62,033 nucleotides of DNA from Alistipes sp. Its GTDB lineage: Bacteria > Bacteroidota > Bacteroidia > Bacteroidales > Rikenellaceae. A program made the translations under genes and the position numbers. The stretch's first letter is position 1. Each line of letters starts with the position of its first letter. The stretch is from contig JAGBCY010000008.1 in assembly GCA_017937765.1 (NCBI GenBank), positions 1-62,033 of the forward strand. Direction: 5' to 3'. This document shows positions 1 to 62,033 of this stretch, in pieces. The notes under the pieces are model-generated. The model did no database searches, was not told the origin of the DNA, and was given only the letters and a program-made list of their open reading frames with translations.

Positions 1-419
1 AGACGATACTGTGCCCAGTTCTGGAATACCGCACCGTTACCACCATAGGTGATAAGCTCGTGGGGGTGCTGCGCAACGGCCTTGTCTAAGTTATTCTGGA
101 TCATAAGCATAATAGCCGCAGCCTGACGCGAGCGTGCAGGATAGTCGTCAATCGAGCGTGCGTACATCTCATAGTCGGGACGCAGGCGGTACATATAGAT
201 ACGGCCATAGGTTTTAAGCTCGTTGAGGAACTCGGGAGCAAGCTCGGCGTGGTGCTTCTCGGGGAAGTAACGCAGGGCATTAGCGAGGGCTAACTTCTTC
301 TCCTCGTCCGTGAGGATATCCTTACGCTTAGGTGCGTGGTTGGCATTGGGATCGTAGGCCTTAGGTGCAGGCAGCGGATCGGGAATACCGGCCAATATAT
401 CTTTCTGAAAGTCTGTCAT
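1..419 (-). CDS. hutU: Urocanate hydratase, N-terminal part (cut by window edge)
   Basis: Second enzyme of histidine degradation, converting urocanate to imidazolone propionate with tightly bound NAD in the cytoplasm. The minus-strand reading frame opens with ATG at 417-419 (MTDFQKDILAGIPDPLP) and stays open to the left edge, giving about 139 residues that end in the conserved HELITYGGNGAVFQNWAQY stretch typical of the family N-terminus. A full-length bacterial form of this type is some 670 residues, so most lies outside the window. It starts 24 bp after the ftcD stop, consistent with an ftcD-hutU operon. The family assignment is from recognised motifs. Confidence 0.9.
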   Translation of the reverse strand, partial: MTDFQKDILAGIPDPLPAPKAYDPNANHAPKRKDILTDEEKKLALANALRYFPEKHHAELAPEFLNELKTYGRIYMYRLRPDYEMYARSIDDYPARSRQAAAIMLMIQNNLDKAVAQHPHELITYGGNGAVFQNWAQYR

Positions 420-443
420 TGCAGGTTACATTTTTAGGGTTTA

Positions 444-2150
444 TTACTTAATCTTGCTCTCAACAACTACCAAGATCTCAGCCTCGGCCTTCTGAGCCGC
501 AGCCTGAATCTCCTCAGCCTCCTTAACGAGCTGGTCGGCCATCTCGCGATCCTTAAGACCTGCGGCGTTGATCTTAACATTCAGGCAAGCACCCATCACT
601 GCCGAGCGAGCAGCCAGTGCGCCTACGCCTGCGTCGGTAACCGAGTTGGGGTTACCCTCCTCTGCCATAGCACGAACAACGTCGAATGCCTTGTACGCCG
701 CCTTCATCGTGCGCAGAGGCACCTGCGTAGCGTAGAGCGTGGCAGCCTCCATAGCAGCAGCGCGCGCAGCCTTCTCCTCGTCCGTACCCTTAGGCATACC
801 GAACACATCCATAATCTTGTTGAACGCCGCAGTATCCTCGTCTACCAAGTACAACAACTCGTTCATAACGGCCATACCGTTCTCAGCCCAGTTCGAGAAG
901 AACTCCCAACGGTCGTCCCAACCAGCCTTGTGCGACGAGAGGTTAGCCACCATAGTACCGAGCGCAGCGGCCAAAGCACCCATATATGCAGAGATAGAAC
1001 CACCACCGGGTGCGGGCGACTCGCTTGCAGTCTCCTCGGCAAAGCCCGTGCAGGTCATATCAACGAGCTTCTTAACGCCCTTGTTCTGGTCAGCCTCCAA
1101 GATATACTCCACAACCTTCTCCTCGGGCTTGAACTCCTTGAGGTTCGAGAGGCCCATCGACTCGATGGCGATGCGTACAAGCTCACGCTCTGGCAAACCC
1201 GTCGAGCGATTCTGCTTACGCAAGAAGTGACGGCCAGCGTCAACCAACGCGCTCTTAGGAACAAGGCCCACGATCTCGGCACCCGTAACGCGCACACCAC
1301 GAGCATCAGCCGCACGGCATACCTCGTCGAAGGCAGCGTGGAGCGGCGTAACCGAGAGGTTTGTCATATTCATCGACACCTGAGCGATGCCATACTCCTC
1401 GATAAACCAACCGATAGCCTTGCACGCCTTGAGCGTACCGGGCTTCATAATGGTGTTACCGTTCTCATCCTTCATAATCTTACCCGTGATGGGGTTACCC
1501 TCACGCATAGGACGACCCTTCTCGCGAACGTCGAACGCGATGGCGTTGGCACGACGTGTCGAGGTGGTATTGAGGTTATAGTTCACAGCCACAAGGAAGT
1601 CGCGAGCACCAACGGCCGTAGCACCTGTCTTAGCCACACCCTCGTCATAGGGGCGAGCACCGAAGTCGGGCTTCTTCTCCTCGTTCATCATCTTCTCGGG
1701 CAACGCCTCGTACTCACCGGCGCGGCATACAGCGAGGTTGCGACGCTCGGGCTTGAAGGCAGCAGCCTCGTAGCAGTACGTGGGGACGTTCAGCTCCTCG
1801 GCGATACGCTTAGCGAGCTCGCGAGCCAACTCAGCGCACTCCTCGAGCGTGATGCCCGACACGGGGATCAAGGGACATACGTCGCACGCACCCATACGAG
1901 GGTGGGCACCCTTGTGCTGGCGCATATCAATAAGCTCCGTTGCACGCTTGATAGCTGCCACCGCAGCATCGCATACAGCCTTAGGCTCTCCCACGAAGGT
2001 AACCACCGTACGGTTTGTAGCCTCACCCGGATCAACATCCAGGAGCTTCACGCCCTTAGCTGCGTCGATTACGTCGGTAATCTGCTTGATTGTCTCCATA
2101 TTGCGGCCCTCAGAGAAGTTAGGCACGCACTCGATAATTCTTTTCTGCAT
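444..2150 (-). CDS. ftcD: Bifunctional formiminotransferase-cyclodeaminase
   Basis: Transfers the formimino group from N-formiminoglutamate to tetrahydrofolate and then removes ammonia to give methenyl-THF, the last step of the histidine pathway. The 568-residue protein starts MQKRIIECVPNFSEGRN, the classical formiminotransferase N-terminus, with GAHPRMGACDVCPLIP near residue 82. The cyclodeaminase domain occupies about residues 365-568 (ESPAPGGGSISAYMGALAA). Both domains are complete, so this is the fused form known from animals and many Bacteroidetes. It lies directly upstream of hutU. A long antisense open frame over this gene is a codon-usage shadow. Confidence 0.95.
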   Translation of the reverse strand: MQKRIIECVPNFSEGRNMETIKQITDVIDAAKGVKLLDVDPGEATNRTVVTFVGEPKAVCDAAVAAIKRATELIDMRQHKGAHPRMGACDVCPLIPVSGITLEECAELARELAKRIAEELNVPTYCYEAAAFKPERRNLAVCRAGEYEALPEKMMNEEKKPDFGARPYDEGVAKTGATAVGARDFLVAVNYNLNTTSTRRANAIAFDVREKGRPMREGNPITGKIMKDENGNTIMKPGTLKACKAIGWFIEEYGIAQVSMNMTNLSVTPLHAAFDEVCRAADARGVRVTGAEIVGLVPKSALVDAGRHFLRKQNRSTGLPERELVRIAIESMGLSNLKEFKPEEKVVEYILEADQNKGVKKLVDMTCTGFAEETASESPAPGGGSISAYMGALAAALGTMVANLSSHKAGWDDRWEFFSNWAENGMAVMNELLYLVDEDTAAFNKIMDVFGMPKGTDEEKAARAAAMEAATLYATQVPLRTMKAAYKAFDVVRAMAEEGNPNSVTDAGVGALAARSAVMGACLNVKINAAGLKDREMADQLVKEAEEIQAAAQKAEAEILVVVESKIK

Positions 2151-2259
2151 AGTTTTATTTTGTTTTAGTTTTGTTTGTTTTCTGATACTATTGTCTCGAA
2201 ATCGTTTAATTGCAAGAAGGGGTTAGAGTTAAGGATTTGTAGCTGGCTTAAAAGCGGAG

Positions 2260-2275
2260 TTTACGCAAGCGTAAA
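2260..2275 (-). terminator. Hairpin after the Dabb gene
   Basis: TTTACGC (2260-2266) and GCGTAAA (2269-2275) form a perfect 7-bp stem with a 2-nt loop about 40 bp past the stop of the Dabb gene. On the minus strand it is followed by CTCCGCTTTT, so a weak intrinsic terminator is plausible; the T tract is short. Confidence 0.4.
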
Positions 2276-2315
2276 TGAGCACTTTCTGGCAAGCAACGCT
2301 TCGCCCCAATCACAA

Positions 2316-2615
2316 TCAAACCTCGTAGTCGACATCGACGCGCTCCAGACGACGGCTCTTGCAATAGTCGCTTACGGCAACGTGCAACGGGTTAACCTTG
2401 TATGCCTCCATAGCCTCGAACGAGGGGAAGTCGGCCGTGAGCACTGCGTCGTACGACGAGGCTGTCTCCTTAATATTCACGCCTACCTCGGCACGCAAAA
2501 GGCCATCAATCTCGCCAACGAGCGACTCGAGGCGACGCTTCATCTCCATAGCGATTTCGGCAGGTGTCTCCTCCAAATCGCGACGGAACTTCCACATAAC
2601 GATATGTCTGATCAT
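2316..2615 (-). CDS. Dabb family (stress-responsive A/B barrel) protein
   Basis: A 99-residue protein beginning MIRHIVMWKFRRDLEETP, the characteristic start of the Dabb (dimeric alpha-beta barrel) family. Members are small cytoplasmic homodimers of mostly unknown function in bacteria; some plant members are stress induced. I chose ATG at 2613-2615 because the longer frame begins with TTG two codons earlier. A matching promoter (TACATTTG at 2662-2669) lies about 47 bp upstream. It is transcribed toward ftcD, with a hairpin and about 165 bp between, so co-transcription with hut genes is not evident. Confidence 0.85.
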   Translation of the reverse strand: MIRHIVMWKFRRDLEETPAEIAMEMKRRLESLVGEIDGLLRAEVGVNIKETASSYDAVLTADFPSFEAMEAYKVNPLHVAVSDYCKSRRLERVDVDYEV

Positions 2616-2661
2616 AGTCAAGTATATTTTAGGTTTCTAAATTGCAAAGCAAACTATCATA

Positions 2662-2690
2662 CAAATGTACGAATAATTTTGCGAACGCAA
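2662..2690 (-). promoter_or_regulatory. Promoter of the Dabb gene
   Basis: On the minus strand TACATTTG (2662-2669) matches the Bacteroidetes -7 consensus TAnnTTTG, with TTG at 2688-2690 as a -33 element 18 bp upstream, slightly shorter than the usual 19-21. Confidence 0.5.
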
Positions 2691-2781
2691 CGCGCCCGCG
2701 CGATATTTTTGACATATCGAACGACATTTTTTTCTAATACCGAAAAAATTCCTGCGTGACTGTTAGATTTACGTCCGAAAA

Positions 2782-2813
2782 TTTGTCTTTAACATAGAAT
2801 TAAATTAACTTTG
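2782..2813 (+). promoter_or_regulatory. Promoter of the NfeD-SPFH operon
   Basis: TTTG (2782-2785), 20-bp spacer, TAACTTTG (2806-2813): a close match to the Bacteroidetes primary sigma promoter. The start codon of the NfeD gene is 30 bp further on. Confidence 0.8.
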
Positions 2814-2842
2814 AGGAGAGAATAAACACTAAAATTACAGTT

Positions 2843-3274
2843 ATGGATATCTGGCTTTATTGGGTGATTGCCGCCCTCGTACTCTTTATCATCGAGCTCT
2901 TCACCGCAGGCTTTGCCGTCATATGCCTCGCCATAGGCGCAGGAGGTGGTGCCATTGCTGCCGCCGCGGAGGCTTCGTTCGAGATGCAGCTGTTAGTCTT
3001 TGCCATCGTCTCGATGGTGGCCCTCATCGGCGTACGTCCCATTCTGAAGCGCACGCTTTATAAGAAGGCCGAGGTTGCCACCAACGCCAATGCCATCATC
3101 GGTAAGCGCGGCGTGGTGTGTGCCGACATCGACGCCGAGGGCGAGAGCGGCCGCGTGATGATCGAGGGTGTCGACTGGCGCGCAGTATCCGCCACGGGCG
3201 AGCCCATCGCCAAGGGCACGAAGGTCGAAGTGACGGCCATCGACAGCATCGTATTAACCGTTAAAACATTATAA
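2843..3274 (+). CDS. NfeD-like membrane protein
   Basis: A 143-residue protein with two or three N-terminal membrane segments (roughly residues 3-25, 27-44 and 48-65) followed by a C-terminal OB-fold-like domain (about 75-143, with IGKRGVVCADIDAEGESGRVMIEGV). This is the short NfeD form, without the serine protease part of long NfeD/clp-like proteins. NfeD genes are usually paired with SPFH genes, as here, where the partner starts 2 bp after this stop. The likely role is in organising membrane microdomains together with the SPFH protein. The pairing makes the call firm although the biochemical function is not settled. Confidence 0.88.
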   Translation: MDIWLYWVIAALVLFIIELFTAGFAVICLAIGAGGGAIAAAAEASFEMQLLVFAIVSMVALIGVRPILKRTLYKKAEVATNANAIIGKRGVVCADIDAEGESGRVMIEGVDWRAVSATGEPIAKGTKVEVTAIDSIVLTVKTL

Positions 3275-3276
3275 TT

Positions 3277-4269
3277 ATGGAGTTTACATCACTAACCGTA
3301 TTTATCATCATCGCCATCATCGCGGTGATATACGTACTCAAAGGATTTAAGATTGTTCCGCAGTCGGAGACTCGCGTCGTTGAGCGTCTCGGTCGCTACG
3401 ACCGCACGCTGCACTCGGGAATCAACTACCTCCTGCCCATCATCGACCGTCCGCGTGCCGTCTACCAGCGCGACGAGATTCGCTATGCCGATGGCTCGAA
3501 GAGCGTGGTTATGCGCTCAACATCGCGCATCGACCTCCGCGAGCAGGTTTACGATTTCGACAAGCAGAGCGTGATTACGAAGGATAACGTGACGACCACA
3601 ATCAACGCACTCCTCTACTTCCAGATTGTCGACCCAATGAAGTCGGTCTACGAGATCGACAACCTACCCAACGCCATTGAGAAGCTCACGCAGACGACGC
3701 TGCGTAACGTCATCGGTGAGCTCGAGCTCGACGAGACGCTCACCTCGCGCGACACGATCAACTCGAAGCTGCGCGTCGTTTTGGACGAGGCTACGAATAA
3801 GTGGGGCGTAAAGGTCAATCGTGTTGAGCTTCAGGACATCACACCTCCCGAGTCGGTACGCCGCGCTATGGAGCAGCAGATGCAGGCTGAGCGTGAGCGT
3901 CGTGCTAAGGTGCTCGAGGCTAAGGGTCAGAAGGAGGCTATGATTTTGCAGTCGGAGGGCGAGAAGGAGTCGCAGATCAACCAGGCCGAGGCCGAGAAGC
4001 AGACCCAAATTCTCAAGGCTCAGGGTGAGGCCGACGCTAAGGTTTTGCAGGCTACGGCCGAGGCTGAGGCCATCCGCAAGGTTGCCGAGGCTATCGCCGA
4101 GTCGAAGACCGACCCTGCAACCTATATGCTTCTTATGAAGTATGTCGAGACGCTCAAGGAGATTGGCACGGGCGATCAGGCAAAGACCGTATTCCTCCCC
4201 TTCGAGGCATCGAACCTCGTAGGTGCTCTCGGCTCACTCACCGAGCTTCTTCCGAAGAAGGAGAAGTAG
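3277..4269 (+). CDS. SPFH domain / band 7 protein (paraslipin, QmcA-like)
   Basis: A 330-residue membrane-anchored scaffold protein. One hydrophobic N-terminal segment (about residues 4-21) is followed by FKIVPQSETRVVERLGRYDRTLHSGINYLLPIID, the hallmark of the stomatin/paraslipin SPFH domain (about 22-190). A long charged, Ala/Glu/Lys-rich coiled coil follows (about 195-280, with QSEGEKESQINQAEAEKQTQ). Family members oligomerise on the inner membrane and influence membrane proteases. It is translated with the NfeD gene from the promoter at 2782-2813 and is followed by a bidirectional terminator. Confidence 0.92.
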   Translation: MEFTSLTVFIIIAIIAVIYVLKGFKIVPQSETRVVERLGRYDRTLHSGINYLLPIIDRPRAVYQRDEIRYADGSKSVVMRSTSRIDLREQVYDFDKQSVITKDNVTTTINALLYFQIVDPMKSVYEIDNLPNAIEKLTQTTLRNVIGELELDETLTSRDTINSKLRVVLDEATNKWGVKVNRVELQDITPPESVRRAMEQQMQAERERRAKVLEAKGQKEAMILQSEGEKESQINQAEAEKQTQILKAQGEADAKVLQATAEAEAIRKVAEAIAESKTDPATYMLLMKYVETLKEIGTGDQAKTVFLPFEASNLVGALGSLTELLPKKEK

Positions 4270-4287
4270 ACAACACCCCGATAATGG

Positions 4288-4320
4288 AAAATGGCGCAAC
4301 CCTCAAGGCTGCGCCATTTT
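4288..4320. terminator. Bidirectional intrinsic terminator
   Basis: AAAATGGCGCA (4288-4298) pairs perfectly with TGCGCCATTTT (4310-4320) around an 11-nt loop, with A and T tracts built into the stem ends. It lies between the convergent SPFH and O-methyltransferase genes and can serve both. Confidence 0.85.
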
Positions 4321-4956
4321 CTATTTTACCCTAATCAGATTTATGCCGTCGCGTATCGGCACTATCACATTGTCAACCCTCGCGTCCTCCTTAACGCGCC
4401 TATTAAACTCGACAATAGCCTCCGTATGGCGGTCGTTATGAGCAATGGGCTCAGCCACCTTGCCATACCACAAGATATTGTCGGCCAATAGAATAGATCC
4501 GCTGCGCACGTAGCCTCCATCCATCAACATATCGTAATAGGCCGGGTACTCGCGCTTGTCGCCGTCGATAAACACCATATCGTAGACCTCGCCCAACCGA
4601 GGTACCACATCGAGTGCCGAGCCCACGTGCTGGCGTATGCGGTGGCCATAGTCCGACGCGGCAAAATACTTCGCTGCGATATCCTCTAACTCATCATCCA
4701 CCTCGATGGTATCGAGGATAGCATCACCTTCCAGACCTCGTGCGATGCTCAATGCCGAGTAGCCCGTAAACGTTCCTATCTCCAAGACACGCTTGGGGCA
4801 CATCATACGCACCAGCATCTCGAGGAGCTTGCCCTGAAGGTGTCCCGAGATCATTCGCGGGTTGATAACACGCAGGTATGTCTCACGTTCAAGGCGATGC
4901 AAGAGCTCCTCCTCGGGCTTGGTATTATCCAAGATATATTGTTCCAACTTATCCAT
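4321..4956 (-). CDS. Class I SAM-dependent O-methyltransferase
   Basis: A 211-residue protein of the catechol/caffeoyl-CoA O-methyltransferase type (methyltransferase 3 family). The SAM-binding motif is VLEIGTFTGYSALSIARGL near residue 60, and the acidic metal-site region is DMVFIDGDKREYPAYYDML followed by LLADNILWYG. ATG at 4954-4956 (MDKLEQYILDNTKPEEELL) is preferred over the TTG two codons upstream. The physiological substrate cannot be told from sequence. It lies 73 bp downstream of the M16 peptidase gene, with a short intergenic repeat between, and shares a terminator with the opposing SPFH gene. Confidence 0.88.
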   Translation of the reverse strand: MDKLEQYILDNTKPEEELLHRLERETYLRVINPRMISGHLQGKLLEMLVRMMCPKRVLEIGTFTGYSALSIARGLEGDAILDTIEVDDELEDIAAKYFAASDYGHRIRQHVGSALDVVPRLGEVYDMVFIDGDKREYPAYYDMLMDGGYVRSGSILLADNILWYGKVAEPIAHNDRHTEAIVEFNRRVKEDARVDNVIVPIRDGINLIRVK

Positions 4957-4970
4957 AACCAACTGATTAG

Positions 4971-4997
4971 TAATGAGTAATTAGTAGTGAGTAGTGA
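4971..4997. repeat. Intergenic A+T-rich repeat, copy 1
   Basis: AATTAGTAGTGAGTAGTGA at 4979-4997 recurs exactly at 46334-46352. The adjoining TAATGAGTAATT (4971-4982) recurs at 11961-11972. All three copies are in gene gaps; the 19-bp identity over 41 kb suggests a dispersed intergenic repeat rather than chance. Confidence 0.5.
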
Positions 4998-5029
4998 TTA
5001 ATTAATACAATGTGGGGGGATAGAGGGGG

Positions 5030-6247
5030 CTACCTATAAATCAATCGCGATAGGTGCGCAAAGCTATCTTCGGCAACCGAGCGGATATCCTCGGCCGTGA
5101 TAGCCATAACCTTCTTATAGGCCTCCTCCAGTGTGTCGATATCCTTATACAGCAGCAGGCTCTTACCTGCGCCAAGCATATAACCCTCGTTCGCCTCCAT
5201 CGAGATGGCCATCTGTGCCACAAACTGACGCTTAGCGATAGCCAGACGGCGTGGCGTGACAAGCTCACTACGCAACTTCGCGATCTCCGCCTCAATAAGC
5301 TCGACACACTGCGCCACGTTGTCGTGGTCCGACGAGAAGTAGATACCCACGATACCCGTATCGGAGTAGGGCGTATAGGTGGCCTCGACGTTGTACGACA
5401 GTCCATATTTCTCCCTTAGCAGTATGTTTAGCAGCGAGTTAGCCGATGGGCCACCGAGGATGTTGACCATAAGAGCCAACGGCAGGCGTCGCTCGTCGGC
5501 GATGCTATATCCTCGCGTGCCGATGATGCCGTGGGCCTGATGCGTATGTCGCGATAGGGTCTCCGAGAATGGCTCATACGCAGCTGTAGCCTCACGCCGA
5601 AAGCCACGCACCGTGGGCTCAAACCCTGCGAGGTAACGCTCCGCGATACCACGTGCCGTTGCCACCGAGAAGTTACCAATCGACGAAAAGACCATCTGGT
5701 CGGTGGTGTAAGTACGCCCCACGAAGCTGCGTATCTCGTCGGTCGAGAAGCGGGCAATCGAGGCCTTCGAGCCGAGGATGTTATGTCCAAGCTCCGAGCC
5801 GCAGAACATCATATCCTCGAAGTCGTCGTAGATACGTTCCGCGGGCGAGTCCTTATACGAGTTAATCTCGTCGGCAATAACCTCGCGCTCCTTGTTGAGC
5901 TCCCTCTCTGGGAACGTCGAGCGGAAGATAACATCTGCAACAAGCTCCACGGCACGCCTGAAATCGTGACGCAGGACCGTAGCGTGAAGCGTGGTATCCT
6001 CCTTCGTGGTATAGGCGTTAAGCTCGCCACCGAGATTCTCCAATCGGCAGTTCACCTGATAGGCCTTACGTCGCTCAGTACCCTTAAACAGAGCGTGCTC
6101 CGTAAAGTGCGCAATGCCATACTCCCTCTTATGTTCGTCGCGCGAGCCGGCATTAACCACAAGAGCGCAGTGGGCAACGCCACTACGCACCTGACGATGA
6201 ATTCCTCGTATGCCATTCTCGAGCGTATATATCTCAAACTCCTTCAT
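5030..6247 (-). CDS. M16 family zinc peptidase (processing-peptidase-like)
   Basis: A 405-residue insulinase-family peptidase. The inverted zinc motif HFTEH (within GIAHFTEHALFKGTERR) is near residue 47, with the further Glu ligand region in NKEREVIADEINSYKDSPAERIYDD about 75 residues later. The C-terminal inactive M16 domain follows (from about residue 175, TTDQMVFSSIGNFS). No signal peptide is visible, so it is probably cytoplasmic, in line with YmxG/PqqL-type small M16 proteins. I chose ATG at 6245-6247 ([15 protein letters not shown]), which overlaps the uvrA 3' end by 14 bp; a longer frame begins 39 bp upstream within uvrA. The overlap implies co-transcription with uvrA. Confidence 0.9.
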   Translation of the reverse strand: MKEFEIYTLENGIRGIHRQVRSGVAHCALVVNAGSRDEHKREYGIAHFTEHALFKGTERRKAYQVNCRLENLGGELNAYTTKEDTTLHATVLRHDFRRAVELVADVIFRSTFPERELNKEREVIADEINSYKDSPAERIYDDFEDMMFCGSELGHNILGSKASIARFSTDEIRSFVGRTYTTDQMVFSSIGNFSVATARGIAERYLAGFEPTVRGFRREATAAYEPFSETLSRHTHQAHGIIGTRGYSIADERRLPLALMVNILGGPSANSLLNILLREKYGLSYNVEATYTPYSDTGIVGIYFSSDHDNVAQCVELIEAEIAKLRSELVTPRRLAIAKRQFVAQMAISMEANEGYMLGAGKSLLLYKDIDTLEEAYKKVMAITAEDIRSVAEDSFAHLSRLIYR

Positions 6248-9014
6248 TCCTTCGCAAATATTCTCCCGTATAACTATCCTCCGCACGCATCACATCCTCC
6301 GGAGTTCCCGCAACGACCACCTGTCCTCCTCGATCTCCCGCCTCAGGACCGAGGTCGATAACCCAATCGGCACACCTAATGACATCCATATTATGCTCCA
6401 CAACCACAACCGTATGGCCTCGCTCGATAAGGGCATCAAAGGCCCCGAGCAGACGACCTATGTCGTGGAAATGGAGTCCCGTCGTGGGCTCGTCGAAAAT
6501 GAACATTATCTTTTCGGTCGAACGCTCCTTCGTGAGGAACGACGCCAACTTCACGCGCTGCGACTCGCCGCCCGAGAGTGTTGACGACGACTGGCCGAGC
6601 TTCACATATCCGAGGCCCACCTGCTTCAGAGGGCGTATGCGCTCGACGATGCGCTTACAGATCGAGTTATCGGCCTCCTCCAAGAAGAAGTCGATAGCCT
6701 CGTCAACCGACATATTGAGCACATCGTAGATCGACCGCTCGCGATACTTAACCCCCAGAATCTCAGGCTTAAAACGCATACCACCGCACGCCTCGCACTG
6801 CAGTTCCACGTCGGCCATAAACTGCATACTTATCTTGATAACACCCTCGCCTTCGCACTCCTCGCACCTGCCACCGGGCATATTGAACGAGAAAGCCGTA
6901 GCTGCAATGCCCGTATGCTTGGCGTAGGGCTGCTCGGCAAAGAGCTTTCGAATCTCGTCGTAGGCCTTGATGTAGGTCACTGGGTTCGAACGCGTAGACT
7001 TACCAATGGGCGACTGCGACACCATCTCGACGCCCTGCACCAGATGCTTATCGACGTCTATGCCATCGTGGTCGCCGGGCATTAGCGTAGTCTCCGACAG
7101 ACGACGTTTGAGTGCCGGGTAGAGAACATCGTCGGCCAGCGACGACTTTCCCGAGCCCGATACTCCCGTGATGCACGTGAGCACGCCGAGCGGAATCTCC
7201 ACATCTATGTTTTTCAGATTGTTATGTCTCACGCCACGCAACCTGACGCTCCCCGCCGCAGCACGTCTGCGCTCGGGCGTAGGTATATGCTTACGGTGTG
7301 TGAGATAGTCGGCTGTGAGCGAATTCTTCGCACCATCGATATCCTTCGCAGGACCCGAATAGACAACCTCACCACCGCCAATGCCCGCCTCAGGGCCCAT
7401 ATCCACAATCCAGTCGGCAGCACGCATAACCTCCTCCTCGTGTTCCACAACAATGACCGTATTATCCAAGTCGCGCAGCTGCTTAAGCACACCGATAAGT
7501 CTATTCGTATCCCTCGGATGCAGGCCGATGCTCGGCTCATCGAGGATATACATCGAGCCAACGAGGTTGCTACCTAACGACGTCGATAGGTTTATTCGCT
7601 GCGACTCGCCACCCGAGAGCGTCGACGACAATCGGTCGAGCGTAAGGTAGTCGAGTCCCACATCCTTCAGGTAACCCAAGCGGTTACGTATCTCCGTGAG
7701 CACACGCTCCGCGGTCTTTGCCTCATACTCGTCGAGCTTCAGATTGTCGAAGAACGCGACAAGCTCACCCACGGTCATCGCCAAAATCTCCGAGATATTA
7801 TATCCCCCCACCTTCACGTACAACGCCTCGGGCCTCAGCCTCTTGCCGTGGCACTCGGGACAGGGCGTCTTACCCATATATCGTGATTTCAGCACGCGGT
7901 ACTGCACCTTATGACGTTGCGTGTCGACATAGGCAAAGAAGTCGTCGATGCCATAGAAGTCGTCGCAACCACGCCATAGTCGCTCCTTATCTTCGGCACT
8001 GAGGGCGTAGTAGGGCGTATGTATCGGGAAGCCCGTTTTTGCGGACTTCATCACCAGATCCTCCCTCCAGCGGCCCATAGTCGCTCCGTTCCAGCAGGCC
8101 ACTGCACCCTCGTAGACGCTCTTCGACTTATCGGGCACAACAAGGTTTTCGTCGATGCCCACAACCTTACCATAGCCCTCACACACGGGACAGGCTCCCA
8201 ACGGGTTATTGAACGAGAAGAGGTGCTCGGTAGGTCGCTCATAGCTGATACCATCCTCGTCATAGCGCGACGAGAATGTCTCGATGCCCTGCGTTATGAT
8301 ATGTACCACGCCCGAGCCGTAACCCATAGCGCGCGCCACAGAGTCCGAGAGGCGCGAGACGGTATCCTGCTCGTGGTCCAAGACGATACGATCGACGATG
8401 ATCATAACATCCTCGAGCGGCATATCGGCCGTAACGTGCGGCATAAACTCCTCGACGAGCATCACCTCGTCGCGGTAGCGCACACGGTTAACACCATCCT
8501 CCATAAGCGTGAGCATACGCTCGACGACGCCCTCCGCCTGCTTCAACAGCAGCGGCGATGCCACCGTAACACGCTCGCCATCGGTCATATTCAGCACGTG
8601 GTCGACAACATCGTCCACCTCATAGCAACGAATCTCGCGTCCTGTGACGGGCGAGAAAGTGCGGCCTATGCGAGCAAAAAGGAGCTTTAGGTAGTCGTAT
8701 ATCTCAGTCGTCGTGCCCACCGTCGAGCGGGGGTTGCGCGAGATGACCTTCTGCTCGATGGCGATGGCCGGAGCTATGCCCTCGATAAGGTCGGCATCGG
8801 GCTTCTCGACACGTCCCAAGAACTGGCGTGCGTAGGCCGAGAGGCTCTCGACATAACGACGCTGACCCTCGGCAAAGATGGTATCGAAGGCCAATGTCGA
8901 CTTACCTGAGCCCGAAAGGCCCGTGACGACAACGAGGTTATTATGCGGGATTTCGAGGTCCACGTTCTTAAGGTTGTGCACCCTCGCTCCCTTTATCTTA
9001 ATCTTACTATCCAA
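6234..9014 (-). CDS. uvrA: Excinuclease ABC subunit A
   Basis: DNA damage recognition ATPase of nucleotide excision repair, 926 residues, normal length. Seen in order: first Walker [20 protein letters not shown] (near residue 33), zinc finger [23 protein letters not shown] signature, second Walker [21 protein letters not shown] (near 635), second zinc finger [12 protein letters not shown] with CEACGG, and the second [11 protein letters not shown]. The start is TTG at 9012-9014 ([18 protein letters not shown]): an in-frame TAG lies four codons upstream with no ATG or GTG between, so a non-ATG start seems forced. It follows the IMPACT-family gene by 29 bp and overlaps the M16 gene. Confidence 0.96.
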
Positions 9015-9043
9015 CGTCTTAATCTATTAATATTCCACAGCCG

Positions 9044-9664
9044 CTACGGCTCGAGATCCCTATTCTTTACGTCGACCGTAGCACCCTCAACCTTCTCCAA
9101 TCGGCCGATGAGTTGCTCCGACTCACTCTCGCGGATGGATAGCGTCATCGTGCAGAGGTTATCGAACTGCTGATCCACGACCCTCGGCTGCATATCCTTC
9201 ACGATACGCATCACGTCGTTCATAGCGATATAGGAGAACGTAACCTCGAGCTCCACATCCACCGTGCGCTCCACGATCTCACACTCGGCAAGCACCAACG
9301 CCGTCGACTCTTTATACGCCGCAATCAACCCCGGCACACCGAGCTTCGTGCCACCGAAGTAGCGCACCACAACCACAAGGCAGTTGGTCACCTCCTGCGA
9401 CAAGAGCTGCCCGAGGATGGGCTTGCCAGCCGTTGACGAAGGCTCGCCATCGTCGTTGGCGCGGTAGTGCTCGCCGTGAGGGCCAAGACGCCAAGCATAG
9501 CAGTGGTGCGTAGCGTCGAACCAACGCTTTCTTAGCGCGTCGAGGTGCTCCTTAATCTGGGCCTCCGTCTCCACGGGGTAGGCATACGTCAGGAACTTAC
9601 TGCTAAGCTGACGATACGTTATCTCCGCGGGTGCGGCGATTGTCTTATAACTATCCTGTGCCAC
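9044..9664 (-). CDS. IMPACT / YigZ family protein
   Basis: A 206-residue protein with the UPF0029 N-terminal domain (about 15-125): SKFLTYAYPVETEAQIKEHL, RANDDGEPSSTAGKPIL and VVVVRYFGGTKLGVPGLIAAY are all diagnostic. A C-terminal ferredoxin-like DUF1949 domain (about 135-200) follows. The IMPACT family includes eukaryotic regulators of GCN2 and E. coli YigZ; the bacterial role is unsettled and may involve translation or RNA. The start is GTG at 9662-9664, as no ATG is close. It sits 17 bp after lepB in a dapB-lepB-yigZ-uvrA run. Confidence 0.88.
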   Translation of the reverse strand: MAQDSYKTIAAPAEITYRQLSSKFLTYAYPVETEAQIKEHLDALRKRWFDATHHCYAWRLGPHGEHYRANDDGEPSSTAGKPILGQLLSQEVTNCLVVVVRYFGGTKLGVPGLIAAYKESTALVLAECEIVERTVDVELEVTFSYIAMNDVMRIVKDMQPRVVDQQFDNLCTMTLSIRESESEQLIGRLEKVEGATVDVKNRDLEP

Positions 9665-9681
9665 AGCGACTATCGGGTTGA

Positions 9682-11184
9682 TTACTTAATGGTTGTAAAC
9701 ATACGATCCCAGCGGATGCCACCCTCAACGGGGTCTACCGAGAACCAAACATACGAGGCCTTACCCACGATGTGATCCTCGGGTACAAAGCCCCAGAATC
9801 GCGAGTCGAGCGAGCCGTGGCGGTTATCGCCCATCATAAAGTAGTAGTCCATAAGGAATGTATAGGTCGTGGCGGGCTCGCCGTCGATATATATCTCGCC
9901 ATCCTTATGCTCCACGATACGCTGCTCGTACACAGCGATGCAACGCTCATACATCGCCATATTCTCCTCCGTGAGCTCTATCGTTGCACCAGCCTTAGGC
10001 ACCCAGATAGGGCCGAGGTCGTCGATGGTCCACTTCGCCGTGGGACCGCTCGTGAGGTGCGGCACGAGACTGCCTCCCGAGATAGCACCACCGATCTTCT
10101 TGAGCTTGTAGTTCTCCTCGTTCGCGTAGGCTCCGAGCTCGTCATCCGTCACAGGAAGCTCCATATATCCACCCGTTGCGGGGTCGATGCCCACCTTCAG
10201 AGGCTTACCCGTAAGCTCGTTGTAGTAGATAAACTGACGCTTGGGCACAAAGGCCTCCTCCTGACCATTGACATAGACACGACCATCCACTACGCGCAAC
10301 GTATCGCCCGCAACGGCTACGCAACGCTTGATGTAGTTCTCCTTCTTATCCATAGGTCGCACCGCCACGGTAAAGTTCTCGGCGATATTCCTGCGTCGCT
10401 CCTCCACCGTACGGCCAAACTGCTTGTCGCGCAGCAGCTCGTAGTAGCTCATTGCCTGCATCTCCATAACCACCGTGTCGCCCTCGGGGAAGTTAAAGAC
10501 AACGACATCGCCACGCTCTATCTGTCCCGTACCAGCCAAACGGCGATACTCTCTCTGCCACGACGTCGTAAACGACGCCTTCTCGGGATTCATCGGCATA
10601 GTGTTGTGCACGAAGGGGAACGACAGCGGCGTCATAGGCACACGCGGGCCATAGGTCACCTTGTTGACAAGGATATAATCTCCGGCCATAAGCGTGCTCT
10701 CCATCGAGCCCGTGGGGATTACGAACATCTGGAACCAGTAGAGCTGGATGAGCGTAGCCACCACCGTAGCAAATAGGATGGCGTGCACCCAGCCATAGAT
10801 CCACTCATAGACCTTCGTCTGGCCCTTTAGCTCCTCCCAGACTGCATAGGCCAAGACCACGGCAAAGGTGATAAGGAATGGCTGCTCCCACTTAAAGAGG
10901 AGCATATGCACGATAATGCCCACAACCGCAGCAAAGACCACGGCACACCACAAGGCCCACACCACACGCCACCAATGGTGCTTCTGGTACATCTTTCGGT
11001 GCCAGTTGCGAATGCCGTGTGCTACGTAGTAGTCGTAGATAAGCGGCAAGGCCACCACCAACGACCACGCCGCACCATACCACAGGGCAAATGCCGAGAC
11101 AATCACAGCCACGACGATGGCCATAGTCCACGGATGCGTAACGATACGCTTAATACTCTGATATATGCTCTTAATGCTATTCAT
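9682..11184 (-). CDS. lepB: Signal peptidase I, long Bacteroidetes form
   Basis: Inner-membrane enzyme that removes type I signal peptides. The catalytic serine is in VIPTGSMESTLMAGDYILVN (Ser160) and the general-base lysine in NYIKRCVAVAGDTLRV (Lys286). The closing GDNRHGSLDSRFWGFVP box is present near residue 450. At 500 residues it is much longer than E. coli LepB (324): the N-terminus has several extra membrane segments (about 20-50, 75-95, 103-117, 133-150) and there is a large insert between the Ser and Lys boxes and again before the GDNRHGS box. This enlarged form is common in Bacteroidetes. It lies 18 bp after dapB. Confidence 0.93.
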   Translation of the reverse strand: MNSIKSIYQSIKRIVTHPWTMAIVVAVIVSAFALWYGAAWSLVVALPLIYDYYVAHGIRNWHRKMYQKHHWWRVVWALWCAVVFAAVVGIIVHMLLFKWEQPFLITFAVVLAYAVWEELKGQTKVYEWIYGWVHAILFATVVATLIQLYWFQMFVIPTGSMESTLMAGDYILVNKVTYGPRVPMTPLSFPFVHNTMPMNPEKASFTTSWQREYRRLAGTGQIERGDVVVFNFPEGDTVVMEMQAMSYYELLRDKQFGRTVEERRRNIAENFTVAVRPMDKKENYIKRCVAVAGDTLRVVDGRVYVNGQEEAFVPKRQFIYYNELTGKPLKVGIDPATGGYMELPVTDDELGAYANEENYKLKKIGGAISGGSLVPHLTSGPTAKWTIDDLGPIWVPKAGATIELTEENMAMYERCIAVYEQRIVEHKDGEIYIDGEPATTYTFLMDYYFMMGDNRHGSLDSRFWGFVPEDHIVGKASYVWFSVDPVEGGIRWDRMFTTIK

Positions 11185-11202
11185 ATCGTTTCTCTCTTTC
11201 TG

Positions 11203-11913
11203 CTACAATAGGTCGTCCATCGTATGTACACCACGCTTATCCTGAAGATACTCGCCCGCAAGCACTGCACCCATAGCCAGCGCACGGCGATTTAGAATCG
11301 AGTGCTTGAGCTCGATAAAGTCATCATCCGACGTATAGGTCACGGTGTGGATGCCCGGCACCATACCCTCACGGAACGACTCGATCTCGAGCTCCTCGCT
11401 CTGCTTTGGCTTGGTATTCACCCAGCGGCTCTTACGGTCGAGCTCGGCAATGACACCCTCGGCAAGCGTGATGGCCGTGCCGCTCGGGGCATCTTTCTTC
11501 CAGATGTGATGCGTCTCCTCGATGCGCACGTCGTACTGCGCGTGAGGATTCATAAGCTCGGCCAGACGGCGGTTCAGACGGAACATCATATTCACACCTA
11601 TCGAGAAGTTCGAGGCATAGAAGAGCGCACCACCGCGCTCATCGGCCAAAGCCTCCATCTCCTTAAGACGTGCGAGCCACCCCGTAGTACCACACACCAC
11701 ACGTCCTCCTGCCGCAAGCACCACGCCGACGTTCTCAGCCGCCGTGTCAGGCGTCGTGAACTCGAAGGCGACGTCGATACCCTCGAGACGCTCTGGCGTA
11801 AGGTCCGAGGCATTAGCCTCGTCGATGATAAGCTCCACGCTGTGGCCACGCTCGGCGAGGATATGTTCTATCTCGCGCCCCATCTTGCCGTGGCCTATAA
11901 TTGCACATTTCAT
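11203..11913 (-). CDS. dapB: 4-hydroxy-tetrahydrodipicolinate reductase
   Basis: NAD(P)H-dependent reductase of the lysine/diaminopimelate pathway, supplying DAP for peptidoglycan. The 236-residue protein has the Rossmann motif GHGKMGREI at residues 7-15, the FEFTTPDTA and CGTTGW boxes, and the active-site ETHHIWKKDAPSGTA near residue 130. I start at ATG 11911-11913 (MKCAIIGHGKMG); a longer frame from 11955 adds 14 residues that do not fit the family. It heads the dapB-lepB-yigZ-uvrA-M16 cluster. A -7-like TATCTTTA lies on the minus strand at 11945-11952, one base off the TAnnTTTG consensus. Confidence 0.95.
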   Translation of the reverse strand: MKCAIIGHGKMGREIEHILAERGHSVELIIDEANASDLTPERLEGIDVAFEFTTPDTAAENVGVVLAAGGRVVCGTTGWLARLKEMEALADERGGALFYASNFSIGVNMMFRLNRRLAELMNPHAQYDVRIEETHHIWKKDAPSGTAITLAEGVIAELDRKSRWVNTKPKQSEELEIESFREGMVPGIHTVTYTSDDDFIELKHSILNRRALAMGAVLAGEYLQDKRGVHTMDDLL

Positions 11914-12073
11914 ACTATATTTCCGATTTAAATAAATAACGCGGTAAAGATACAAAAAAATAATGAGTAATTCGTAAGGAGAAGATAGTAATTCTCAATT
12001 TTTACTTTTCGACGCGGGCGGCCACGGCTAACGCAGGTGTAATCAGTGGGCTACCATAGGCTCAGACAAAATC

Positions 12074-12103
12074 GATGCGGGTATTAAATTTAATACCCGC
12101 ATC
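12074..12103 (-). terminator. Perfect 30-bp palindrome after the BspA-like gene
   Basis: Arms 12074-12088 and 12089-12103 are exact reverse complements (outer GATGCGGGTATT). It lies about 58 bp past the stop of the repeat lipoprotein gene and would fold into a strong stem in its transcript. No long T tract follows, so its termination role is inferred. Confidence 0.6.
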
Positions 12104-12160
12104 ATCTTTCCACACATCGGCAAGAAACTACAAATAAGCTATTTGCATAACCACAGCCGA

Positions 12161-14560
12161 TTACTCCGAAAAGTCGTAGCCCACGATAGAGTCGGCATAC
12201 TCGCTCCAATATTCAGCCGACTTATATGCCTCGACCGACTCCATAGGCACATATATCTTACGATCCTCGGGATTAAGATCAAACATATACAAGCTACCTG
12301 CCGGAGGAGTTGTAGGCTTGAAATAGACACGCATAAGGCTTTCACACTCCTCAAAAGCATACATACCTACAGACTCAACGCCAGCTCCTATGGTAATGTT
12401 TTCAAGCGACGTACACGAGTGGAATGCCTCATAGCCCAACGATGTTACACTATCTGGCACAACAACATTATTAAGGCTATGGCAATAGTTGAAAGCATAC
12501 CTTCCAATGGTAGTTAGGCCATCAGGCAAGTCGATATGTGTCAACGAGTGACATTCCGAGAAGGCATCGTACTCAATAACCTTCAACCCAGCAGGAAGGG
12601 TAACACTTTCCAGACCCTCACAGTGCCAGAATGTAGCCTTATTGATTATGGTAATGCCCTCAGGGATCGTAACACTCTTAAGGCTAGTACAATAGTTAAA
12701 GGCATACATATCGATATTGGTTATGCTATTTGGCAAGTATATCTCCTCAAGATTATTACAATAATAGAATGCATATGAGCCGATGGATGTTACACTATCG
12801 GGAAGTATTACACTTGTAAGCGTATCACAGTCATAGAATGCATTACTACTTATCGAGGTGACACCTTCTGGGATAACAACCTCTCCAGCAGCGCACATCG
12901 GAGCAAATAACACAAGAGCTCCATCAATAATCAAGCAGCTTCCATCTGACGAGGCGTACTTGCCGCGGAACTCTCTAAGGTTAGAACAACCCTCAAAGAC
13001 AGTTTTAGCTATCGTCTTAACGCCCTCCCCAATGGTTACACTCTGAAGACCGCCACAATAGGCAAAGGCATAATCTTCAATAGTTGTTACACTCGCCGGA
13101 ATAACGACGCTTGTAAGCAAGTCACAATCTCTAAAGGCGTTATATCCTATCTTCGTGACACCATCTGGTATGACGTAATCTGCGAAGTTATAGCCCTGAG
13201 CAGCAACACACAAACAATCATCAATAATCAAGCAGCTTCCATCTGACAAGGCGTACTTGCCGCGGAACTCTCTAAGGTTAGAACAACCCTCAAAGACAGT
13301 TTTAGCTATCGTCTTAACGCCCTCCCCAATGGTTACACTCTGAAGACCATCACAATAAGCAAAGGCATAGTCCTCAATAGTTGTTACACCCGCAGGGATG
13401 ATAATATCCGCAAGTGAGCGGCAAGAGTAAAATGCGTAGCCATCTATCGTTGTAACACTCTCGGGTAAAATAATGCTTGTCAGATTTGATTTTGCAAAGA
13501 ATGACCAAAAAGCTATCGTCGTCACATCGCCATCGAAGGTAATGACGCCCTTGCCATTCTCGTAGGTATTCGACACGATATTGGCTCCAAAACCAGATTT
13601 CGAATACGGCTCCAAAACCTCACCATTTTTCGAGGTGTACCAAATCTCGTTATTCGGAATTGCAGGCTCATCATCCTGATTGCCATCCAACGACAACGGC
13701 GACATTCCCTGTATCGTATTTCGCACGATGGCCACCTCGTTGGTCGTACGCTTACTAAACGTTTTGCCCGCGCTATCGGTCACAGTGATAGTAAAGCCCT
13801 TCTCAAAGGTCACCTCCGGTAGGACAATCCAAAATTCGGTGGCCTCCGCGGCTGATGTTCCGACCTCCACACCATCACCACAATCAAGTGTTACAGAGTT
13901 TGTTGCCCGGCTCAACATAGTCACATCTGGCAGGCCGCCGTGCTCCATCGCAACGGTTGCTGCTCCAGCCAACTTCTCGCCATTATTACCCTTTAGCGTG
14001 ATGCTCTTCACGGTCCACGCTTCGCCGTACAACTTGAGTCGAACGTAACCACCCACGTTCTTATATCCGAGGTACATGTCATTGACACCTGACGTCACAG
14101 CCACCATCGTATTTGCCCCTATACCAAAGGATTTCTCGGCATAGGTTTGTGTGGCGGGCAACGTGAGCGAGATAATGCCTGAGCTATCTATCGTGGTTGC
14201 ATCTGCATAGGGATATACGGCATAGATGGCATCGAGCTTGACATCCGCGCCGACGTTATCACCCGATGAATAGCAATACCAAAACGTACCACTATTGTCG
14301 CCCGTGGCACCGCTAAACTCATACTGGCGGTTGGCGCACGTTCCTAAGAAGGCGGTGATAAGATCCGATTCGTGCCAACGTAGATATTTACCCTCCTCGA
14401 CATAGGTCCTCGTAGTGTCATCCTCCTCCGCGGGGAGACTTGCGATAAGGAGGGGGAACTCCTCTCGTAGACCTACACCGCCGCCATCGACTATAACATC
14501 ATCCACACAGCCTCCGAGCACAAGAGCCAGAAACAGAGCTAAAATGGTCGTTCTCTTCAT
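12161..14560 (-). CDS. BspA-like leucine-rich repeat surface lipoprotein
   Basis: A 799-residue lipoprotein: MKRTTILALFLALVLGGCVDD has a good lipobox (LGGC). Residues about 25-305 form an N-terminal module shared with the products at 18720 and 60129 (LPATQTY, VKSITLKGNNGEKLAG, LDCGDGVEV, FTITVTDSAGKTF, RNTIQGMSPL). From about 340 to the end there are some 17 LRR_5 (BspA/TpLRR) repeats of about 23 residues such as SVTTIDGYAFYSCRSLADII. BspA proteins mediate adhesion to host matrix or other bacteria and are exposed on the surface. ATG at 14558-14560 is preferred over the one six codons upstream. A 129-bp segment is duplicated inside the gene. Confidence 0.88.
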   Translation of the reverse strand: MKRTTILALFLALVLGGCVDDVIVDGGGVGLREEFPLLIASLPAEEDDTTRTYVEEGKYLRWHESDLITAFLGTCANRQYEFSGATGDNSGTFWYCYSSGDNVGADVKLDAIYAVYPYADATTIDSSGIISLTLPATQTYAEKSFGIGANTMVAVTSGVNDMYLGYKNVGGYVRLKLYGEAWTVKSITLKGNNGEKLAGAATVAMEHGGLPDVTMLSRATNSVTLDCGDGVEVGTSAAEATEFWIVLPEVTFEKGFTITVTDSAGKTFSKRTTNEVAIVRNTIQGMSPLSLDGNQDDEPAIPNNEIWYTSKNGEVLEPYSKSGFGANIVSNTYENGKGVITFDGDVTTIAFWSFFAKSNLTSIILPESVTTIDGYAFYSCRSLADIIIPAGVTTIEDYAFAYCDGLQSVTIGEGVKTIAKTVFEGCSNLREFRGKYALSDGSCLIIDDCLCVAAQGYNFADYVIPDGVTKIGYNAFRDCDLLTSVVIPASVTTIEDYAFAYCGGLQSVTIGEGVKTIAKTVFEGCSNLREFRGKYASSDGSCLIIDGALVLFAPMCAAGEVVIPEGVTSISSNAFYDCDTLTSVILPDSVTSIGSYAFYYCNNLEEIYLPNSITNIDMYAFNYCTSLKSVTIPEGITIINKATFWHCEGLESVTLPAGLKVIEYDAFSECHSLTHIDLPDGLTTIGRYAFNYCHSLNNVVVPDSVTSLGYEAFHSCTSLENITIGAGVESVGMYAFEECESLMRVYFKPTTPPAGSLYMFDLNPEDRKIYVPMESVEAYKSAEYWSEYADSIVGYDFSE
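12923..13051. repeat. Intragenic direct repeat, copy A
   Basis: 129 bp within the LRR region, identical to 13220-13348 except one base (GAGGCG against AAGGCG). The 297-bp period equals 99 codons, so the frame is kept; this points to a recent repeat-unit duplication. Confidence 0.9.
13220..13348. repeat. Intragenic direct repeat, copy B
   Basis: Second copy of the 129-bp unit at 12923-13051; encodes the VFEGCSNLREFRGKYA block twice in the repeat lipoprotein. Confidence 0.9.
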
Positions 14561-14595
14561 TATTTTTTCTGTTTTCACAACAATATTTACTACAC

Positions 14596-14621
14596 CTCGG
14601 AGTTTTCACTTACACTCCGAG
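14596..14621 (-). promoter_or_regulatory. 5' leader hairpin of the BspA-like gene
   Basis: CTCGGAG (14596-14602) and CTCCGAG (14615-14621) form a 7-bp stem with a 12-nt loop between the promoter and the start codon, in the about 75-nt leader. It may affect mRNA stability or translation; no known riboswitch was recognised. Confidence 0.4.
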
Positions 14622-14637
14622 CAACGCTATCATCATA

Positions 14638-14668
14638 CAAAAGTAGTACGATTTTCCGAAACTATCAA
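14638..14668 (-). promoter_or_regulatory. Promoter of the BspA-like gene
   Basis: Minus strand TTG (14666-14668), 20-bp spacer, TACTTTTG (14638-14645), matching the Bacteroidetes -33/-7 consensus. Confidence 0.75.
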
Positions 14669-14711
14669 CACTCTTTAGGGAGATTGTTCGCGATGCTTCG
14701 AGTTTTTTTCG

Positions 14712-14719
14712 TACCTTTG
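14712..14719 (+). promoter_or_regulatory. -7 box for the amidase/golvesin-like gene
   Basis: TACCTTTG fits TAnnTTTG and lies 17 bp before the ATG, implying a leader of only about a dozen bases. The nearest upstream TTG (14684-14686) is 25 bp away, so the -33 element is poor. Confidence 0.6.
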
Positions 14720-14736
14720 ACCGCGAAATAACCATT

Positions 14737-17727
14737 ATGAGAAGATTTTATTTATTCACCATATCCCTCGTTGTGCTTTGGACCGCAGCCCTCAGCACGG
14801 CATACGCCCAGAGCACACTCCCAAAGGCCGTCACCGACTCGATATGTCGCGTGCTACAACACATCACGCTCAAGGAGGTGGCGGGCAGCTACGTCAAGAT
14901 CGAGAGCGTGCGTCTGCGCGAGCGCGGTGGTAGCCGCACGGTAGAGGTACGCACATCCACCGAGCTAAGCTACTACCCTATGCGCAGCGAGAGCCTCGAG
15001 CATATTTACAGCGAGGTGCGCCGTGTGCTACCCGAGAAATACAAGGGCTACACCATCCTTATCTACACCAATGGCCACCTTATCGACGAGTTGGTGCCGC
15101 AGTACTATTTCTCGCCCACCGACGCCAAGCACTTCACCCACGAGGTCACCACGCCACTGATACGCCGCACAAGCAGCCTATCGCAACCAACAAAGGGCTT
15201 AGGCAACCGCCACATAGCCCTCTGGCAGAGCCACGGCCGTTACTTCAACAACACGACGGGCGAGTGGTCGTGGCAGCGATCACGCCTATGGGAGACGGTC
15301 GAGGACCTATATACTCAGGGTTACGTACTCCCCTTCCTTGTGCCTATGCTCGAGCGCGCCGGAGCCTCGGTGCTCCTCCCTCGTGAGCGTTCCACGATGC
15401 GTGAGGAGATAATCATCGACAACGACAAGGGCATCGACCCCACAACATACACCGAGCGTGGCGAGTGGCAGTCGGCAGGTACAGGCTTTGCCCACCTCCA
15501 CGAGACTTACCCCTCGGGGCATAACCCCTTCAAGGATGGCACAGCGCGTATGGTGCATAGCACAAAGAGCGGAGCCAAGAGCTCGTCTGCCGTGTGGAGT
15601 GGCAAGATCGAAAAGTCGGGCGTTTATAGCGTATACGTCTCATACTCAACGCTCGAGAACTCCATAACCGACGCCCACTACACGGTCCACGCAACGGGTG
15701 GCGACCGCGAGTTTAGAGTTAATCAGCAGATGGGCAACGCAATGTGGATATGCCTCGGCGAGTTCTACTTCGAGGCTGGCAACGAGCGCGCGCTCGTAAC
15801 CCTCGAGAACGACTCCCAGATGGAGGGCGTGGTCACGGCCGACGGCGTAAAGATTGGTGGTGGCGTGGGAAACATACGTCGTAGCGTAACCCCCACTCTC
15901 CGCCGCGATGGCATCGAGTACACCGAGGAGACGAGCCACTATCCACGCTTCACGGAGGGTGCGCGCTACTGGCTCCAGTGGTCGGGATTCTCTACCGACA
16001 TCTACGCCCAGAAGGAGGGTAAGGATGACTATAAGGATGACTATATGTCGCGCGCCCACTGGGTGAATGCCCTGATGGGTGGCTCGGCACTTTCGAGTGC
16101 GGAGGAGGCCACCGAGGATGATAAACGCATACCCATCGACCTCGCCTTCGCCTTCCACTCCGACGCCGGCGTGAGACTCAACGACGACATCATCGGCACG
16201 CTCGGCATCTACTGCACGAAGGAGAATGGCGGCGAGTTCGAAGAGGATATCTCGCGCCTACGTTCGCGCGACCTCACCGACCTCATAATGACACAGATCG
16301 TAGGCGACGTACGCTCGAAGTATGAGCCCCTATGGACACGCCGCGGAATGTGGGACCGAGCCTACTACGAGGCTCGTATGCCCGATTGCCCGACGATGCT
16401 GCTCGAGCTACTCTCGCACCAGAACTTCGCCGATATGCGCTACGGCCACGACCCTTCGTTCCGTTTCGATGTCAGCCGCGCGATATACAAGGGTATGCTT
16501 CGCTACCTGTCGAGTCAGTACGACGCGCCCTACGTCGTGCAGCCATTGCCCGTAAATAGCTTCTACGTCGACCTGCGCGGCAACAAGGCTTACCTCAGTT
16601 GGGAGCCCACGGTCGACCCTCTCGAGCCCACGGCCAAGCCCAACTACTATATCCTCTACACCCGTATCGACGAGGGTGGCTTCAACACCGGTCAGCGCAT
16701 CGACGCCACCTCCGCCGAAGTAGAGCTCGAGGCAGGCAAGATATACAGCTTCCGCATTACGGCCGTAAACGAGGGCGGCGAGAGCTTCGACTCCGAGACA
16801 TTAGCCGCGTGCCGTGCCAACCGTTCGAAAGGGCGTGTGATGGTCATCAACGGCTTCGACCGTGTGGCAGCCCCCTTAAGCATCCAGGGCGACTCTATCG
16901 CGGGCTTCTACAACCGCTACGACAGCGGTGCCGCCTATATCGCCGACATATCGTTCATCGGCGAGCAGACGATCTTCGACCGTAGCCTCTCGCGCTCCGA
17001 GAACGACAACTACGCCCTCGGCACCTCCTATAACGACTACGAAACCGAGGTCATCGCCGGTAATACGTTCGACTACCCCGCGCTACACGGCCGCTCGATT
17101 GTGGAGGCTGGTTATAGCTTTGCCTCAGCATCGCACCGAGCCGTAGCCTCAGACGTCGTCAACCTCAAGGAGTACGACGCGGTCGACCTCATTCTCGGCA
17201 AGCAACGCGCCACGGCCATAGGTCGCGGCACCTTTGGGCACCACTTCGAGGCCATCAGCGACGAGCTTCAGGGCGCGCTACGCAACTACGCCAACACAGG
17301 AGGCGCGATACTTGTGTCGGGGAGCTATCTCCTCACCGACCTATGGCACTCGCCCATAGCCACCGATAGCGATCGCAAGTTTGCCGAGGATGTGCTCCAC
17401 GTACGCTTCGGCGGCAATATGGCCACACGTCGCGGTAATGTCTTTGCCCCCGCCACGAAGCTCTCGCGTCGCGGTCTGGAGCTAAGGTTTAACACCGAAT
17501 TATGCGAGGAGATATACGCCGTGGAGTCGCCCGAGGTCGTCGTCCCCGTAGGCAAGGATGCCTTCACCGCGCTACGTTACCGTTCGAATGCCCAGTCGGC
17601 CGCGGTGGCAAGCGGCGGCAGCTCTCGCACCATAGTCCTCGGCTTCCCGTTCGAGACAATCACCGACGACAAGGAGCGCGACGCTATGATGAATGCCGCC
17701 CTAAAGTTCCTAACCAAGAAGAGATAA
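14737..17727 (+). CDS. Secreted multidomain protein: amidase-like, golvesin-like and FnIII domains (often annotated xanthan lyase)
   Basis: A 996-residue exported protein with signal peptide MRRFYLFTISLVVLWTAALSTAYA. An N-acetylmuramoyl-L-alanine amidase-like fold is suggested by HIALWQSHGRYFNN (about 155), FAFHSDAGVRLND (about 475) and TMLLELLSHQNFADMRYG (about 552), which would supply His, His and Glu zinc ligands. A golvesin/xanthan-lyase-type beta domain is inserted at about 285-375 (WSGKIEKSGVYSVYVSYS, ALVTLENDSQMEGVVTADGVKIG). A fibronectin III module follows at about 618-700, and a ThuA/GATase-like domain at about 705-990 (LKEYDAVDLILGK, NYANTGGAILVSGSYLLTDLW). The label xanthan lyase is probably inherited from the golvesin-like part. 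The role is most likely peptidoglycan or glycan cleavage in the periplasm; the substrate is unknown. Confidence 0.75.
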   Translation: MRRFYLFTISLVVLWTAALSTAYAQSTLPKAVTDSICRVLQHITLKEVAGSYVKIESVRLRERGGSRTVEVRTSTELSYYPMRSESLEHIYSEVRRVLPEKYKGYTILIYTNGHLIDELVPQYYFSPTDAKHFTHEVTTPLIRRTSSLSQPTKGLGNRHIALWQSHGRYFNNTTGEWSWQRSRLWETVEDLYTQGYVLPFLVPMLERAGASVLLPRERSTMREEIIIDNDKGIDPTTYTERGEWQSAGTGFAHLHETYPSGHNPFKDGTARMVHSTKSGAKSSSAVWSGKIEKSGVYSVYVSYSTLENSITDAHYTVHATGGDREFRVNQQMGNAMWICLGEFYFEAGNERALVTLENDSQMEGVVTADGVKIGGGVGNIRRSVTPTLRRDGIEYTEETSHYPRFTEGARYWLQWSGFSTDIYAQKEGKDDYKDDYMSRAHWVNALMGGSALSSAEEATEDDKRIPIDLAFAFHSDAGVRLNDDIIGTLGIYCTKENGGEFEEDISRLRSRDLTDLIMTQIVGDVRSKYEPLWTRRGMWDRAYYEARMPDCPTMLLELLSHQNFADMRYGHDPSFRFDVSRAIYKGMLRYLSSQYDAPYVVQPLPVNSFYVDLRGNKAYLSWEPTVDPLEPTAKPNYYILYTRIDEGGFNTGQRIDATSAEVELEAGKIYSFRITAVNEGGESFDSETLAACRANRSKGRVMVINGFDRVAAPLSIQGDSIAGFYNRYDSGAAYIADISFIGEQTIFDRSLSRSENDNYALGTSYNDYETEVIAGNTFDYPALHGRSIVEAGYSFASASHRAVASDVVNLKEYDAVDLILGKQRATAIGRGTFGHHFEAISDELQGALRNYANTGGAILVSGSYLLTDLWHSPIATDSDRKFAEDVLHVRFGGNMATRRGNVFAPATKLSRRGLELRFNTELCEEIYAVESPEVVVPVGKDAFTALRYRSNAQSAAVASGGSSRTIVLGFPFETITDDKERDAMMNAALKFLTKKR

Positions 17728-17736
17728 CCACCCCCT

Positions 17737-18627
17737 ATGGCACTATCACGACATACGATCAAAACGCTCCTAATGCCCTTTGCAATGGTTGTAGGAGCAC
17801 TGCTCTGCCGACCACTTGCTACGGTCGAGGCGGCGACGCACAACCTACTCACCCCGCTACTTATCGCCGCGATGCTCTTCCTCACGTTCTGTCGCATCGA
17901 CATCCGCGCGATGCGCCTACGGACCATACACCTATGGATGCTCATCGTGCAGTTCCTCGGCTCCATCGCCATCTACCACCTCGTCACACCCCTCTTGGGC
18001 CAGACCGTGGGCCAGGGAGCTATGATATGCGTACTCGCACCCATAGCTATGGCGGCCGTGGTCATTGGCGGTATGCTTGGTGCCAACATCGCAACGATGG
18101 TGACATATAGCCTTGTCTGCAACGTCGCCACCGCCATCATCGCTCCGATGCTTCTACACAGCTATGGCAACGGCACCTGCACCTTCCTCGAGATTATCAG
18201 CCGCGTGGCACCCACGCTCATCGCCCCCTTTGTCGTGGCACAGTTGCTTCGCTGGTTGCTGCCGCGCGTTGCCGAGTGGTTTGCCTCACGCTCGTGGCTA
18301 TCGTTCTACCTGTGGCTCATATCGTTGGTCCTCGTGCTCGGTCGCACCACGGCCTTTATCCTCGACACCGAGGCCGACCCCTTTGTCGAGGTCGAGCTCG
18401 CCATCGTAGCCCTCGTGCTATGCCTCGTGCAGTTTTCGGTAGGACGCCTACTCGGCCGTGCCTCGGGCGATGCAGTTGCGGGCACGCAATCTGTGGGCCA
18501 GAAGAATACGATACTTGCTGTCTGGATGTCGCTCAACTTTCTCGATCCGGTAGCCTCGGTAGCCCCCACCGCCTATATCGTCTGGCAGAACCTCGTAAAC
18601 AGCTATCAGATCTACCGCAAGCAGTGA
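17737..18627 (+). CDS. BASS-type (bile acid:sodium symporter-like) membrane transporter
   Basis: A 296-residue protein with about nine hydrophobic segments. The C-terminal GQKNTILAVWMSLNFLDP with APTAYIVWQNLVNSYQ closely matches the final helices of the bile acid:sodium symporter/arsenite-resistance superfamily, in which the GQKNT-type motif lies by the ion site. It sits 9 bp after the large amidase-like gene, so the two are probably co-transcribed. The substrate cannot be inferred; organic anions such as bile acids or pantoate are handled by relatives. It is followed by a bidirectional terminator. Confidence 0.78.
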   Translation: MALSRHTIKTLLMPFAMVVGALLCRPLATVEAATHNLLTPLLIAAMLFLTFCRIDIRAMRLRTIHLWMLIVQFLGSIAIYHLVTPLLGQTVGQGAMICVLAPIAMAAVVIGGMLGANIATMVTYSLVCNVATAIIAPMLLHSYGNGTCTFLEIISRVAPTLIAPFVVAQLLRWLLPRVAEWFASRSWLSFYLWLISLVLVLGRTTAFILDTEADPFVEVELAIVALVLCLVQFSVGRLLGRASGDAVAGTQSVGQKNTILAVWMSLNFLDPVASVAPTAYIVWQNLVNSYQIYRKQ

Positions 18628-18670
18628 TACACCACGGTGTCACGTGACGTCGCACCTACGAAAATAATTA

Positions 18671-18695
18671 GGGCTGACCAATGCGTGGTCAGCCC
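18671..18695. terminator. Bidirectional terminator hairpin
   Basis: GGGCTGACCA (18671-18680) and TGGTCAGCCC (18686-18695) form a perfect 10-bp stem with a 5-nt loop, between the convergent transporter and surface lipoprotein genes. AAAATAATTA precedes it, giving a T-rich tail on the minus strand. Confidence 0.8.
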
Positions 18696-18719
18696 TTCAT
18701 CGTTATAAGTGGAATAGCT

Positions 18720-21371
18720 CTACATAAATGTCACTTCAGAGTACGCTTCGTACGTACCCCAATAAGACGTTACTTTCATTACTACACCGATAGATAGCGG
18801 CTGCGCAAGACTACTTCCTGTCGTATTATTGAAGCTAATTATGCCTGTCGCAGCGTTAAAAGAGAGGATACCCCTGTTGACAAGCGACTGTTGGCTGTTG
18901 GTTAGCACCCAGTTGAAATCAACCTCAAGAGGCACTAACTTATCCTGAGCCTCAACAACACCCTGAGCACTATGCGTATAGTGGGCATATACATCACCAA
19001 CATAACATCCATCCGCATAGCCGTTGCTGCCATTACCAGTTATGAGGAACTCAGAGCCATACTTACGTCCCTTATTTACCAACTCATAGCCGCGAACATC
19101 AGTTATCGAGAATACATCAGTAAGATCGATACTAATCACACCATACGTATTTGCAACGTAAGCAGTGTATGGAGTAGACGATACGAAACTAATCGGTCTA
19201 TAACCATAAACTATGAAGTTTGTATAATCATTCAAACCCTCCATCGTGGTATCGAAGTTTGTTGCAATCCTCATCTCGGTACCGTTATCATTCACCAGAT
19301 ACAGGTCGGCATCAACATTAACTTGATCATCCTTACCCCAGTTGAATATGTAGTTGTCATACATCAAAATTCCACGACGCGTTTCCACATTGTAGGGATC
19401 TCGCACACCAGTAAGTCTAAATACGGGACGATATTTGTTGCCATTCTCCGCCACTGCTATACCACGCTGTGTAGTATCATTGCCCGTAGGAATGACGATA
19501 TATCCATTATAATCCATAAGATCAAACATAACGTTTAGGTCAAGCCTATTTATGTCAAACGAGGTGACAGCCGTCGATGGTGCAGAGTTGGGATAATAGT
19601 ATGGTTGAACGCTTATTGTGTACATATCCCACGAATCAGACACATAGAGAGGATTGTGCTCAAACCACACCTCGGGAGCAATGAAGTTTACCTGCTTAAT
19701 GAACTCAACCTCCTGACCATACCAGAGAGTCATCTTCTTAGAGTATTTCAAATTATCGAGCACAACACCATCCTTTGAAACAGTAGCATCGCGATAGTCG
19801 TACGTAGTGTAGATATATTGACCATCATAGCTAATATCAAGTTTAGTATTGGCGGCCTCAATGCCGTTGATCGTATCAACAGATGTATAATCGTGATACA
19901 TAAACACATCATACAAATAGTCATTGATTGAGATACCAGCGAAGTTTGCAGGATATGCGTCAACAGTCTGAGCGATGTAGCCCTTCATTGTGTTAACAAC
20001 CTTCTCAGTGAATACGAGGTTAGTAGCGTAAACACCAGTATAGCTACCGAGGTCTACGAGGATGGGCTTACGGTTGCGGTCGAATGTCTCGAAGCCGAAC
20101 TCAACGTTTACATCAACGTTAGACAACGAGTAAACAACTGTAATGTCATAAGTCTTGTCCCACTCGAAGCCGAAGAACTTTACAGTAGCGTCCTCGCCAT
20201 CAGCAGAGATAATAACCTCCATATTCTCAACCTCCTCGCCGTTTACAAGAACCTTAGCGGGCTCCATGTTAAGAACGTCAGCGAGCTTAGTGTCAGCGGG
20301 CAAGTTCTCAACAACTGCATTAGCAAGTGCGAAGCCGAACCGACGTGAGTAGTATGCTACAGCCATAGGATCAACCGAGTCATCCTCTTTAATATTCAAC
20401 TTAGCAGCATCAATAGCAGCATCCTCAAGGTAGTTCCAAGTAGCAGTAAAATATGGTTTTTCACGCTTTGGACTATCAAACTCCAGCGTCGCCATCGGCT
20501 GAATGGTGTTGCGGTCGATAGTGATGCTCTTATCTGTCGATTTGGTCATAACATAACCAAACGTATCCTCAACCTCAATAGTCAAACCATTCTTAAAGGT
20601 CTGGGGAGGCAGGGCCAAATAGAATGTCGTAACCTCAGAGCTAAGCTCTACACCCTGGCCACAGTCGAGCGTGAGTTCGGTAAAGATCGTGTCGTCGAAG
20701 ATAAGTGAGCCACCAGCCTCACTATCATCTCCCGATGCGCCGCCATCGGCAGCAAGAGTAATGGTTGCCTCCGACGAGTTGATGTAGACCTCGCCCGCAA
20801 CCTGCTCATAGTCATTACCTCGCAGCTTTATAGACTTAACCTTATTTCCGTTACCCGTAAGCTGCAACTTAAGCCAACCATTTATTGTCTTGAGCGAGAA
20901 CTGGTTATACTCACCCGAGAAGATCATCAGATTACCATCCAAGCCATAGCTATCCTTCAGGTATGTCTGTGTTGCGGGGAGCATAGCGCGCACGTTATAC
21001 GTCTCCGTATTCAAGCGATAATTCTCGCTAAAGGGGTACACAATCACAACACGCTGGGTTGTAGTTGTAGCCGTGCCTGCGTCGACGCGTCGCAACTGAG
21101 CATTACGCTCGCCCGTCTCGCCGGTATATCTCCACTTCTGGTTAGCATCCGACATATAGAATACCGACACAAGGTCGCCCTTAGTCCATACCGTCTTTTT
21201 CGCCTCGTTTAGCTGGATACGTGTATCTTCGTCCTCGAAGCCCACGGTGATGGTCTCAGGAGCTTCGTCCACGATAGGTCGAGCTGCCGTCTGCTCATTT
21301 ATAACGTCATCAGAACAGCCCACAAGTGCAAGTGCAAGCACCACTGCACATAGTGTATGAATATATCTCAT
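18720..21371 (-). CDS. Large surface lipoprotein with shared N-terminal module
   Basis: An 883-residue lipoprotein (MRYIHTLCAVVLALALVGCSDD, lipobox LVGC). Residues about 35-300 match the N-terminal module also seen in the BspA-like protein and the 60129 product (MLPATQTYLKDSYGLDGN, VKSIKLRGNDYEQVAGEV, LTLDCGQGVELS, FYLALPPQTFKNGLTIEV, RNTIQPMATLEF). The remaining about 580 residues look like beta-rich, immunoglobulin-like repeats with no motif I can name. A role as surface adhesin or fimbrillin-like protein is inferred. A 40-residue peptide gene with its own promoter lies immediately upstream in the same direction, 27 bp away, so the pair is likely one operon. Confidence 0.75.
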   Translation of the reverse strand: MRYIHTLCAVVLALALVGCSDDVINEQTAARPIVDEAPETITVGFEDEDTRIQLNEAKKTVWTKGDLVSVFYMSDANQKWRYTGETGERNAQLRRVDAGTATTTTQRVVIVYPFSENYRLNTETYNVRAMLPATQTYLKDSYGLDGNLMIFSGEYNQFSLKTINGWLKLQLTGNGNKVKSIKLRGNDYEQVAGEVYINSSEATITLAADGGASGDDSEAGGSLIFDDTIFTELTLDCGQGVELSSEVTTFYLALPPQTFKNGLTIEVEDTFGYVMTKSTDKSITIDRNTIQPMATLEFDSPKREKPYFTATWNYLEDAAIDAAKLNIKEDDSVDPMAVAYYSRRFGFALANAVVENLPADTKLADVLNMEPAKVLVNGEEVENMEVIISADGEDATVKFFGFEWDKTYDITVVYSLSNVDVNVEFGFETFDRNRKPILVDLGSYTGVYATNLVFTEKVVNTMKGYIAQTVDAYPANFAGISINDYLYDVFMYHDYTSVDTINGIEAANTKLDISYDGQYIYTTYDYRDATVSKDGVVLDNLKYSKKMTLWYGQEVEFIKQVNFIAPEVWFEHNPLYVSDSWDMYTISVQPYYYPNSAPSTAVTSFDINRLDLNVMFDLMDYNGYIVIPTGNDTTQRGIAVAENGNKYRPVFRLTGVRDPYNVETRRGILMYDNYIFNWGKDDQVNVDADLYLVNDNGTEMRIATNFDTTMEGLNDYTNFIVYGYRPISFVSSTPYTAYVANTYGVISIDLTDVFSITDVRGYELVNKGRKYGSEFLITGNGSNGYADGCYVGDVYAHYTHSAQGVVEAQDKLVPLEVDFNWVLTNSQQSLVNRGILSFNAATGIISFNNTTGSSLAQPLSIGVVMKVTSYWGTYEAYSEVTFM

Positions 21372-21398
21372 AGTATAAAGTGTTAGGGGGTTCGTTTA

Positions 21399-21518
21399 CC
21401 AATCCATCTCTGGATTTTCAGTGGGGTCCTCAATTGAGCCTGCAAAGCCTCGCTCAACGATCACCTCCGATACATATACCTCGGGAGCAAGGTATCTTAA
21501 TAACTCATTCTCTTGCAT
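21399..21518 (-). CDS. Small peptide (about 40 residues) of unknown function
   Basis: ATG at 21516-21518 opens a 40-codon frame ending just before the stop at 21396-21398. The peptide runs from MQENELLRYLAPEVYVSEV to ERGFAGSIEDPTENPEMDW: no signal peptide, net acidic, with a VxxV-ERGFAGS turn and a Pro/Glu-rich tail ending in DW. A longer frame starts with TTG inside a terminator hairpin and is less likely. Its promoter (TAAATTTG, minus strand 21531-21538) ends 13 bp before the ATG, and the gene precedes a large surface lipoprotein. From memory, similar short ORFs with a GFA-S motif occur beside Bacteroidales surface-protein genes, but I cannot verify this here. Confidence 0.6.
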
Positions 21519-21530
21519 ATAGGGTAATCT

Positions 21531-21538
21531 CAAATTTA
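21531..21538 (-). promoter_or_regulatory. -7 box for the peptide-lipoprotein operon
   Basis: CAAATTTA on the plus strand reads TAAATTTG on the minus strand, matching TAnnTTTG. No good -33 element was seen. Transcription would start only a few bases before the peptide ATG. Confidence 0.5.
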
Positions 21539-21572
21539 GGCAATTCTCAATAACGGTTCTCTTTACAGCATA

Positions 21573-21601
21573 CCCCAAAGGCTAACACGTAACCTTTGGG
21601 G
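21573..21601 (-). terminator. Terminator hairpin of the coiled-coil gene
   Basis: CCCCAAAGG (21573-21581) and CCTTTGGGG (21593-21601) form a 9-bp stem with an 11-nt loop, 65 bp past the stop of the 154-residue gene. Confidence 0.65.
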
Positions 21602-21666
21602 ATGATAGTTAATCGGCCACCCGACGGGAAAGATTTGTGGTCTTACGTTCTACGATTAGGGGGGGC

Positions 21667-22131
21667 TTAGTCCTTATAGTCGTCGCGCTTCTTGTCGTGC
21701 TCGAGAGCCTTGACGCGGGCAACCTCGGCCTTGGCACTGGCTACGGCAGCCTTATGCTCTGCCTCCACAGCCTTAACCTTTGCCTTAGCAGATGCTATCT
21801 CCTGCTTCGTGCGCGTTGCCTCCTGCTTGTAGTAAGCATTAGCATTATCGAGGTTAGCCTCAGCCTCCTTCACGCGACGCTTATACTCCTCGACCACGAG
21901 TTTGTACTCCTCCTTAATCTGATCGAGCTCCTCCTTCGCCACAGCGAGACGCTCGTTCGCCGCCTCGGTGATACGACGCTGCTCGCCACGAACATCGGCC
22001 AACGCCTGCTTGCGTGCCGCAACAGCACGGTCATACTCAATCTGAACCTCGGCCAGGCTCTTATCGGGCTGCTGTGCCGACAAGGTTCCCATTGTTGCCA
22101 TAAAGGCAAAAATCAAAAACAGTCTCTTCAT
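21667..22131 (-). CDS. Exported coiled-coil protein, function unknown
   Basis: A 154-residue protein with a signal peptide (MKRLFLIFAFMATMGTLSAQQ) followed by an almost continuous, highly charged Ala/Glu/Lys-rich helix from about residue 25 to 145 (EELDQIKEEYKLVVEEYKRR, KQEIASAKAKVKAVEAEH). It should form a periplasmic coiled coil. No domain was recognised; resemblance to OmpH/Skp-like or TolA-like helical proteins is only compositional. It has its own terminator hairpins on both sides, so it appears to be a single-gene unit downstream of the Sus terminator. Confidence 0.7.
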   Translation of the reverse strand: MKRLFLIFAFMATMGTLSAQQPDKSLAEVQIEYDRAVAARKQALADVRGEQRRITEAANERLAVAKEELDQIKEEYKLVVEEYKRRVKEAEANLDNANAYYKQEATRTKQEIASAKAKVKAVEAEHKAAVASAKAEVARVKALEHDKKRDDYKD

Positions 22132-22201
22132 AACCTATAAATTTTAGTGTAACAATTGTCTCTCCGGAATTACAAATATACAAAATTTCCTTAATAATAT
22201 C

Positions 22202-22233
22202 AAAAAAAAGGTCGGCAATTTACACTGCCAACC
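22202..22233 (-). terminator. Rho-independent terminator of the Sus operon
   Basis: GGTCGGCA (22210-22217) pairs with TGCCAACC (22226-22233) with one internal mismatch. On the minus strand the stem is followed by eight T residues (22202-22209 are A on the plus strand). It lies 28 bp beyond the susA stop. Confidence 0.85.
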
Positions 22234-22260
22234 CAAATTTACACTCCTTGCGGAGAATGC

Positions 22261-24123
22261 CTAACGGCTAAACTCCACGACAAGCGTCGACATAGGAGCC
22301 ACACGCTTACCACGCATATCAACCTCCTCGCCCGTAACTACATCGCGACCAACCGTAAGATCGGCCGAGAGCTCCGCGTAACGCGACCACGGAATCTCAC
22401 GCTCGGCGTTCGAGTTGTTGATATAGACGAACACCACCTCGCGCTCGTTATAGCGGAAGTAAGCGTAGGTATTATCGCGGTCGATAAAGTGGAGCGTACG
22501 TCCCGAGTGGATCACCTCCTTCGACTTACGCCACTGCATCAGCTTTCGCGTATAGTCGAATACCTCCTTCTGATCACCCTTATGGTTTGCTCTATCGAAG
22601 AGGTTAATCTTATCGTCCTCCCAGCCACCGGGGAAGTCTACACGCAGGGTTGGGTGTCCCTTCGAGCGATCCGTCGAGCGGAACATAAGCTCATCGCCAT
22701 AGAGCATCTGCGGCATACCGCGCAACGTGGCCAGCAACGTGACCACAATCTTCATACGCTTGGGGTCGCCCTCACACACGTCGCCGATACGGTCGGTGTC
22801 GTGGTTGCCGGCCATAATCATCATATTGCTAAGATCGTGATATACGAAGTCGTGCGACAAGACGTCGTAGATACGCGTCATACCCTGACCCCAGCCACCA
22901 TCACCGCTCTCGGTCATCGCGGCACGAATAGCGTCGTGGAGCGGGAAGTCCATAATAGACTTAAGGTGCGAGTCGAAGCCATCCTTATTAGCATTACCAC
23001 CCTGCCAGTAGGCCAGCTGCGGAATCGACGAGGTCCACACCTCACCCACAATGTTGAAGTTGGGATACTCCTCCATAACTGCCTTGCACCACTGGCTCAT
23101 AGGCATCTTCTCGTTATAGGGGTAGGTATCGACACGGAAACCATCCAGACCCGAGTACTCGATCCACCACACGGCCCACTGCTTAAAGTAGTTGAGCAGG
23201 TAGGGGTTGTCGAGGTTCATATCGGCCATCGAGCGATCGAACCAGCCGCTCTCCATCTGGTAGAGATCCGACTTCGAGGCGTTGAAGTCCATATTCACCG
23301 AGAAGGTCCAGTTCGACTGCGTATAGCTATCCCACTTATGCACCCAGTCCTCGAACGGCAGATCGTTGTACCACCAATGTGTCGTCGAGCTATGGTTCGG
23401 AACGATATCCACAATCACCTTAAGATCGCGCTTATGGCACTCCTCGACGTAGGTCTTAAAGAGTTCGTTCGAGCCGTAACGCGGGTCGATACGGTAGTAG
23501 TCGCTGCACGAGTAGCCGTGGTACGAGGGGCCATTCTCATCATCCAGCAGCAGCGGTGTCGACCAGATGGCCGTAGCACCGAGGTCGGCGATGTAGTCGA
23601 GATGGGCGATGATACCCTCGATATCGCCACCGTGGCGACGACCAGGATTCTTGCGCTCCACACGCTCGATGGTGTCGTACGTGTTATCGTTCTCGGGGTT
23701 GCCGTTAGCGAAGCGGTCAGGCATAATGAGGTAGACGAAGTCGGCCGTAGTGAAGCTCTCACGCTCGGCAGAGCCCTCCTGGCGCGAAGCGATAGTGTAG
23801 GTGTAGTCGTACTTACGCCTACCGTTAGTGAAGCGCAAGGTGTAGTCGCCTGCCACGGCATCCTCCGCAACCACCACGTCAACGAAGATATAGTTCGGGC
23901 TATCGGCCTTATGCACAGCTGCAACCTTAACACCCTGACCCTCGGGAAGGATGTCGACGTTGTAGTTCGCAACGCCCTCGGCATTAATCATAAGCTGCAA
24001 CGGGGTGTTCATACCCACCCACCACGACAGTGGCTCAACGTGCTTGATCTCGAACTTGGGCTTAGCCGCCGAGGCCGAGGCCACAGCCGCAATAAGCATC
24101 ACAAGGGTTAATACTCTCTTCAT
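22261..24123 (-). CDS. susA: Periplasmic neopullulanase, SusA-like GH13
   Basis: A 620-residue GH13 enzyme that cleaves starch oligosaccharides in the periplasm. It has signal peptide MKRVLTLVMLIAAVASASA, then a Glyco_hydro N-terminal Ig-like domain (about 22-120) and the (beta/alpha)8 domain. The nucleophile is Asp332 in LDGFRVDTYP, the acid/base Glu361 in NIVGEVWTSS, and the third acid Asp442 in MAGNHDTDRIG; all are present. The opening FVYLIMPDRFANGNPENDN and WWVGMNTPLQLMI stretches match SusA/neopullulanases. It is the last gene of the operon, 12 bp after the cytoplasmic amylase gene, and is followed by a strong terminator. Confidence 0.93.
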   Translation of the reverse strand: MKRVLTLVMLIAAVASASAAKPKFEIKHVEPLSWWVGMNTPLQLMINAEGVANYNVDILPEGQGVKVAAVHKADSPNYIFVDVVVAEDAVAGDYTLRFTNGRRKYDYTYTIASRQEGSAERESFTTADFVYLIMPDRFANGNPENDNTYDTIERVERKNPGRRHGGDIEGIIAHLDYIADLGATAIWSTPLLLDDENGPSYHGYSCSDYYRIDPRYGSNELFKTYVEECHKRDLKVIVDIVPNHSSTTHWWYNDLPFEDWVHKWDSYTQSNWTFSVNMDFNASKSDLYQMESGWFDRSMADMNLDNPYLLNYFKQWAVWWIEYSGLDGFRVDTYPYNEKMPMSQWCKAVMEEYPNFNIVGEVWTSSIPQLAYWQGGNANKDGFDSHLKSIMDFPLHDAIRAAMTESGDGGWGQGMTRIYDVLSHDFVYHDLSNMMIMAGNHDTDRIGDVCEGDPKRMKIVVTLLATLRGMPQMLYGDELMFRSTDRSKGHPTLRVDFPGGWEDDKINLFDRANHKGDQKEVFDYTRKLMQWRKSKEVIHSGRTLHFIDRDNTYAYFRYNEREVVFVYINNSNAEREIPWSRYAELSADLTVGRDVVTGEEVDMRGKRVAPMSTLVVEFSR

Positions 24124-24135
24124 AGATATCTGTTT

Positions 24136-25422
24136 TTATTTTACTAAAATACGGTATTGCCACGGTGCTATGTCGCACTCCACGTGGTCGTCGAGCGTTG
24201 CGTGCTCGCCCGTGATGGCATCGCGATAGACGCCAGCATATATTCCCGTGCGGAAGTCTGCGTGGATCGTATAGGGCGAGAGGTTCATTATTGCTACCAC
24301 GCGGCTGCCGCACACCTCGCGCACGAAGGTCATCATACAATCCTTCGCATTATTCTCAATCTCGATAACCTCGCCACCACGCTCGCCACCATCCAGCGCA
24401 CGCTCGCCGTGCTTCAACGCAGCCAGACGACGATAGAGCGCAGTCATTCGATTCTCGCGATAGGCCTCAACGGGGATAGGGTCACGCTCGAAAAACTCGA
24501 ACGAGTGGTCGTAGCCAACCTCCTGACCAGTATAGATAAGCGGCATTGTCGAGGGCATAAGGAAGGTCATCGCCATCATCACCTCCAGCGCACGGCCGAA
24601 GCGCGACTGCTCCGAGCCACTCCACGAGTTCTCGTCGTGGTTCGATGTGAAGCTCATACGCATAGCCTCCCTCGGATACTTCGCCCGCTCGGCGTGGATA
24701 GCGTTACGCAGATCCCACACTCTACGCGCACCCTTAGCAATGTCGCACATAATGTGGTGGATATTCCACTGATAGCTCATATTAAATGCCCCGTCGAAGA
24801 GGTTATCCTCCTCGGCCTCGGCGAGCATAAAGATATCGGGCTTAATGCGATGAAGCTCCTCGGATACCTCACGCCAGAACTCTATGGGCACAAGCATAGC
24901 CATATCGCAACGGAAGCCATCGACCCCGAACTCCTCGACCCAGTAGCGCATAGCCTCAATCTGGCCGCGCCATACGTCGTGGTTGGCATAGTTCAATTTG
25001 GCCGTATCGGTCCAATCCCACGGCACGAGGGGCACCCCTTCGGCATCGCGCTCGTACCAATCCGCAGGACGCTCCGTAATCCAGCGAGCATCGCGCGCCG
25101 TGTGGTTAGCCACCCAGTCTAAGAGCACCTTCATACCGAGCGAGTGTGCCACCGAGATAAAGGCCTTCAAATCCTCTGCCGTACCGAACTCCTCGTTCAC
25201 GGCCTGATAGTCGCGTATCGAGTAGTAGGAGCCAAGCGTGCCCTTACGCCCCTCCTCTCCGATTGGGTATATGGGCATCAGCCACAGAGCATCGACACCC
25301 ACAGAGCGCAGGAACGGCAGACGCTCGATAGCAGCGTTTAGCGTACCCTCGGGCGTAAACTGTCTGATGTTTAGTTCGTAGAGTACAGCCGAATAGCTCC
25401 ACTCGGGATTTTTATACATCAT
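24136..25422 (-). CDS. GH13 alpha-amylase-like enzyme without signal peptide
   Basis: A 428-residue GH13 enzyme, probably cytoplasmic because the N-terminus (MMYKNPEWSYSAVLYELNIR) lacks any hydrophobic leader. Catalytic residues: Asp173 in VDGFRCDMAM, Glu202 in IFMLAEAEED, Asp263 in FTSNHDENSW. The substrate is likely a short maltooligosaccharide. It is a paralogue of the lipoprotein encoded just upstream (25574): both have GRKGTLGSYYSI, DWVANHT and TSNHDENSW. ATG at 25420-25422 is used because the longer frame opens with TTG; a second ATG follows directly. The gap to the upstream gene is filled by a long imperfect hairpin. Confidence 0.88.
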   Translation of the reverse strand: MMYKNPEWSYSAVLYELNIRQFTPEGTLNAAIERLPFLRSVGVDALWLMPIYPIGEEGRKGTLGSYYSIRDYQAVNEEFGTAEDLKAFISVAHSLGMKVLLDWVANHTARDARWITERPADWYERDAEGVPLVPWDWTDTAKLNYANHDVWRGQIEAMRYWVEEFGVDGFRCDMAMLVPIEFWREVSEELHRIKPDIFMLAEAEEDNLFDGAFNMSYQWNIHHIMCDIAKGARRVWDLRNAIHAERAKYPREAMRMSFTSNHDENSWSGSEQSRFGRALEVMMAMTFLMPSTMPLIYTGQEVGYDHSFEFFERDPIPVEAYRENRMTALYRRLAALKHGERALDGGERGGEVIEIENNAKDCMMTFVREVCGSRVVAIMNLSPYTIHADFRTGIYAGVYRDAITGEHATLDDHVECDIAPWQYRILVK

Positions 25423-25442
25423 AGAGTGCAATCGTCAAATGA

Positions 25443-25570
25443 TAGAACGAGTGGCTATAATGGATGAATTTAAGGCTTGCAAAGTACCAGAAACCATAGT
25501 CTACTAAACGTAAACAAGGATTTCTAGCACAAGCTTAACGCCGAAGTTCGCCATTATAGCCACTCGCTAT
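25443..25570. repeat. Long imperfect inverted repeat between two amylase genes
   Basis: CGAGTGGCTATAATGG (25448-25463) is the exact reverse complement of 25551-25566. The pairing continues outward as ATAG/CTAT with a 2-nt bulge, and inward as TTAAG(G)CTTG with CAAGCTTAA, then CAGAAACC with GGATTTCTAG, making a stem-loop of about 128 nt. It takes up nearly the whole spacer between the stop at 25574 and the next start at 25422. An mRNA-processing element or a MITE-like insertion are both possible. Confidence 0.8.
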
Positions 25571-25573
25571 GTA

Positions 25574-26974
25574 TTACTTAGAAAGGAGCATATAACCCCA
25601 CGCGCCGAGCTCCACAACATCGCCAGCAGCGAATGTCTTAGTCTCGCCGCAGAGGCAACTATACTCACCAGCCTCAGCCTCTGTGAGCGTCACGCTCGCG
25701 GGCTCGGCCGAGAAGTTGAAGAGGCACAACACGGCATTCTCCTCGTTAGCACGCGTAAAGGCGAGGACTGTCTCGGAAGCACCCTCGACATACTTGACGG
25801 GGGCAACATTCTCACCAGCAGCCAATACCGAGTTGTTGTGGCGGAATGCGCAGAGGCCCTTATAGAAGTCGCGGAACTCCTTGCCATACTCCGTATCAAC
25901 GAGCTCTACCACCGAGTCCTTCTCGAAGAACTGCAAGCGGCGGTTGAGACCGATCTCCTGACCAGTGTAGATCAGCGGCTGGCCCTTAGGCAACACGAAC
26001 GTGAGGGCTGCGAAGGTCTTGTGCGCATCACCCATACGCTCGAACTCCGTACCTGCCCACGAGTTCTCGTCGTGGTTTGAGGTAAACATAAGGCGCATTG
26101 CGGGTGCGGGATACTTCACGTCGTCGCGTGCAATGTACTCCTTAAGGTCGGCAACGGTCTTTGCGTCGGTCTTGATTACACCATCGCCAGCCACGTTCTT
26201 AGTCTCGCTGCCACCCTTAGCCATAGCGTTGAAGATGTGGTGGAGCTCCCAAGCATAGGTAGCCTCGAAGCCACACTCGTGCAACCACGTCTCCTCACCC
26301 TCGGCCAAGAGATATACGTCGGGGTTGATGGCACGAACCTCCTCCCAAGCCTTAGCCCAGAAGTCTGCGGGAACGTTCATAGCAACGTCGCAACGGTAGC
26401 CATCGACACCCTTCTCGATCCAGAACTTGAGGGCATCGAGCATAGCAGCGCGCATATCCTCGTTCTCGTAGTTGAGCTTAGCGATATCTGTCCAGTCGTA
26501 CTCAACGATAGGAAGGCCGGTCTCCTCGTCCATAACGTACCAGTCCTTCTTACCCTCCTGCCACCAATCGGCATCGCGCGATGTATGGTTAGCCACCCAG
26601 TCGATAATGACCTTCAGGCCGAGATCGTGAGCCGTCGAGAGGAAGTGGTCGAAATCCTCCATAGTACCGAACTCGGGGTTGATCTCCTTATAGTCGATGA
26701 TCGAGTAGTATGAGCCGAGCGTACCCTTACGGCCATCAACACCGATAGGGCTCACGGGCATAAGCCATACGATATCAACGCCCATCTCCTTCAACTCCGG
26801 GAGATACTTCTCCGCAGCGGCGAACGTACCCTCAACGGTAGCCTGACGGATATTCATCTCATAAACCACTGAGTTGAACTTATTGAACTCGCGGTTCTCG
26901 GTCTTCTGCTCGGTGCTGTTGCAGCAACCAACGAGCGTAGCAAGAGCTACGACAAATGCTAAAAATCTCTTCAT
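25574..26974 (-). CDS. GH13 alpha-amylase lipoprotein
   Basis: A 466-residue GH13 enzyme anchored as a lipoprotein: MKRFLAFVVALATLVGCCN with Cys17 as the lipidation site. Catalytic residues: Asp196 in VDGYRCDVAM, Glu225 in YLLAEGEETW and the Asp of FTSNHDENSW near residue 305. It lacks the CBM58 insert of SusG, so it is a compact enzyme. Whether it faces the outside or the periplasm is not certain: the residues after Cys17 (CNSTEQKTENRE) carry no clear acidic K-(D/E)2 export signal. It lies 15 bp after the 711-residue GH13 gene in the Sus operon. Confidence 0.9.
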   Translation of the reverse strand: MKRFLAFVVALATLVGCCNSTEQKTENREFNKFNSVVYEMNIRQATVEGTFAAAEKYLPELKEMGVDIVWLMPVSPIGVDGRKGTLGSYYSIIDYKEINPEFGTMEDFDHFLSTAHDLGLKVIIDWVANHTSRDADWWQEGKKDWYVMDEETGLPIVEYDWTDIAKLNYENEDMRAAMLDALKFWIEKGVDGYRCDVAMNVPADFWAKAWEEVRAINPDVYLLAEGEETWLHECGFEATYAWELHHIFNAMAKGGSETKNVAGDGVIKTDAKTVADLKEYIARDDVKYPAPAMRLMFTSNHDENSWAGTEFERMGDAHKTFAALTFVLPKGQPLIYTGQEIGLNRRLQFFEKDSVVELVDTEYGKEFRDFYKGLCAFRHNNSVLAAGENVAPVKYVEGASETVLAFTRANEENAVLCLFNFSAEPASVTLTEAEAGEYSCLCGETKTFAAGDVVELGAWGYMLLSK

Positions 26975-26989
26975 AGTGTTATAGTTTTA

Positions 26990-29125
26990 TTATTTGTTTG
27001 CGATAACATAACCATAGGCGGGGAGTACCACCTCGATGCGACCCTCGCCCAAGCACTTGGCCGCAGCACCCTCGGTAGCCACAGCCACCTCCAGATTATC
27101 ACACTCCGCAAATGCGGGGAGCTCTACTTCGATGCTCTTAGCCTCGCCACGCACGTTGATACCAACAATGGCCCACTCGCCCATATAATGACGCACGAAT
27201 ACCCAAGCCTCGTCATCAACATATAGCGTGCGGTAGTCGCCATACATCAACGGCATCGAAGAGCGACGCTCTGCGATAAGTGCCTTAGTCTGAGCGAACT
27301 CCCTCTCCTGATAGTCGTTATAGCCATCGAAGCGCATCATATCGCGGTTATCGGGATCGTTCGCGCCCGGAACACCATACTCATCACCCTGATAGATACA
27401 AGGAACGCCCGGCACGGTAGTGATGATAGCCTTCAAGAGCTGCAAGCCGGCGTGGCCCTTGTCCATATCACCAACCTCGACCTCGCGGTGCCAGCCCTCA
27501 GCCTTATCGTCGGGACACCAGAGCGACATATCGCCACCAGCCAACGAGATGAAACGGGGCTTGTCGTGGTTACCCGTGATGTTACCCATAGTGTGGTGCG
27601 AGCCATAGGCTGCCTCCGACTCCTCAACCGTAGCCGCAATCAAACGCATCGAACGCGCCTCGTCGACGATGACGTCGCGCGAGTTGTGGTAGAGGTTGAA
27701 GTCGAACTGCGCGTCGATCATACCGCTCTTAACGTACGAGCCGATAAGCTCTACGTCGCCATATGTTTCGCCAATCTGCCATACATCGCGGTCGGGCATC
27801 TCGCTCTTCATCTTGTGCGTGAGCATACGCCAGTAGTTCAACGGAATATGCTTGCAGGCGTCGTGACGATAGCCGTCGAAATCGAAGTTACGCACCCAGT
27901 AGAGTGCCGTGTCGGTCATAGGATCGCACACCTCGTCGCGTCGTGTGTCGAGCGTGGGAATATGCTCATCGAACCACGTCGTTAGGCGTGTCTCGCCATC
28001 CCACTGGCCGATGTTCTTGCGGCCATCGGGCAGGTAGAGGTCGGTAGTCCAATCGGGGTGCTCCTTAAGCACGGGAGAGTCGATATGCAGGTGGTTAGCC
28101 ACGTAGTCGAGGATCACGTTCATCTCCTCGGCGTGAGCCATCGAGAGCATCGTACGAAGCTCCTCGTCGGTACCGAAGCGGAAGTCCACCTTAGTGTTAT
28201 AGATAGGCCAGTAACCGTGGTAGCCCGAGAACTTAGTATCGGGGTTAACGTTCTGACCCCACGCATCCTCGGGATTCTGCGTGATGGGCGAGATCCAGAT
28301 TGTGGTGATACCTAAATCCGTGAAGAAACCATCCTCAATCTTCTCGGTGATACCAACGATATCACCACCCTGATAGTCAACCTTATCCAATACCTCGGGC
28401 GAGTTGATCTTCCAGTCGTTGGCGGTAGTACCGTTATTGAAGCGGTCGATCATCAACGAGTAGAGCACCTGCGACTGGTGATCCTGACGGCGGATATCGC
28501 GAGCATCGGTAACCACCTCACCACGCTCCAATGGGAGCAATACGTCATTGAAACGGCCACCCTCCGATGCTGCAAAGACACGCACTGCCGAGCGGTCGTA
28601 ATCCGCAGCGCACTCGGGGATTGCAACGCTGATGGTGCTGCCCTCGATCTTCACCTTCTCGATCGTGTTGTTCTGCCACAAGGCCAAAGCCTCCGTTACG
28701 GGCACAGTTGCCTCGATGATGATGCGGCCATCCTTAACGCCCGTCGAAGACATATAGCTACCCTCGGTGTCGCGCTTGCCACCAAGCACAACGATCGACA
28801 GTGGCTCCCCGTCGTGCCACACCTCGATTGTCGACACCAGCACCTCGGCCTCTGTCGTCACGTCGAACTCGGCCCAGTCCTCGGCCGTAGCCGTGAGGCT
28901 CAGACGCGCATCCTCGGTTGTAACATCATCAGCACCAGCCCACTGGGGATAGTAGTCCGTAAGATAGTGCGACGTCGTTCCGGTCTTTATGGTCATAGGC
29001 ACGACCGTCGCCTTGTTACCAACAGCCCACTTGCCATTGGCTGTCGACTCGGCCGAGATGCAGTATGCTGCAACGAGCGATACCACAACGGCACAAGCCA
29101 CAAAAAGAATAGATTTCAGTCTCAT
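26990..29125 (-). CDS. GH13 alpha-amylase, large exported form
   Basis: A 711-residue GH13 enzyme with N-terminal signal sequence MRLKSILFVACAVVVSLVAAYC. The motif before Cys (VAAYC) is a poor lipobox, so it may be periplasmic. Residues about 25-235 are beta-rich accessory domains. The catalytic barrel begins near YSLMIDRFNNGTTAND, with the nucleophile Asp in FDFDGYRHDACKHIP, the Glu in VWQIGETYGD and the third Asp in ITGNHDKPRFIS. A C-terminal beta domain closes the protein. By position it is the operon's main starch-degrading enzyme candidate, a counterpart of SusG in role rather than domain layout. Its gene follows the GH53 gene after 117 bp. Confidence 0.88.
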   Translation of the reverse strand: MRLKSILFVACAVVVSLVAAYCISAESTANGKWAVGNKATVVPMTIKTGTTSHYLTDYYPQWAGADDVTTEDARLSLTATAEDWAEFDVTTEAEVLVSTIEVWHDGEPLSIVVLGGKRDTEGSYMSSTGVKDGRIIIEATVPVTEALALWQNNTIEKVKIEGSTISVAIPECAADYDRSAVRVFAASEGGRFNDVLLPLERGEVVTDARDIRRQDHQSQVLYSLMIDRFNNGTTANDWKINSPEVLDKVDYQGGDIVGITEKIEDGFFTDLGITTIWISPITQNPEDAWGQNVNPDTKFSGYHGYWPIYNTKVDFRFGTDEELRTMLSMAHAEEMNVILDYVANHLHIDSPVLKEHPDWTTDLYLPDGRKNIGQWDGETRLTTWFDEHIPTLDTRRDEVCDPMTDTALYWVRNFDFDGYRHDACKHIPLNYWRMLTHKMKSEMPDRDVWQIGETYGDVELIGSYVKSGMIDAQFDFNLYHNSRDVIVDEARSMRLIAATVEESEAAYGSHHTMGNITGNHDKPRFISLAGGDMSLWCPDDKAEGWHREVEVGDMDKGHAGLQLLKAIITTVPGVPCIYQGDEYGVPGANDPDNRDMMRFDGYNDYQEREFAQTKALIAERRSSMPLMYGDYRTLYVDDEAWVFVRHYMGEWAIVGINVRGEAKSIEVELPAFAECDNLEVAVATEGAAAKCLGEGRIEVVLPAYGYVIANK

Positions 29126-29242
29126 ATTGTTTGTGTTTTAGTTAATTTCTCACCATTTGCGGTACTGCGATACACCCTCGGGGCTGTACGCCTCACCACT
29201 AAATTATCTGCTACTACCATTCCCGATGCTACCAAACACCCT

Positions 29243-30550
29243 CTACCTCACGTCGCGCATCCAGTCGATACCCTCGTGGAGGTTGTTGTTATTGGTAAAG
29301 TCCCAGTAGGAGTTATTCTCCCACGTCGAGCCATAGCCCCACGCCGAAGGGTAGGTGTAGAGACCGAGGCCGTGACCCTGAGCCTTACCCTCCAACAGGT
29401 CGGGTAACGACTCCGTACCCCACGTGATGACACCGATGCCACCACCAGCCTTGACATCCTCGGCCAGAGCCCTAAGCCACGCACGCTGCTTCGCGGGGGT
29501 GTAGTTCACGGCATTCGTGGCATCGTTCCAATCGGGATAGTTGTACGAGTTATCGCACCAGTCGCCCATCCACTTGCCGGCAACTGTGCCCGTTGTAAAC
29601 GAGTGTGCCGTCTCGAGAATCATAATCTTCTTGCCATACTTCGACTCCATAGCCTCGCCCAACACCTTGAAGTTCTGGTACGAGCCCATCGAGTGTCCGA
29701 TATTAGAGCCGGGGTACCACGACAAGGCAATGACGTCGTAATTCGTACAGCCATTATAGGCATAGGTATCCACGTAGCCAATCTTCGAGGGGTTGGCGAT
29801 ATGGAGTGCCGAGAGCACATTGAGACTATACTTTCGAGCATAGTCGCGCACAGCATTATGGCCATAGTTCAGGAGACGCGCCGTGCGTGCCCCATCGTGG
29901 CTACCGTTAAGCAAGAAGCCGATATTTACCTCGTTACCCACCGCCACAATCACGGGGTCGATACCCTCGGCGTGGAGAGCCTCGAGCGTACCAAGCACCC
30001 AGAGGTAGAGCTCGCCGCCGAGCGACACCTCGTCGAGCGACTTCCAATCCTCGGGGATGTTGTTATGTGTAGCACCCGTAGCGGTGTACTTATCGTAATC
30101 GGGCTTGAGCGTGAGCATAATATCCAAGCCCTCGGCCTTAGCACACTTAGCATCCTCAAGGACACGATCCCACTGCTGCCAGTCGATCGTAACACCGTTA
30201 ATCTCCGAGAAGGGCTGGCGGTCGAGCTGCAGGCGCACGATATTTGCGCCGTGATCCTTGATCGACTCGTAGGGGTTCTTCACCTGGCCATCCTCGCGAT
30301 AAGTGAGTCCGAAGTCGATCAGGTAGTTCGCAAACGACATAGTCGTGCCCTTATAGAACTTCTTGGCCTCGGGCGTAGGCATAGGTCCCGGCTCGGGATC
30401 ATCACCCTCATTGCCGTCATCCTCGCCACCGTTCGGATCATCGGGCTGCTCCACGTCGTCGTTACTTGGGAGGTTGACATCCTCATCACCACCACACGCC
30501 ACAAAGGCAAACATCACAAAAGGCACAATACCCCAGATTAACTTCTTCAT
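29243..30550 (-). CDS. GH53 endo-beta-1,4-galactanase lipoprotein
   Basis: A 435-residue lipoprotein (MKKLIWGIVPFVMFAFVACGGDED, lipobox FVAC) with a 40-residue Asp/Glu/Pro-rich linker, then a GH53 barrel. FYKGTTMSFANYLIDFG, IVRLQLDR, LTLKPDYDKYTATGATH and the catalytic pair Glu207 (VAVGNEVNIGF) and Glu313 (IMILETAHSF) match arabinogalactan endo-galactanases. These cut beta-1,4-galactan side chains of pectin, which is unexpected inside a starch operon. The acidic stretch after Cys19 is compatible with surface export in Bacteroidetes. ATG at 30548-30550 is used rather than the one two codons upstream. Two hairpins precede it. Confidence 0.87.
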   Translation of the reverse strand: MKKLIWGIVPFVMFAFVACGGDEDVNLPSNDDVEQPDDPNGGEDDGNEGDDPEPGPMPTPEAKKFYKGTTMSFANYLIDFGLTYREDGQVKNPYESIKDHGANIVRLQLDRQPFSEINGVTIDWQQWDRVLEDAKCAKAEGLDIMLTLKPDYDKYTATGATHNNIPEDWKSLDEVSLGGELYLWVLGTLEALHAEGIDPVIVAVGNEVNIGFLLNGSHDGARTARLLNYGHNAVRDYARKYSLNVLSALHIANPSKIGYVDTYAYNGCTNYDVIALSWYPGSNIGHSMGSYQNFKVLGEAMESKYGKKIMILETAHSFTTGTVAGKWMGDWCDNSYNYPDWNDATNAVNYTPAKQRAWLRALAEDVKAGGGIGVITWGTESLPDLLEGKAQGHGLGLYTYPSAWGYGSTWENNSYWDFTNNNNLHEGIDWMRDVR

Positions 30551-30573
30551 ACTCATCGTTGATTTTTATTCGG

Positions 30574-30603
30574 GGTCGGGAGGCCGATCAAAGCCGCCCG
30601 ACC
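30574..30603 (-). promoter_or_regulatory. Intra-operon hairpin 2 (before the GH53 gene)
   Basis: GGTCGGG (30574-30580) pairs with CCCGACC (30597-30603), extended inward by GGC/GCC past one mismatch. No T tract follows on the minus strand, so it may protect or process the mRNA rather than terminate it. Confidence 0.6.
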
Positions 30604-30609
30604 AAAGGT

Positions 30610-30641
30610 GTAGCATCGCGCGCATACACGCGCGATACTAC
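30610..30641 (-). promoter_or_regulatory. Intra-operon hairpin 1 (after susE-like gene)
   Basis: GTAGCATCGCGCG (30610-30622) pairs with CGCGCGATACTAC (30629-30641), 12 of 13 bases, with a 6-nt loop. It begins 9 bp past the SusE-like stop. Confidence 0.7.
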
Positions 30642-30649
30642 ATAAGGAA

Positions 30650-33136
30650 TTAGATTGCGGGAGTTGCACCAGCCTCTACAACATATACATTGAGGTTTGC
30701 ACCGTCGATGTAGATATCATAGGGAGTGTCAAGCGTAACGTTCATAGTGATGTTGTCACCAGCATCAGCCGATACTGCGATAGCAGCACCAAGCTCGTGA
30801 ACGCCACCAGTTACAGAACCCATCCAAGTGCCATTCTTAAGCACCTTGAAGTTTGCACCCTCGTTCCAAGAGTCCTGGAAGGTAACGTTCTTAGCAACGT
30901 ACAAGCCGTTAACAAGCTCGGTAGCTACGTCCGAACCCCACTGTGTACCGTTAACATCGCCCTTGATAACCCAAGAGTCAGACGAAGCGGTAGGATCGTT
31001 CGAGCCTGCAACAGCCAACACGAGCTTCTCGCTTGCGGGGTTGAAGTAGAAGTCGTAAGTACCAGCGTCGATCCACATATCCTGACCACCATAAGTCAAG
31101 GCGTTCTCGCCGATAACGAGCTTCGAGCCGTCTGCATTACCATACTTCTCATCCCAAGCGTCGTTGAAGCGGATAAGGAGCTTACCCTCAGCAGCGATCT
31201 CCAAAGCCTCGGTTACATACCAACCGTCGCCACGAGCTACGAGGTCAACATCCGAACCCCAACCGTTGAAGTCACCGATAAGGCCATAGGTAGTCTCGGT
31301 GGGAGGCTCGGGAGTAACGGGAGCCTCACCATTTACGGTTGCGGCCCACTTGCCATCAGCACCCTTCTCAGTAAGAGTAATGACAACGTCGTCGTTAAGC
31401 TCTACGCCCTTGATATCAACAGTCTGCTCAGAGCCGTTGTTGAAGATAACGTTAACAGTTGCACCCATCATCTCGGGAGCTACCTCGAATACGTAGTATG
31501 TCTTGCCATCTACCTCCTCAGCCTCGAGAGCGAGACCGGGCCAAGTGCCACCTGTGTAGTTAGCACCACCATCATCCCAGATCCAAGCGTTGCAGTTCTC
31601 CCAGCCAGTAGCCGAAACATCGCCATAGATCTTCAACGACTTAACCTCAACACCACCGGGAGTCTCACCCTCGGCCATAACCCAAATCTTGAAGTCAACG
31701 ATGTTGAAGTAGATGTCGTAAGTGCCAGCAGGAGCAGCAAGGTTCTTACCACCAGCTGCCAAAACGAGCTCCTCGCCTACGGTTACCACGAAAGGCTCAA
31801 CGTCGCCAGCAGCACCATAGTTAATATCCCAAGCGTTGTTGAAACGAACCTTGAACTGATCAGCGTCAGTCAACGTAACACCTGTGCGAACATAGAGGTT
31901 CTCGCCTACCTCGCTCATATAGAGGTCAGCCTGGCCACCCCACTCGTTGATAGTACCAACGATACCCCAACGATCGGGCTCAGTTACAGGACCCTCGGGA
32001 ACGTCGGGAGTAGTACCGCCGCCGTTAGCACCAGTATCCTCCTCAGTACCGTAAGCCTTAGCGTTGAACTCGATAAGACCAGTTACAGGGTTGAAGTAAA
32101 CACGGTAAGTACCAGCAGCAACAGGAATGTTATCGCCACCATTAGCGCAGTCAACACCCCAGTTGAGATCCCAAGCACCATCTGCACGGAACTTCATCTC
32201 GGTATCAGCCGTAGCCTCGATATCAGCATAGAAGCGAGTCCACTTGGGGTTGTACTCCATAACGATATCAGAATCCCAGTTGCCGTTCAAACCGATAACA
32301 CCGATCTGATCAGCACCCCAGAGCTTCTTCAATACGAGAGTAGTGTTGTCGAACTCGAAGCCATAGAAACGCTTAGCATAACGCATAATATCCTGCGAGC
32401 CACCGCCAGTGATAAGCTGGATTGATGAGGGCTCGTCTGCCGCCGTTGCCTTAGTCTCCTCACCCCAGTTGCAAGTGTCATCCCAACCAGCGATACCGGT
32501 GAGCTTGAAACCAGTGTTAGCGAGCGATACGCCATCAGCATCAGCGAAGTCTACGACACCAGCGAAGGTAGTGCCAGACGATGCGTAATCGAACAAGAAC
32601 TGAGTGTTGTCGTGGCTCCAACCGCAGTAGTTACCGATAACCCAAACCTTACCATACTTCTCGGTGGGCAATACGTCAGCTACGTACGACTTGAAGGTAG
32701 CCTTCACAACGTTAGACATAAGGTCGCTACCCGATACAGCGGCACCCTTATCGGTGCTAAGCGTAGCAACAACAGCGAAATAGAGATCTACCTCCGTACC
32801 TGCCTCGGCAAAGTCCAAAGCCACAATGTTAAGGTCGGCCTGCGTCATAGTGAACTGTGTGTCTTTAAACGTAGCCTTAGCCTTCTTCATATCGGCCATA
32901 TCCTCCGACTTAGATACGTAGAGGTTATGAGCACTTCCAGTAGGCACGCCGAAATCGGCCTTCGTATAATCTACAACGATATCAGCACCACCATCCGAGA
33001 GTGCGCAACCCTCGATGGCACCCAACGTGGGAGCTACAGCATTCTCCGGGAAATACTGCACGTCAATATGCTCCTGTGTACACGAGGTGGCAACCACACC
33101 CGTAAGAGCCAAAATGCTATATAATAACTTTTTCAT
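30650..33136 (-). CDS. susE: SusE/SusF-like outer-membrane starch-binding lipoprotein, six modules
   Basis: An 828-residue lipoprotein (MKKLLYSILALTGVVATSCTQ, lipobox ATSC). The first about 155 residues match the SusE N-terminal domain. Then come six beta-sandwich modules of 80-110 residues, each opening with a phrase like VWVIGNYCGWS, IGVIGLNGNWDS, WGIVGTINEWGG, LKIYGDVSATGW, YGLIGDFNGWGS and WVIKGDVNGTQW, and ending in an AGTYxxYFNP-type strand. Module four (WDDGGANYTGGTWPGLAL) resembles CBM26-type starch-binding domains. B. thetaiotaomicron SusE and SusF are 387 and 485 residues, so this looks like a combined, expanded version that would hold starch at the surface. It follows susD by 36 bp. 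Confidence 0.85.
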   Translation of the reverse strand: MKKLLYSILALTGVVATSCTQEHIDVQYFPENAVAPTLGAIEGCALSDGGADIVVDYTKADFGVPTGSAHNLYVSKSEDMADMKKAKATFKDTQFTMTQADLNIVALDFAEAGTEVDLYFAVVATLSTDKGAAVSGSDLMSNVVKATFKSYVADVLPTEKYGKVWVIGNYCGWSHDNTQFLFDYASSGTTFAGVVDFADADGVSLANTGFKLTGIAGWDDTCNWGEETKATAADEPSSIQLITGGGSQDIMRYAKRFYGFEFDNTTLVLKKLWGADQIGVIGLNGNWDSDIVMEYNPKWTRFYADIEATADTEMKFRADGAWDLNWGVDCANGGDNIPVAAGTYRVYFNPVTGLIEFNAKAYGTEEDTGANGGGTTPDVPEGPVTEPDRWGIVGTINEWGGQADLYMSEVGENLYVRTGVTLTDADQFKVRFNNAWDINYGAAGDVEPFVVTVGEELVLAAGGKNLAAPAGTYDIYFNIVDFKIWVMAEGETPGGVEVKSLKIYGDVSATGWENCNAWIWDDGGANYTGGTWPGLALEAEEVDGKTYYVFEVAPEMMGATVNVIFNNGSEQTVDIKGVELNDDVVITLTEKGADGKWAATVNGEAPVTPEPPTETTYGLIGDFNGWGSDVDLVARGDGWYVTEALEIAAEGKLLIRFNDAWDEKYGNADGSKLVIGENALTYGGQDMWIDAGTYDFYFNPASEKLVLAVAGSNDPTASSDSWVIKGDVNGTQWGSDVATELVNGLYVAKNVTFQDSWNEGANFKVLKNGTWMGSVTGGVHELGAAIAVSADAGDNITMNVTLDTPYDIYIDGANLNVYVVEAGATPAI

Positions 33137-33172
33137 TTCTTGTTAGTTTTAATCGTTAAACGGGACTAACCA

Positions 33173-34744
33173 TTAGTAACCAGCATTCTGCTTGAGGTTA
33201 GAGTTTGCGTTAACATCAGCGGGGGGCAAGGGGAAGAGGTTACGGTGATCAGCAACAGCAGCACCATCCTTAGCAGCACCCTTATACTCCCAGAGGTAAG
33301 CGTCGGTAGTGAACTGACCGAAACGGATAAGGTCAGAACGACGGCAACCCTCCCACAAAAGCTCACGAGAACGCTCGTCGAGGACATCCTGTGCAGTGAA
33401 TGAGCTAACAGCTGCAAGGCCTGCACGCTCGCGAACAGCGTTCAACGATGCAAGACCCTTAGCCTGGTCAGCCTTACCACGTGCAGCACACTCAGCCAAC
33501 ATAAGGTGAGCATCAGCTACGCGGAACAAGGGGAAGTCATTGTCGACGAAACCAGTGGTCTGAGCAGCAGAGCCATCGTGGTTAACGTTACGGAACTTAA
33601 CCGACTTGTAACCACCCGATGTGAAGGTGAACATATCGGTAATCTCAGTGCCGTAAGCGGTGAAGAACATAGCACGAGCATCGCCCTCAGCGTAACGCTC
33701 CGACACCTGCTTAGTAACAGACAAACCACCCCAACCAGAAGAGATACCGGCCTCAGCAGCGTTCATATCACCACCCGTACCAGCGAAGATGAGGAAGTTA
33801 GTACCACCGTACGATGTAGTGTTGATACCATCGTGGGGAACAGCGAAGATGATCTCGTTAGCTGCACCGAATGTAGCGTTAGCAGTGAAGAGGTGGTTAT
33901 CGGCTGCGAACAAGTCAGCGAAGTTCTCGTGGAGCTGATACTGAGCAACAAGCTCCTCGCACAACTTAGCACACTCTGCATAGCGGTCCTCGCCGATGTA
34001 AACCTCAGCGTTGAGGTACAACTTAGCAAGGATCATCTTAACGAAGCCCTTATCACAACGGCCATAGACGTTAGTACCCTCAGCTGCAAGGTCAGAGCCC
34101 TCGAGAAGCTCCTTACACTCCTTCTCGACATAAGCGAAGAGGTCGGCACGGTTGATCTGCTTGGGACCTACGGCACCTACGCTGTTTGCCTCGGTAGCGA
34201 AGGGAACGTTACCGAACATATCAATAGCGTGGTAGTAAGACAAAGCACGCAATGCGCGAGCCTCGGCGATAAGCGCACCCTTGTTCTGGAACTTAACGCC
34301 CGTGATATTCTCGTTCACCTGGCGGATAAGCTCGTTGCAAAGGCTCACCTGATAGAAAATACGATAGTACATAGCAACGATAAACTGGTTAGATGCCTGC
34401 CAGTTCATATTGTGCATATCGGGCAGACCGGTATCGTTCCAGCAGCAAGTAGCCTCATCAGTAGTCAAGCACTGGAGGTTGAAGTAAGCACGGAGGTACT
34501 GACCGAAACCACCATCAACACCGTTGATATCGGGACCACCGTTAGCACCATCTGATGATGAGCAAGCAAGACCCTGATAGCACTTTGCGAGCAATGCCTC
34601 GTATGCCTCCTCAGAAGTCAAGACCTTATCGGGGGTTTGTACGTTAGGATCGATAGGAGTTACGTCCAAATCGTTAACGCACGAGCTAAAGCCAAGAGCA
34701 AATACTCCAGCTGCAGCCAACATTAAAACTTTAATATTTTTCAT
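33173..34744 (-). CDS. susD: SusD-like starch-binding outer-membrane lipoprotein
   Basis: A 523-residue SusD/RagB family protein that caps the SusC transporter and binds the glycan at the cell surface. The lipobox is GFSSC in MKNIKVLMLAAAGVFALGFSSCVND. The N-terminal region SEEAYEALLAKCYQGLACSS and TPR-type helices (SLCNELIRQVNENITG, ARALRALSYYHAIDMFGNVP) are typical, as is the C-terminal LNAVRERAGL-FTAQDVLDERSRELLWEGCRRSDLIRFG. It lies 23 bp after susC and 36 bp before the SusE-like gene, the usual order. Confidence 0.95.
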   Translation of the reverse strand: MKNIKVLMLAAAGVFALGFSSCVNDLDVTPIDPNVQTPDKVLTSEEAYEALLAKCYQGLACSSSDGANGGPDINGVDGGFGQYLRAYFNLQCLTTDEATCCWNDTGLPDMHNMNWQASNQFIVAMYYRIFYQVSLCNELIRQVNENITGVKFQNKGALIAEARALRALSYYHAIDMFGNVPFATEANSVGAVGPKQINRADLFAYVEKECKELLEGSDLAAEGTNVYGRCDKGFVKMILAKLYLNAEVYIGEDRYAECAKLCEELVAQYQLHENFADLFAADNHLFTANATFGAANEIIFAVPHDGINTTSYGGTNFLIFAGTGGDMNAAEAGISSGWGGLSVTKQVSERYAEGDARAMFFTAYGTEITDMFTFTSGGYKSVKFRNVNHDGSAAQTTGFVDNDFPLFRVADAHLMLAECAARGKADQAKGLASLNAVRERAGLAAVSSFTAQDVLDERSRELLWEGCRRSDLIRFGQFTTDAYLWEYKGAAKDGAAVADHRNLFPLPPADVNANSNLKQNAGY

Positions 34745-34767
34745 AATACTTATTCGATTTTAGACGA

Positions 34768-37700
34768 TTAGAAATTGAACTTCACACCGAGGATGTAGGT
34801 ACGAGGACGGGGGTACATATTGTTGTCGATACCTGAGTAAATCTCGGGATCAAGACCCTTATAGCCCGTGAACGTAGCTACGTTCGATACTGTACCGAAT
34901 ACGTCGAGAGTCAAACCACGCTCGTCAACCTTACCGAGATCGAAGCGGTAGCTCAACGTTACGTTGTCGATCTTGAGGAACGATGCGTTGCGTACGTAGT
35001 AGTCCGAGAGATACTGACCCGACGAACGGAAGTTAGTCGTAGGAGCAGTAACAACACGGTTGTTGGTGAAGTTGTTAGTCCAGAGATCGGTCAAGAGCTC
35101 ACCGTTAGACGAGATGTTGTCGTAAACGTAGTTGCCGATGTTAGCGTGAGCCGATACAGCAAGCGTAAGAGCCTTCCACGAAAGCTGAGTGTTGAAGCCG
35201 ATAGTTACATCGGGAGCAGCCTTCTTGTAGACATACTTATCCTTCTCGTTTACAGTGCCGTCGCCGTTGCGGTCAACGTACAAGCCCTCGATAGGACGAC
35301 CGTTAGCGTCGTAGATCTGCTGGTAAACGTAGAACGAGTTAGTGGGCTGGCCTGTCTGGTGAACCTGACAAGTACCACCAACACCACCAGAGTAACCACC
35401 AGTGTCGATACCGTAATAACCCTCAGCCTCGTCGTCGTTGGTCAAACGAGTGATCTCGTTGCGGTTCCAAGCAACGTTAGCACCGATGTTCCAGTACCAA
35501 TCCTTGCTCTGGATAGCGATAGCGTTGATCTCCAACTCAGCACCGATGTTCTTCAAGTCACCGATGTTGGCGTTGAGGTAGTTGGTGAGGTTAGCACCAG
35601 CAGCGATAGGAATAAAGTTCAAGAGGTCCTTAGTCTCACGATAGTAGAAGTCTGCGCTTGCAGTGATACGACCATCGAGGAAACCGAAGTCAAGACCTGC
35701 GTTGTAGGTAGTTGTAGTCTCCCACTTAAGGTCGGCGTTGTAACCAACAGGCTTGATAGGATAAACAATACCATTCTCAGTGTAGCCACCGAAGGGGTAG
35801 TACGAACCGAGCGTATTATTATAATAGGTAGGCTGTGAGTCGTAAACGCCACCTGCATCCTGCTGACCAGTCTGACCGTAGCTCAAGCGGAGCTTCAAAG
35901 CTGACAATACGTCGCTATCCTCCAAGAATGCCTCGTTCTTGATGTTCCAAGCCAAAGCTACTGAGGGGAATATACCCCACTTATTGTTCTTGAAGCGTGA
36001 TGTACCATCCGAACGGAGAGTTGCGGTGATAGAGTAACGGTTAGCGTAAGAGTAGTTTACACGACCGAAGAACGACACGAGGAAGTATTCCGACTTAGCG
36101 ATCTTAGGCTCCGAGAGGTAGTAGTTAGCAGCTGTCTCCTCGATAGCTACGTAAGGCTTACCACTGTCAACATCCCACTTCGCTACGTCAGCTACGCGGT
36201 AAGTCTCGTTGAACGACTGAGTGTAGAAGTGCTGCCAAGAGTAACCGACCATTGCGTCGAACGAGTGGTCGCCCCAAGTCTTAGCATAGGCACCATAGAG
36301 CTCCAAAGTCTGGTCGCGCTTGAGCTGCGAGTAGTTAGTGTGCGAACCTGAACCAGCCTCAGCAGTAGCGTGGCGTGACTGCTCAGCACCGGGAGCTACG
36401 TCAACAGTACCGTTAGACTTCGAGTAGTCCAAACCGAGGTTAAGGTTAAGACGGAGATCCTCCAAGCCGTGGATCTTATAGTCGAGCTGAACGTTACCAG
36501 CGAAACGCTTAGCGGTAGCGAGGTCGTGCTTATCCTGAAGCAACGCTACGGGGTTCTGGTTAGCCATTGTGTTGTGCTTACCGTCGATACCACGCCAAGT
36601 GTAGTAGCCATTGATGCCACCCTCCTCATCCGAGAGGTACACGGGCTTAGTAGGATCGAACTGAACAGCCTGAGAGATAGCTGTCTGGTTAGCGAAACGG
36701 TTGTCCATAATCATACCCTTACCATTGAGGCTCACGGTGAGGTGGTTGTCAAAGAAGGTAGGATTAAGGTTCAACGACAAGGTGTGACGCGACATATTCG
36801 ATGTCTTAAGCGTACCATCCTGATTGAGGTAACCTACTGATACACGGTAGGGAAGGTTGTCGTTCTCGCCCAACTTGATGTTACCAGCGAGCGATACGTT
36901 ACCCTCGTAAGACTGTGCAAGCTGGTAGACCTCGCGCTGCCAATCGGTATTCTGACGGCCGTTGCCATACTTCGTAGCCGAGCGGTAAGCGTCGGTATCC
37001 TGAGTGCCATAGTACCACTCCAAAGTCTGACGCATCTCGTCGCCGGTCATAACGTCAACATACTTGTGGTTGTGGCTCAACGATGTAGTGAAGTCGATAG
37101 AGAGACGGGGAGCACCCGAGTCGTACTTCGAACCTTTCTTCGTTGTGATGATGATGACACCGTTAGACGCACGCGAACCGTAGATAGCCGTAGCCGATGC
37201 ATCCTTCAAAACGGTGAACGACTCGATATCCGAGGGGTTGATAGAAGCCAAAGCATTCGACACACCCGAGATACCTGAGTTCGATACGGGAAGACCGTCG
37301 ATAACTACCAACGGATCGTTAGATGCGTTGAGTGACGAACCACCACGGATACGGATTGTTGATGCAGAACCGGGGGCACCATCACCAGAGGTGATAACAA
37401 CACCTGCCGACTTACCACGAAGAAGGTCGGTGGGCGATGTTGCAAGACCCTTATTGGTCTGATCAGCCTTAACCGTAGAAACCGAACCCGTAAGGTCGTT
37501 CTTCTTAACGGTACCGTAACCGATAACGACAACGTCGTCGATCATAGCCGAGTCCTCAGCAAGGACTACGTGCTGGAGCTCGCTTGAGGCTGCGGCGAGC
37601 GACTGAGTCTCGTAACCAATGAAGCTGATTACGACGATTGACTCCGCACTGTTAACGTTCAGCACGAACTGACCGTTAACATCAGTGGTGATACCGTTTG

Positions 37701-37860
37701 TCGTGCCCTGCTCGACAACAGAGGCTCCGATAACCGGCGTTCCGGTAGCATCAACTACCACACCTTTGACCTCGTATCTGCCCGTCTGGGCAAACACTTG
37801 GGCGGGAACTACCATCGCGAGGATGGCAAGACCCAAACACATAGTTAAGAATTTTCTCAT
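34768..37860 (-). CDS. susC: SusC-like TonB-dependent outer-membrane transporter
   Basis: A 1030-residue SusC/RagA family receptor. Signal peptide (to about residue 24, VFAQ), then a carboxypeptidase-regulatory-like domain (YEVKGVVVDATGTPVIGASV, about 28-110), a plug with DDVVVIGYGTVKKNDLTGSV and RIRGGSSLNASNDPLVVIDG, and a large beta barrel ending in YILGVKFNF with the terminal aromatic residue needed for barrel assembly. It imports maltooligosaccharides together with SusD, powered by TonB. It lies 120 bp after the MFS gene; no TAnnTTTG promoter is seen in that gap, so transcription may begin upstream of the MFS gene. Confidence 0.96.
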   Translation of the reverse strand: MRKFLTMCLGLAILAMVVPAQVFAQTGRYEVKGVVVDATGTPVIGASVVEQGTTNGITTDVNGQFVLNVNSAESIVVISFIGYETQSLAAASSELQHVVLAEDSAMIDDVVVIGYGTVKKNDLTGSVSTVKADQTNKGLATSPTDLLRGKSAGVVITSGDGAPGSASTIRIRGGSSLNASNDPLVVIDGLPVSNSGISGVSNALASINPSDIESFTVLKDASATAIYGSRASNGVIIITTKKGSKYDSGAPRLSIDFTTSLSHNHKYVDVMTGDEMRQTLEWYYGTQDTDAYRSATKYGNGRQNTDWQREVYQLAQSYEGNVSLAGNIKLGENDNLPYRVSVGYLNQDGTLKTSNMSRHTLSLNLNPTFFDNHLTVSLNGKGMIMDNRFANQTAISQAVQFDPTKPVYLSDEEGGINGYYTWRGIDGKHNTMANQNPVALLQDKHDLATAKRFAGNVQLDYKIHGLEDLRLNLNLGLDYSKSNGTVDVAPGAEQSRHATAEAGSGSHTNYSQLKRDQTLELYGAYAKTWGDHSFDAMVGYSWQHFYTQSFNETYRVADVAKWDVDSGKPYVAIEETAANYYLSEPKIAKSEYFLVSFFGRVNYSYANRYSITATLRSDGTSRFKNNKWGIFPSVALAWNIKNEAFLEDSDVLSALKLRLSYGQTGQQDAGGVYDSQPTYYNNTLGSYYPFGGYTENGIVYPIKPVGYNADLKWETTTTYNAGLDFGFLDGRITASADFYYRETKDLLNFIPIAAGANLTNYLNANIGDLKNIGAELEINAIAIQSKDWYWNIGANVAWNRNEITRLTNDDEAEGYYGIDTGGYSGGVGGTCQVHQTGQPTNSFYVYQQIYDANGRPIEGLYVDRNGDGTVNEKDKYVYKKAAPDVTIGFNTQLSWKALTLAVSAHANIGNYVYDNISSNGELLTDLWTNNFTNNRVVTAPTTNFRSSGQYLSDYYVRNASFLKIDNVTLSYRFDLGKVDERGLTLDVFGTVSNVATFTGYKGLDPEIYSGIDNNMYPRPRTYILGVKFNF

Positions 37861-37946
37861 AGTGTTTTAGTGTTAGTTAATAAAAGTTAGTAATAATGTT
37901 AATTAGTTTATGTATCGATTTGTCGATTCTTATTTAGGCATAGTCA

Positions 37947-37970
37947 GTCGGGCAGGCTACCCCACCCGAC
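37947..37970 (-). promoter_or_regulatory. Hairpin between MFS gene and susC
   Basis: GTCGGG (37947-37952) pairs with CCCGAC (37965-37970), 11 bp beyond the MFS stop. There is no T tract, so partial termination or mRNA processing is conceivable. Confidence 0.45.
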
Positions 37971-37980
37971 AGACCTACGA

Positions 37981-39504
37981 TTACTCCTCCTTGCGCTTCG
38001 TATTGATGCCGAACACGGCCATAGCACCAAAGAGCAACGACACACCCGCAATCACGAGCATATATATGCGCTCGCCGCCACAAGCCGTAAGGATCATACC
38101 GCTTACCAACGATGCTACGATCTGAGGCAAGCATATCGTGCAATTGAACAAGCCCAAGTATGCACCCATAGACTTACCAGACAACGAGTTGGTAAGTAGC
38201 GCAAATGGCATTGAAAGCATAGCAGCCCATCCGCAGCCAATCAAGGCATATGATACGCACAACGCATACTGATCCTTAATGAACAACGTAGAGATAAAGC
38301 CGATACCGCCAATGAGCAAGCTCGTCGAATAGGCCATCTTCGTAGTGCGGAAGTATGGCAATACAAGAGCCCACACTACCGATGCCACCGACTGAACGGC
38401 GAACAACACGCCAACCCAGTCACCTGCATCCTGGAACGCCAAGCTCGAGCTATCGGATGTTCCCCATACATTCTCAGCAATAGCTCCGTTGGTATATGTC
38501 CACATAAGCATAAAGGCAAACCAACAGAAGAATTGCACAACGGCAATTTGCCAGAAAGCAGCGGGAGCATTACGCAAGAGATAGATAAAATTCGTATTCT
38601 GGCTCTTATCATCTGTATTAACGCCATTGAGCTTAGCATACTGCTCGGGAGTGAACTCCTTGACCTTAACGCTGGTGACAATAACGCATATAATCATCAC
38701 GATAGCACCGATGTAGAATGACCATTTAAGCGACTCGGGCACCTCCTTCTTGACGCTATCCTCGGCCACAACTGCCGCCTCAACAACATCCTCAGCAGAT
38801 GGAACTGCGGGAGAATCTATTGCAGCTACATCCTCGGTATCATCCACGGCCACAACATCAGCGACTACCGAAGCCTCACCCTCAGGCGCATCTACAACAA
38901 TGGTTGTCTCTGGCGCAGGGGCATCAGCAACCGGCTCATCATCGCTAATAGCCACAGCCGCAGTGGCAGCAACACCACCAGCAAACAAAATCGCCAACAA
39001 CTTAGGCAGCAAGCTACCAACCACCTGTCCAGCGTTACACAGCATACTCTGAATCGAATAGGCCTTAGCCTTCTGCTCATTGTTCACCATATCGCCCACC
39101 ATCATCTTGAAGGGCTGCATCGCCATATTGAGCGAGGTATCGAGAAGCATAAGCATAGCAGCACCGAAGGCCATAACAGCACCAACGCTCTGGAAACTGA
39201 AGCTACCCGAATTAGGGAATAAGAACATAACGATTGCAGCAATGAGCGTTCCTACGTAGAGATAGGGTTTACGACGGCCCCATCTACACCACGTCTTATC
39301 GCTCATTGAACCAACGATAGGCTGAACAATCATACCCATCAATGGAGGAAGAATCCAGTAATAGCCGAGGTTATGAGGATCCGCACCGAGCGTCTCAAAA
39401 ATACGGCTATTCTGCGATGTTTGGAGTGCGAATGCCATCTGCACGCCGAAGAATCCGAAGCTCAGATTCCACATCTGCCAGAATGAAAGAGTAGGTTTTT
39501 GCAT
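37981..39504 (-). CDS. MFS sugar transporter (GPH/SLC45-like) with acidic central loop
   Basis: A 507-residue major facilitator with twelve predicted membrane helices. MQKPTLSFWQMWNLSFGFFGVQMAFALQ and GSMSDKTWCRWGRRKPYLYVG (loop 2-3) are typical of the glycoside/sucrose-type MFS subfamily, which imports maltose or other disaccharides across the inner membrane. Between helices 6 and 7, about residues 185-265 form an Asp/Glu/Ala/Val/Pro-rich stretch (ISDDEPVADAPAPETTIVVD) far longer than the usual loop. By position it would move the sugars released by the periplasmic amylases into the cytoplasm. It is the first gene of the Sus run and divergent from the two-component genes. Confidence 0.88.
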   Translation of the reverse strand: MQKPTLSFWQMWNLSFGFFGVQMAFALQTSQNSRIFETLGADPHNLGYYWILPPLMGMIVQPIVGSMSDKTWCRWGRRKPYLYVGTLIAAIVMFLFPNSGSFSFQSVGAVMAFGAAMLMLLDTSLNMAMQPFKMMVGDMVNNEQKAKAYSIQSMLCNAGQVVGSLLPKLLAILFAGGVAATAAVAISDDEPVADAPAPETTIVVDAPEGEASVVADVVAVDDTEDVAAIDSPAVPSAEDVVEAAVVAEDSVKKEVPESLKWSFYIGAIVMIICVIVTSVKVKEFTPEQYAKLNGVNTDDKSQNTNFIYLLRNAPAAFWQIAVVQFFCWFAFMLMWTYTNGAIAENVWGTSDSSSLAFQDAGDWVGVLFAVQSVASVVWALVLPYFRTTKMAYSTSLLIGGIGFISTLFIKDQYALCVSYALIGCGWAAMLSMPFALLTNSLSGKSMGAYLGLFNCTICLPQIVASLVSGMILTACGGERIYMLVIAGVSLLFGAMAVFGINTKRKEE

Positions 39505-39875
39505 TTTTAAAAAATTTTAATAATTATTCGTGTCCAGTCCAAAAATTTGCAGAGTTAACAATTTTGAGTTATTTAATTTTTTTAATAACTACACTCCTCC
39601 AACACTACAAATTTTACAAAAAAAAGTCAAACGAACAAATCATTTCTACCCAAAGGGTAAATATTCGCGACGAACTGCATAATTTCTCAACCGAACGGAA
39701 TGGCATTCTTCGTAGCTTGGCACGATTATGGCAACATAGCTAAAGCTATAATAGAGCGCGAGACGAGGCGATACAGGCATAGAGGCCGATAAGAAGAGTG
39801 TAGAAAATCAGCTGCAAGAGCGACAACGGGGGCAGGCAGAATGGCGGAAAAGTTGGAGAAACGATTTTATTTTCG
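39505..39875. other. Divergent intergenic region between Sus operon and lytS
   Basis: About 370 bp without a gene. The part near the MFS gene is very A+T-rich with AGTTATT/AATAACT arms (39567-39573 and 39584-39590) and TACCC-AAA-GGGTA (39647-39659), both candidate operators. No TAnnTTTG box faces the MFS gene, which suggests an activator-dependent promoter. The right part (about 39700-39870) has genomic base composition but no supported gene. Confidence 0.5.
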
Positions 39876-39883
39876 TATATTTG
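39853..39883 (+). promoter_or_regulatory. Promoter of lytS/lytR, near-leaderless
   Basis: TTG (39853-39855), 20-bp spacer, TATATTTG (39876-39883). The ATG begins at 39890, only 6 bp after the -7 box, so the transcript would start at or within a few bases of the start codon. Confidence 0.75.
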
Positions 39884-39889
39884 CAAAAT

Positions 39890-41278
39890 ATGACAAATAT
39901 AAGATCGCTCAACAATATAGCCGTCGTCGTGATATTTGCGCTGCTGCACTTCGCCGTAGCGATAGTCTCTCGCGCTCTCGATTACTACGATGACATTCCG
40001 CTTACGGTGCTCACAATCACGATGATAATCGTCGTGTCGATGCGCAACAACACGCGCGTCGAGATGATGGCCGTGCTGACGCTCGTAGCTACACTTCTCG
40101 GCTACATATTCGGCTCGTGGCTGCGCGAGGCGATGACGCTTATTGTCGACAGCAGTTTCCTCGCTCCCGCCATCTCTACCTTTATCATCACTACGATTCT
40201 CGGCCTCGGCACGAGCTACATCACCGAGCGAGTGACACGCTTCCGCAGCACCGACACACAACGGAGCGTAACGCCACGAAACATCATATTTACAGCTCTC
40301 TCCATCCTGATCCTCAGAATGATATACGTAGCAATGGACCGCGCCGAGATATTCACCGAGGGAATGATCCTCTCGAACATTATGAGGGTCTTGGGCAACA
40401 GCTGGGCACTGCTACTACTTCTTGCAGGCAACATCATCCTCACGATAAACATAATGCGACTGAAGGATAAAAGCCCGAAGAAGCCGCACCAAACAACGTT
40501 ACTAATAGCCATATCCACGCTAACTATACCCATCGCCTCGACGTGCCTTATACACTACGATATACCCTACTTCACAGCCCCATCGGATTCGATCGACGAC
40601 TTCGTGCGAACGCTCTCCGCAGCATTGCTTATCGACCTGATAATCATCACTATTTGTTATCTTGTACAGATACTTCTGCAGTCGCGCCAGAAGCTGCTCG
40701 AGGAGCGCGAGCAGAAGCACCGCTCGGAGTATCAGTACGAGCGACTCAAGCAGCAGATAAACCCCCACTTTCTATTCAACTCGTTAGGCATCCTCGACTA
40801 CCTTGTTCAGGAGCACGAGACCGAACGTGCAAGCAGCTTTATTCACAAACTCGCGGGCATCTATCGCTATATGCTCAGCAACGACAGCAAGCCACTCGTG
40901 AAGCTCAGCGACGAGCTCGGATTCACGTCGAAATATATCGATCTGCTTAAGGAGCGATTTATCGAAGGAATGGTTATTGAAATAGATATAAAACCCTCGA
41001 TGCTTGGGAGTATGGTTGTTCCCTGTTCACTCCAGCTATTGGTAGAAAATGCCACAAAGCACAACATCGTGAGTGCCGACTCTCCGCTACATATCAATAT
41101 AACCACGGAGGGCAACACGCTGACGGTAAGGAACAACCTCCAGCCTCGTACCCACGGACAGCCCTCGACGCACCTCGGACTGGAGAACATCCGCCGCCAG
41201 TACCTCGACATCACGGGCAAGGACATAAGCGTCGAAAAGAGCGATAAAGAATTTATAGTAAAACTCCCGATAGTATGA
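39890..41278 (+). CDS. LytS-type membrane sensor histidine kinase
   Basis: A 462-residue histidine kinase. The N-terminal half has about six hydrophobic segments (from IAVVVIFALLHFAVAIV on), then a coiled linker (QSRQKLLEEREQKHRSEYQYERL) and the His_kinase domain with the phospho-acceptor in QQINPHFLFNSLGILDYL (His near residue 293). The C-terminal ATPase has VPCSLQLLVENATKHN and HLGLENIRRQY. Start: ATG at 39890 rather than TTG at 39881, since the latter overlaps the promoter. It overlaps the response-regulator start by 4 bp (ATGA), so they form one two-component system. The signal is unknown. Confidence 0.92.
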   Translation: MTNIRSLNNIAVVVIFALLHFAVAIVSRALDYYDDIPLTVLTITMIIVVSMRNNTRVEMMAVLTLVATLLGYIFGSWLREAMTLIVDSSFLAPAISTFIITTILGLGTSYITERVTRFRSTDTQRSVTPRNIIFTALSILILRMIYVAMDRAEIFTEGMILSNIMRVLGNSWALLLLLAGNIILTINIMRLKDKSPKKPHQTTLLIAISTLTIPIASTCLIHYDIPYFTAPSDSIDDFVRTLSAALLIDLIIITICYLVQILLQSRQKLLEEREQKHRSEYQYERLKQQINPHFLFNSLGILDYLVQEHETERASSFIHKLAGIYRYMLSNDSKPLVKLSDELGFTSKYIDLLKERFIEGMVIEIDIKPSMLGSMVVPCSLQLLVENATKHNIVSADSPLHINITTEGNTLTVRNNLQPRTHGQPSTHLGLENIRRQYLDITGKDISVEKSDKEFIVKLPIV

Positions 41279-42051
41279 TAAAAGTGCTCATCGTAGAGGA
41301 CGAGATCCCTGCGCAGATAAACCTCAAAAAATTGATAGAGAAGTGTTGCCCCGATAGCCGTATCGTAATGACACTCACCTCGGTACGCTCGACAATCAAG
41401 TGGTTAGAAGAGAACCCCGAAGGTGCCGACGTGATATTTCTCGACGTGGAGCTCTCGGACGGCGTATGCTTCGACATCATCGAAAAGATTAAGCCCTCGG
41501 CCGAGATAATAATCACAACGGCTTACGATAACTACGCCATCAACGCCTTCAAGATTAACTCCGCTGACTATCTGCTAAAACCCATCGTCGAGGAGGACCT
41601 AACGCGTGCTTGGGAGCGATGCAAGGAGCGCATCGAACAGACCGCGTCACCCAACCTCGAAGCACTGCTCGACATAGTGTCAAAGGCGGGTGGGCAGAAG
41701 GACAAAGAGTATAAAAAACGTTTTATCGTCAAGACCGGCGAAAAGATCATAATCATACCCGTAGAGGATATCGCATACTGCTACTCGGAGGACAAGAGTA
41801 CATATGCCATAAGCCGCAACGGCACACGCCGCCTGCTGGACTACTCGTTAGACACGGTACAGGAGATGCTCGACCCCAAGCTATTCTTCCGCATCTCGCG
41901 CAGCTGCATAGTCTCGATCAACTCCATAGAGAACATATCGAAGCACCTCGGCACACGCCTAAAACTTCAGCTCACCCCCCGCTGGGATGAGGATGTAGTG
42001 GTGAGCCGCAGCCGCACATCGGACTTTCTCGAATGGCTCGACAACAACTAA
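41275..42051 (+). CDS. LytTR-family response regulator
   Basis: A 258-residue response regulator. The receiver domain (1-120) has acidic pocket EDE at 8-10, phospho-acceptor Asp57 in VIFLDVELSD, Thr in IIITTAYD and Lys in YLLKPI. The C-terminal LytTR DNA-binding domain (about 150-258) has KRFIVKTGEKIIIIPVEDI and FFRISRSCIVSINSIENI. It is translated with the upstream kinase. Targets are unknown: candidates are the divergent Sus operon, its own promoter and the downstream Wza/Wzc genes, but a terminator separates it from the latter. Confidence 0.93.
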   Translation: MIKVLIVEDEIPAQINLKKLIEKCCPDSRIVMTLTSVRSTIKWLEENPEGADVIFLDVELSDGVCFDIIEKIKPSAEIIITTAYDNYAINAFKINSADYLLKPIVEEDLTRAWERCKERIEQTASPNLEALLDIVSKAGGQKDKEYKKRFIVKTGEKIIIIPVEDIAYCYSEDKSTYAISRNGTRRLLDYSLDTVQEMLDPKLFFRISRSCIVSINSIENISKHLGTRLKLQLTPRWDEDVVVSRSRTSDFLEWLDNN

Positions 42052-42072
42052 GAGCAAGCCACAATAACCCCT

Positions 42073-42110
42073 AAGAGCAGAGAGGCGCCACGCCTTTTTG
42101 CTCTTTTTTT
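42073..42110 (+). terminator. Intrinsic terminator of the two-component operon
   Basis: AAGAGCA (42073-42079) pairs with TGCTCTT (42099-42105); the stem continues inward with GAGAGGCG and CGCCTTTT around a CCA loop, about 15 bp in all with G-T pairs, followed by a T tract to 42110. Confidence 0.9.
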
Positions 42111-42144
42111 AATATAAGAATAGCGTTGTTATGCACATTTTTTG

Positions 42145-42152
42145 TATATTTG
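42145..42152 (+). promoter_or_regulatory. -7 box of the polysaccharide export operon
   Basis: TATATTTG matches TAnnTTTG. The ATG is 94 bp downstream, giving a leader of about 90 nt. The -33 element is weak (TTG at 42126-42128, 16 bp away). Confidence 0.6.
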
Positions 42153-42246
42153 CACGGATTATCACCTCGCCCACAACGGGTACAACTTATGTCGGCAGAG
42201 GGTGAAAAAATGTAAGTGTAAACAGATTAGGGAAATAGACTAAGAT

Positions 42247-43038
42247 ATGAAATACTGGAAACTATTTATTCTGAGTTTTGCAATTCTGCTCGGCGCGTGT
42301 AATGCGCAGCAGCGAGTACTCTACATCCAGGATGTAGCGAGTGGCTCGGAGATTGACGTCCCCGAGGGTTATATGATTCGCATCAAGCCCAACGACCAGC
42401 TCACGGTCGTGGTCAATAGCAAGAACCCCGAGTTGGCAATGCCCTTCAACACCTCGACGAGCTATAACGCCCTCAATGGCGGTATGACCACCACAACGGC
42501 AAACGAGAGCAGCCTTCAGGTGCTCACCGTGACCAGCGACGGATATATCACGTTGCCGATTATCGGTGATGTGAAGTGCGAGGGTCTCACACGCGAGGAA
42601 CTCGAACAGAAGATCGAGCAGAAGATAACCGAGGGTAAGTACATCGACGACCCGAAGGTAAACGTACGCTTTAACGACCTTACGGTGTCGATCATCGGCG
42701 AGGTAAACAAGCCCGGACGATACAGCATCAAGCGCGACCAAATCACCATATTTGAGGCACTTGCCCTTGCCGGCGATATGACCATCTACGGTAGCCGTGA
42801 GGATGTTGCGGTGATTCGCGAGCGCGATGGGAAGAGCATAATCACCAAGCTCGACCTTCGCTCGCAGGAGGCCTTCAACTCGCCCTGCTTCTACCTCGAG
42901 CAGAACGACGTTATCATCGTGAGCCCTAACAAATATAAGGCTGCGACAGCGGAGATCAACCAGAACAGGTCGTTCTGGATTTCGTTGGCCTCGACGGCAA
43001 TATCGTTGGCAACGCTCGTAATCACGGTCTTTAAGTAA
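42247..43038 (+). CDS. Wza-like polysaccharide export lipoprotein
   Basis: A 263-residue outer-membrane export protein: signal and lipobox in MKYWKLFILSFAILLGACNAQQ. A poly-export domain (about 40-150, MIRIKPNDQLTVVVNSKNPEL and GYITLPIIGDVKCEGLTREEL) is followed by a SLBB domain (about 155-235, VSIIGEVNKPGRYSIKRDQITIFEALALAGD). A final hydrophobic segment (about 240-260) may span the outer membrane as in Wza, or anchor it. Relatives form the channel for capsule or exopolysaccharide, working with Wzc, which is encoded 28 bp downstream. Confidence 0.92.
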   Translation: MKYWKLFILSFAILLGACNAQQRVLYIQDVASGSEIDVPEGYMIRIKPNDQLTVVVNSKNPELAMPFNTSTSYNALNGGMTTTTANESSLQVLTVTSDGYITLPIIGDVKCEGLTREELEQKIEQKITEGKYIDDPKVNVRFNDLTVSIIGEVNKPGRYSIKRDQITIFEALALAGDMTIYGSREDVAVIRERDGKSIITKLDLRSQEAFNSPCFYLEQNDVIIVSPNKYKAATAEINQNRSFWISLASTAISLATLVITVFK

Positions 43039-43066
43039 CAACTCACAGCTTAAGCATCAGAGACTT

Positions 43067-45502
43067 ATGGCAGAAATGACAAACACGCAGGAGAAGAGCT
43101 TCGAGGCTCGAAGCAACAAATTCACGCTCCACGACATACTTCAACTCATCCTCTCGAACTGGTATTGGTTCGTAGTGTCGATGATCCTATGCGGCGGCAT
43201 CGCCTTCATCTATCTGCACCGCACAGCCCCCATATACCAGCGCACGGCCACGGTCCTTGTCAAGGACTCACGTAAGGGCTCGGGCACGGAGGTCACAGCC
43301 TTCAACGACCTTCTCGGCGGTATGGGACGTCGCTCGGTGGATAACGAGGTGCACATCTTCCAGTCGCGCCGACTTATGGAGCAGGTGGTCAAGAAGTACG
43401 ACCTCACAACACGCTACACCACGCAGGGCCGCATCCGCACTACGGATATGTACGGCCGCGCTCCTATGCTCGTGAAGTTCCTGACGGCATCACCCTCGGA
43501 GGTGGGCTCGTTCCTCTATAACATCGATGACGACGGCACCATAACCCTGAGCGACTTTACCGACGAGCAGGGCCCCACGGCCGACGATAAGTATAGTATC
43601 AAGCTCAAGGCTGGCGATACGGTGACTACGCCGCTCGGCAGCATTGTGATGGTTGCCACGCCCTACCTCGAGCGATATCGCGACCGCGAGATTAAGGTCA
43701 CAAAGATGCCCCTTAATGAGGTCACTGAGTCGTACCGCAACCGCCTGAAGTGCGAGATTGCCGACAAGCAGGCTTCGGTCATCGCCATCAGTATGGCCGA
43801 CGAGGTACCGTTGCGTGCCGAGAATGTTATCAACGGCATCATCGACGCCTATAACGTTGACGCCATCGAGGATAAGCAGGCAATATCGAACCTCACCGAG
43901 GAGTTCATCAACGAGCGACTCATATCGCTTGGCGAGGAGCTCAACCTTGCCGATAGCGACATCGCCAACTTCAAGCAGGAGAACCGCCTCTACAGCCCCG
44001 AGAACGAGGCTAAGCTGAGTGCCGAGGAGATCAAGCGTCTGAAGCAGGATGCCTTGACAATGGAGGCAAACCGCGAGATGGCGCAGTATATCCTCTCCTA
44101 CATTCAGGATAGCGATGAGCCCAACGCTCTGATCCCCGCAGCTACGGTTACGATGAGTGGTGCATCGACAGCCCTTGCCGCACAGATAGAGCTATACAAC
44201 AAGAACGTACTCCTCTACCAGCGACTTGTGTCGTCATCATCGACGAGCAACCCCATCGTCATCGACCTTGAGGAGCAGATTCGCAACGTGCGTGGCGTTA
44301 TCGAGACATCGCTCATATCGCACATCGACGGCCTCGACCTCCAGATCGAACAGATAAACCGCCAGCAGAACATCGCCGACTCCGAGATGCAGAGTTCTCC
44401 CACGAAGGAGATGGAGTTGCTCTCGAAGGCACGCCAGCAGAAGGTTAAGGAGGAGCTATACATCTACCTCCTCACGAAGCTCGAGGAGAACGCCCTAACG
44501 GGAGCTACGGCCGAGAGCAACGCCCGCGTCATCGACCTCGCATATGGTAGTAACCGCCCGATAAGCCCCAAAACATCGCTTATATATCTCGTGGCCATAG
44601 TTATGGGTCTGGCAATACCCTTTGCAATCCTATACCTCCGCGAGGTGCTCAACACGAGTGTGCGCTCGCGTCGCGACCTTGAGGAGGCTCTCACGATACC
44701 CTTCCTCGGCGACATACCGCAGTACGAGGGCCGCACCGACCAGGGTATCGTCGTTAGGGATGATGGTCGCGATGCTGTTTCGGAGTCGTTCAGAATGATA
44801 CGCACGAACCTTAGCTTTATGTCGGTAGACACGACCGTGAAGGTGCTGATGTTCACCTCGTCGATACCCCACAGTGGTAAAACGTTCGTATCGCTCAACC
44901 TCGCAGCTACGCTCGCCGCCTCGGGCAAGCGCACCCTTGTTGTCGACTTTGACCTCCGTCGCCGCACGCTGTCAAAGACCCTCGGACATCGCAACGACCG
45001 CCGAGGCCTCACGAGCTTCCTCACCGATAAGATTAGCTCGTTGGACGACATCATCCAGAAGAGCGAGATTGACGAGAACCTCGACTTTATCTTCGCAGGT
45101 CCTCAGCCACCCAACCCCGCCGAAATGCTTATGTCGCAGCGCGTCGACCAGCTCTTTAGCGAGCTTCGCAGCCGCTACGACTATATCATCATCGACAGCG
45201 TACCGGCAATGGCCGTGGCCGATGCTATCATCATCGACCGCCTTGTCGACCTCACGGTATATATCGTGCGTCAGGGCAACCTCGACCGTCGCCACCTGCC
45301 CGACATCGAGCAGCTTTACACCGAGAAGAAGTTCCACAATATGAGTATCGTGCTCAATGGCGTGACACACAGCAAACGTTCGTATGGCTACGGCTATGGC
45401 TACGGTTATGGCTATGGCTACGGTTATTACAGCGATGGCGAGAACGAGACGCCGTGGAAGCGTCGCTGGCGCAAGTTTAGGCACCTATTTAAGAAGCAGT
45501 AA
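43067..45502 (+). CDS. Wzc-like chain-length determinant / bacterial tyrosine kinase
   Basis: An 811-residue inner-membrane co-polymerase and BY-kinase. The N-terminal Wzz domain has TM1 near residues 30-52 (WYWFVVSMILCGGIAFIYL), a periplasmic coiled-coil part and TM2 near 503-523. The cytoplasmic ATPase has Walker A SSIPHSGKTFVSLNLAAT (near 600), A' LVVDFDLRRR and B YIIIDSVPAM. The tyrosine-rich tail near 770-790 consists of repeated Gly-Tyr dipeptides (GYGYGYGYGYGYGYGYYSD), the autophosphorylation cluster. It controls polymer length and export with Wza. No glycosyltransferase or polymerase gene is adjacent. Confidence 0.93.
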   Translation: MAEMTNTQEKSFEARSNKFTLHDILQLILSNWYWFVVSMILCGGIAFIYLHRTAPIYQRTATVLVKDSRKGSGTEVTAFNDLLGGMGRRSVDNEVHIFQSRRLMEQVVKKYDLTTRYTTQGRIRTTDMYGRAPMLVKFLTASPSEVGSFLYNIDDDGTITLSDFTDEQGPTADDKYSIKLKAGDTVTTPLGSIVMVATPYLERYRDREIKVTKMPLNEVTESYRNRLKCEIADKQASVIAISMADEVPLRAENVINGIIDAYNVDAIEDKQAISNLTEEFINERLISLGEELNLADSDIANFKQENRLYSPENEAKLSAEEIKRLKQDALTMEANREMAQYILSYIQDSDEPNALIPAATVTMSGASTALAAQIELYNKNVLLYQRLVSSSSTSNPIVIDLEEQIRNVRGVIETSLISHIDGLDLQIEQINRQQNIADSEMQSSPTKEMELLSKARQQKVKEELYIYLLTKLEENALTGATAESNARVIDLAYGSNRPISPKTSLIYLVAIVMGLAIPFAILYLREVLNTSVRSRRDLEEALTIPFLGDIPQYEGRTDQGIVVRDDGRDAVSESFRMIRTNLSFMSVDTTVKVLMFTSSIPHSGKTFVSLNLAATLAASGKRTLVVDFDLRRRTLSKTLGHRNDRRGLTSFLTDKISSLDDIIQKSEIDENLDFIFAGPQPPNPAEMLMSQRVDQLFSELRSRYDYIIIDSVPAMAVADAIIIDRLVDLTVYIVRQGNLDRRHLPDIEQLYTEKKFHNMSIVLNGVTHSKRSYGYGYGYGYGYGYGYYSDGENETPWKRRWRKFRHLFKKQ
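45385..45428 (+). repeat. Gly-Tyr coding microsatellite-like repeat
   Basis: A 6-bp GGCTAC/GGCTAT/GGTTAT unit repeated about seven times near the wzc 3' end. Being 6 bp long, unit gain or loss would keep the frame while changing the number of phosphorylatable tyrosines. Confidence 0.8.
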
Positions 45503-45504
45503 CG

Positions 45505-45903
45505 ATGGCAAAGGATAACGCGCACTCAATGATTATTGCCGTTGACTTCGATGGCACGTGCGTCGAGCACGACTACCCTGCCGTAGGTATGGATGTCGAC
45601 GGTGCTGTCGACGTACTCCGCGCCCTGAACCGCAAGGGCCACCGATTGATACTCTTCACGATGCGCTCGGGGGCTAAGCTCGAGGCTGCCGTGAAGTGGT
45701 TTCGCGACCGCAAGATTGAGCTCTGGGACGTGAATCACAATCCCGAGCAGCGAGAGTGGACCGAGTCGCCGAAGGTACACGCCGATATATATATAGATGA
45801 CTCGTCGCTGGGATGCCCAGTGATGTTTATCGACGGCGTCCGCCGCCCCGTTGTCAACTGGTCGAAGATCCGCGCACTACTCGAGTACGACCGAGTATTG
45901 TAA
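45505..45903 (+). CDS. Small HAD-family hydrolase (BT0820-like)
   Basis: A 132-residue HAD phosphatase with motif I VDFDGTC near residues 12-18, motif II in HRLILFTMRSG, and acidic motif IV IYIDDSSLGCP. There is no cap domain. It resembles the small Bacteroides HAD proteins often found beside capsule genes. The substrate is unknown; sugar phosphates are possible. The gene begins 2 bp after wzc, so translational coupling is likely. ATG at 45505 is used; an internal ATG nine codons later (MIIAVDFDGT) is an alternative. Confidence 0.85.
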   Translation: MAKDNAHSMIIAVDFDGTCVEHDYPAVGMDVDGAVDVLRALNRKGHRLILFTMRSGAKLEAAVKWFRDRKIELWDVNHNPEQREWTESPKVHADIYIDDSSLGCPVMFIDGVRRPVVNWSKIRALLEYDRVL

Positions 45904-45941
45904 GACACATACAATTTTTAACTAACTAAACCTAAAAAACT

Positions 45942-46199
45942 ATGAAGAGAATTTCTATGCTATGCTGTATGGTGGCAATGTCCATTATGCTATTCGCTTG
46001 CGGAGGTAACGCCGATGCAATCAGGGATAAGGCCGAGTACTATGTGATGGAGGGATACAAGGCAGGCCTTGTGGGTGACTACGATAGGATCGAGCGACTG
46101 ATGCTTGAGGAGCAGATCTATGTAAATTCGCTTGATGCCGACGAGCAGGAGATCTATCAGCAGGCCAGCATTGAGGCTGCAAGCGACCTGCTTTACTAA
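45942..46199 (+). CDS. Small lipoprotein, function unknown
   Basis: An 85-residue lipoprotein: MKRISMLCCMVAMSIMLFACGGNAD with lipobox LFAC. The mature part of about 65 residues looks helical and acidic (RDKAEYYVMEGYKAGLVGDYDRIERLMLEEQ). No family was recognised. It follows the HAD gene by 38 bp and is the last gene before a strong terminator, so it may belong to the Wza/Wzc transcript. Confidence 0.65.
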   Translation: MKRISMLCCMVAMSIMLFACGGNADAIRDKAEYYVMEGYKAGLVGDYDRIERLMLEEQIYVNSLDADEQEIYQQASIEAASDLLY

Positions 46200-46217
46200 T
46201 AAGAGGGTAATCTAAGC

Positions 46218-46280
46218 CACTTGAATGAGATTGGGGAGTTTCGGGAGTTAAGTTCTCGAAACTCCCCAATTATTTAAGTG
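46218..46280. terminator. Long bidirectional terminator-like hairpin
   Basis: ATTGGGGAGTTTCG (46230-46243) and CGAAACTCCCCAAT (46257-46270) are perfect complements. The outer CACTTGAAT (46218-46226) pairs with ATTTAAGTG (46272-46280) with one G-T pair. An alternative inner stem GGGAGTT/AACTCCC also exists. It ends the plus-strand export operon and probably the opposing transglycosylase transcript. Confidence 0.85.
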
Positions 46281-46333
46281 CCTTTTAACGCAGAAAATGG
46301 CGGACATATCAAGCACACCATAATTTCTTATTT

Positions 46334-46352
46334 AATTAGTAGTGAGTAGTGA
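46334..46352. repeat. Intergenic A+T-rich repeat, copy 2
   Basis: Exact copy of 4979-4997 (AATTAGTAGTGAGTAGTGA). Confidence 0.5.
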
Positions 46353-46378
46353 AATTGTATATTCTGGATAGCATACCC

Positions 46379-46507
46379 AAATTTCTTGTCAAAAGTCGTG
46401 AGATGTGGTGCCAAAGGAAAGAGCCTCGGATGGGACATACTCGGCGTATTTCCCATTCGGGACTCTGAGGTTTGGTGCCGCAGATTGCGGCTTATCACAA
46501 GAAATTT
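46379..46507 (+). ncRNA. Candidate structured RNA: gapless 129-nt hairpin
   Basis: Two 62-nt arms face each other around a 5-nt loop (TCGGC, 46441-46445) without any gap. Counting pairs in plus-strand RNA: 44 Watson-Crick, 8 G-U and 10 mismatches, the outermost 11 (AAATTTCTTGT against ACAAGAAATTT) perfect. Of nine arm differences that are transitions, eight give G-U on the plus strand and one on the minus strand, suggesting selection on a plus-strand RNA. The right end covers the stop codon of the opposing transglycosylase gene. No clear promoter was found, so an inverted-duplication relic remains possible. Confidence 0.55.
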
Positions 46508-47222
46508 AAGAGAGGGTGGCAATCTTGCAATACTGCTGGTACTTGCGCATCACCTCGTCAACATAGTGTAGAGTCTGACCACTACCGGTAAACTTACCGC
46601 TCTGAACTATCTCGAGCTCATAATAGGCAGGATCGGACTTTAGCTTTAAATAACGACTCACATCCTCCCACGAATTAGGGTTGGCACCCTCCGATCGCGC
46701 CAAGCGACGCGCATCGAGAACGTGGCCAATACCAGCATTATAGCTGGCAAGGATGATGCTCAGGCGATCCTGCTCGGGCGTCGAGCGCGGGATGCGTAGC
46801 ATAGTGTCGAGTTCGGCGAGAAGCATACCCGCGAGACGGATATTGGTCTCCGTGTCGTCGATATCCTCAACCGGAACATTGAAGTGTCGAGCCACAATGG
46901 GACGTATCTGCATAATACCCAGAGCACCTTGACTCGATTTAAGGTCCTCAATGAAGCGTGACTCGCTATATGCAATAGCACTCATAAGTCGCCAGTCCAG
47001 CCCCTCCTCGCCACCGACCCTGCGCATTATAGGGTCGAAGCGCGAGATTACACACGGCAGCTCGGCCATCTCGGCCATCTGCTCGGAATTAGATGGTGTC
47101 ATAGCCTCAGCCATAGCCTCCTCAACGGTAGGCGGGATAAGCGGCTGAGCCTGACCCTGTGATGATTCATACACCGCCAACAGCGCGGTAGAAACAACCA
47201 CAAACGAAATTCTCTTTAACAT
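46506..47222 (-). CDS. Lytic transglycosylase (SLT / MltF-like)
   Basis: A 238-residue exported peptidoglycan lytic transglycosylase. The N-terminus (MLKRISFVVVSTALLAVYES) is a signal sequence. The SLT domain runs from about residue 60 to 200: catalytic Glu87 in SAIAYSESRF, then QGALGIMQIRPIVARHF, DTETNIRLAGMLL and LASYNAGIGHVLDA. It cleaves the MurNAc-GlcNAc bond for wall turnover. Unlike MltF it lacks the solute-binding N-terminal domain. It lies 45 bp after the putative porin gene, and its stop overlaps the 129-nt hairpin. Confidence 0.9.
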   Translation of the reverse strand: MLKRISFVVVSTALLAVYESSQGQAQPLIPPTVEEAMAEAMTPSNSEQMAEMAELPCVISRFDPIMRRVGGEEGLDWRLMSAIAYSESRFIEDLKSSQGALGIMQIRPIVARHFNVPVEDIDDTETNIRLAGMLLAELDTMLRIPRSTPEQDRLSIILASYNAGIGHVLDARRLARSEGANPNSWEDVSRYLKLKSDPAYYELEIVQSGKFTGSGQTLHYVDEVMRKYQQYCKIATLS

Positions 47223-47267
47223 TGTTTAGTAGTTTGTGGGCAGCTTATACGGGCACGGAACTCGTCG

Positions 47268-49421
47268 TTAGTCGTAGAACGACCACGAGATACCCATCTT
47301 GAACATACGTGGATTCATCGGGTAGCGAGCCACCTGGAAGTACTCGCCATTGCCAAACAAATTCTGGTTCAAGTGCTGGAACTTAAGCAAGATCCTCATA
47401 CGCTTCCACTTGGCCGACACAAAGGCGTCGATGTAGGGGTAGTTGCCCACCTTCACCTCACGCTGATTGAAGAAGACCGAGAGTGCAGGATTATAGCTCG
47501 GAGCGTAGTAGGCCGTATTGAAGCGGCCATCCAAGCCTATCTGCACACGTAGCACGTCGCGCTTAACCCAGAACTCGTAGTAGTACGAGACGAAAGCACT
47601 CAACGTGGGTACGGGAAGCACAGTCTCATCGGACGAGATCTGTACCAATGCCCTGTGATCGAGATGGAGTCCCGCAATGCGGAAGTCCTTACGAGCATAC
47701 AAACTCGTGAGGCTCACCGTCCCCGAGTGTTGGGCGACACGGCTGTCGTTGCCATAGTAGATCATATTACCTACGACACCCTGCCACGCTCCAACCTCCA
47801 ACGCAAAGTCGGGGACTGAGAAGTTTACCTCGAAGCGAGTTTCAGACTCCTTATCGAAGGAGTTAAACCACGTGTAGTGGTTTGAGAATAGATTCTCCTG
47901 CCAGTAGCCTGGCGAGCGGAGCTCCTGACGGAAGCGTCCGGTGAGAATCAGCGGATGTTCGTGGATATAGGCTCTCAGCGTGATGTTTGCATCCACCGAG
48001 AGGTCACCACCACGATAGCCCGCGGGGTAGTACTTAACGTCGGCACCCCAGTCGGCATATCGTTTGATCTTACCGCCCGTCGCACCATACAGGTACCACG
48101 ACGTGCGTTTATCTTTAGTCATACTGCCCTTGACATAGTCGTCGAGACGCAGGTATGAGTAGGTGTGCAGATCGAGGCCGATACCGCCGTCGATGGTCGA
48201 CACAGCACCGTTACGGTCCCACGGCTGCACCTGCACAAAGAGTTTATTCGAGATTATACGCTCCGATATCGAATCGCGCGTAGCCGAGGGGTCGATGAAC
48301 CAATCCTCGTAGTACTCCAAGTCGCGCACAGGCTCCCACCTGTGCGTCTCCTCGTTGTAGTGGCCGCGCTCGTTCGAGTAGGTGGCATACTTATCTGTAT
48401 AGACCTTCGACCAAGTGTTGTACTCAAACTGATGACCTATGTACACGGCCGAGAGGTCGGCAACCGAGAAGTCGTACTCCGTGACGCGCTCCAGCGGTAT
48501 TGCATAGGCCTGCTTAACGAAGAACGAGTGGTTGCGGTAGTGGTTATGCGCCTCCGACGTCGCCAGACGCATAGGCACACCCGAGGGCATCTCGAACGTT
48601 GTATCGGCAATAGCCCACTCGCCCACAACACCACCATTCTCGCGCGTGTCGATCATATTGTGCATATATGCCGCGTGGATCGAGTAACGCTTACCCGTGT
48701 GAGCAAAGCCCACCGAGAGGGCGTGATTCTTCGTGCGCTGCCAGTCGTAGCGGCCCATCGTGCTTCGTGCCTTATAGCTCACGTTTGCCGAGGTCGAGGG
48801 GGTGATATTCTGCGAGTGCACAAGCTCGAAGTGCTCCTCACGATAACGCTTCTGTCCCGACTCGAGATATGTCATATTCGTAAGAGGCGTCTTGGCGTTA
48901 TAGAACGGCACATTATCGAGACGCGCCGTATAAGCATCGTAGCTGCGGGCGAAGGTAAAGTCGGGATCCTGACGGCGGTCAAACCAGTTTACGGGCTGCG
49001 TAGACTGGCCGAGACCTCCGAGCGACATATCGCCCACACCCTCACGATAGAAAACGTAGTCGATACGCCAGTCGGCAAGCGTCGTATCCAACGGCTCGAT
49101 GTTCACGCGGTTAAAGTCGCGGTCGACTGTCCACTTCCAGTTGCGCAGCGCACGCACCGTATCCGAGAAATAATAGGACTCGAGGGGCTTACGCTCGCGC
49201 TTCTCCTCGACTTCCGTTGAGTCAACCTCGCCCTCCATACCCTCTTCGCCCTCCATACCGGTGCCATCCATTCCCGGGATACCTACGCCATAGGGGTTGG
49301 TCTGGCCCTCACGCTGAGCTCGAGCCAAGGCGGCAGCGTCAATCTGGGCATACGACATCTCGGGCAGCACCATTGCCACCACAAGACATACGACCGAGAG
49401 TATCCACTGCATCCTTTTCAT
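47268..49421 (-). CDS. Putative outer-membrane porin (beta-barrel)
   Basis: A 717-residue protein with signal peptide MKRMQWILSVVCLVVAMVLPEMSYAQ, an acidic Gly/Met/Glu stretch (GMEGEEGMEGEVDSTEVEEK, about 53-73), and then a long run of alternating, aromatic-rich strands to the end (KMGISWSFYD). The sequence WRIDYVFYREGVGDMSLGGLGQ and the overall length fit the Bacteroidetes putative porin family (PF14121 as I recall it). The C-terminal segment is typical of barrel proteins. Transported solute unknown. It starts 15 bp after pssA. Confidence 0.75.
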   Translation of the reverse strand: MKRMQWILSVVCLVVAMVLPEMSYAQIDAAALARAQREGQTNPYGVGIPGMDGTGMEGEEGMEGEVDSTEVEEKRERKPLESYYFSDTVRALRNWKWTVDRDFNRVNIEPLDTTLADWRIDYVFYREGVGDMSLGGLGQSTQPVNWFDRRQDPDFTFARSYDAYTARLDNVPFYNAKTPLTNMTYLESGQKRYREEHFELVHSQNITPSTSANVSYKARSTMGRYDWQRTKNHALSVGFAHTGKRYSIHAAYMHNMIDTRENGGVVGEWAIADTTFEMPSGVPMRLATSEAHNHYRNHSFFVKQAYAIPLERVTEYDFSVADLSAVYIGHQFEYNTWSKVYTDKYATYSNERGHYNEETHRWEPVRDLEYYEDWFIDPSATRDSISERIISNKLFVQVQPWDRNGAVSTIDGGIGLDLHTYSYLRLDDYVKGSMTKDKRTSWYLYGATGGKIKRYADWGADVKYYPAGYRGGDLSVDANITLRAYIHEHPLILTGRFRQELRSPGYWQENLFSNHYTWFNSFDKESETRFEVNFSVPDFALEVGAWQGVVGNMIYYGNDSRVAQHSGTVSLTSLYARKDFRIAGLHLDHRALVQISSDETVLPVPTLSAFVSYYYEFWVKRDVLRVQIGLDGRFNTAYYAPSYNPALSVFFNQREVKVGNYPYIDAFVSAKWKRMRILLKFQHLNQNLFGNGEYFQVARYPMNPRMFKMGISWSFYD

Positions 49422-49436
49422 ACCTATCCCATTCCG

Positions 49437-50153
49437 TTATTTTCGACATCCACCAAGCAACCAGAGGAGCGTGGAGATGACAATATAGAGAACGATAATT
49501 GCAACGACCGAGTATGTCGGCACAAAAATTATAATGAGCAGAGCCACCAAGATAAACCCATAACGTAGGAGATTACCCCTTAGGCCGAAGCCCTTAAACT
49601 TGAGCGCAAACATACGTATCGGACTGATTAGCAGCAACGAAGCGACAACCGAAATGGCCACTATCCACTCACGCGTGAGCACCACCTCGCCACCGTCTGC
49701 AAGCACCGCAAGCGACACAAGCATAAGAGCGTTGGCAGGCGTTGGCAGACCCTCGAATTCGGCAGACTGCGTTGTGTCGATGTTAAACTTCGCAAGGCGC
49801 AACACCGAGAACGCGGCGATGAGCAGCGGCACGAAACGCAAGGCGTCCATCCACTCGCCACCAAGACACGAGCAACTCGGCGCACCGAGGTACAAGTCGT
49901 ACATCACGATGGCTGGAGCCACGCCGAAGGTCACATCGTCGGCCAACGAATCGAGCTGGACGCCGAGAGGCGACTGCTGATTCAGTAGGCGAGCCACGAA
50001 GCCATCGAAGAAATCGAACACCGCCGCAGCGATGATAAGCCACAGTGCCGTCTCGTAGGCGTGCGCGGTGAGCGTTGCGACAATAGCCAAGACGCCGGCC
50101 ATAAGATTGGCCAGTGTGAGCATATTTGGCAGCGTGAACAACCTGATTTTCAT
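49437..50153 (-). CDS. pssA: CDP-diacylglycerol-serine O-phosphatidyltransferase
   Basis: Makes phosphatidylserine, the precursor of phosphatidylethanolamine. The 238-residue integral membrane protein has the CDP-alcohol phosphatidyltransferase signature DFFDGFVARLLNQQSPLGVQLDSLADDVTFG shortened here as DFFDGFVAR followed by LGVQLDSLAD, near residues 48-72. About seven hydrophobic segments follow. ATG at 50151-50153 (MKIRLFTLPNMLTLANLM) is preferred over a GTG eight codons upstream. It is driven by a promoter that faces that of the guanylyltransferase gene. Confidence 0.93.
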   Translation of the reverse strand: MKIRLFTLPNMLTLANLMAGVLAIVATLTAHAYETALWLIIAAAVFDFFDGFVARLLNQQSPLGVQLDSLADDVTFGVAPAIVMYDLYLGAPSCSCLGGEWMDALRFVPLLIAAFSVLRLAKFNIDTTQSAEFEGLPTPANALMLVSLAVLADGGEVVLTREWIVAISVVASLLLISPIRMFALKFKGFGLRGNLLRYGFILVALLIIIFVPTYSVVAIIVLYIVISTLLWLLGGCRK

Positions 50154-50217
50154 TCGTTTACTTCGTTTTAATTTCACTCCTCGAGCACAATAATTGCACT
50201 AAAAAAGTTCTAAACAT

Positions 50218-50248
50218 TTTGCAAAGATACAAAAAAATTTTATCTTTG
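50218..50248 (+). promoter_or_regulatory. Promoter of the mannose-1-phosphate guanylyltransferase gene
   Basis: TTTG (50218-50221), 19-bp spacer, TATCTTTG (50241-50248). ATG is 37 bp further. Confidence 0.85.
50222..50229 (-). promoter_or_regulatory. -7 box for pssA, back to back with the opposing promoter
   Basis: CAAAGATA on the plus strand is TATCTTTG on the minus strand, a perfect TAnnTTTG box lying inside the spacer of the divergent promoter. No clear minus-strand -33 element is seen. Confidence 0.6.
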
Positions 50249-50285
50249 TGTAAATTTATATAAATTTAACACTCCGAATTTCACT

Positions 50286-51359
50286 ATGGCAGCTAACAGA
50301 TACTGTGTGATTATGGCCGGTGGCGTGGGTTCGCGCTTCTGGCCGATGAGCCGACAGAGCTATCCAAAGCAGTTCCTCGACATCCTCGGAACGGGTCGCT
50401 CGTTCATACGTCACACATACGACAGATTTGCCAATATTATACCAAATGAGAACTTCATAGTAGTCACCAACAGACGCTATACGGAGCTCGTTATGGAGCA
50501 CATCCCGAGCCTCGACAGGAGTCAGATTCTTGCCGAGCCGATGGGACGCAACACCGCCCCCTGCATCGCCTATGCCGCCTACTCGCTCTTTAAGCGCGAC
50601 CCCGAGGCCGAGATGATCGTTACACCTTCGGATCATCTGATACTCAACGAGAAAGAGTTTATCAACGTGGTCAACGCATCGCTCGACTACCTCGATGGCC
50701 GCAACGCGCTGATGACCATCGGCATCAACCCCACACGCCCCGAGACAGGCTACGGATATATCCAGCGCACGGGTAACGAGGCGATAAGTAAGGTCAAGTG
50801 TTTTACCGAGAAACCCAGCCGCGAAATGGCCGAGGCATTTTTGGAGTGTGGCGAGTTTTTATGGAACTCGGGAATCTTCATCTGGAGGGTCAAGGATATC
50901 ATCGCCGCCTTCGAGGAGCACCTCCCCGAGCACGCCGCCCTCTTTAGCTCCATCACCGACAAGCTCGGCACCGATGAGGAGGCCGCAGCCATCGAGCGTG
51001 TCTTTGCGGAGTGTCGTCCCATCTCGGTCGATTTCGGTATTATGGAGAAGGCCGAGAACGTCTACGTCCACAGCGGCGACTTCGGCTGGAGCGACCTCGG
51101 CACGTGGCATTCGGTCTATATGCAGTCGCGCAAGGACAAGTACGCAAACGCCATAAATAGCGACAACGTACACATCTACGACACGCGCAACTCACTGATA
51201 ACCATCCCTAACGACAAGATTGCCGTGATAAACGGACTCAAGGATTATATCGTTGTCGACACGCCCGACGTGCTGATGATATGTCCCAAGAGCGAGGAGC
51301 GTAACATCAAGGGATTTGTCGAAGATGTGAAGTACTCGACGGGGGACAAATTTATTTAG
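50286..51359 (+). CDS. manC: Mannose-1-phosphate guanylyltransferase
   Basis: Makes GDP-mannose, precursor of mannose- and fucose-containing envelope glycans. The 357-residue protein has the nucleotidyltransferase signature MAGGVGSRFWPMSRQSYPKQF at residues 11-31 (split here as MAGGVGSRFWPMSR and YPKQF), LAEPMGRNTAPCIAYAA, FTEKPSR and the closing SGDFGWSDLGTWHSVY. It lacks the phosphomannose isomerase domain of bifunctional ManC, consistent with the short Bacteroidetes form. It has its own promoter and a terminator about 80 bp after the stop. Confidence 0.94.
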   Translation: MAANRYCVIMAGGVGSRFWPMSRQSYPKQFLDILGTGRSFIRHTYDRFANIIPNENFIVVTNRRYTELVMEHIPSLDRSQILAEPMGRNTAPCIAYAAYSLFKRDPEAEMIVTPSDHLILNEKEFINVVNASLDYLDGRNALMTIGINPTRPETGYGYIQRTGNEAISKVKCFTEKPSREMAEAFLECGEFLWNSGIFIWRVKDIIAAFEEHLPEHAALFSSITDKLGTDEEAAAIERVFAECRPISVDFGIMEKAENVYVHSGDFGWSDLGTWHSVYMQSRKDKYANAINSDNVHIYDTRNSLITIPNDKIAVINGLKDYIVVDTPDVLMICPKSEERNIKGFVEDVKYSTGDKFI

Positions 51360-51439
51360 ACGCCGACCCGAAACAGCCTATATACTGCCTAACGGACAAT
51401 CTCAATTCCGTCCGACTAACGCCATCGGAGCACACACAC

Positions 51440-51483
51440 TTAGCGCGACAGCGTCCCCAAAAGACTCTGCCGCGCTAATTTTT
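51440..51483 (+). terminator. Terminator of the guanylyltransferase gene
   Basis: TTAGCGCG (51440-51447) pairs with CGCGCTAA (51471-51478), extended inward by CAG-GTC/GAC-CTG with single mismatches, then a T run (51479-51483). Confidence 0.8.
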
Positions 51484-51564
51484 CGGACGATTCTCAATGC
51501 CGAGAATAGGGTTCTGGCACCTCTATTGTCAATAACTTGTTACAAATATTTCTGCGGCATCGAG

Positions 51565-51581
51565 TTATTTCTATGAAATAA
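51565..51581 (+). promoter_or_regulatory. Inverted repeat abutting the lon -7 box
   Basis: TTATTTC (51565-51571), TAT, GAAATAA (51575-51581): a perfect 7-bp palindrome ending 4 bp before the -7 box, in the spacer region of the lon promoter. It is well placed for a repressor site. Confidence 0.5.
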
Positions 51582-51585
51582 TAGC

Positions 51586-51593
51586 TACTTTTG
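51586..51593 (+). promoter_or_regulatory. -7 box of the lon-kds operon
   Basis: TACTTTTG matches TAnnTTTG; the ATG is 112 bp downstream. A -33 element is not clear. Confidence 0.6.
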
Positions 51594-51705
51594 CCGCGTT
51601 ATAGCTATTGCCAAATGATAGTTTTAATCCCGAGCATCGCTCTATAAAGGTGAGCCAGCGGACATCAAAGATGTCGAGTGCGGATTAAACGTAAAACGTA
51701 AGACT

Positions 51706-54129
51706 ATGAGCAAGAACAATAAGGATACAGAATTTGACGATTTGGGTCTGGTGCCCGAGCTCTTCGACGGCAAGCATCAGGTTATACCCATCATTTCGGG
51801 TGGCGACGACACTATCGAACAGGTTAACATCCCCGAGGTGTTGCCCATCCTCACGCTGCGTAGCTCGGTGATATTTCCGGGCTCGGTGACACCCATTACC
51901 GTGGGCCGCGCTAAGTCGATAGCTCTGGTGCGTGCCGTGGAGGCCGGCGACGGTCTGCTCGGCGCGGTACTTCAGGTGGATAGCTCCATCGAGGACCCTA
52001 AGCCCGACGATATGCACAAGGTAGGTACCACTGCTCGCATCCTCAAGATTTTGGAGATGCCCAACGGCAACCTCACCGTGATACTCACCGGCCTGGAGAA
52101 AATCGAGGTGCAGGAGTATATCACCACGCAGCCCTATTTCAAGGCTACCGTGACACCCATCCAGGACTCGACACCCGACCCCAAGAGCGTGGAGTTCTCG
52201 GCCCTCGTGGAGTCAATCAAAGAGGTAGCCCTCAGCATCATAAACATATCGCCCTCGATGCCTAAGGAGGCGGCTTTCGCCATCAAGAACCTCGACTCGA
52301 GCCGTGCGATCATCAACTTCATCTGTTCGAATATGGAGCTCACCGACGACGACCGTCAGGACCTACTCGAGGCCCCCGGTCTCTTGGCACGTGCCCGTCG
52401 CCTGCTGGAGATACTGGTGCGCGAGCAACAGCTCGCCGAGCTCAAGAACGACATTCAGGAGAAGGTCAAGCAGGAGATCGACAAGCAGCAGAAGGAGTAT
52501 TACCTCCAGCAACAGATGCGCGTGATTCAGGATGAGATCGGCGACGGTATGGACGCCGACATCGAGCGTCTGCGCGAGGAGGGCAAAAAGAAGAAGTGGT
52601 CGAAGGCTACGGCCGACCTTTTTGAAAAGGAGGTGGCACGCCTCGAGCGTCTGAACCCTGCCGTTGCCGAGTACTCGGTGCAGATGAACTACTTGCAACT
52701 GATGCTCGACCTGCCGTGGGACGAGACGACAACCGACCGCCTCGACCTCAACGCCGTGCGCGAGCAGCTCGACAAGGATCACTTCGGCCTCGAGGAGGTC
52801 AAGGAGCGACTGTTGGAGCATCTGGCCGTCATCAAACTCAAGGGCGACCTTAAGTCCCCGATCCTCTGCCTCTATGGCCCTCCGGGCGTGGGTAAGACCT
52901 CGCTCGGCAAGTCGGTAGCCGAGGCTATGGGACGTAAGTTCGGCCGTATATCGCTCGGCGGCTTGCACGACGAGTCGGAGATTCGCGGCCACCGTAAGAC
53001 ATATATCGGTGCAATGCCCGGACGTATCATCGAGACCATCAAGCGTTGTGGCGCGTCGAACCCCGTGATCATCCTCGACGAGATCGACAAGGTGTCGCGT
53101 TCGAACCACGGCGACCCCTCGAGCGCACTTCTCGAAGTTCTCGACCCCGAGCAGAACACCACGTTCCACGATAACTACCTCGATACGGAGTACGATCTGT
53201 CGAAGGTGCTCTTCATCGCCACGGCCAACAACGTCGAAAATATCTCGGCGGCCCTGCGCGACCGTATGGAGATGATCAATATCCCGGGTTATATCCTCGA
53301 GGACAAGGTGCAGATTGCCGAGAACCACCTCGTCAAGAAGCAGCGCGACGCCCACGGCATACCGGAGGATAAGCTATCGCTCAGCCGCGAGGCCATCGTC
53401 CGTATCATCGAGGACTACACGCGTGAGTCGGGAGTCCGCGGCCTCGACAAGAGCATCGCAAAGATTGCTCGCAACCGTGCTAAGGCCATCGCTCTCGAGG
53501 AGGAGTTCTCGACAACGGTCGACATACCAATGTTGGAGCCCATCCTCGGCAAGCCCAAGTTCAAGAACGATCGCTACGACATCGCCGGTATGCGCGGCGT
53601 GGTTACAGGCCTTGCGTGGACACAGGTGGGTGGCGATATCCTCTATATCGAGTCGGTGCTCACGCCCGGCAAAGGTAAGCTCACGCTCACGGGTAACCTC
53701 GGCGACGTGATGAAGGAGTCGGCAACCATCGCCCACGAGTGGGTTATGGCCCACCACGAGGAGCTCGGCATCGACCGTAAGATGTTCGAGGAGTGGGATT
53801 TGAATATCCACGTACCCGAGGGCGCAGTGCCTAAGGATGGCCCCTCGGCAGGTATCACTATGGTGACATCCATCGTGTCGACATACACCAAGCGCGAGGT
53901 CAAGGAGCGCATCGCAATGACGGGAGAGACTACGCTCCGCGGTCGTGTCACGGCTGTGGGTGGCATTCGCGAAAAGATCCTCGCCGCCAAGCGCGCAGGC
54001 ATCACCGAGCTGATACTCTCGGAGGAGAACCGCAAGGATATCGAGGAGATCAAGCCCGAGTACGTTGAGGGTCTCACGTTCCACTACGTGAAGACCAACG
54101 ACGAGGTACTCGCCCTGGCCCTTAAATAG
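51706..54129 (+). CDS. lon: ATP-dependent protease Lon
   Basis: An 807-residue cytoplasmic quality-control protease. The N-terminal LON substrate-binding domain (about 40-240) starts LPILTLRSSVIFPGSVTPI. The AAA+ part has Walker A LYGPPGVGKTSLGKSVAEAM (about 389), Walker B VIILDEIDKVS and sensor regions. The protease domain has the catalytic Ser in VPKDGPSAGITMVTSI and the Lys in GGIREKILAAKRAG. All elements are intact. It is the first gene of a run with the Kdo genes, 8 bp before kdsB. Lon and KdsB in one transcript is not the classical arrangement, so coupling of stress proteolysis and LPS synthesis is a possible inference only. Confidence 0.97.
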   Translation: MSKNNKDTEFDDLGLVPELFDGKHQVIPIISGGDDTIEQVNIPEVLPILTLRSSVIFPGSVTPITVGRAKSIALVRAVEAGDGLLGAVLQVDSSIEDPKPDDMHKVGTTARILKILEMPNGNLTVILTGLEKIEVQEYITTQPYFKATVTPIQDSTPDPKSVEFSALVESIKEVALSIINISPSMPKEAAFAIKNLDSSRAIINFICSNMELTDDDRQDLLEAPGLLARARRLLEILVREQQLAELKNDIQEKVKQEIDKQQKEYYLQQQMRVIQDEIGDGMDADIERLREEGKKKKWSKATADLFEKEVARLERLNPAVAEYSVQMNYLQLMLDLPWDETTTDRLDLNAVREQLDKDHFGLEEVKERLLEHLAVIKLKGDLKSPILCLYGPPGVGKTSLGKSVAEAMGRKFGRISLGGLHDESEIRGHRKTYIGAMPGRIIETIKRCGASNPVIILDEIDKVSRSNHGDPSSALLEVLDPEQNTTFHDNYLDTEYDLSKVLFIATANNVENISAALRDRMEMINIPGYILEDKVQIAENHLVKKQRDAHGIPEDKLSLSREAIVRIIEDYTRESGVRGLDKSIAKIARNRAKAIALEEEFSTTVDIPMLEPILGKPKFKNDRYDIAGMRGVVTGLAWTQVGGDILYIESVLTPGKGKLTLTGNLGDVMKESATIAHEWVMAHHEELGIDRKMFEEWDLNIHVPEGAVPKDGPSAGITMVTSIVSTYTKREVKERIAMTGETTLRGRVTAVGGIREKILAAKRAGITELILSEENRKDIEEIKPEYVEGLTFHYVKTNDEVLALALK

Positions 54130-54137
54130 AGCAACGA

Positions 54138-54905
54138 ATGACACCGCGCACGTTAGCCATCATACCAGCACGCTACGCCTCGACACGCCTCGAGGGCAAG
54201 CCCCTGAGGAGGCTCGGTTCGAGGAGCATCATAGAGTGGGTATATCGTCGTGTTAGCGAGGCGGTGACCGATGTCGTTGTCGCCACGGATGACGAGCGCA
54301 TTTACTCCGCGGTGGAGGACTTCGGAGGTCGTGCGGTTATAACCTCCACGGAGCATCGCTCGGGTACGGACCGCTGTGCCGAGGCACTGATGAAGGTGGG
54401 TGGCCAGTACGACATCATCATCAACGTTCAGGGCGACGAGCCGTTTATTCGCCGTGAGCAGATTGAGGCCCTCATCGAGTGCTTCGCCGACCCGGATATT
54501 ACGATTGCAACGCTTGCGCACCCCTTCGACGCAGAGGAGGGTATGGCGGCCGTCGAGAACCCCAATGCCGTGAAGGTCGTAAGAGATAGCCACGGCAGAG
54601 CACTCTACTTCTCACGCTCGGTCATTCCATATGTTCGTGATGCGGAGCGTGGCGAGTGGTTGCGCCACCATCGCTATCTTCGCCACGTGGGCATCTACGC
54701 CTTCTGCCCCGCCACGTTGCTCGAGGTCACGAACCTCGGTGCGAGCGAGTTGGAGGAGCGAGAGAGGTTGGAGCAGTTGCGTTGGTTGGAGGGCGGCTAC
54801 CGTATAGGTGTGGCCGTGACACCCTACGCGAGCATCGGCATCGACACACCTGAGGACCTTGCACGCGCCGAGGAGCTGATCGCTACGTACGGCGACGAGA
54901 TATAG
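54138..54905 (+). CDS. kdsB: 3-deoxy-manno-octulosonate cytidylyltransferase
   Basis: Activates Kdo to CMP-Kdo for lipid A-core assembly. The 255-residue protein has IIPARYASTRLEGKPLRRLG (residues 7-26), VVVATDDERIY, STEHRSGTDRCAEAL and NVQGDEPFI, all conserved in KdsB. Its length matches E. coli KdsB (248). It sits between lon and kdsA in an operon with almost no spacing on the left and 59 bp on the right. Confidence 0.95.
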   Translation: MTPRTLAIIPARYASTRLEGKPLRRLGSRSIIEWVYRRVSEAVTDVVVATDDERIYSAVEDFGGRAVITSTEHRSGTDRCAEALMKVGGQYDIIINVQGDEPFIRREQIEALIECFADPDITIATLAHPFDAEEGMAAVENPNAVKVVRDSHGRALYFSRSVIPYVRDAERGEWLRHHRYLRHVGIYAFCPATLLEVTNLGASELEERERLEQLRWLEGGYRIGVAVTPYASIGIDTPEDLARAEELIATYGDEI

Positions 54906-54964
54906 ATTTGAGGCGGGGTCAAGATACGGATTTAAGACGGGAATAGTAATTAAAGAGGAGATAA

Positions 54965-55720
54965 GTGACCACACCAAAGATAATAGCGGGACCCTGCGCC
55001 ATCGAGAGCTTCGAAGTTCTCGACGAGGTGGCGCGCACGCTTGTGGAGATAAACCGCGAGCTTGGCACCAACATAATATTCAAGGCCTCGTTCGACAAGG
55101 CTAACCGCACGTCGCTCAGCTCGTACCGCGGTGTAGGTATGGAACGTGGACTACGGATGCTCGCCGACATCGGCTCGAAGTATGGACTACGCACCCTCAC
55201 CGACATACACGAGGCGTGGCAGGCAGCCCCTACGGCCGAAGTTGTCGACGTGATACAGATACCCGCCTTCCTCTGTCGCCAGACCGACCTTATAGTCTCG
55301 GCGGCACACACGGGTAAGGTGCTCAATATCAAGAAGGCGCAGTTCCTCTCGGGCGAGGATATGCGCCATCCCTATGCTAAGGCCGTAGAGAGCGGTGCCC
55401 GTGAGGTGTGGCTCACGGAGCGCGGCAATATGTATGGCTACAACAACCTCGTTGTCGACTTCCGCAACGTCGCCGCGATGCGCGCAATATCGCCCACGGT
55501 CGTTATGGACTGCACCCACTCGGTGCAACGTCCCGGTGGCGAGGGCACATCAAGTGGCGGCAATAGGGAGTACATCCCCGCAATGGCCCTTGCGGCCAAG
55601 GCCTTTGGGGCAAATGGCTACTTCTTCGAGGTGCACCCCACGCCCGACGATGCGCTGTGCGACGGAGCCAATATGCTCGCGCTCAGCGATTTGAAAGATA
55701 CAATAAAAATGCTACTATAA
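54965..55720 (+). CDS. kdsA: 3-deoxy-8-phosphooctulonate synthase
   Basis: Condenses arabinose-5-phosphate with phosphoenolpyruvate to Kdo-8-phosphate. The 251-residue protein begins MTTPKIIAGPCAIESFEVLD, and has FKASFDKANRTSLSSYRG and VMDCTHSVQRPGG, which separate KdsA from DAHP synthases. The start is GTG at 54965-54967: TAA at 54962-54964 is in frame directly before it, so no earlier start exists, and GAGGAG at 54955-54960 is a good ribosome site. The bound-metal type is not settled from what I can see. Confidence 0.95.
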   Translation: MTTPKIIAGPCAIESFEVLDEVARTLVEINRELGTNIIFKASFDKANRTSLSSYRGVGMERGLRMLADIGSKYGLRTLTDIHEAWQAAPTAEVVDVIQIPAFLCRQTDLIVSAAHTGKVLNIKKAQFLSGEDMRHPYAKAVESGAREVWLTERGNMYGYNNLVVDFRNVAAMRAISPTVVMDCTHSVQRPGGEGTSSGGNREYIPAMALAAKAFGANGYFFEVHPTPDDALCDGANMLALSDLKDTIKMLL

Positions 55721-55731
55721 ACCGATACAAT

Positions 55732-56355
55732 ATGACACCTCGCGAACAAGAGTTACTCGCCGTTGGACGCAGGATGATAGCGACCGAGGCCGAGACACTC
55801 GCCCGCTTGGGTGAGTCGCTCGACCAGAGTTTCGTGGAGGCGGTGGATACGATCCTCGCCTGCCGCGGCAAGCTCATAGTCTCGGGTATGGGTAAGTCGG
55901 GCATCATAGCCCGTAAGATTGCCGCTACGCTGACAAGCACCGGCACCCCCGCACTCTTCCTCCACCCCGCGGAGGCTGCGCACGGCGATCTCGGCATCAT
56001 CACCCCCGAAGATGTTGTGGTGTTGTTATCCTACTCAGGCGAGACCGACGAGCTCCGCAGCATCGTCCTCCACGCCCAGAGGGGTGGCAACCCCATTATC
56101 GCAATGACGGGAAACCCCAACTCGTCGTTAGCCACCAAGGCAAACGTTCATCTAAACATCAAGGTCGAGCGCGAGGACTGCGTGCTCGACATCGTCCCCA
56201 CCTCGTCGACCACCGCCGAGCTCGCCATAGGCGATGCCATAGCTACGGCACTTATGCACTCGCGCCGATTCCGCTGCGACGACTTTGCACGCCTCCACCC
56301 CGGTGGCTACATCGAGCATAGGATTGAGATGACCCAGGGCGACACGTATAAATAA
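55732..56355 (+). CDS. kdsD: SIS-domain arabinose-5-phosphate isomerase (short KdsD/KpsF)
   Basis: Converts ribulose-5-phosphate to arabinose-5-phosphate, the substrate for KdsA. The 207-residue protein is a single SIS domain: GMGKSGIIARKIAATLTSTG (about 48-67), FLHPAEAAHGDLGII, VLLSYSGETDEL and PTSSTTAELAIGDAIATAL. It lacks the tandem CBS domains of E. coli KdsD (328 residues), as in SIS-only isomerases reported from Bacteroides. ATG at 55732 is chosen; a longer frame starting at 55657 would overlap kdsA by 64 bp and adds an unconserved leader. It directly follows kdsA, supporting the role. Confidence 0.92.
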   Translation: MTPREQELLAVGRRMIATEAETLARLGESLDQSFVEAVDTILACRGKLIVSGMGKSGIIARKIAATLTSTGTPALFLHPAEAAHGDLGIITPEDVVVLLSYSGETDELRSIVLHAQRGGNPIIAMTGNPNSSLATKANVHLNIKVEREDCVLDIVPTSSTTAELAIGDAIATALMHSRRFRCDDFARLHPGGYIEHRIEMTQGDTYK

Positions 56356-56363
56356 CCACAACT

Positions 56364-58208
56364 ATGAGACTTCGCGAATACATCGAGAGATTGGAGGCGG
56401 CAGGTGAGCTTCAGCGCATTAAGACAAAGGTAGACTGCCGTTTCGAGATATGCGAGATTACCGACCGCGTATCGAAGAGCGAGGGTGGCGGCAAGGCACT
56501 CCTCTTCGAGAACACGGGTACGGACTACCCCGTGCTTATGAATATGATGGGCTCGGATAGGCGTATGGCTATGGCCCTCGGAGTAGAGTCTCTCGACGAG
56601 ATTTCGCAACGCATCGACGACCTCCTTAAGGGCGTTATGTCGCCTAAGGCCTCGATGTGGGACAAGCTCAAGATGCTACCCCTGCTTAACGACGTGGCCA
56701 AGTGGTTCCCGCGCAAGATGAGCGGCCGCGGTGAATGTCAGGAGGTTGTGTGGCGCGGCGAGGATGTCGACCTCGGACGTCTGCCGATACTCACCTCGTG
56801 GCCCTGCGACGGCGGAGCGTTTATCACACTTCCGATGGTTGCGACAAAGGATCCCGAGACCGACATCCCCAACCTCGGAATGTACCGTATGCAGGTATTC
56901 GACAGACGCACCACAGGAATGCACTGGCACAAGCACAAGACCGGCGCACGTCACTACGATGCATATAAACGCTTAGGCCGACGTATGCCCGTGAGCGTAG
57001 CTCTGGGTGGCGACCCCGCCTATATCTACTCCGCAACAGCACCTATGCCCGACAATATGGACGAGATGCTGTTGGCAGGAATGCTACGCCGCCGCCCCGT
57101 GAAGCTCGTGAAGTGTCTGACTAACGACCTATGGGTACCTGCCGACTGCGACTTCGTGCTTGAGGGTTATGTCGACCCCACGGAGGAGCTCGCCGTGGAG
57201 GGTGCCTTTGGCGACCACACTGGATTCTACTCCCTCACCGACCTTTACCCCCGCTTCCATATCGAGGCGATCACCTCGCGCAAGGATGCCATCTACCCCG
57301 CTACCATCGTCGGCGTGCCGCCGATGGAGGATGCCTACATCGCCAAAGCTACGGAGCGTATATTCCTCGCCCCGATACGTCTGGCCATACAGCCCGAGGT
57401 ACGCGACCTATATATGCCCATCGAGGGCACGGCACACAACATAGCCCTCGTCGCTATCGCCAAGCGTTACGACGGTCAGGCGGCCAAGGTGGCACAGGGA
57501 CTCTGGGGTGCCGGCCAGATGATGTTTAATAAATATATGGTAGTAGCCCCATCACCGGCCGACATACGTTCCAAGAGCGAGATCCTCGGCCTGCTCCGCG
57601 AGATAGACTTCCGTCGCGACCTTATATGGTCGGAGGGTATCCTCGACGTGTTGGACCACTCGGCCCCCGAGAAGGGCTACGGTGCGAAGCTCGCCATCGA
57701 CCTTACGAACATCGACTCCTCTTCGCCACGGCGCACCATCACCGTCCCCAAGACAGCGCACCCTGCAGGTGGCATACAGCTCTTCAACACCGAGTTTATG
57801 GCCGAGGCAGGCATTCTCATCCTCTACGCTGAGCGCGAATGGCGCGAGAGAGTGGATGTCGTGGAGTACCTCACTGCCAATAACATCACATCGGCACGCT
57901 ATGTCGTGGTATTTGACCACGGTGCTGCGGGACATATGCACCCCTCGGACCTTCTATGGCTTGCTGCGGCGAATACCGACCCCAAGCGCGACATCACCCT
58001 TTACAACGAGACGATGATTATCGACGCCCGCTCGAAGCGTCCGGGCTACGGCACTAACCCCCCGCGCTTCCCTAACGTGGTGACCTCCACGCCCGATACC
58101 ATTCACCTCGTCGACGACAGATGGGACGAGTATGGCATCGGCACGCTTATCGAGTCACCCTCGCGACGCTATCGTAAACTATGGCTCTCGGACAATGCCG
58201 AGTGGTAA
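56364..58208 (+). CDS. UbiD-family decarboxylase (menaquinone biosynthesis-type)
   Basis: A 614-residue prenylated-FMN-dependent decarboxylase. MRLREYIERLEAAGELQRIK, SWPCDGGAFITLPMVATKDP, GMYRMQVFDRRTTGMHWHKHK and PEDFVLEGYVDPTE-like ADCDFVLEGYVDPTEEL are UbiD family hallmarks; at this length it matches the Bacteroidetes/Chlamydia-type proteins labelled menaquinone biosynthesis decarboxylase. The reaction would remove a carboxyl group from an aromatic quinone precursor. It needs a UbiX flavin prenyltransferase, which is not in this window. It sits 8 bp after kdsD and 3 bp before the next gene. The exact substrate is uncertain. Confidence 0.88.
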   Translation: MRLREYIERLEAAGELQRIKTKVDCRFEICEITDRVSKSEGGGKALLFENTGTDYPVLMNMMGSDRRMAMALGVESLDEISQRIDDLLKGVMSPKASMWDKLKMLPLLNDVAKWFPRKMSGRGECQEVVWRGEDVDLGRLPILTSWPCDGGAFITLPMVATKDPETDIPNLGMYRMQVFDRRTTGMHWHKHKTGARHYDAYKRLGRRMPVSVALGGDPAYIYSATAPMPDNMDEMLLAGMLRRRPVKLVKCLTNDLWVPADCDFVLEGYVDPTEELAVEGAFGDHTGFYSLTDLYPRFHIEAITSRKDAIYPATIVGVPPMEDAYIAKATERIFLAPIRLAIQPEVRDLYMPIEGTAHNIALVAIAKRYDGQAAKVAQGLWGAGQMMFNKYMVVAPSPADIRSKSEILGLLREIDFRRDLIWSEGILDVLDHSAPEKGYGAKLAIDLTNIDSSSPRRTITVPKTAHPAGGIQLFNTEFMAEAGILILYAEREWRERVDVVEYLTANNITSARYVVVFDHGAAGHMHPSDLLWLAAANTDPKRDITLYNETMIIDARSKRPGYGTNPPRFPNVVTSTPDTIHLVDDRWDEYGIGTLIESPSRRYRKLWLSDNAEW

Positions 58209-58211
58209 GCG

Positions 58212-59309
58212 ATGAACGAGGGCACGAAGCAGAACATACGCGGGGCAATACTCCTCATACCCTTAATCCTCATCGTGGCGTTATTAGCGATAATAGCACG
58301 CCCCGATGATCGTTACTCGGAACAGGGCGACCAGCCAACAGTCGCCACATCCGCCGAGCCTACGGACAGCATCACGCCTCCCACGCTAAAGCCCTTCGAC
58401 CCGAACGAGGCGGACTATCGCACGCTCCTCGACGCCGGTCTCGAGCGCAGGATAGCCGTGAGCATACTCAAATGGCGCGAGGCGGGTAAGGTATTTCGCA
58501 TACGCGAGGACCTCGCACTATGCTACGGGATGACCGACTCGATGTACTTCGCCATAGAGCCATACATCATTATCGGCGAGGAATATCGCATAAAACCATC
58601 GCCAAAGTACAGCGACCGTCCCGCCTACGAGCGCGACACATCGCCGCGCGACACCATCGCCCCTTCACCCTTCACGCTCGACACCGTGGGTGTGGAGTAT
58701 CTGCGTCGCTTAGGCTTCACGCTTCGCCAAGCCGAGCTTGTCATCCGCTACCGCGATATGATTGGCGGCTACCGCTCGATTGAGGAGTTCGAGGAGTGTT
58801 ACGCCGTGGACTCGGCGATGGCCGACCGTCTACGTCCCTACATCATCTTCCCTGAGGCGGCAGCACCCGTGAGCGAATTCGAGACCAAGTCCATAATCTT
58901 CCCGATAGAGATAAACAGTGCCGACTCCACAACGCTCATAGCCGTCAACGGAATAGGTCCCAAGAGCATTGGACAGATACTTCGCTACCGCGAGTTACTC
59001 GGTGGCTACTACTCCGTAGCCCAAATTTCGGAGCTTTCGGTAATTACCGACGACAATTTTCAAAGAATTTTACCACAAATTTACTGCGATAGTGCTAAAA
59101 TTAAAAAAATATGTATTAACTTTGCACGCCCTAAAGAGTTGGAGGTTCACCCCTACTTCTCGAACCGAATGCTCAGGCGTATTATTAACCACAGAGAATT
59201 GAAAGGAGGTTGGAGTACCATCGAAGAGATGATTGAAGATAACATATTTTCAGAGGAGGAGGCAGCACGTATTGCGCCCTATCTCGATTTTGGTACAAAC
59301 CCCGAGTAG
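58212..59309 (+). CDS. Helix-hairpin-helix (ComEA-like) protein
   Basis: A 365-residue protein with one N-terminal membrane segment (about 11-29, ILLIPLILIVALLAIIARP). Four helix-hairpin-helix units follow: near 58-95 (FDPNEADYRTLLDAGLERRI), 155-200 (YLRRLGFTLRQAELVIRYRD), 235-285 (EINSADSTTLIAVNGIGPKS) and 305-360 (NRMLRRIINHRELKGGWSTI). Such proteins bind DNA nonspecifically; ComEA takes part in DNA uptake, but family members without competence genes are common. The gene contains an A+T-rich segment with a promoter near its 3' end that may serve rpsU. Confidence 0.85.
   Translation: MNEGTKQNIRGAILLIPLILIVALLAIIARPDDRYSEQGDQPTVATSAEPTDSITPPTLKPFDPNEADYRTLLDAGLERRIAVSILKWREAGKVFRIREDLALCYGMTDSMYFAIEPYIIIGEEYRIKPSPKYSDRPAYERDTSPRDTIAPSPFTLDTVGVEYLRRLGFTLRQAELVIRYRDMIGGYRSIEEFEECYAVDSAMADRLRPYIIFPEAAAPVSEFETKSIIFPIEINSADSTTLIAVNGIGPKSIGQILRYRELLGGYYSVAQISELSVITDDNFQRILPQIYCDSAKIKKICINFARPKELEVHPYFSNRMLRRIINHRELKGGWSTIEEMIEDNIFSEEEAARIAPYLDFGTNPE
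59117..59124 (+). promoter_or_regulatory. -7 box within the HHH gene, probably for rpsU
   Basis: TAACTTTG (TAnnTTTG), followed by the common CACGCC start, lies in an unusually A+T-rich stretch (about 59060-59125) of an otherwise G+C-rich gene. It is 307 bp before the rpsU ATG. No good -33 motif was found. Confidence 0.55.
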
Positions 59310-59430
59310 ATCAATCCACATTGCCCGAGGCCACAAGGTGGGCGGAGGCAGATTAATAAGGCTAAATGCTAAAAGGACCGCGAGGTCGACACAAAAAAAA
59401 GGAATATTAAAAATTTAAAAGTATAAGATT

Positions 59431-59622
59431 ATGATTATTATGCCCGTTAAGGAGGGTGAGAACATCGAGCGCACCCTCAAGAAGTTTAAGAGAAAGTATG
59501 AGCGTACTGGTGTATTGAAGGAGCTTCGTCGCCGTCAGTACTTCACAAAGCCCTCAATCGCTAAGCGTGAGGCTATGCAGCGCGCTATCTACGTTGAGCA
59601 CACCTATCGTCAGGAGGAGTAA
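59431..59622 (+). CDS. rpsU: 30S ribosomal protein S21
   Basis: A 63-residue small-subunit protein. MIIMPVKEGENIERTLKKFK followed by RKYERTGVLKELRRRQYFTKP and a basic tail (SIAKREAMQRAIYVEHTYR) are the S21 pattern in Bacteroidetes. The A-rich leader (GGAATATTAAAAATTTAAAA) is typical of Bacteroidetes genes that lack a strong Shine-Dalgarno; S21 itself influences the recognition of such sites. It is followed by a very strong terminator. Confidence 0.95.
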   Translation: MIIMPVKEGENIERTLKKFKRKYERTGVLKELRRRQYFTKPSIAKREAMQRAIYVEHTYRQEE

Positions 59623-59647
59623 TCAACATACGCTTCAAGACAAATTA

Positions 59648-59679
59648 GTCGGCCGAGAACGAATCTCGGCCGACATTTT
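59648..59679 (+). terminator. Rho-independent terminator of rpsU
   Basis: GTCGGCCGAGA (59648-59658) pairs perfectly with TCTCGGCCGAC (59664-59674), loop ACGAA, followed by ATTTTTATT. Confidence 0.95.
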
Positions 59680-59732
59680 TATTCTCAGAGCATACCCACC
59701 ATCGAAAAAAGTTGGCAATATCGCAAAAAAAA

Positions 59733-59759
59733 TTAGGGAGCGCACCTTGCGCCCCCTAA
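59733..59759 (-). terminator. Terminator of the split surface-protein gene
   Basis: TTAGGG-A-GCGCA (59733-59744) pairs with TGCGC-C-CCCTAA (59748-59759) with one mismatch. On the minus strand it is followed by a run of eight T. It lies about 24 bp past the second stop (59784), not near the internal TAG, so the downstream part is still inside the transcript. Confidence 0.85.
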
Positions 59760-59783
59760 GAATAGAGTTGCTTGGCTACCCTA

Positions 59784-61604
59784 CTACAATGGTTTTGTAG
59801 AGGCCGTAGCACTGAAATATTGCGTGACGCCATAGCTCGTTTCAATGCGCAATACCACCGTATACGATGTATTAGGCGCGAGATTATCAAGAAGATAGTG
59901 GACATATCCATCAGAATACATCGTATTTGGATTCAACGATAATATACTCTTGCCCTCCGCAAATATCTGCTCCAGCGTATAGCCTTTAGCAACATACTCA
60001 TCAAATTGCGTAGTCTCCATACTTATCAAGCCCATATGATTAATTAACTTATTATAAGGAGCATCAACCATAAGATACAAGTAGAGACAGTTTGACGATG
60101 GATACATCTCCTCATACGAAGGATCCACCTACTCGGCAACAGTAGCAAACAGAACCGTAGCATCAAAAGCGAGCTCCTCATCTGAGGCACCGTTGCGAGC
60201 ATAGAATACGATCTTTGTCAGGTCGAGCTCCGAGGGCTTACCCGCAGAATCAACAGGCACAGCAAACAGGGTATAGAGGCCCGTTGCAAGGGCCGTAACA
60301 TTGAGCACGGGCTCGCTTACGGGCTTTGTGCCACACACGTAGTTACCTGAGAAGTTGCCATCGAGCAGCTCGAGAACGGCATCGTGGGTGGTTATATCCG
60401 CGTCACCCTCAACGATAGTGTAGCGATATTCAGCGACATCCTCACCCAGCACGAAATCAAAAACAGAGGCGTACTCATTACCTATGACCTCCTCGCCACG
60501 ATACGAAGCGGTCATATACACCTCGTGGCCCTCAAACATAATTCTGAACCTGCCATTTATATTAGAGTAGTAACCAGAACCTGTCTCGTCGCAGAGAACA
60601 ACGCAGGTACCTGCAGGGAAGGTGATGATACCATCCTGCAAAACACCCATCTTACCCTTCTCAGTAGTAGCCATACCAATCCATACCTGACCAAAGCCCT
60701 CAATGGTAACACCAGTGTACTGGAAAGGGATAAATACGTTCTCGGGATCGCGTGCATCAATAACGATATATACATCTTCCGAAGCAAACGACATATCCGA
60801 AGGCAAACCGCCTATTACAATACGGGAATTATCCTCGCTAAACAGATTAACCAAACGGTAGTAACCCGGACGCGAAGCACTCTCCTCGATGGTTACGGGA
60901 ACACAATTACCAGCAGGCCGGCTATAGAGACCCGAGAGAAAATCATCCGCGTAGGTACCAATGCCGCGAGACTCCCACTCCTCGGTATCGCGCGACTCGG
61001 TGATGCAGTTTGCCTCGATGGTTACCGAACCATAGGTCATAAAGAGCAGCACAGGCACGCCATCTCCATAATCAACAGAGATTGTCACACCCTTCGAGAA
61101 GGTCTGAGGCATAAGTGCAAAGTAGAAGTCGGCCATACCCTCCTCGTCGGTAGGCGTAAAGTTATTGCAATCGAGTGTTATCTCGCTGCCATCCTCCACA
61201 GCCACGAACTCGAAGCTATTGTCGGCATACGAGTAGCAAGCCGTACCCGTGAGCTGCTCGCCATCGTTACCGCGGAAATAGAGCGACTTGAAGACATAAC
61301 TCTTCGGGAGCGAAATCTTGTACCAGCCGTAAAGGCTCGTGAGGCTGAACTTATCATCAGCACTCATACCGACCATAAGCGTAGACTCGGGGTCGTACGA
61401 GTTCTCGACGTAGTGCTGTGTACTATTCACTCTGTATGAGATGGTCTGTGCCACGGCATCGTGCTGCACACCGTTCAATCCGGGGTAGACCATAACGGCC
61501 ACCTCGTCGCGCTCGCCTTCGCCGAGGGCCACTACCTGCTTTAGCAACGTAGCATACCGTTCCTGCTTGGTTTGCGACGTTAAATCCAAATCCTCGATGT
61601 GCAT
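59784..61604 (-). pseudogene. Surface-protein gene interrupted by in-frame TAG
   Basis: One frame runs from ATG at 61602-61604 through TAG at 60129-60131 and on, in the same frame, to the stop at 59784, 606 residues if read through. The part before the stop (491 residues, 60129-61604) carries the module shared with the lipoproteins at 12161 and 18720 (VFKSLYFRGNDGEQLTGTA, ITLDCNNFTPT, FYFALMPQTFSKGVTISVDYG). The part after it (about 114 residues, VDPSYEEMYPSSNCLYLYLM on) looks like a normal beta-rich C-terminus. The first codons (MHIEDLDLTSQTKQERYATL) contain no signal peptide. Truncated protein, pseudogene or stop readthrough are all possible. Confidence 0.65.
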
Positions 61605-61926
61605 AATATTTCTGTTTCAGATTCTAATAGTTATGGCAAATATAGACATAATTTTGCCATTTTGACCTTTATACAATATTAATTGTTTCATTGCTAAATA
61701 GTTGGCCGTCGTACCTAATTTCGGCGATATTGGATTTTTTGGCCAAAAATATAAACTCAGACACACCCCCATATCACGCTGATTATCTGCTAATTACAAA
61801 CAGAACAACACAGATTAAAGCACAAAAGTCGTGCATAAATTAGGAATTTTAGAATATATTTATTACTTTTGATGTACCAAACTAAAAGTGAGATATCATT
61901 AGTGTCCCATAAAAATTCGGGACTGG
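61605..61926. other. 322-bp A+T-rich gap next to the IS end
   Basis: It holds a -7 box for the split gene (61637-61644) and the likely IS end (from about 61902). The rest has no supported gene. TTGGCC and GGCCAA flank 61702-61745 as distant arms; nothing else was recognised. Confidence 0.6.
61637..61644 (-). promoter_or_regulatory. -7 box for the split surface-protein gene
   Basis: CAAATATA on the plus strand reads TATATTTG on the minus strand; it lies 33 bp before the ATG. The presence of a good box suggests the gene is still transcribed without a signal-peptide region. Confidence 0.5.
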
Positions 61927-62033
61927 TTAAACATTAAATAAATTTTGCCCATTAGGGTCGGTAGGTTCTTTGTCATATTGAAATTTAGTTTTGTCGAAGA
62001 GGTCTTTTAAGCGTGTTTTGTCAGTCAGCGAAA
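61902..62033. mobile_element. End of an IS4-like insertion sequence (runs off window)
   Basis: The 3' end of a transposase gene is followed by a segment with GTCCC (61903-61907) and GGGAC (61919-61923), resembling the end region of Bacteroidales IS4-family elements. The exact boundary and target duplication cannot be set because the other end is outside. Confidence 0.55.
61927..62033 (-). CDS. IS4-family transposase, C-terminal fragment (cut by window edge)
   Basis: The minus-strand frame enters from the right edge and ends at TAA (61927-61929). The 34 visible residues read SLTDKTRLKDLFDKTKFQYD then KEPTDPNGQNLFNV, which is close to the C-terminus I recall for IS4-family transposases of Bacteroides (ISLTDKT-LRDLFDKT-F pattern). 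Only the tail is present, past the DDE catalytic core, so integrity cannot be judged. Confidence 0.7.
   Translation of the reverse strand, partial: SLTDKTRLKDLFDKTKFQYDKEPTDPNGQNLFNV

Follow-up and report, generated by a model that had tools for sequence, protein, structure and literature searches.

Hairpin repeats docked at gene stop codons in Alistipes, with pairing favoured on the strand antisense to the gene

A long hairpin overlaps the end of a lytic transglycosylase gene in Alistipes sp., and the question raised by this locus is whether the hairpin is an RNA antisense to that one gene, the remains of an inverted duplication, or a member of something more widespread. The hairpin lies in a stretch of 62,033 nucleotides, referred to here as the window, whose relevant features are collected in Table 1. 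A sequence-only reading had described two 62-nt arms around a TCGGC loop with 44 Watson-Crick pairs, 8 G-U pairs, and 10 mismatches, and the recount was exact: pairing base i with base 130-i across the element gives 44 Watson-Crick, 8 G-T, and 10 other combinations, one of which is A-C. The overlap with the stop codon of the opposing gene, claimed in the same reading, was also found, the end of the element falling on the TAA. The RNA folding energy is -68.1 kcal/mol (z -10.1) for the plus strand and -46.1 kcal/mol (z -5.8) for the minus strand, with none of 200 shuffles equally good in either case; DNA energies shrink the gap between the strands to 4.4 kcal/mol (-30.0 for plus and -25.6 for minus).

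Table 1. Features of the hairpin locus (window coordinates).
Feature	Position	Strand	Basis
Hairpin element	46379..46507	+	folding, arm-to-arm pairing, covariance-model match
5' arm of the hairpin, 62 nt	46379..46440	+	pairing
Loop TCGGC	46441..46445	+	pairing
3' arm of the hairpin, 62 nt, ending on the stop codon of the gene	46446..46507	+	pairing
TAA stop of the docked gene, common to the element end	46506..46508	-	stop offset -2 in the window copy
Docked gene, SLT-domain lytic transglycosylase, 238 aa	46506..47222	-	ORF and domain match
Gene-sense tail after the element, GGGTATGCTATCCAGAA	46362..46378	-	resembles the GGTGTGCTATCC tail behind several other copies in the same genome
AGCACACCATAATTTCTT, looks like the remnant of a second tail and element start	46312..46329	+	by eye

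That no known RNA family was recognised in the sequence-only reading agrees with the Rfam scan, in which the whole window had no match at gathering thresholds; at E up to 10, the region 46250-46600 gave a single chance-level hit (snR40, E 5.4). The covariance model described below matches the hairpin at 46380-46506 with 114 bits on the plus strand and 64.3 bits on the minus strand, and this is its sole match in the window on both strands at E up to 10, with none at the apparent remnant. Two other features of the surroundings were observed. A plain inverted repeat at 46230-46277 (TTGGGGAGTTTCG..CGAAACTCCCCAA, then T-rich) follows an 85-aa ORF at 45942-46199 and is perhaps the terminator of that ORF. 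Further upstream, the plus-strand gene at 43067-45502 encodes a Wzc-like chain-length/tyrosine-kinase protein with, by eye, a C-terminal run of YG repeats.

The window hairpin is one copy of a repeat family with a unit of about 127 nt. A nucleotide search with the hairpin gave 38 matches in its own genome and matches in 32 of 61 genomes of the genus, its own included. From 244 full-length copies we drew 82 representatives and aligned 70 of them, leaving out by hand 12 that appeared to be mosaics or duplicates or gave a better reading on the other strand, an omission that may flatter the pairing; a covariance model was built from these 70 non-redundant copies. With this model, the own genome (G000 in locus labels) yields 134 hits on both strands, corresponding to at least 83 places in at least 62 clusters, a lower bound given that 150 of 409 candidates were scored. 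Forty-three of the clusters are single copies and 19 are tandems, arranged head to tail in every case (19/19). Thus, the single antisense RNA locus envisaged in the sequence-only reading gives way to a dispersed family. The search of related genomes that it had called for finds the element in 42 of the 61 genus genomes (Alistipes/Rikenellaceae MAGs, own one counted); at most 57 candidates were scored per genome, so that copy numbers are lower bounds. Among 198 genomes drawn across the order, the model matches four, own one counted, and the named genomes among the exact core matches listed are all Alistipes sp. or Rikenellaceae MAGs, mostly from the ruminant gut. Weak hits (E up to 0.01) were obtained in six of eight genomes of a second Bacteroidales genus of another family, several of them with the outer boxes TTGTCAGAA .. 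TTATCACAA in common; 10 of the 16 hits examined (of 19) lie at -7..+9 of the stop codon of an ORF of at least 80 aa, on the same antisense side. A phage or plasmid origin was considered and rejected, as blastn against phages and plasmids gave no match and viral contigs contained no exact match to the core.

The arms of the family members covary. In the 70-sequence alignment, whose consensus ends are AATTTnTTG..CAAnAAATT, 94.3% of the cells are paired, a percentage flattered by the derivation of the tested structure from the same 70 sequences. This derivation does not explain the double changes: 34 of 43 pairs have changed on both sides, and double-change cells number 660, compared with 203 after shuffling and no more than 133 when the partners are slid. 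At one apical pair, half of the sequences (35) have A-U and the other half (35) G-C. At the apex, the inner hairpin has the form GGG-x-GTAC..GTAC-x-CCC or the ATAC/GTAT variant, with a T-rich flank in the gene sense. Covariation, the point that the original description of the locus had proposed to check, is very strong by these counts.

Pairing is also asymmetric between the strands. The plus strand is the more stable one in 81 of 87 full-length copies (those of 106 that span model positions 8-120). Over 43 pairs in 70 copies, the plus strand has 320 G-U and 35 A-C combinations, and G-U outnumber A-C in 68 of the 70 sequences, with the reverse in none. When the pairs are derived from the minus strand instead, the plus strand is still favoured, with a G-U to A-C ratio of 188:46. 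The strand-specific G-U pairing noticed in the window copy is therefore family-wide, and equal substitution of both strands among homologues, which had been named as an outcome that would speak against it, is not what the 320:35 ratio shows. Unpaired columns have a G+T fraction of 0.489, no excess, which speaks against plain mutation bias, and one pair is G-U in 52 of the 70 copies and A-C or A-U in none; on these two grounds, we rejected mutational strand bias as the source of the G-U pairs. A decaying inverted duplication was rejected on the covariation together with the strand bias. These observations support the plus strand as the strand selected to fold, and at docked copies this is the strand antisense to the gene.

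The pairing bias of the plus strand is what would be expected if each copy made a structured plus-strand RNA antisense to the 3' end of its gene, as first proposed for this locus. The larger strand gap of the window copy with RNA than with DNA energies and a tandem G-A/A-G that 31 of the 70 copies have on their plus strand point the same way. However, the sequences before the plus-strand 5' end vary between genomes and even between identical copies, and no sigma-70-like site was found on the plus strand at the hairpin by a scan that does not cover Bacteroidota promoters. We consider this proposal very improbable.

The position of the copies relative to genes is more regular than mere tolerance of gene ends would imply. 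In the gene sense, the element typically starts as T|AATTTCTTGTGATAAG, such that the last T of the gene and the AA of the element form a TAA stop codon. Within the own genome, 56 of 62 clusters lie within -7..+9 of a stop codon, 44 of them at exactly -1 (41 TAA and 3 TAG); on the other side of the element, there are 13 stops, scattered. The other six clusters have offsets of -16, -12, -12, and +12, or lie at -89 of a 105-aa ORF (one cluster) or behind a tRNA-Gly fragment (one cluster). Among 142 clusters, a long-ORF stop is found within -120..+20 on the antisense side in 119, with 68 at -1, and the 30 clusters with a stop on the other side show no peak. In 198 deduplicated clusters, a long-ORF stop lies within -20..+14 in 167 and at exactly -1 in 105, with no marked preference in the bases before the docked T. 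The window copy has an offset of -2, most copies -1. The stop-codon overlap is thus a rule of the family and not a peculiarity of the transglycosylase gene.

This regularity bears on the alternative that the family is a MITE of an unrecognised DDE transposon, in which the arms would be overgrown terminal inverted repeats, dispersal would be parasitic, and gene 3' ends would be merely tolerant of insertion. Such repeats are over-represented behind genes (PMC3049150), and the Alistipes copies are dispersed and palindromic, with identical copies behind different genes; the ends (T|AATT...AATT|A), like the AATT shared at tandem junctions, would be compatible with a short duplication of the target. 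However, tolerance does not put 44 of 62 clusters at exactly the same base and in the same orientation, the arms of a transposase substrate should keep their sequence and here covary base by base, and a preference for wobbles on one strand is not expected. A dispersed MITE family with target duplications had been named at the outset as a finding that would speak against a strand-specific structured element; the dispersal was found, and a clean target duplication was not seen. We regard a MITE as unlikely.

Docked genes are core genes of many kinds. In a sample of ten, NCBIfam matches over the cut-off were serine hydroxymethyltransferase, AspRS, glycine C-acetyltransferase, DeoC, GAPDH, and ribosomal protein L17, and best matches below the cut-off were ribonucleotide reductase, an M3-type peptidase, an OxyR-like regulator, and Dpp7; Pfam adds a Glu/Gln-type tRNA synthetase, an Rnf-Nqr subunit, a glycine dehydrogenase domain, GH57, and others. 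Among the rows listed, docked genes have the same C-termini as orthologues that are truly undocked, a comparison in which the 'undocked' labels come from a sequence profile that misses diverged copies, several such rows visibly carrying the element. This agreement in the rows listed argues for docking at the ancestral stop codon, and insertion by gene truncation was rejected for this reason. For the window gene, the model finds a copy adjoining the stop codon in 4 of 30 orthologous loci (own, G025, G038, and G051), where the 30 are the best among 58 genomes that gave a match, and three more loci (G044, G059, and G017) begin alike by eye.

Copies were also observed behind tRNA sequences. In G041 (L063:1523-1707), a tandem pair, one member of which is partial, starts three bases behind a predicted tRNA-Gly gene, which implies that docking is not strictly tied to translation. 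In the own genome (L050:1569-1822), tandem elements lie behind a duplicated tRNA-Gly 3' fragment. Some arrays contain half elements that break off near the hairpin apex, each then followed by a tail and the next element (L087:1558-1849 in G022 and L035:1693-1839 in G000).

Within a genome, copies at different places can be nearly or fully identical. Five places in G059 carry copies that do not differ at all over 128 nt. Three of these copies (L267-L269) dock at -1, another forms the distal member of a tandem, and the last (L266) follows the stop codon of an 89-aa ORF at a distance of 16 nt. By eye, the copies at L285 and L266 seem docked on an internal TAA within the first ~14 nt of an older copy, a piece of which, ~14 nt long, is thus left between the stop codon and the element. 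Among 47 G059 copies, single linkage gives groups of 13, 7, and 6 copies more than 95% alike, located behind different genes and before different tails. One copy (L273) has the interior of the group of 13 and other outer arms on both sides. Of six G059 groups identical outside the loop, four differ in the loop; at L068, L069, L079, L271, L277, L279, L280, L076, and L270, loops differ and the 121-123 other bases are identical.

The sites themselves are shared between genomes. Of docked genes, 41 were sampled in G000 and 51 in G059, and 15 of the G000 genes recur in the G059 sample, where about 1.3 would be expected by chance, by our estimate assuming some 1,600 genes. In 14 of these 15 cases for G000 and 15 of 15 for G059, the copy at the shared site resembles its counterpart less than it does the best copy elsewhere in the same genome. 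Comparisons with G041 go in the same direction and are weaker (5/7 and 7/7 against G000; 4/6 and 5/6 against G059). Shared sites with unlike copies mean that the sites tend to persist and the sequences at them to be exchanged, whether through conversion of old sites or through renewed occupation of favoured gene ends. No same-species pair of an empty and an occupied site was seen, and gene conversion among old sites would therefore explain much. Empty landing pads were rejected for one tail type of G059, the element preceding the tail motif at all 23 places shown of 25, the other two being near contig ends. In the own genome, the tail motif GGTGTGCTRTCC, from which the window tail differs by one mismatch, was uninformative, with 32 matches against 30 for the reversed control at one mismatch allowed. 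Short-period repeats occur behind many elements, ACTCACT/ACTAATT in G000 (also in the window at 46337-46366) and TTTAGGGAG-like or ACCACAGAG in G059.

As for the function of the repeats in the host, formation or protection of gene 3' ends appears the most likely one. The element would cap the gene and serve as its 3' end, with the inner hairpin terminating transcription or blocking 3' exonucleases, and the cap would stand in for the plain terminator-like stems of undocked orthologues. In the case of the window gene, undocked orthologues mostly have, by eye, a stem and a T-run within ~100 nt of the stop codon. The 10 nt after the inner stem contain on average 5.0 T in the gene sense, compared with 3.9 in the plus sense, which is a modest signal of a terminator. 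A terminator scan found nothing at the window hairpin; the scan also misses the plain stem nearby, at 46230-46277.

Such a role could belong to a purely cis-acting 3'-UTR element, a terminator or stabiliser that is old, immobile, and homogenised by ordinary gene conversion. The docking of the same genes in different species is consistent with this possibility, as are the ordinary terminator-like stems seen by eye in orthologues of the window gene that lack the element, the lack of an empty site at the 23 G059 tail-motif places shown of 25, and the mosaic copy L273, with its group interior between other outer arms. The strand bias is a difficulty. Selection on mRNA structure would favour wobbles in the gene sense, and the opposite is seen, which counts against a role at the mRNA level; the conserved wobbles are not on the mRNA strand, where they become A-C mismatches (for example, in 52 of 70 copies at one pair), and a fold conserved on the antisense strand is awkward for any purely mRNA-level function. 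Presence of the element among congeners is also patchy. We find an exclusively cis-acting element improbable.

The reading we prefer, to which we give an even chance of being right, places the window hairpin in a dispersed family of structured repeats of ~127 nt, which occur singly or as short head-to-tail tandems, cap Rikenellaceae genes at their 3' ends, and are exchanged via the folded antisense strand. We infer that the cap, perhaps a terminator, owes its spread or its homogenisation to a process reading the folded antisense strand. By recognising this strand, as single-stranded DNA or as RNA, the process would exchange copies between gene ends or insert them there anew. A process of this kind would explain the selection for pairing on that strand, the covarying arms and drifting loop, and the homogenisation within genomes at sites fixed between species.

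Candidate machinery for such a process was sought in the genus genomes. Y1_Tnp was found in 0 of 61, and the integron integrase TIGR02249 in 0 of 61 over the cut-off, with sub-threshold hits in 61 of 61 and also in 14 of 14 controls. Reverse transcriptases are present in 21 of the 61 genomes, yet in only 5 of the 13 genomes with at least 57 model matches, and thus do not track the abundance of the element. G059, one of these 13 genomes, a MAG 94% complete and rich in identical copies, has no RVT_1 match; the completeness of the own MAG is 85.7%. Since MAGs are incomplete, absence from one genome means little, whereas absence from 61 is informative. Retro-copying primed at the ribosome was rejected, given the absence of an RVT_1 match in G059 and the pair of copies behind a tRNA gene.

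A stronger reading, which we put forward tentatively as possible, is that the family represents a mobile class that homes to gene 3' ends, copying itself as a folded single strand, antisense to the host gene, exactly onto stop codons and in one case directly behind a tRNA gene, and replacing the host terminator without RAYT, integron, or retron machinery. If this were true, the element would be a self-spreading terminator that becomes the 3' end of the host gene. The data also suggest that a gene can keep the same kind of 3'-end device across species although the sequence of the device changes.

That palindromes lie dispersed behind genes has been familiar for decades. What is new is that copies lie behind genes in one orientation, mostly with one-base docking, and the family joins this docking at most sites to a clearly preferred folded strand and to copies that are identical although different genes precede them. 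The searched genomes lack Y1 transposases and integron integrases, and reverse transcriptases do not follow the element. This combination makes the targeting, the mobilising protein, and the 3'-end effect directly testable. We found no stop-docked family of this kind in the open-licence literature.

The nearest relatives in behaviour are the REP/BIME palindromes with RAYT (GTAG and CGTC families), which are likewise dispersed close behind genes. The terminus of a GTAG REP is reported often to supply a TAG stop codon, and for two species the majority of REPs located between convergent genes are placed <20 bp away from the 3' ends (PMC3733652). In contrast to REPs, which measure 20-40 bp, the Alistipes element is ~127 nt long and has a single orientation to the gene; it is not a 20-40 bp palindrome with a GTAG or CGTC tag, and Y1 transposase was found in none of the 61 genomes. 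Repeats of the ERIC, NEMIS, and RUP type have a TA target duplication. The nearest in size and shape is ERIC (RU-1), described as a dispersed intergenic repeat of 127 bp with a predicted single long stem-loop (PMC2267715, PMC2759123). The Alistipes element differs from ERIC, NEMIS, RUP, and other MITE-like repeats in its exact one-orientation docking at stop codons, its strand-specific wobble, its base-by-base covariation, and the lack of an Rfam match.

In the choice of one folded strand, the integron attC site is the nearest. The attC site follows the cassette gene, so that the folded strand is the antisense strand. Such sites (for example, VCR) are palindromes of 57-142 nt that are recombined as the folded bottom strand (PMC2727003). 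However, the GTT/AAC R boxes were not seen in the Alistipes element, whose consensus ends are AATTTnTTGTCAG..CTTATCACAAnAAATT instead of the RYYYAAC / GTTRRRY end boxes, the copies are dispersed behind core genes and not arrayed, and an IntI integrase was found over the cut-off in 0 of 61 genomes. Two candidate structured RNAs of Bacteroidetes, HMP2_4205 (132 bp, predicted as a terminator) and HMP_4078 (109 bp, not so predicted), are also long palindromes, and they are reported near TPR or phage domains and not as docked at stop codons (PMC8040213); it is by description only that they are set apart from the Alistipes element. We file the element as a variant of the dispersed 3'-end palindromes, distinct from REP/RAYT and attC by the features that define those two systems.
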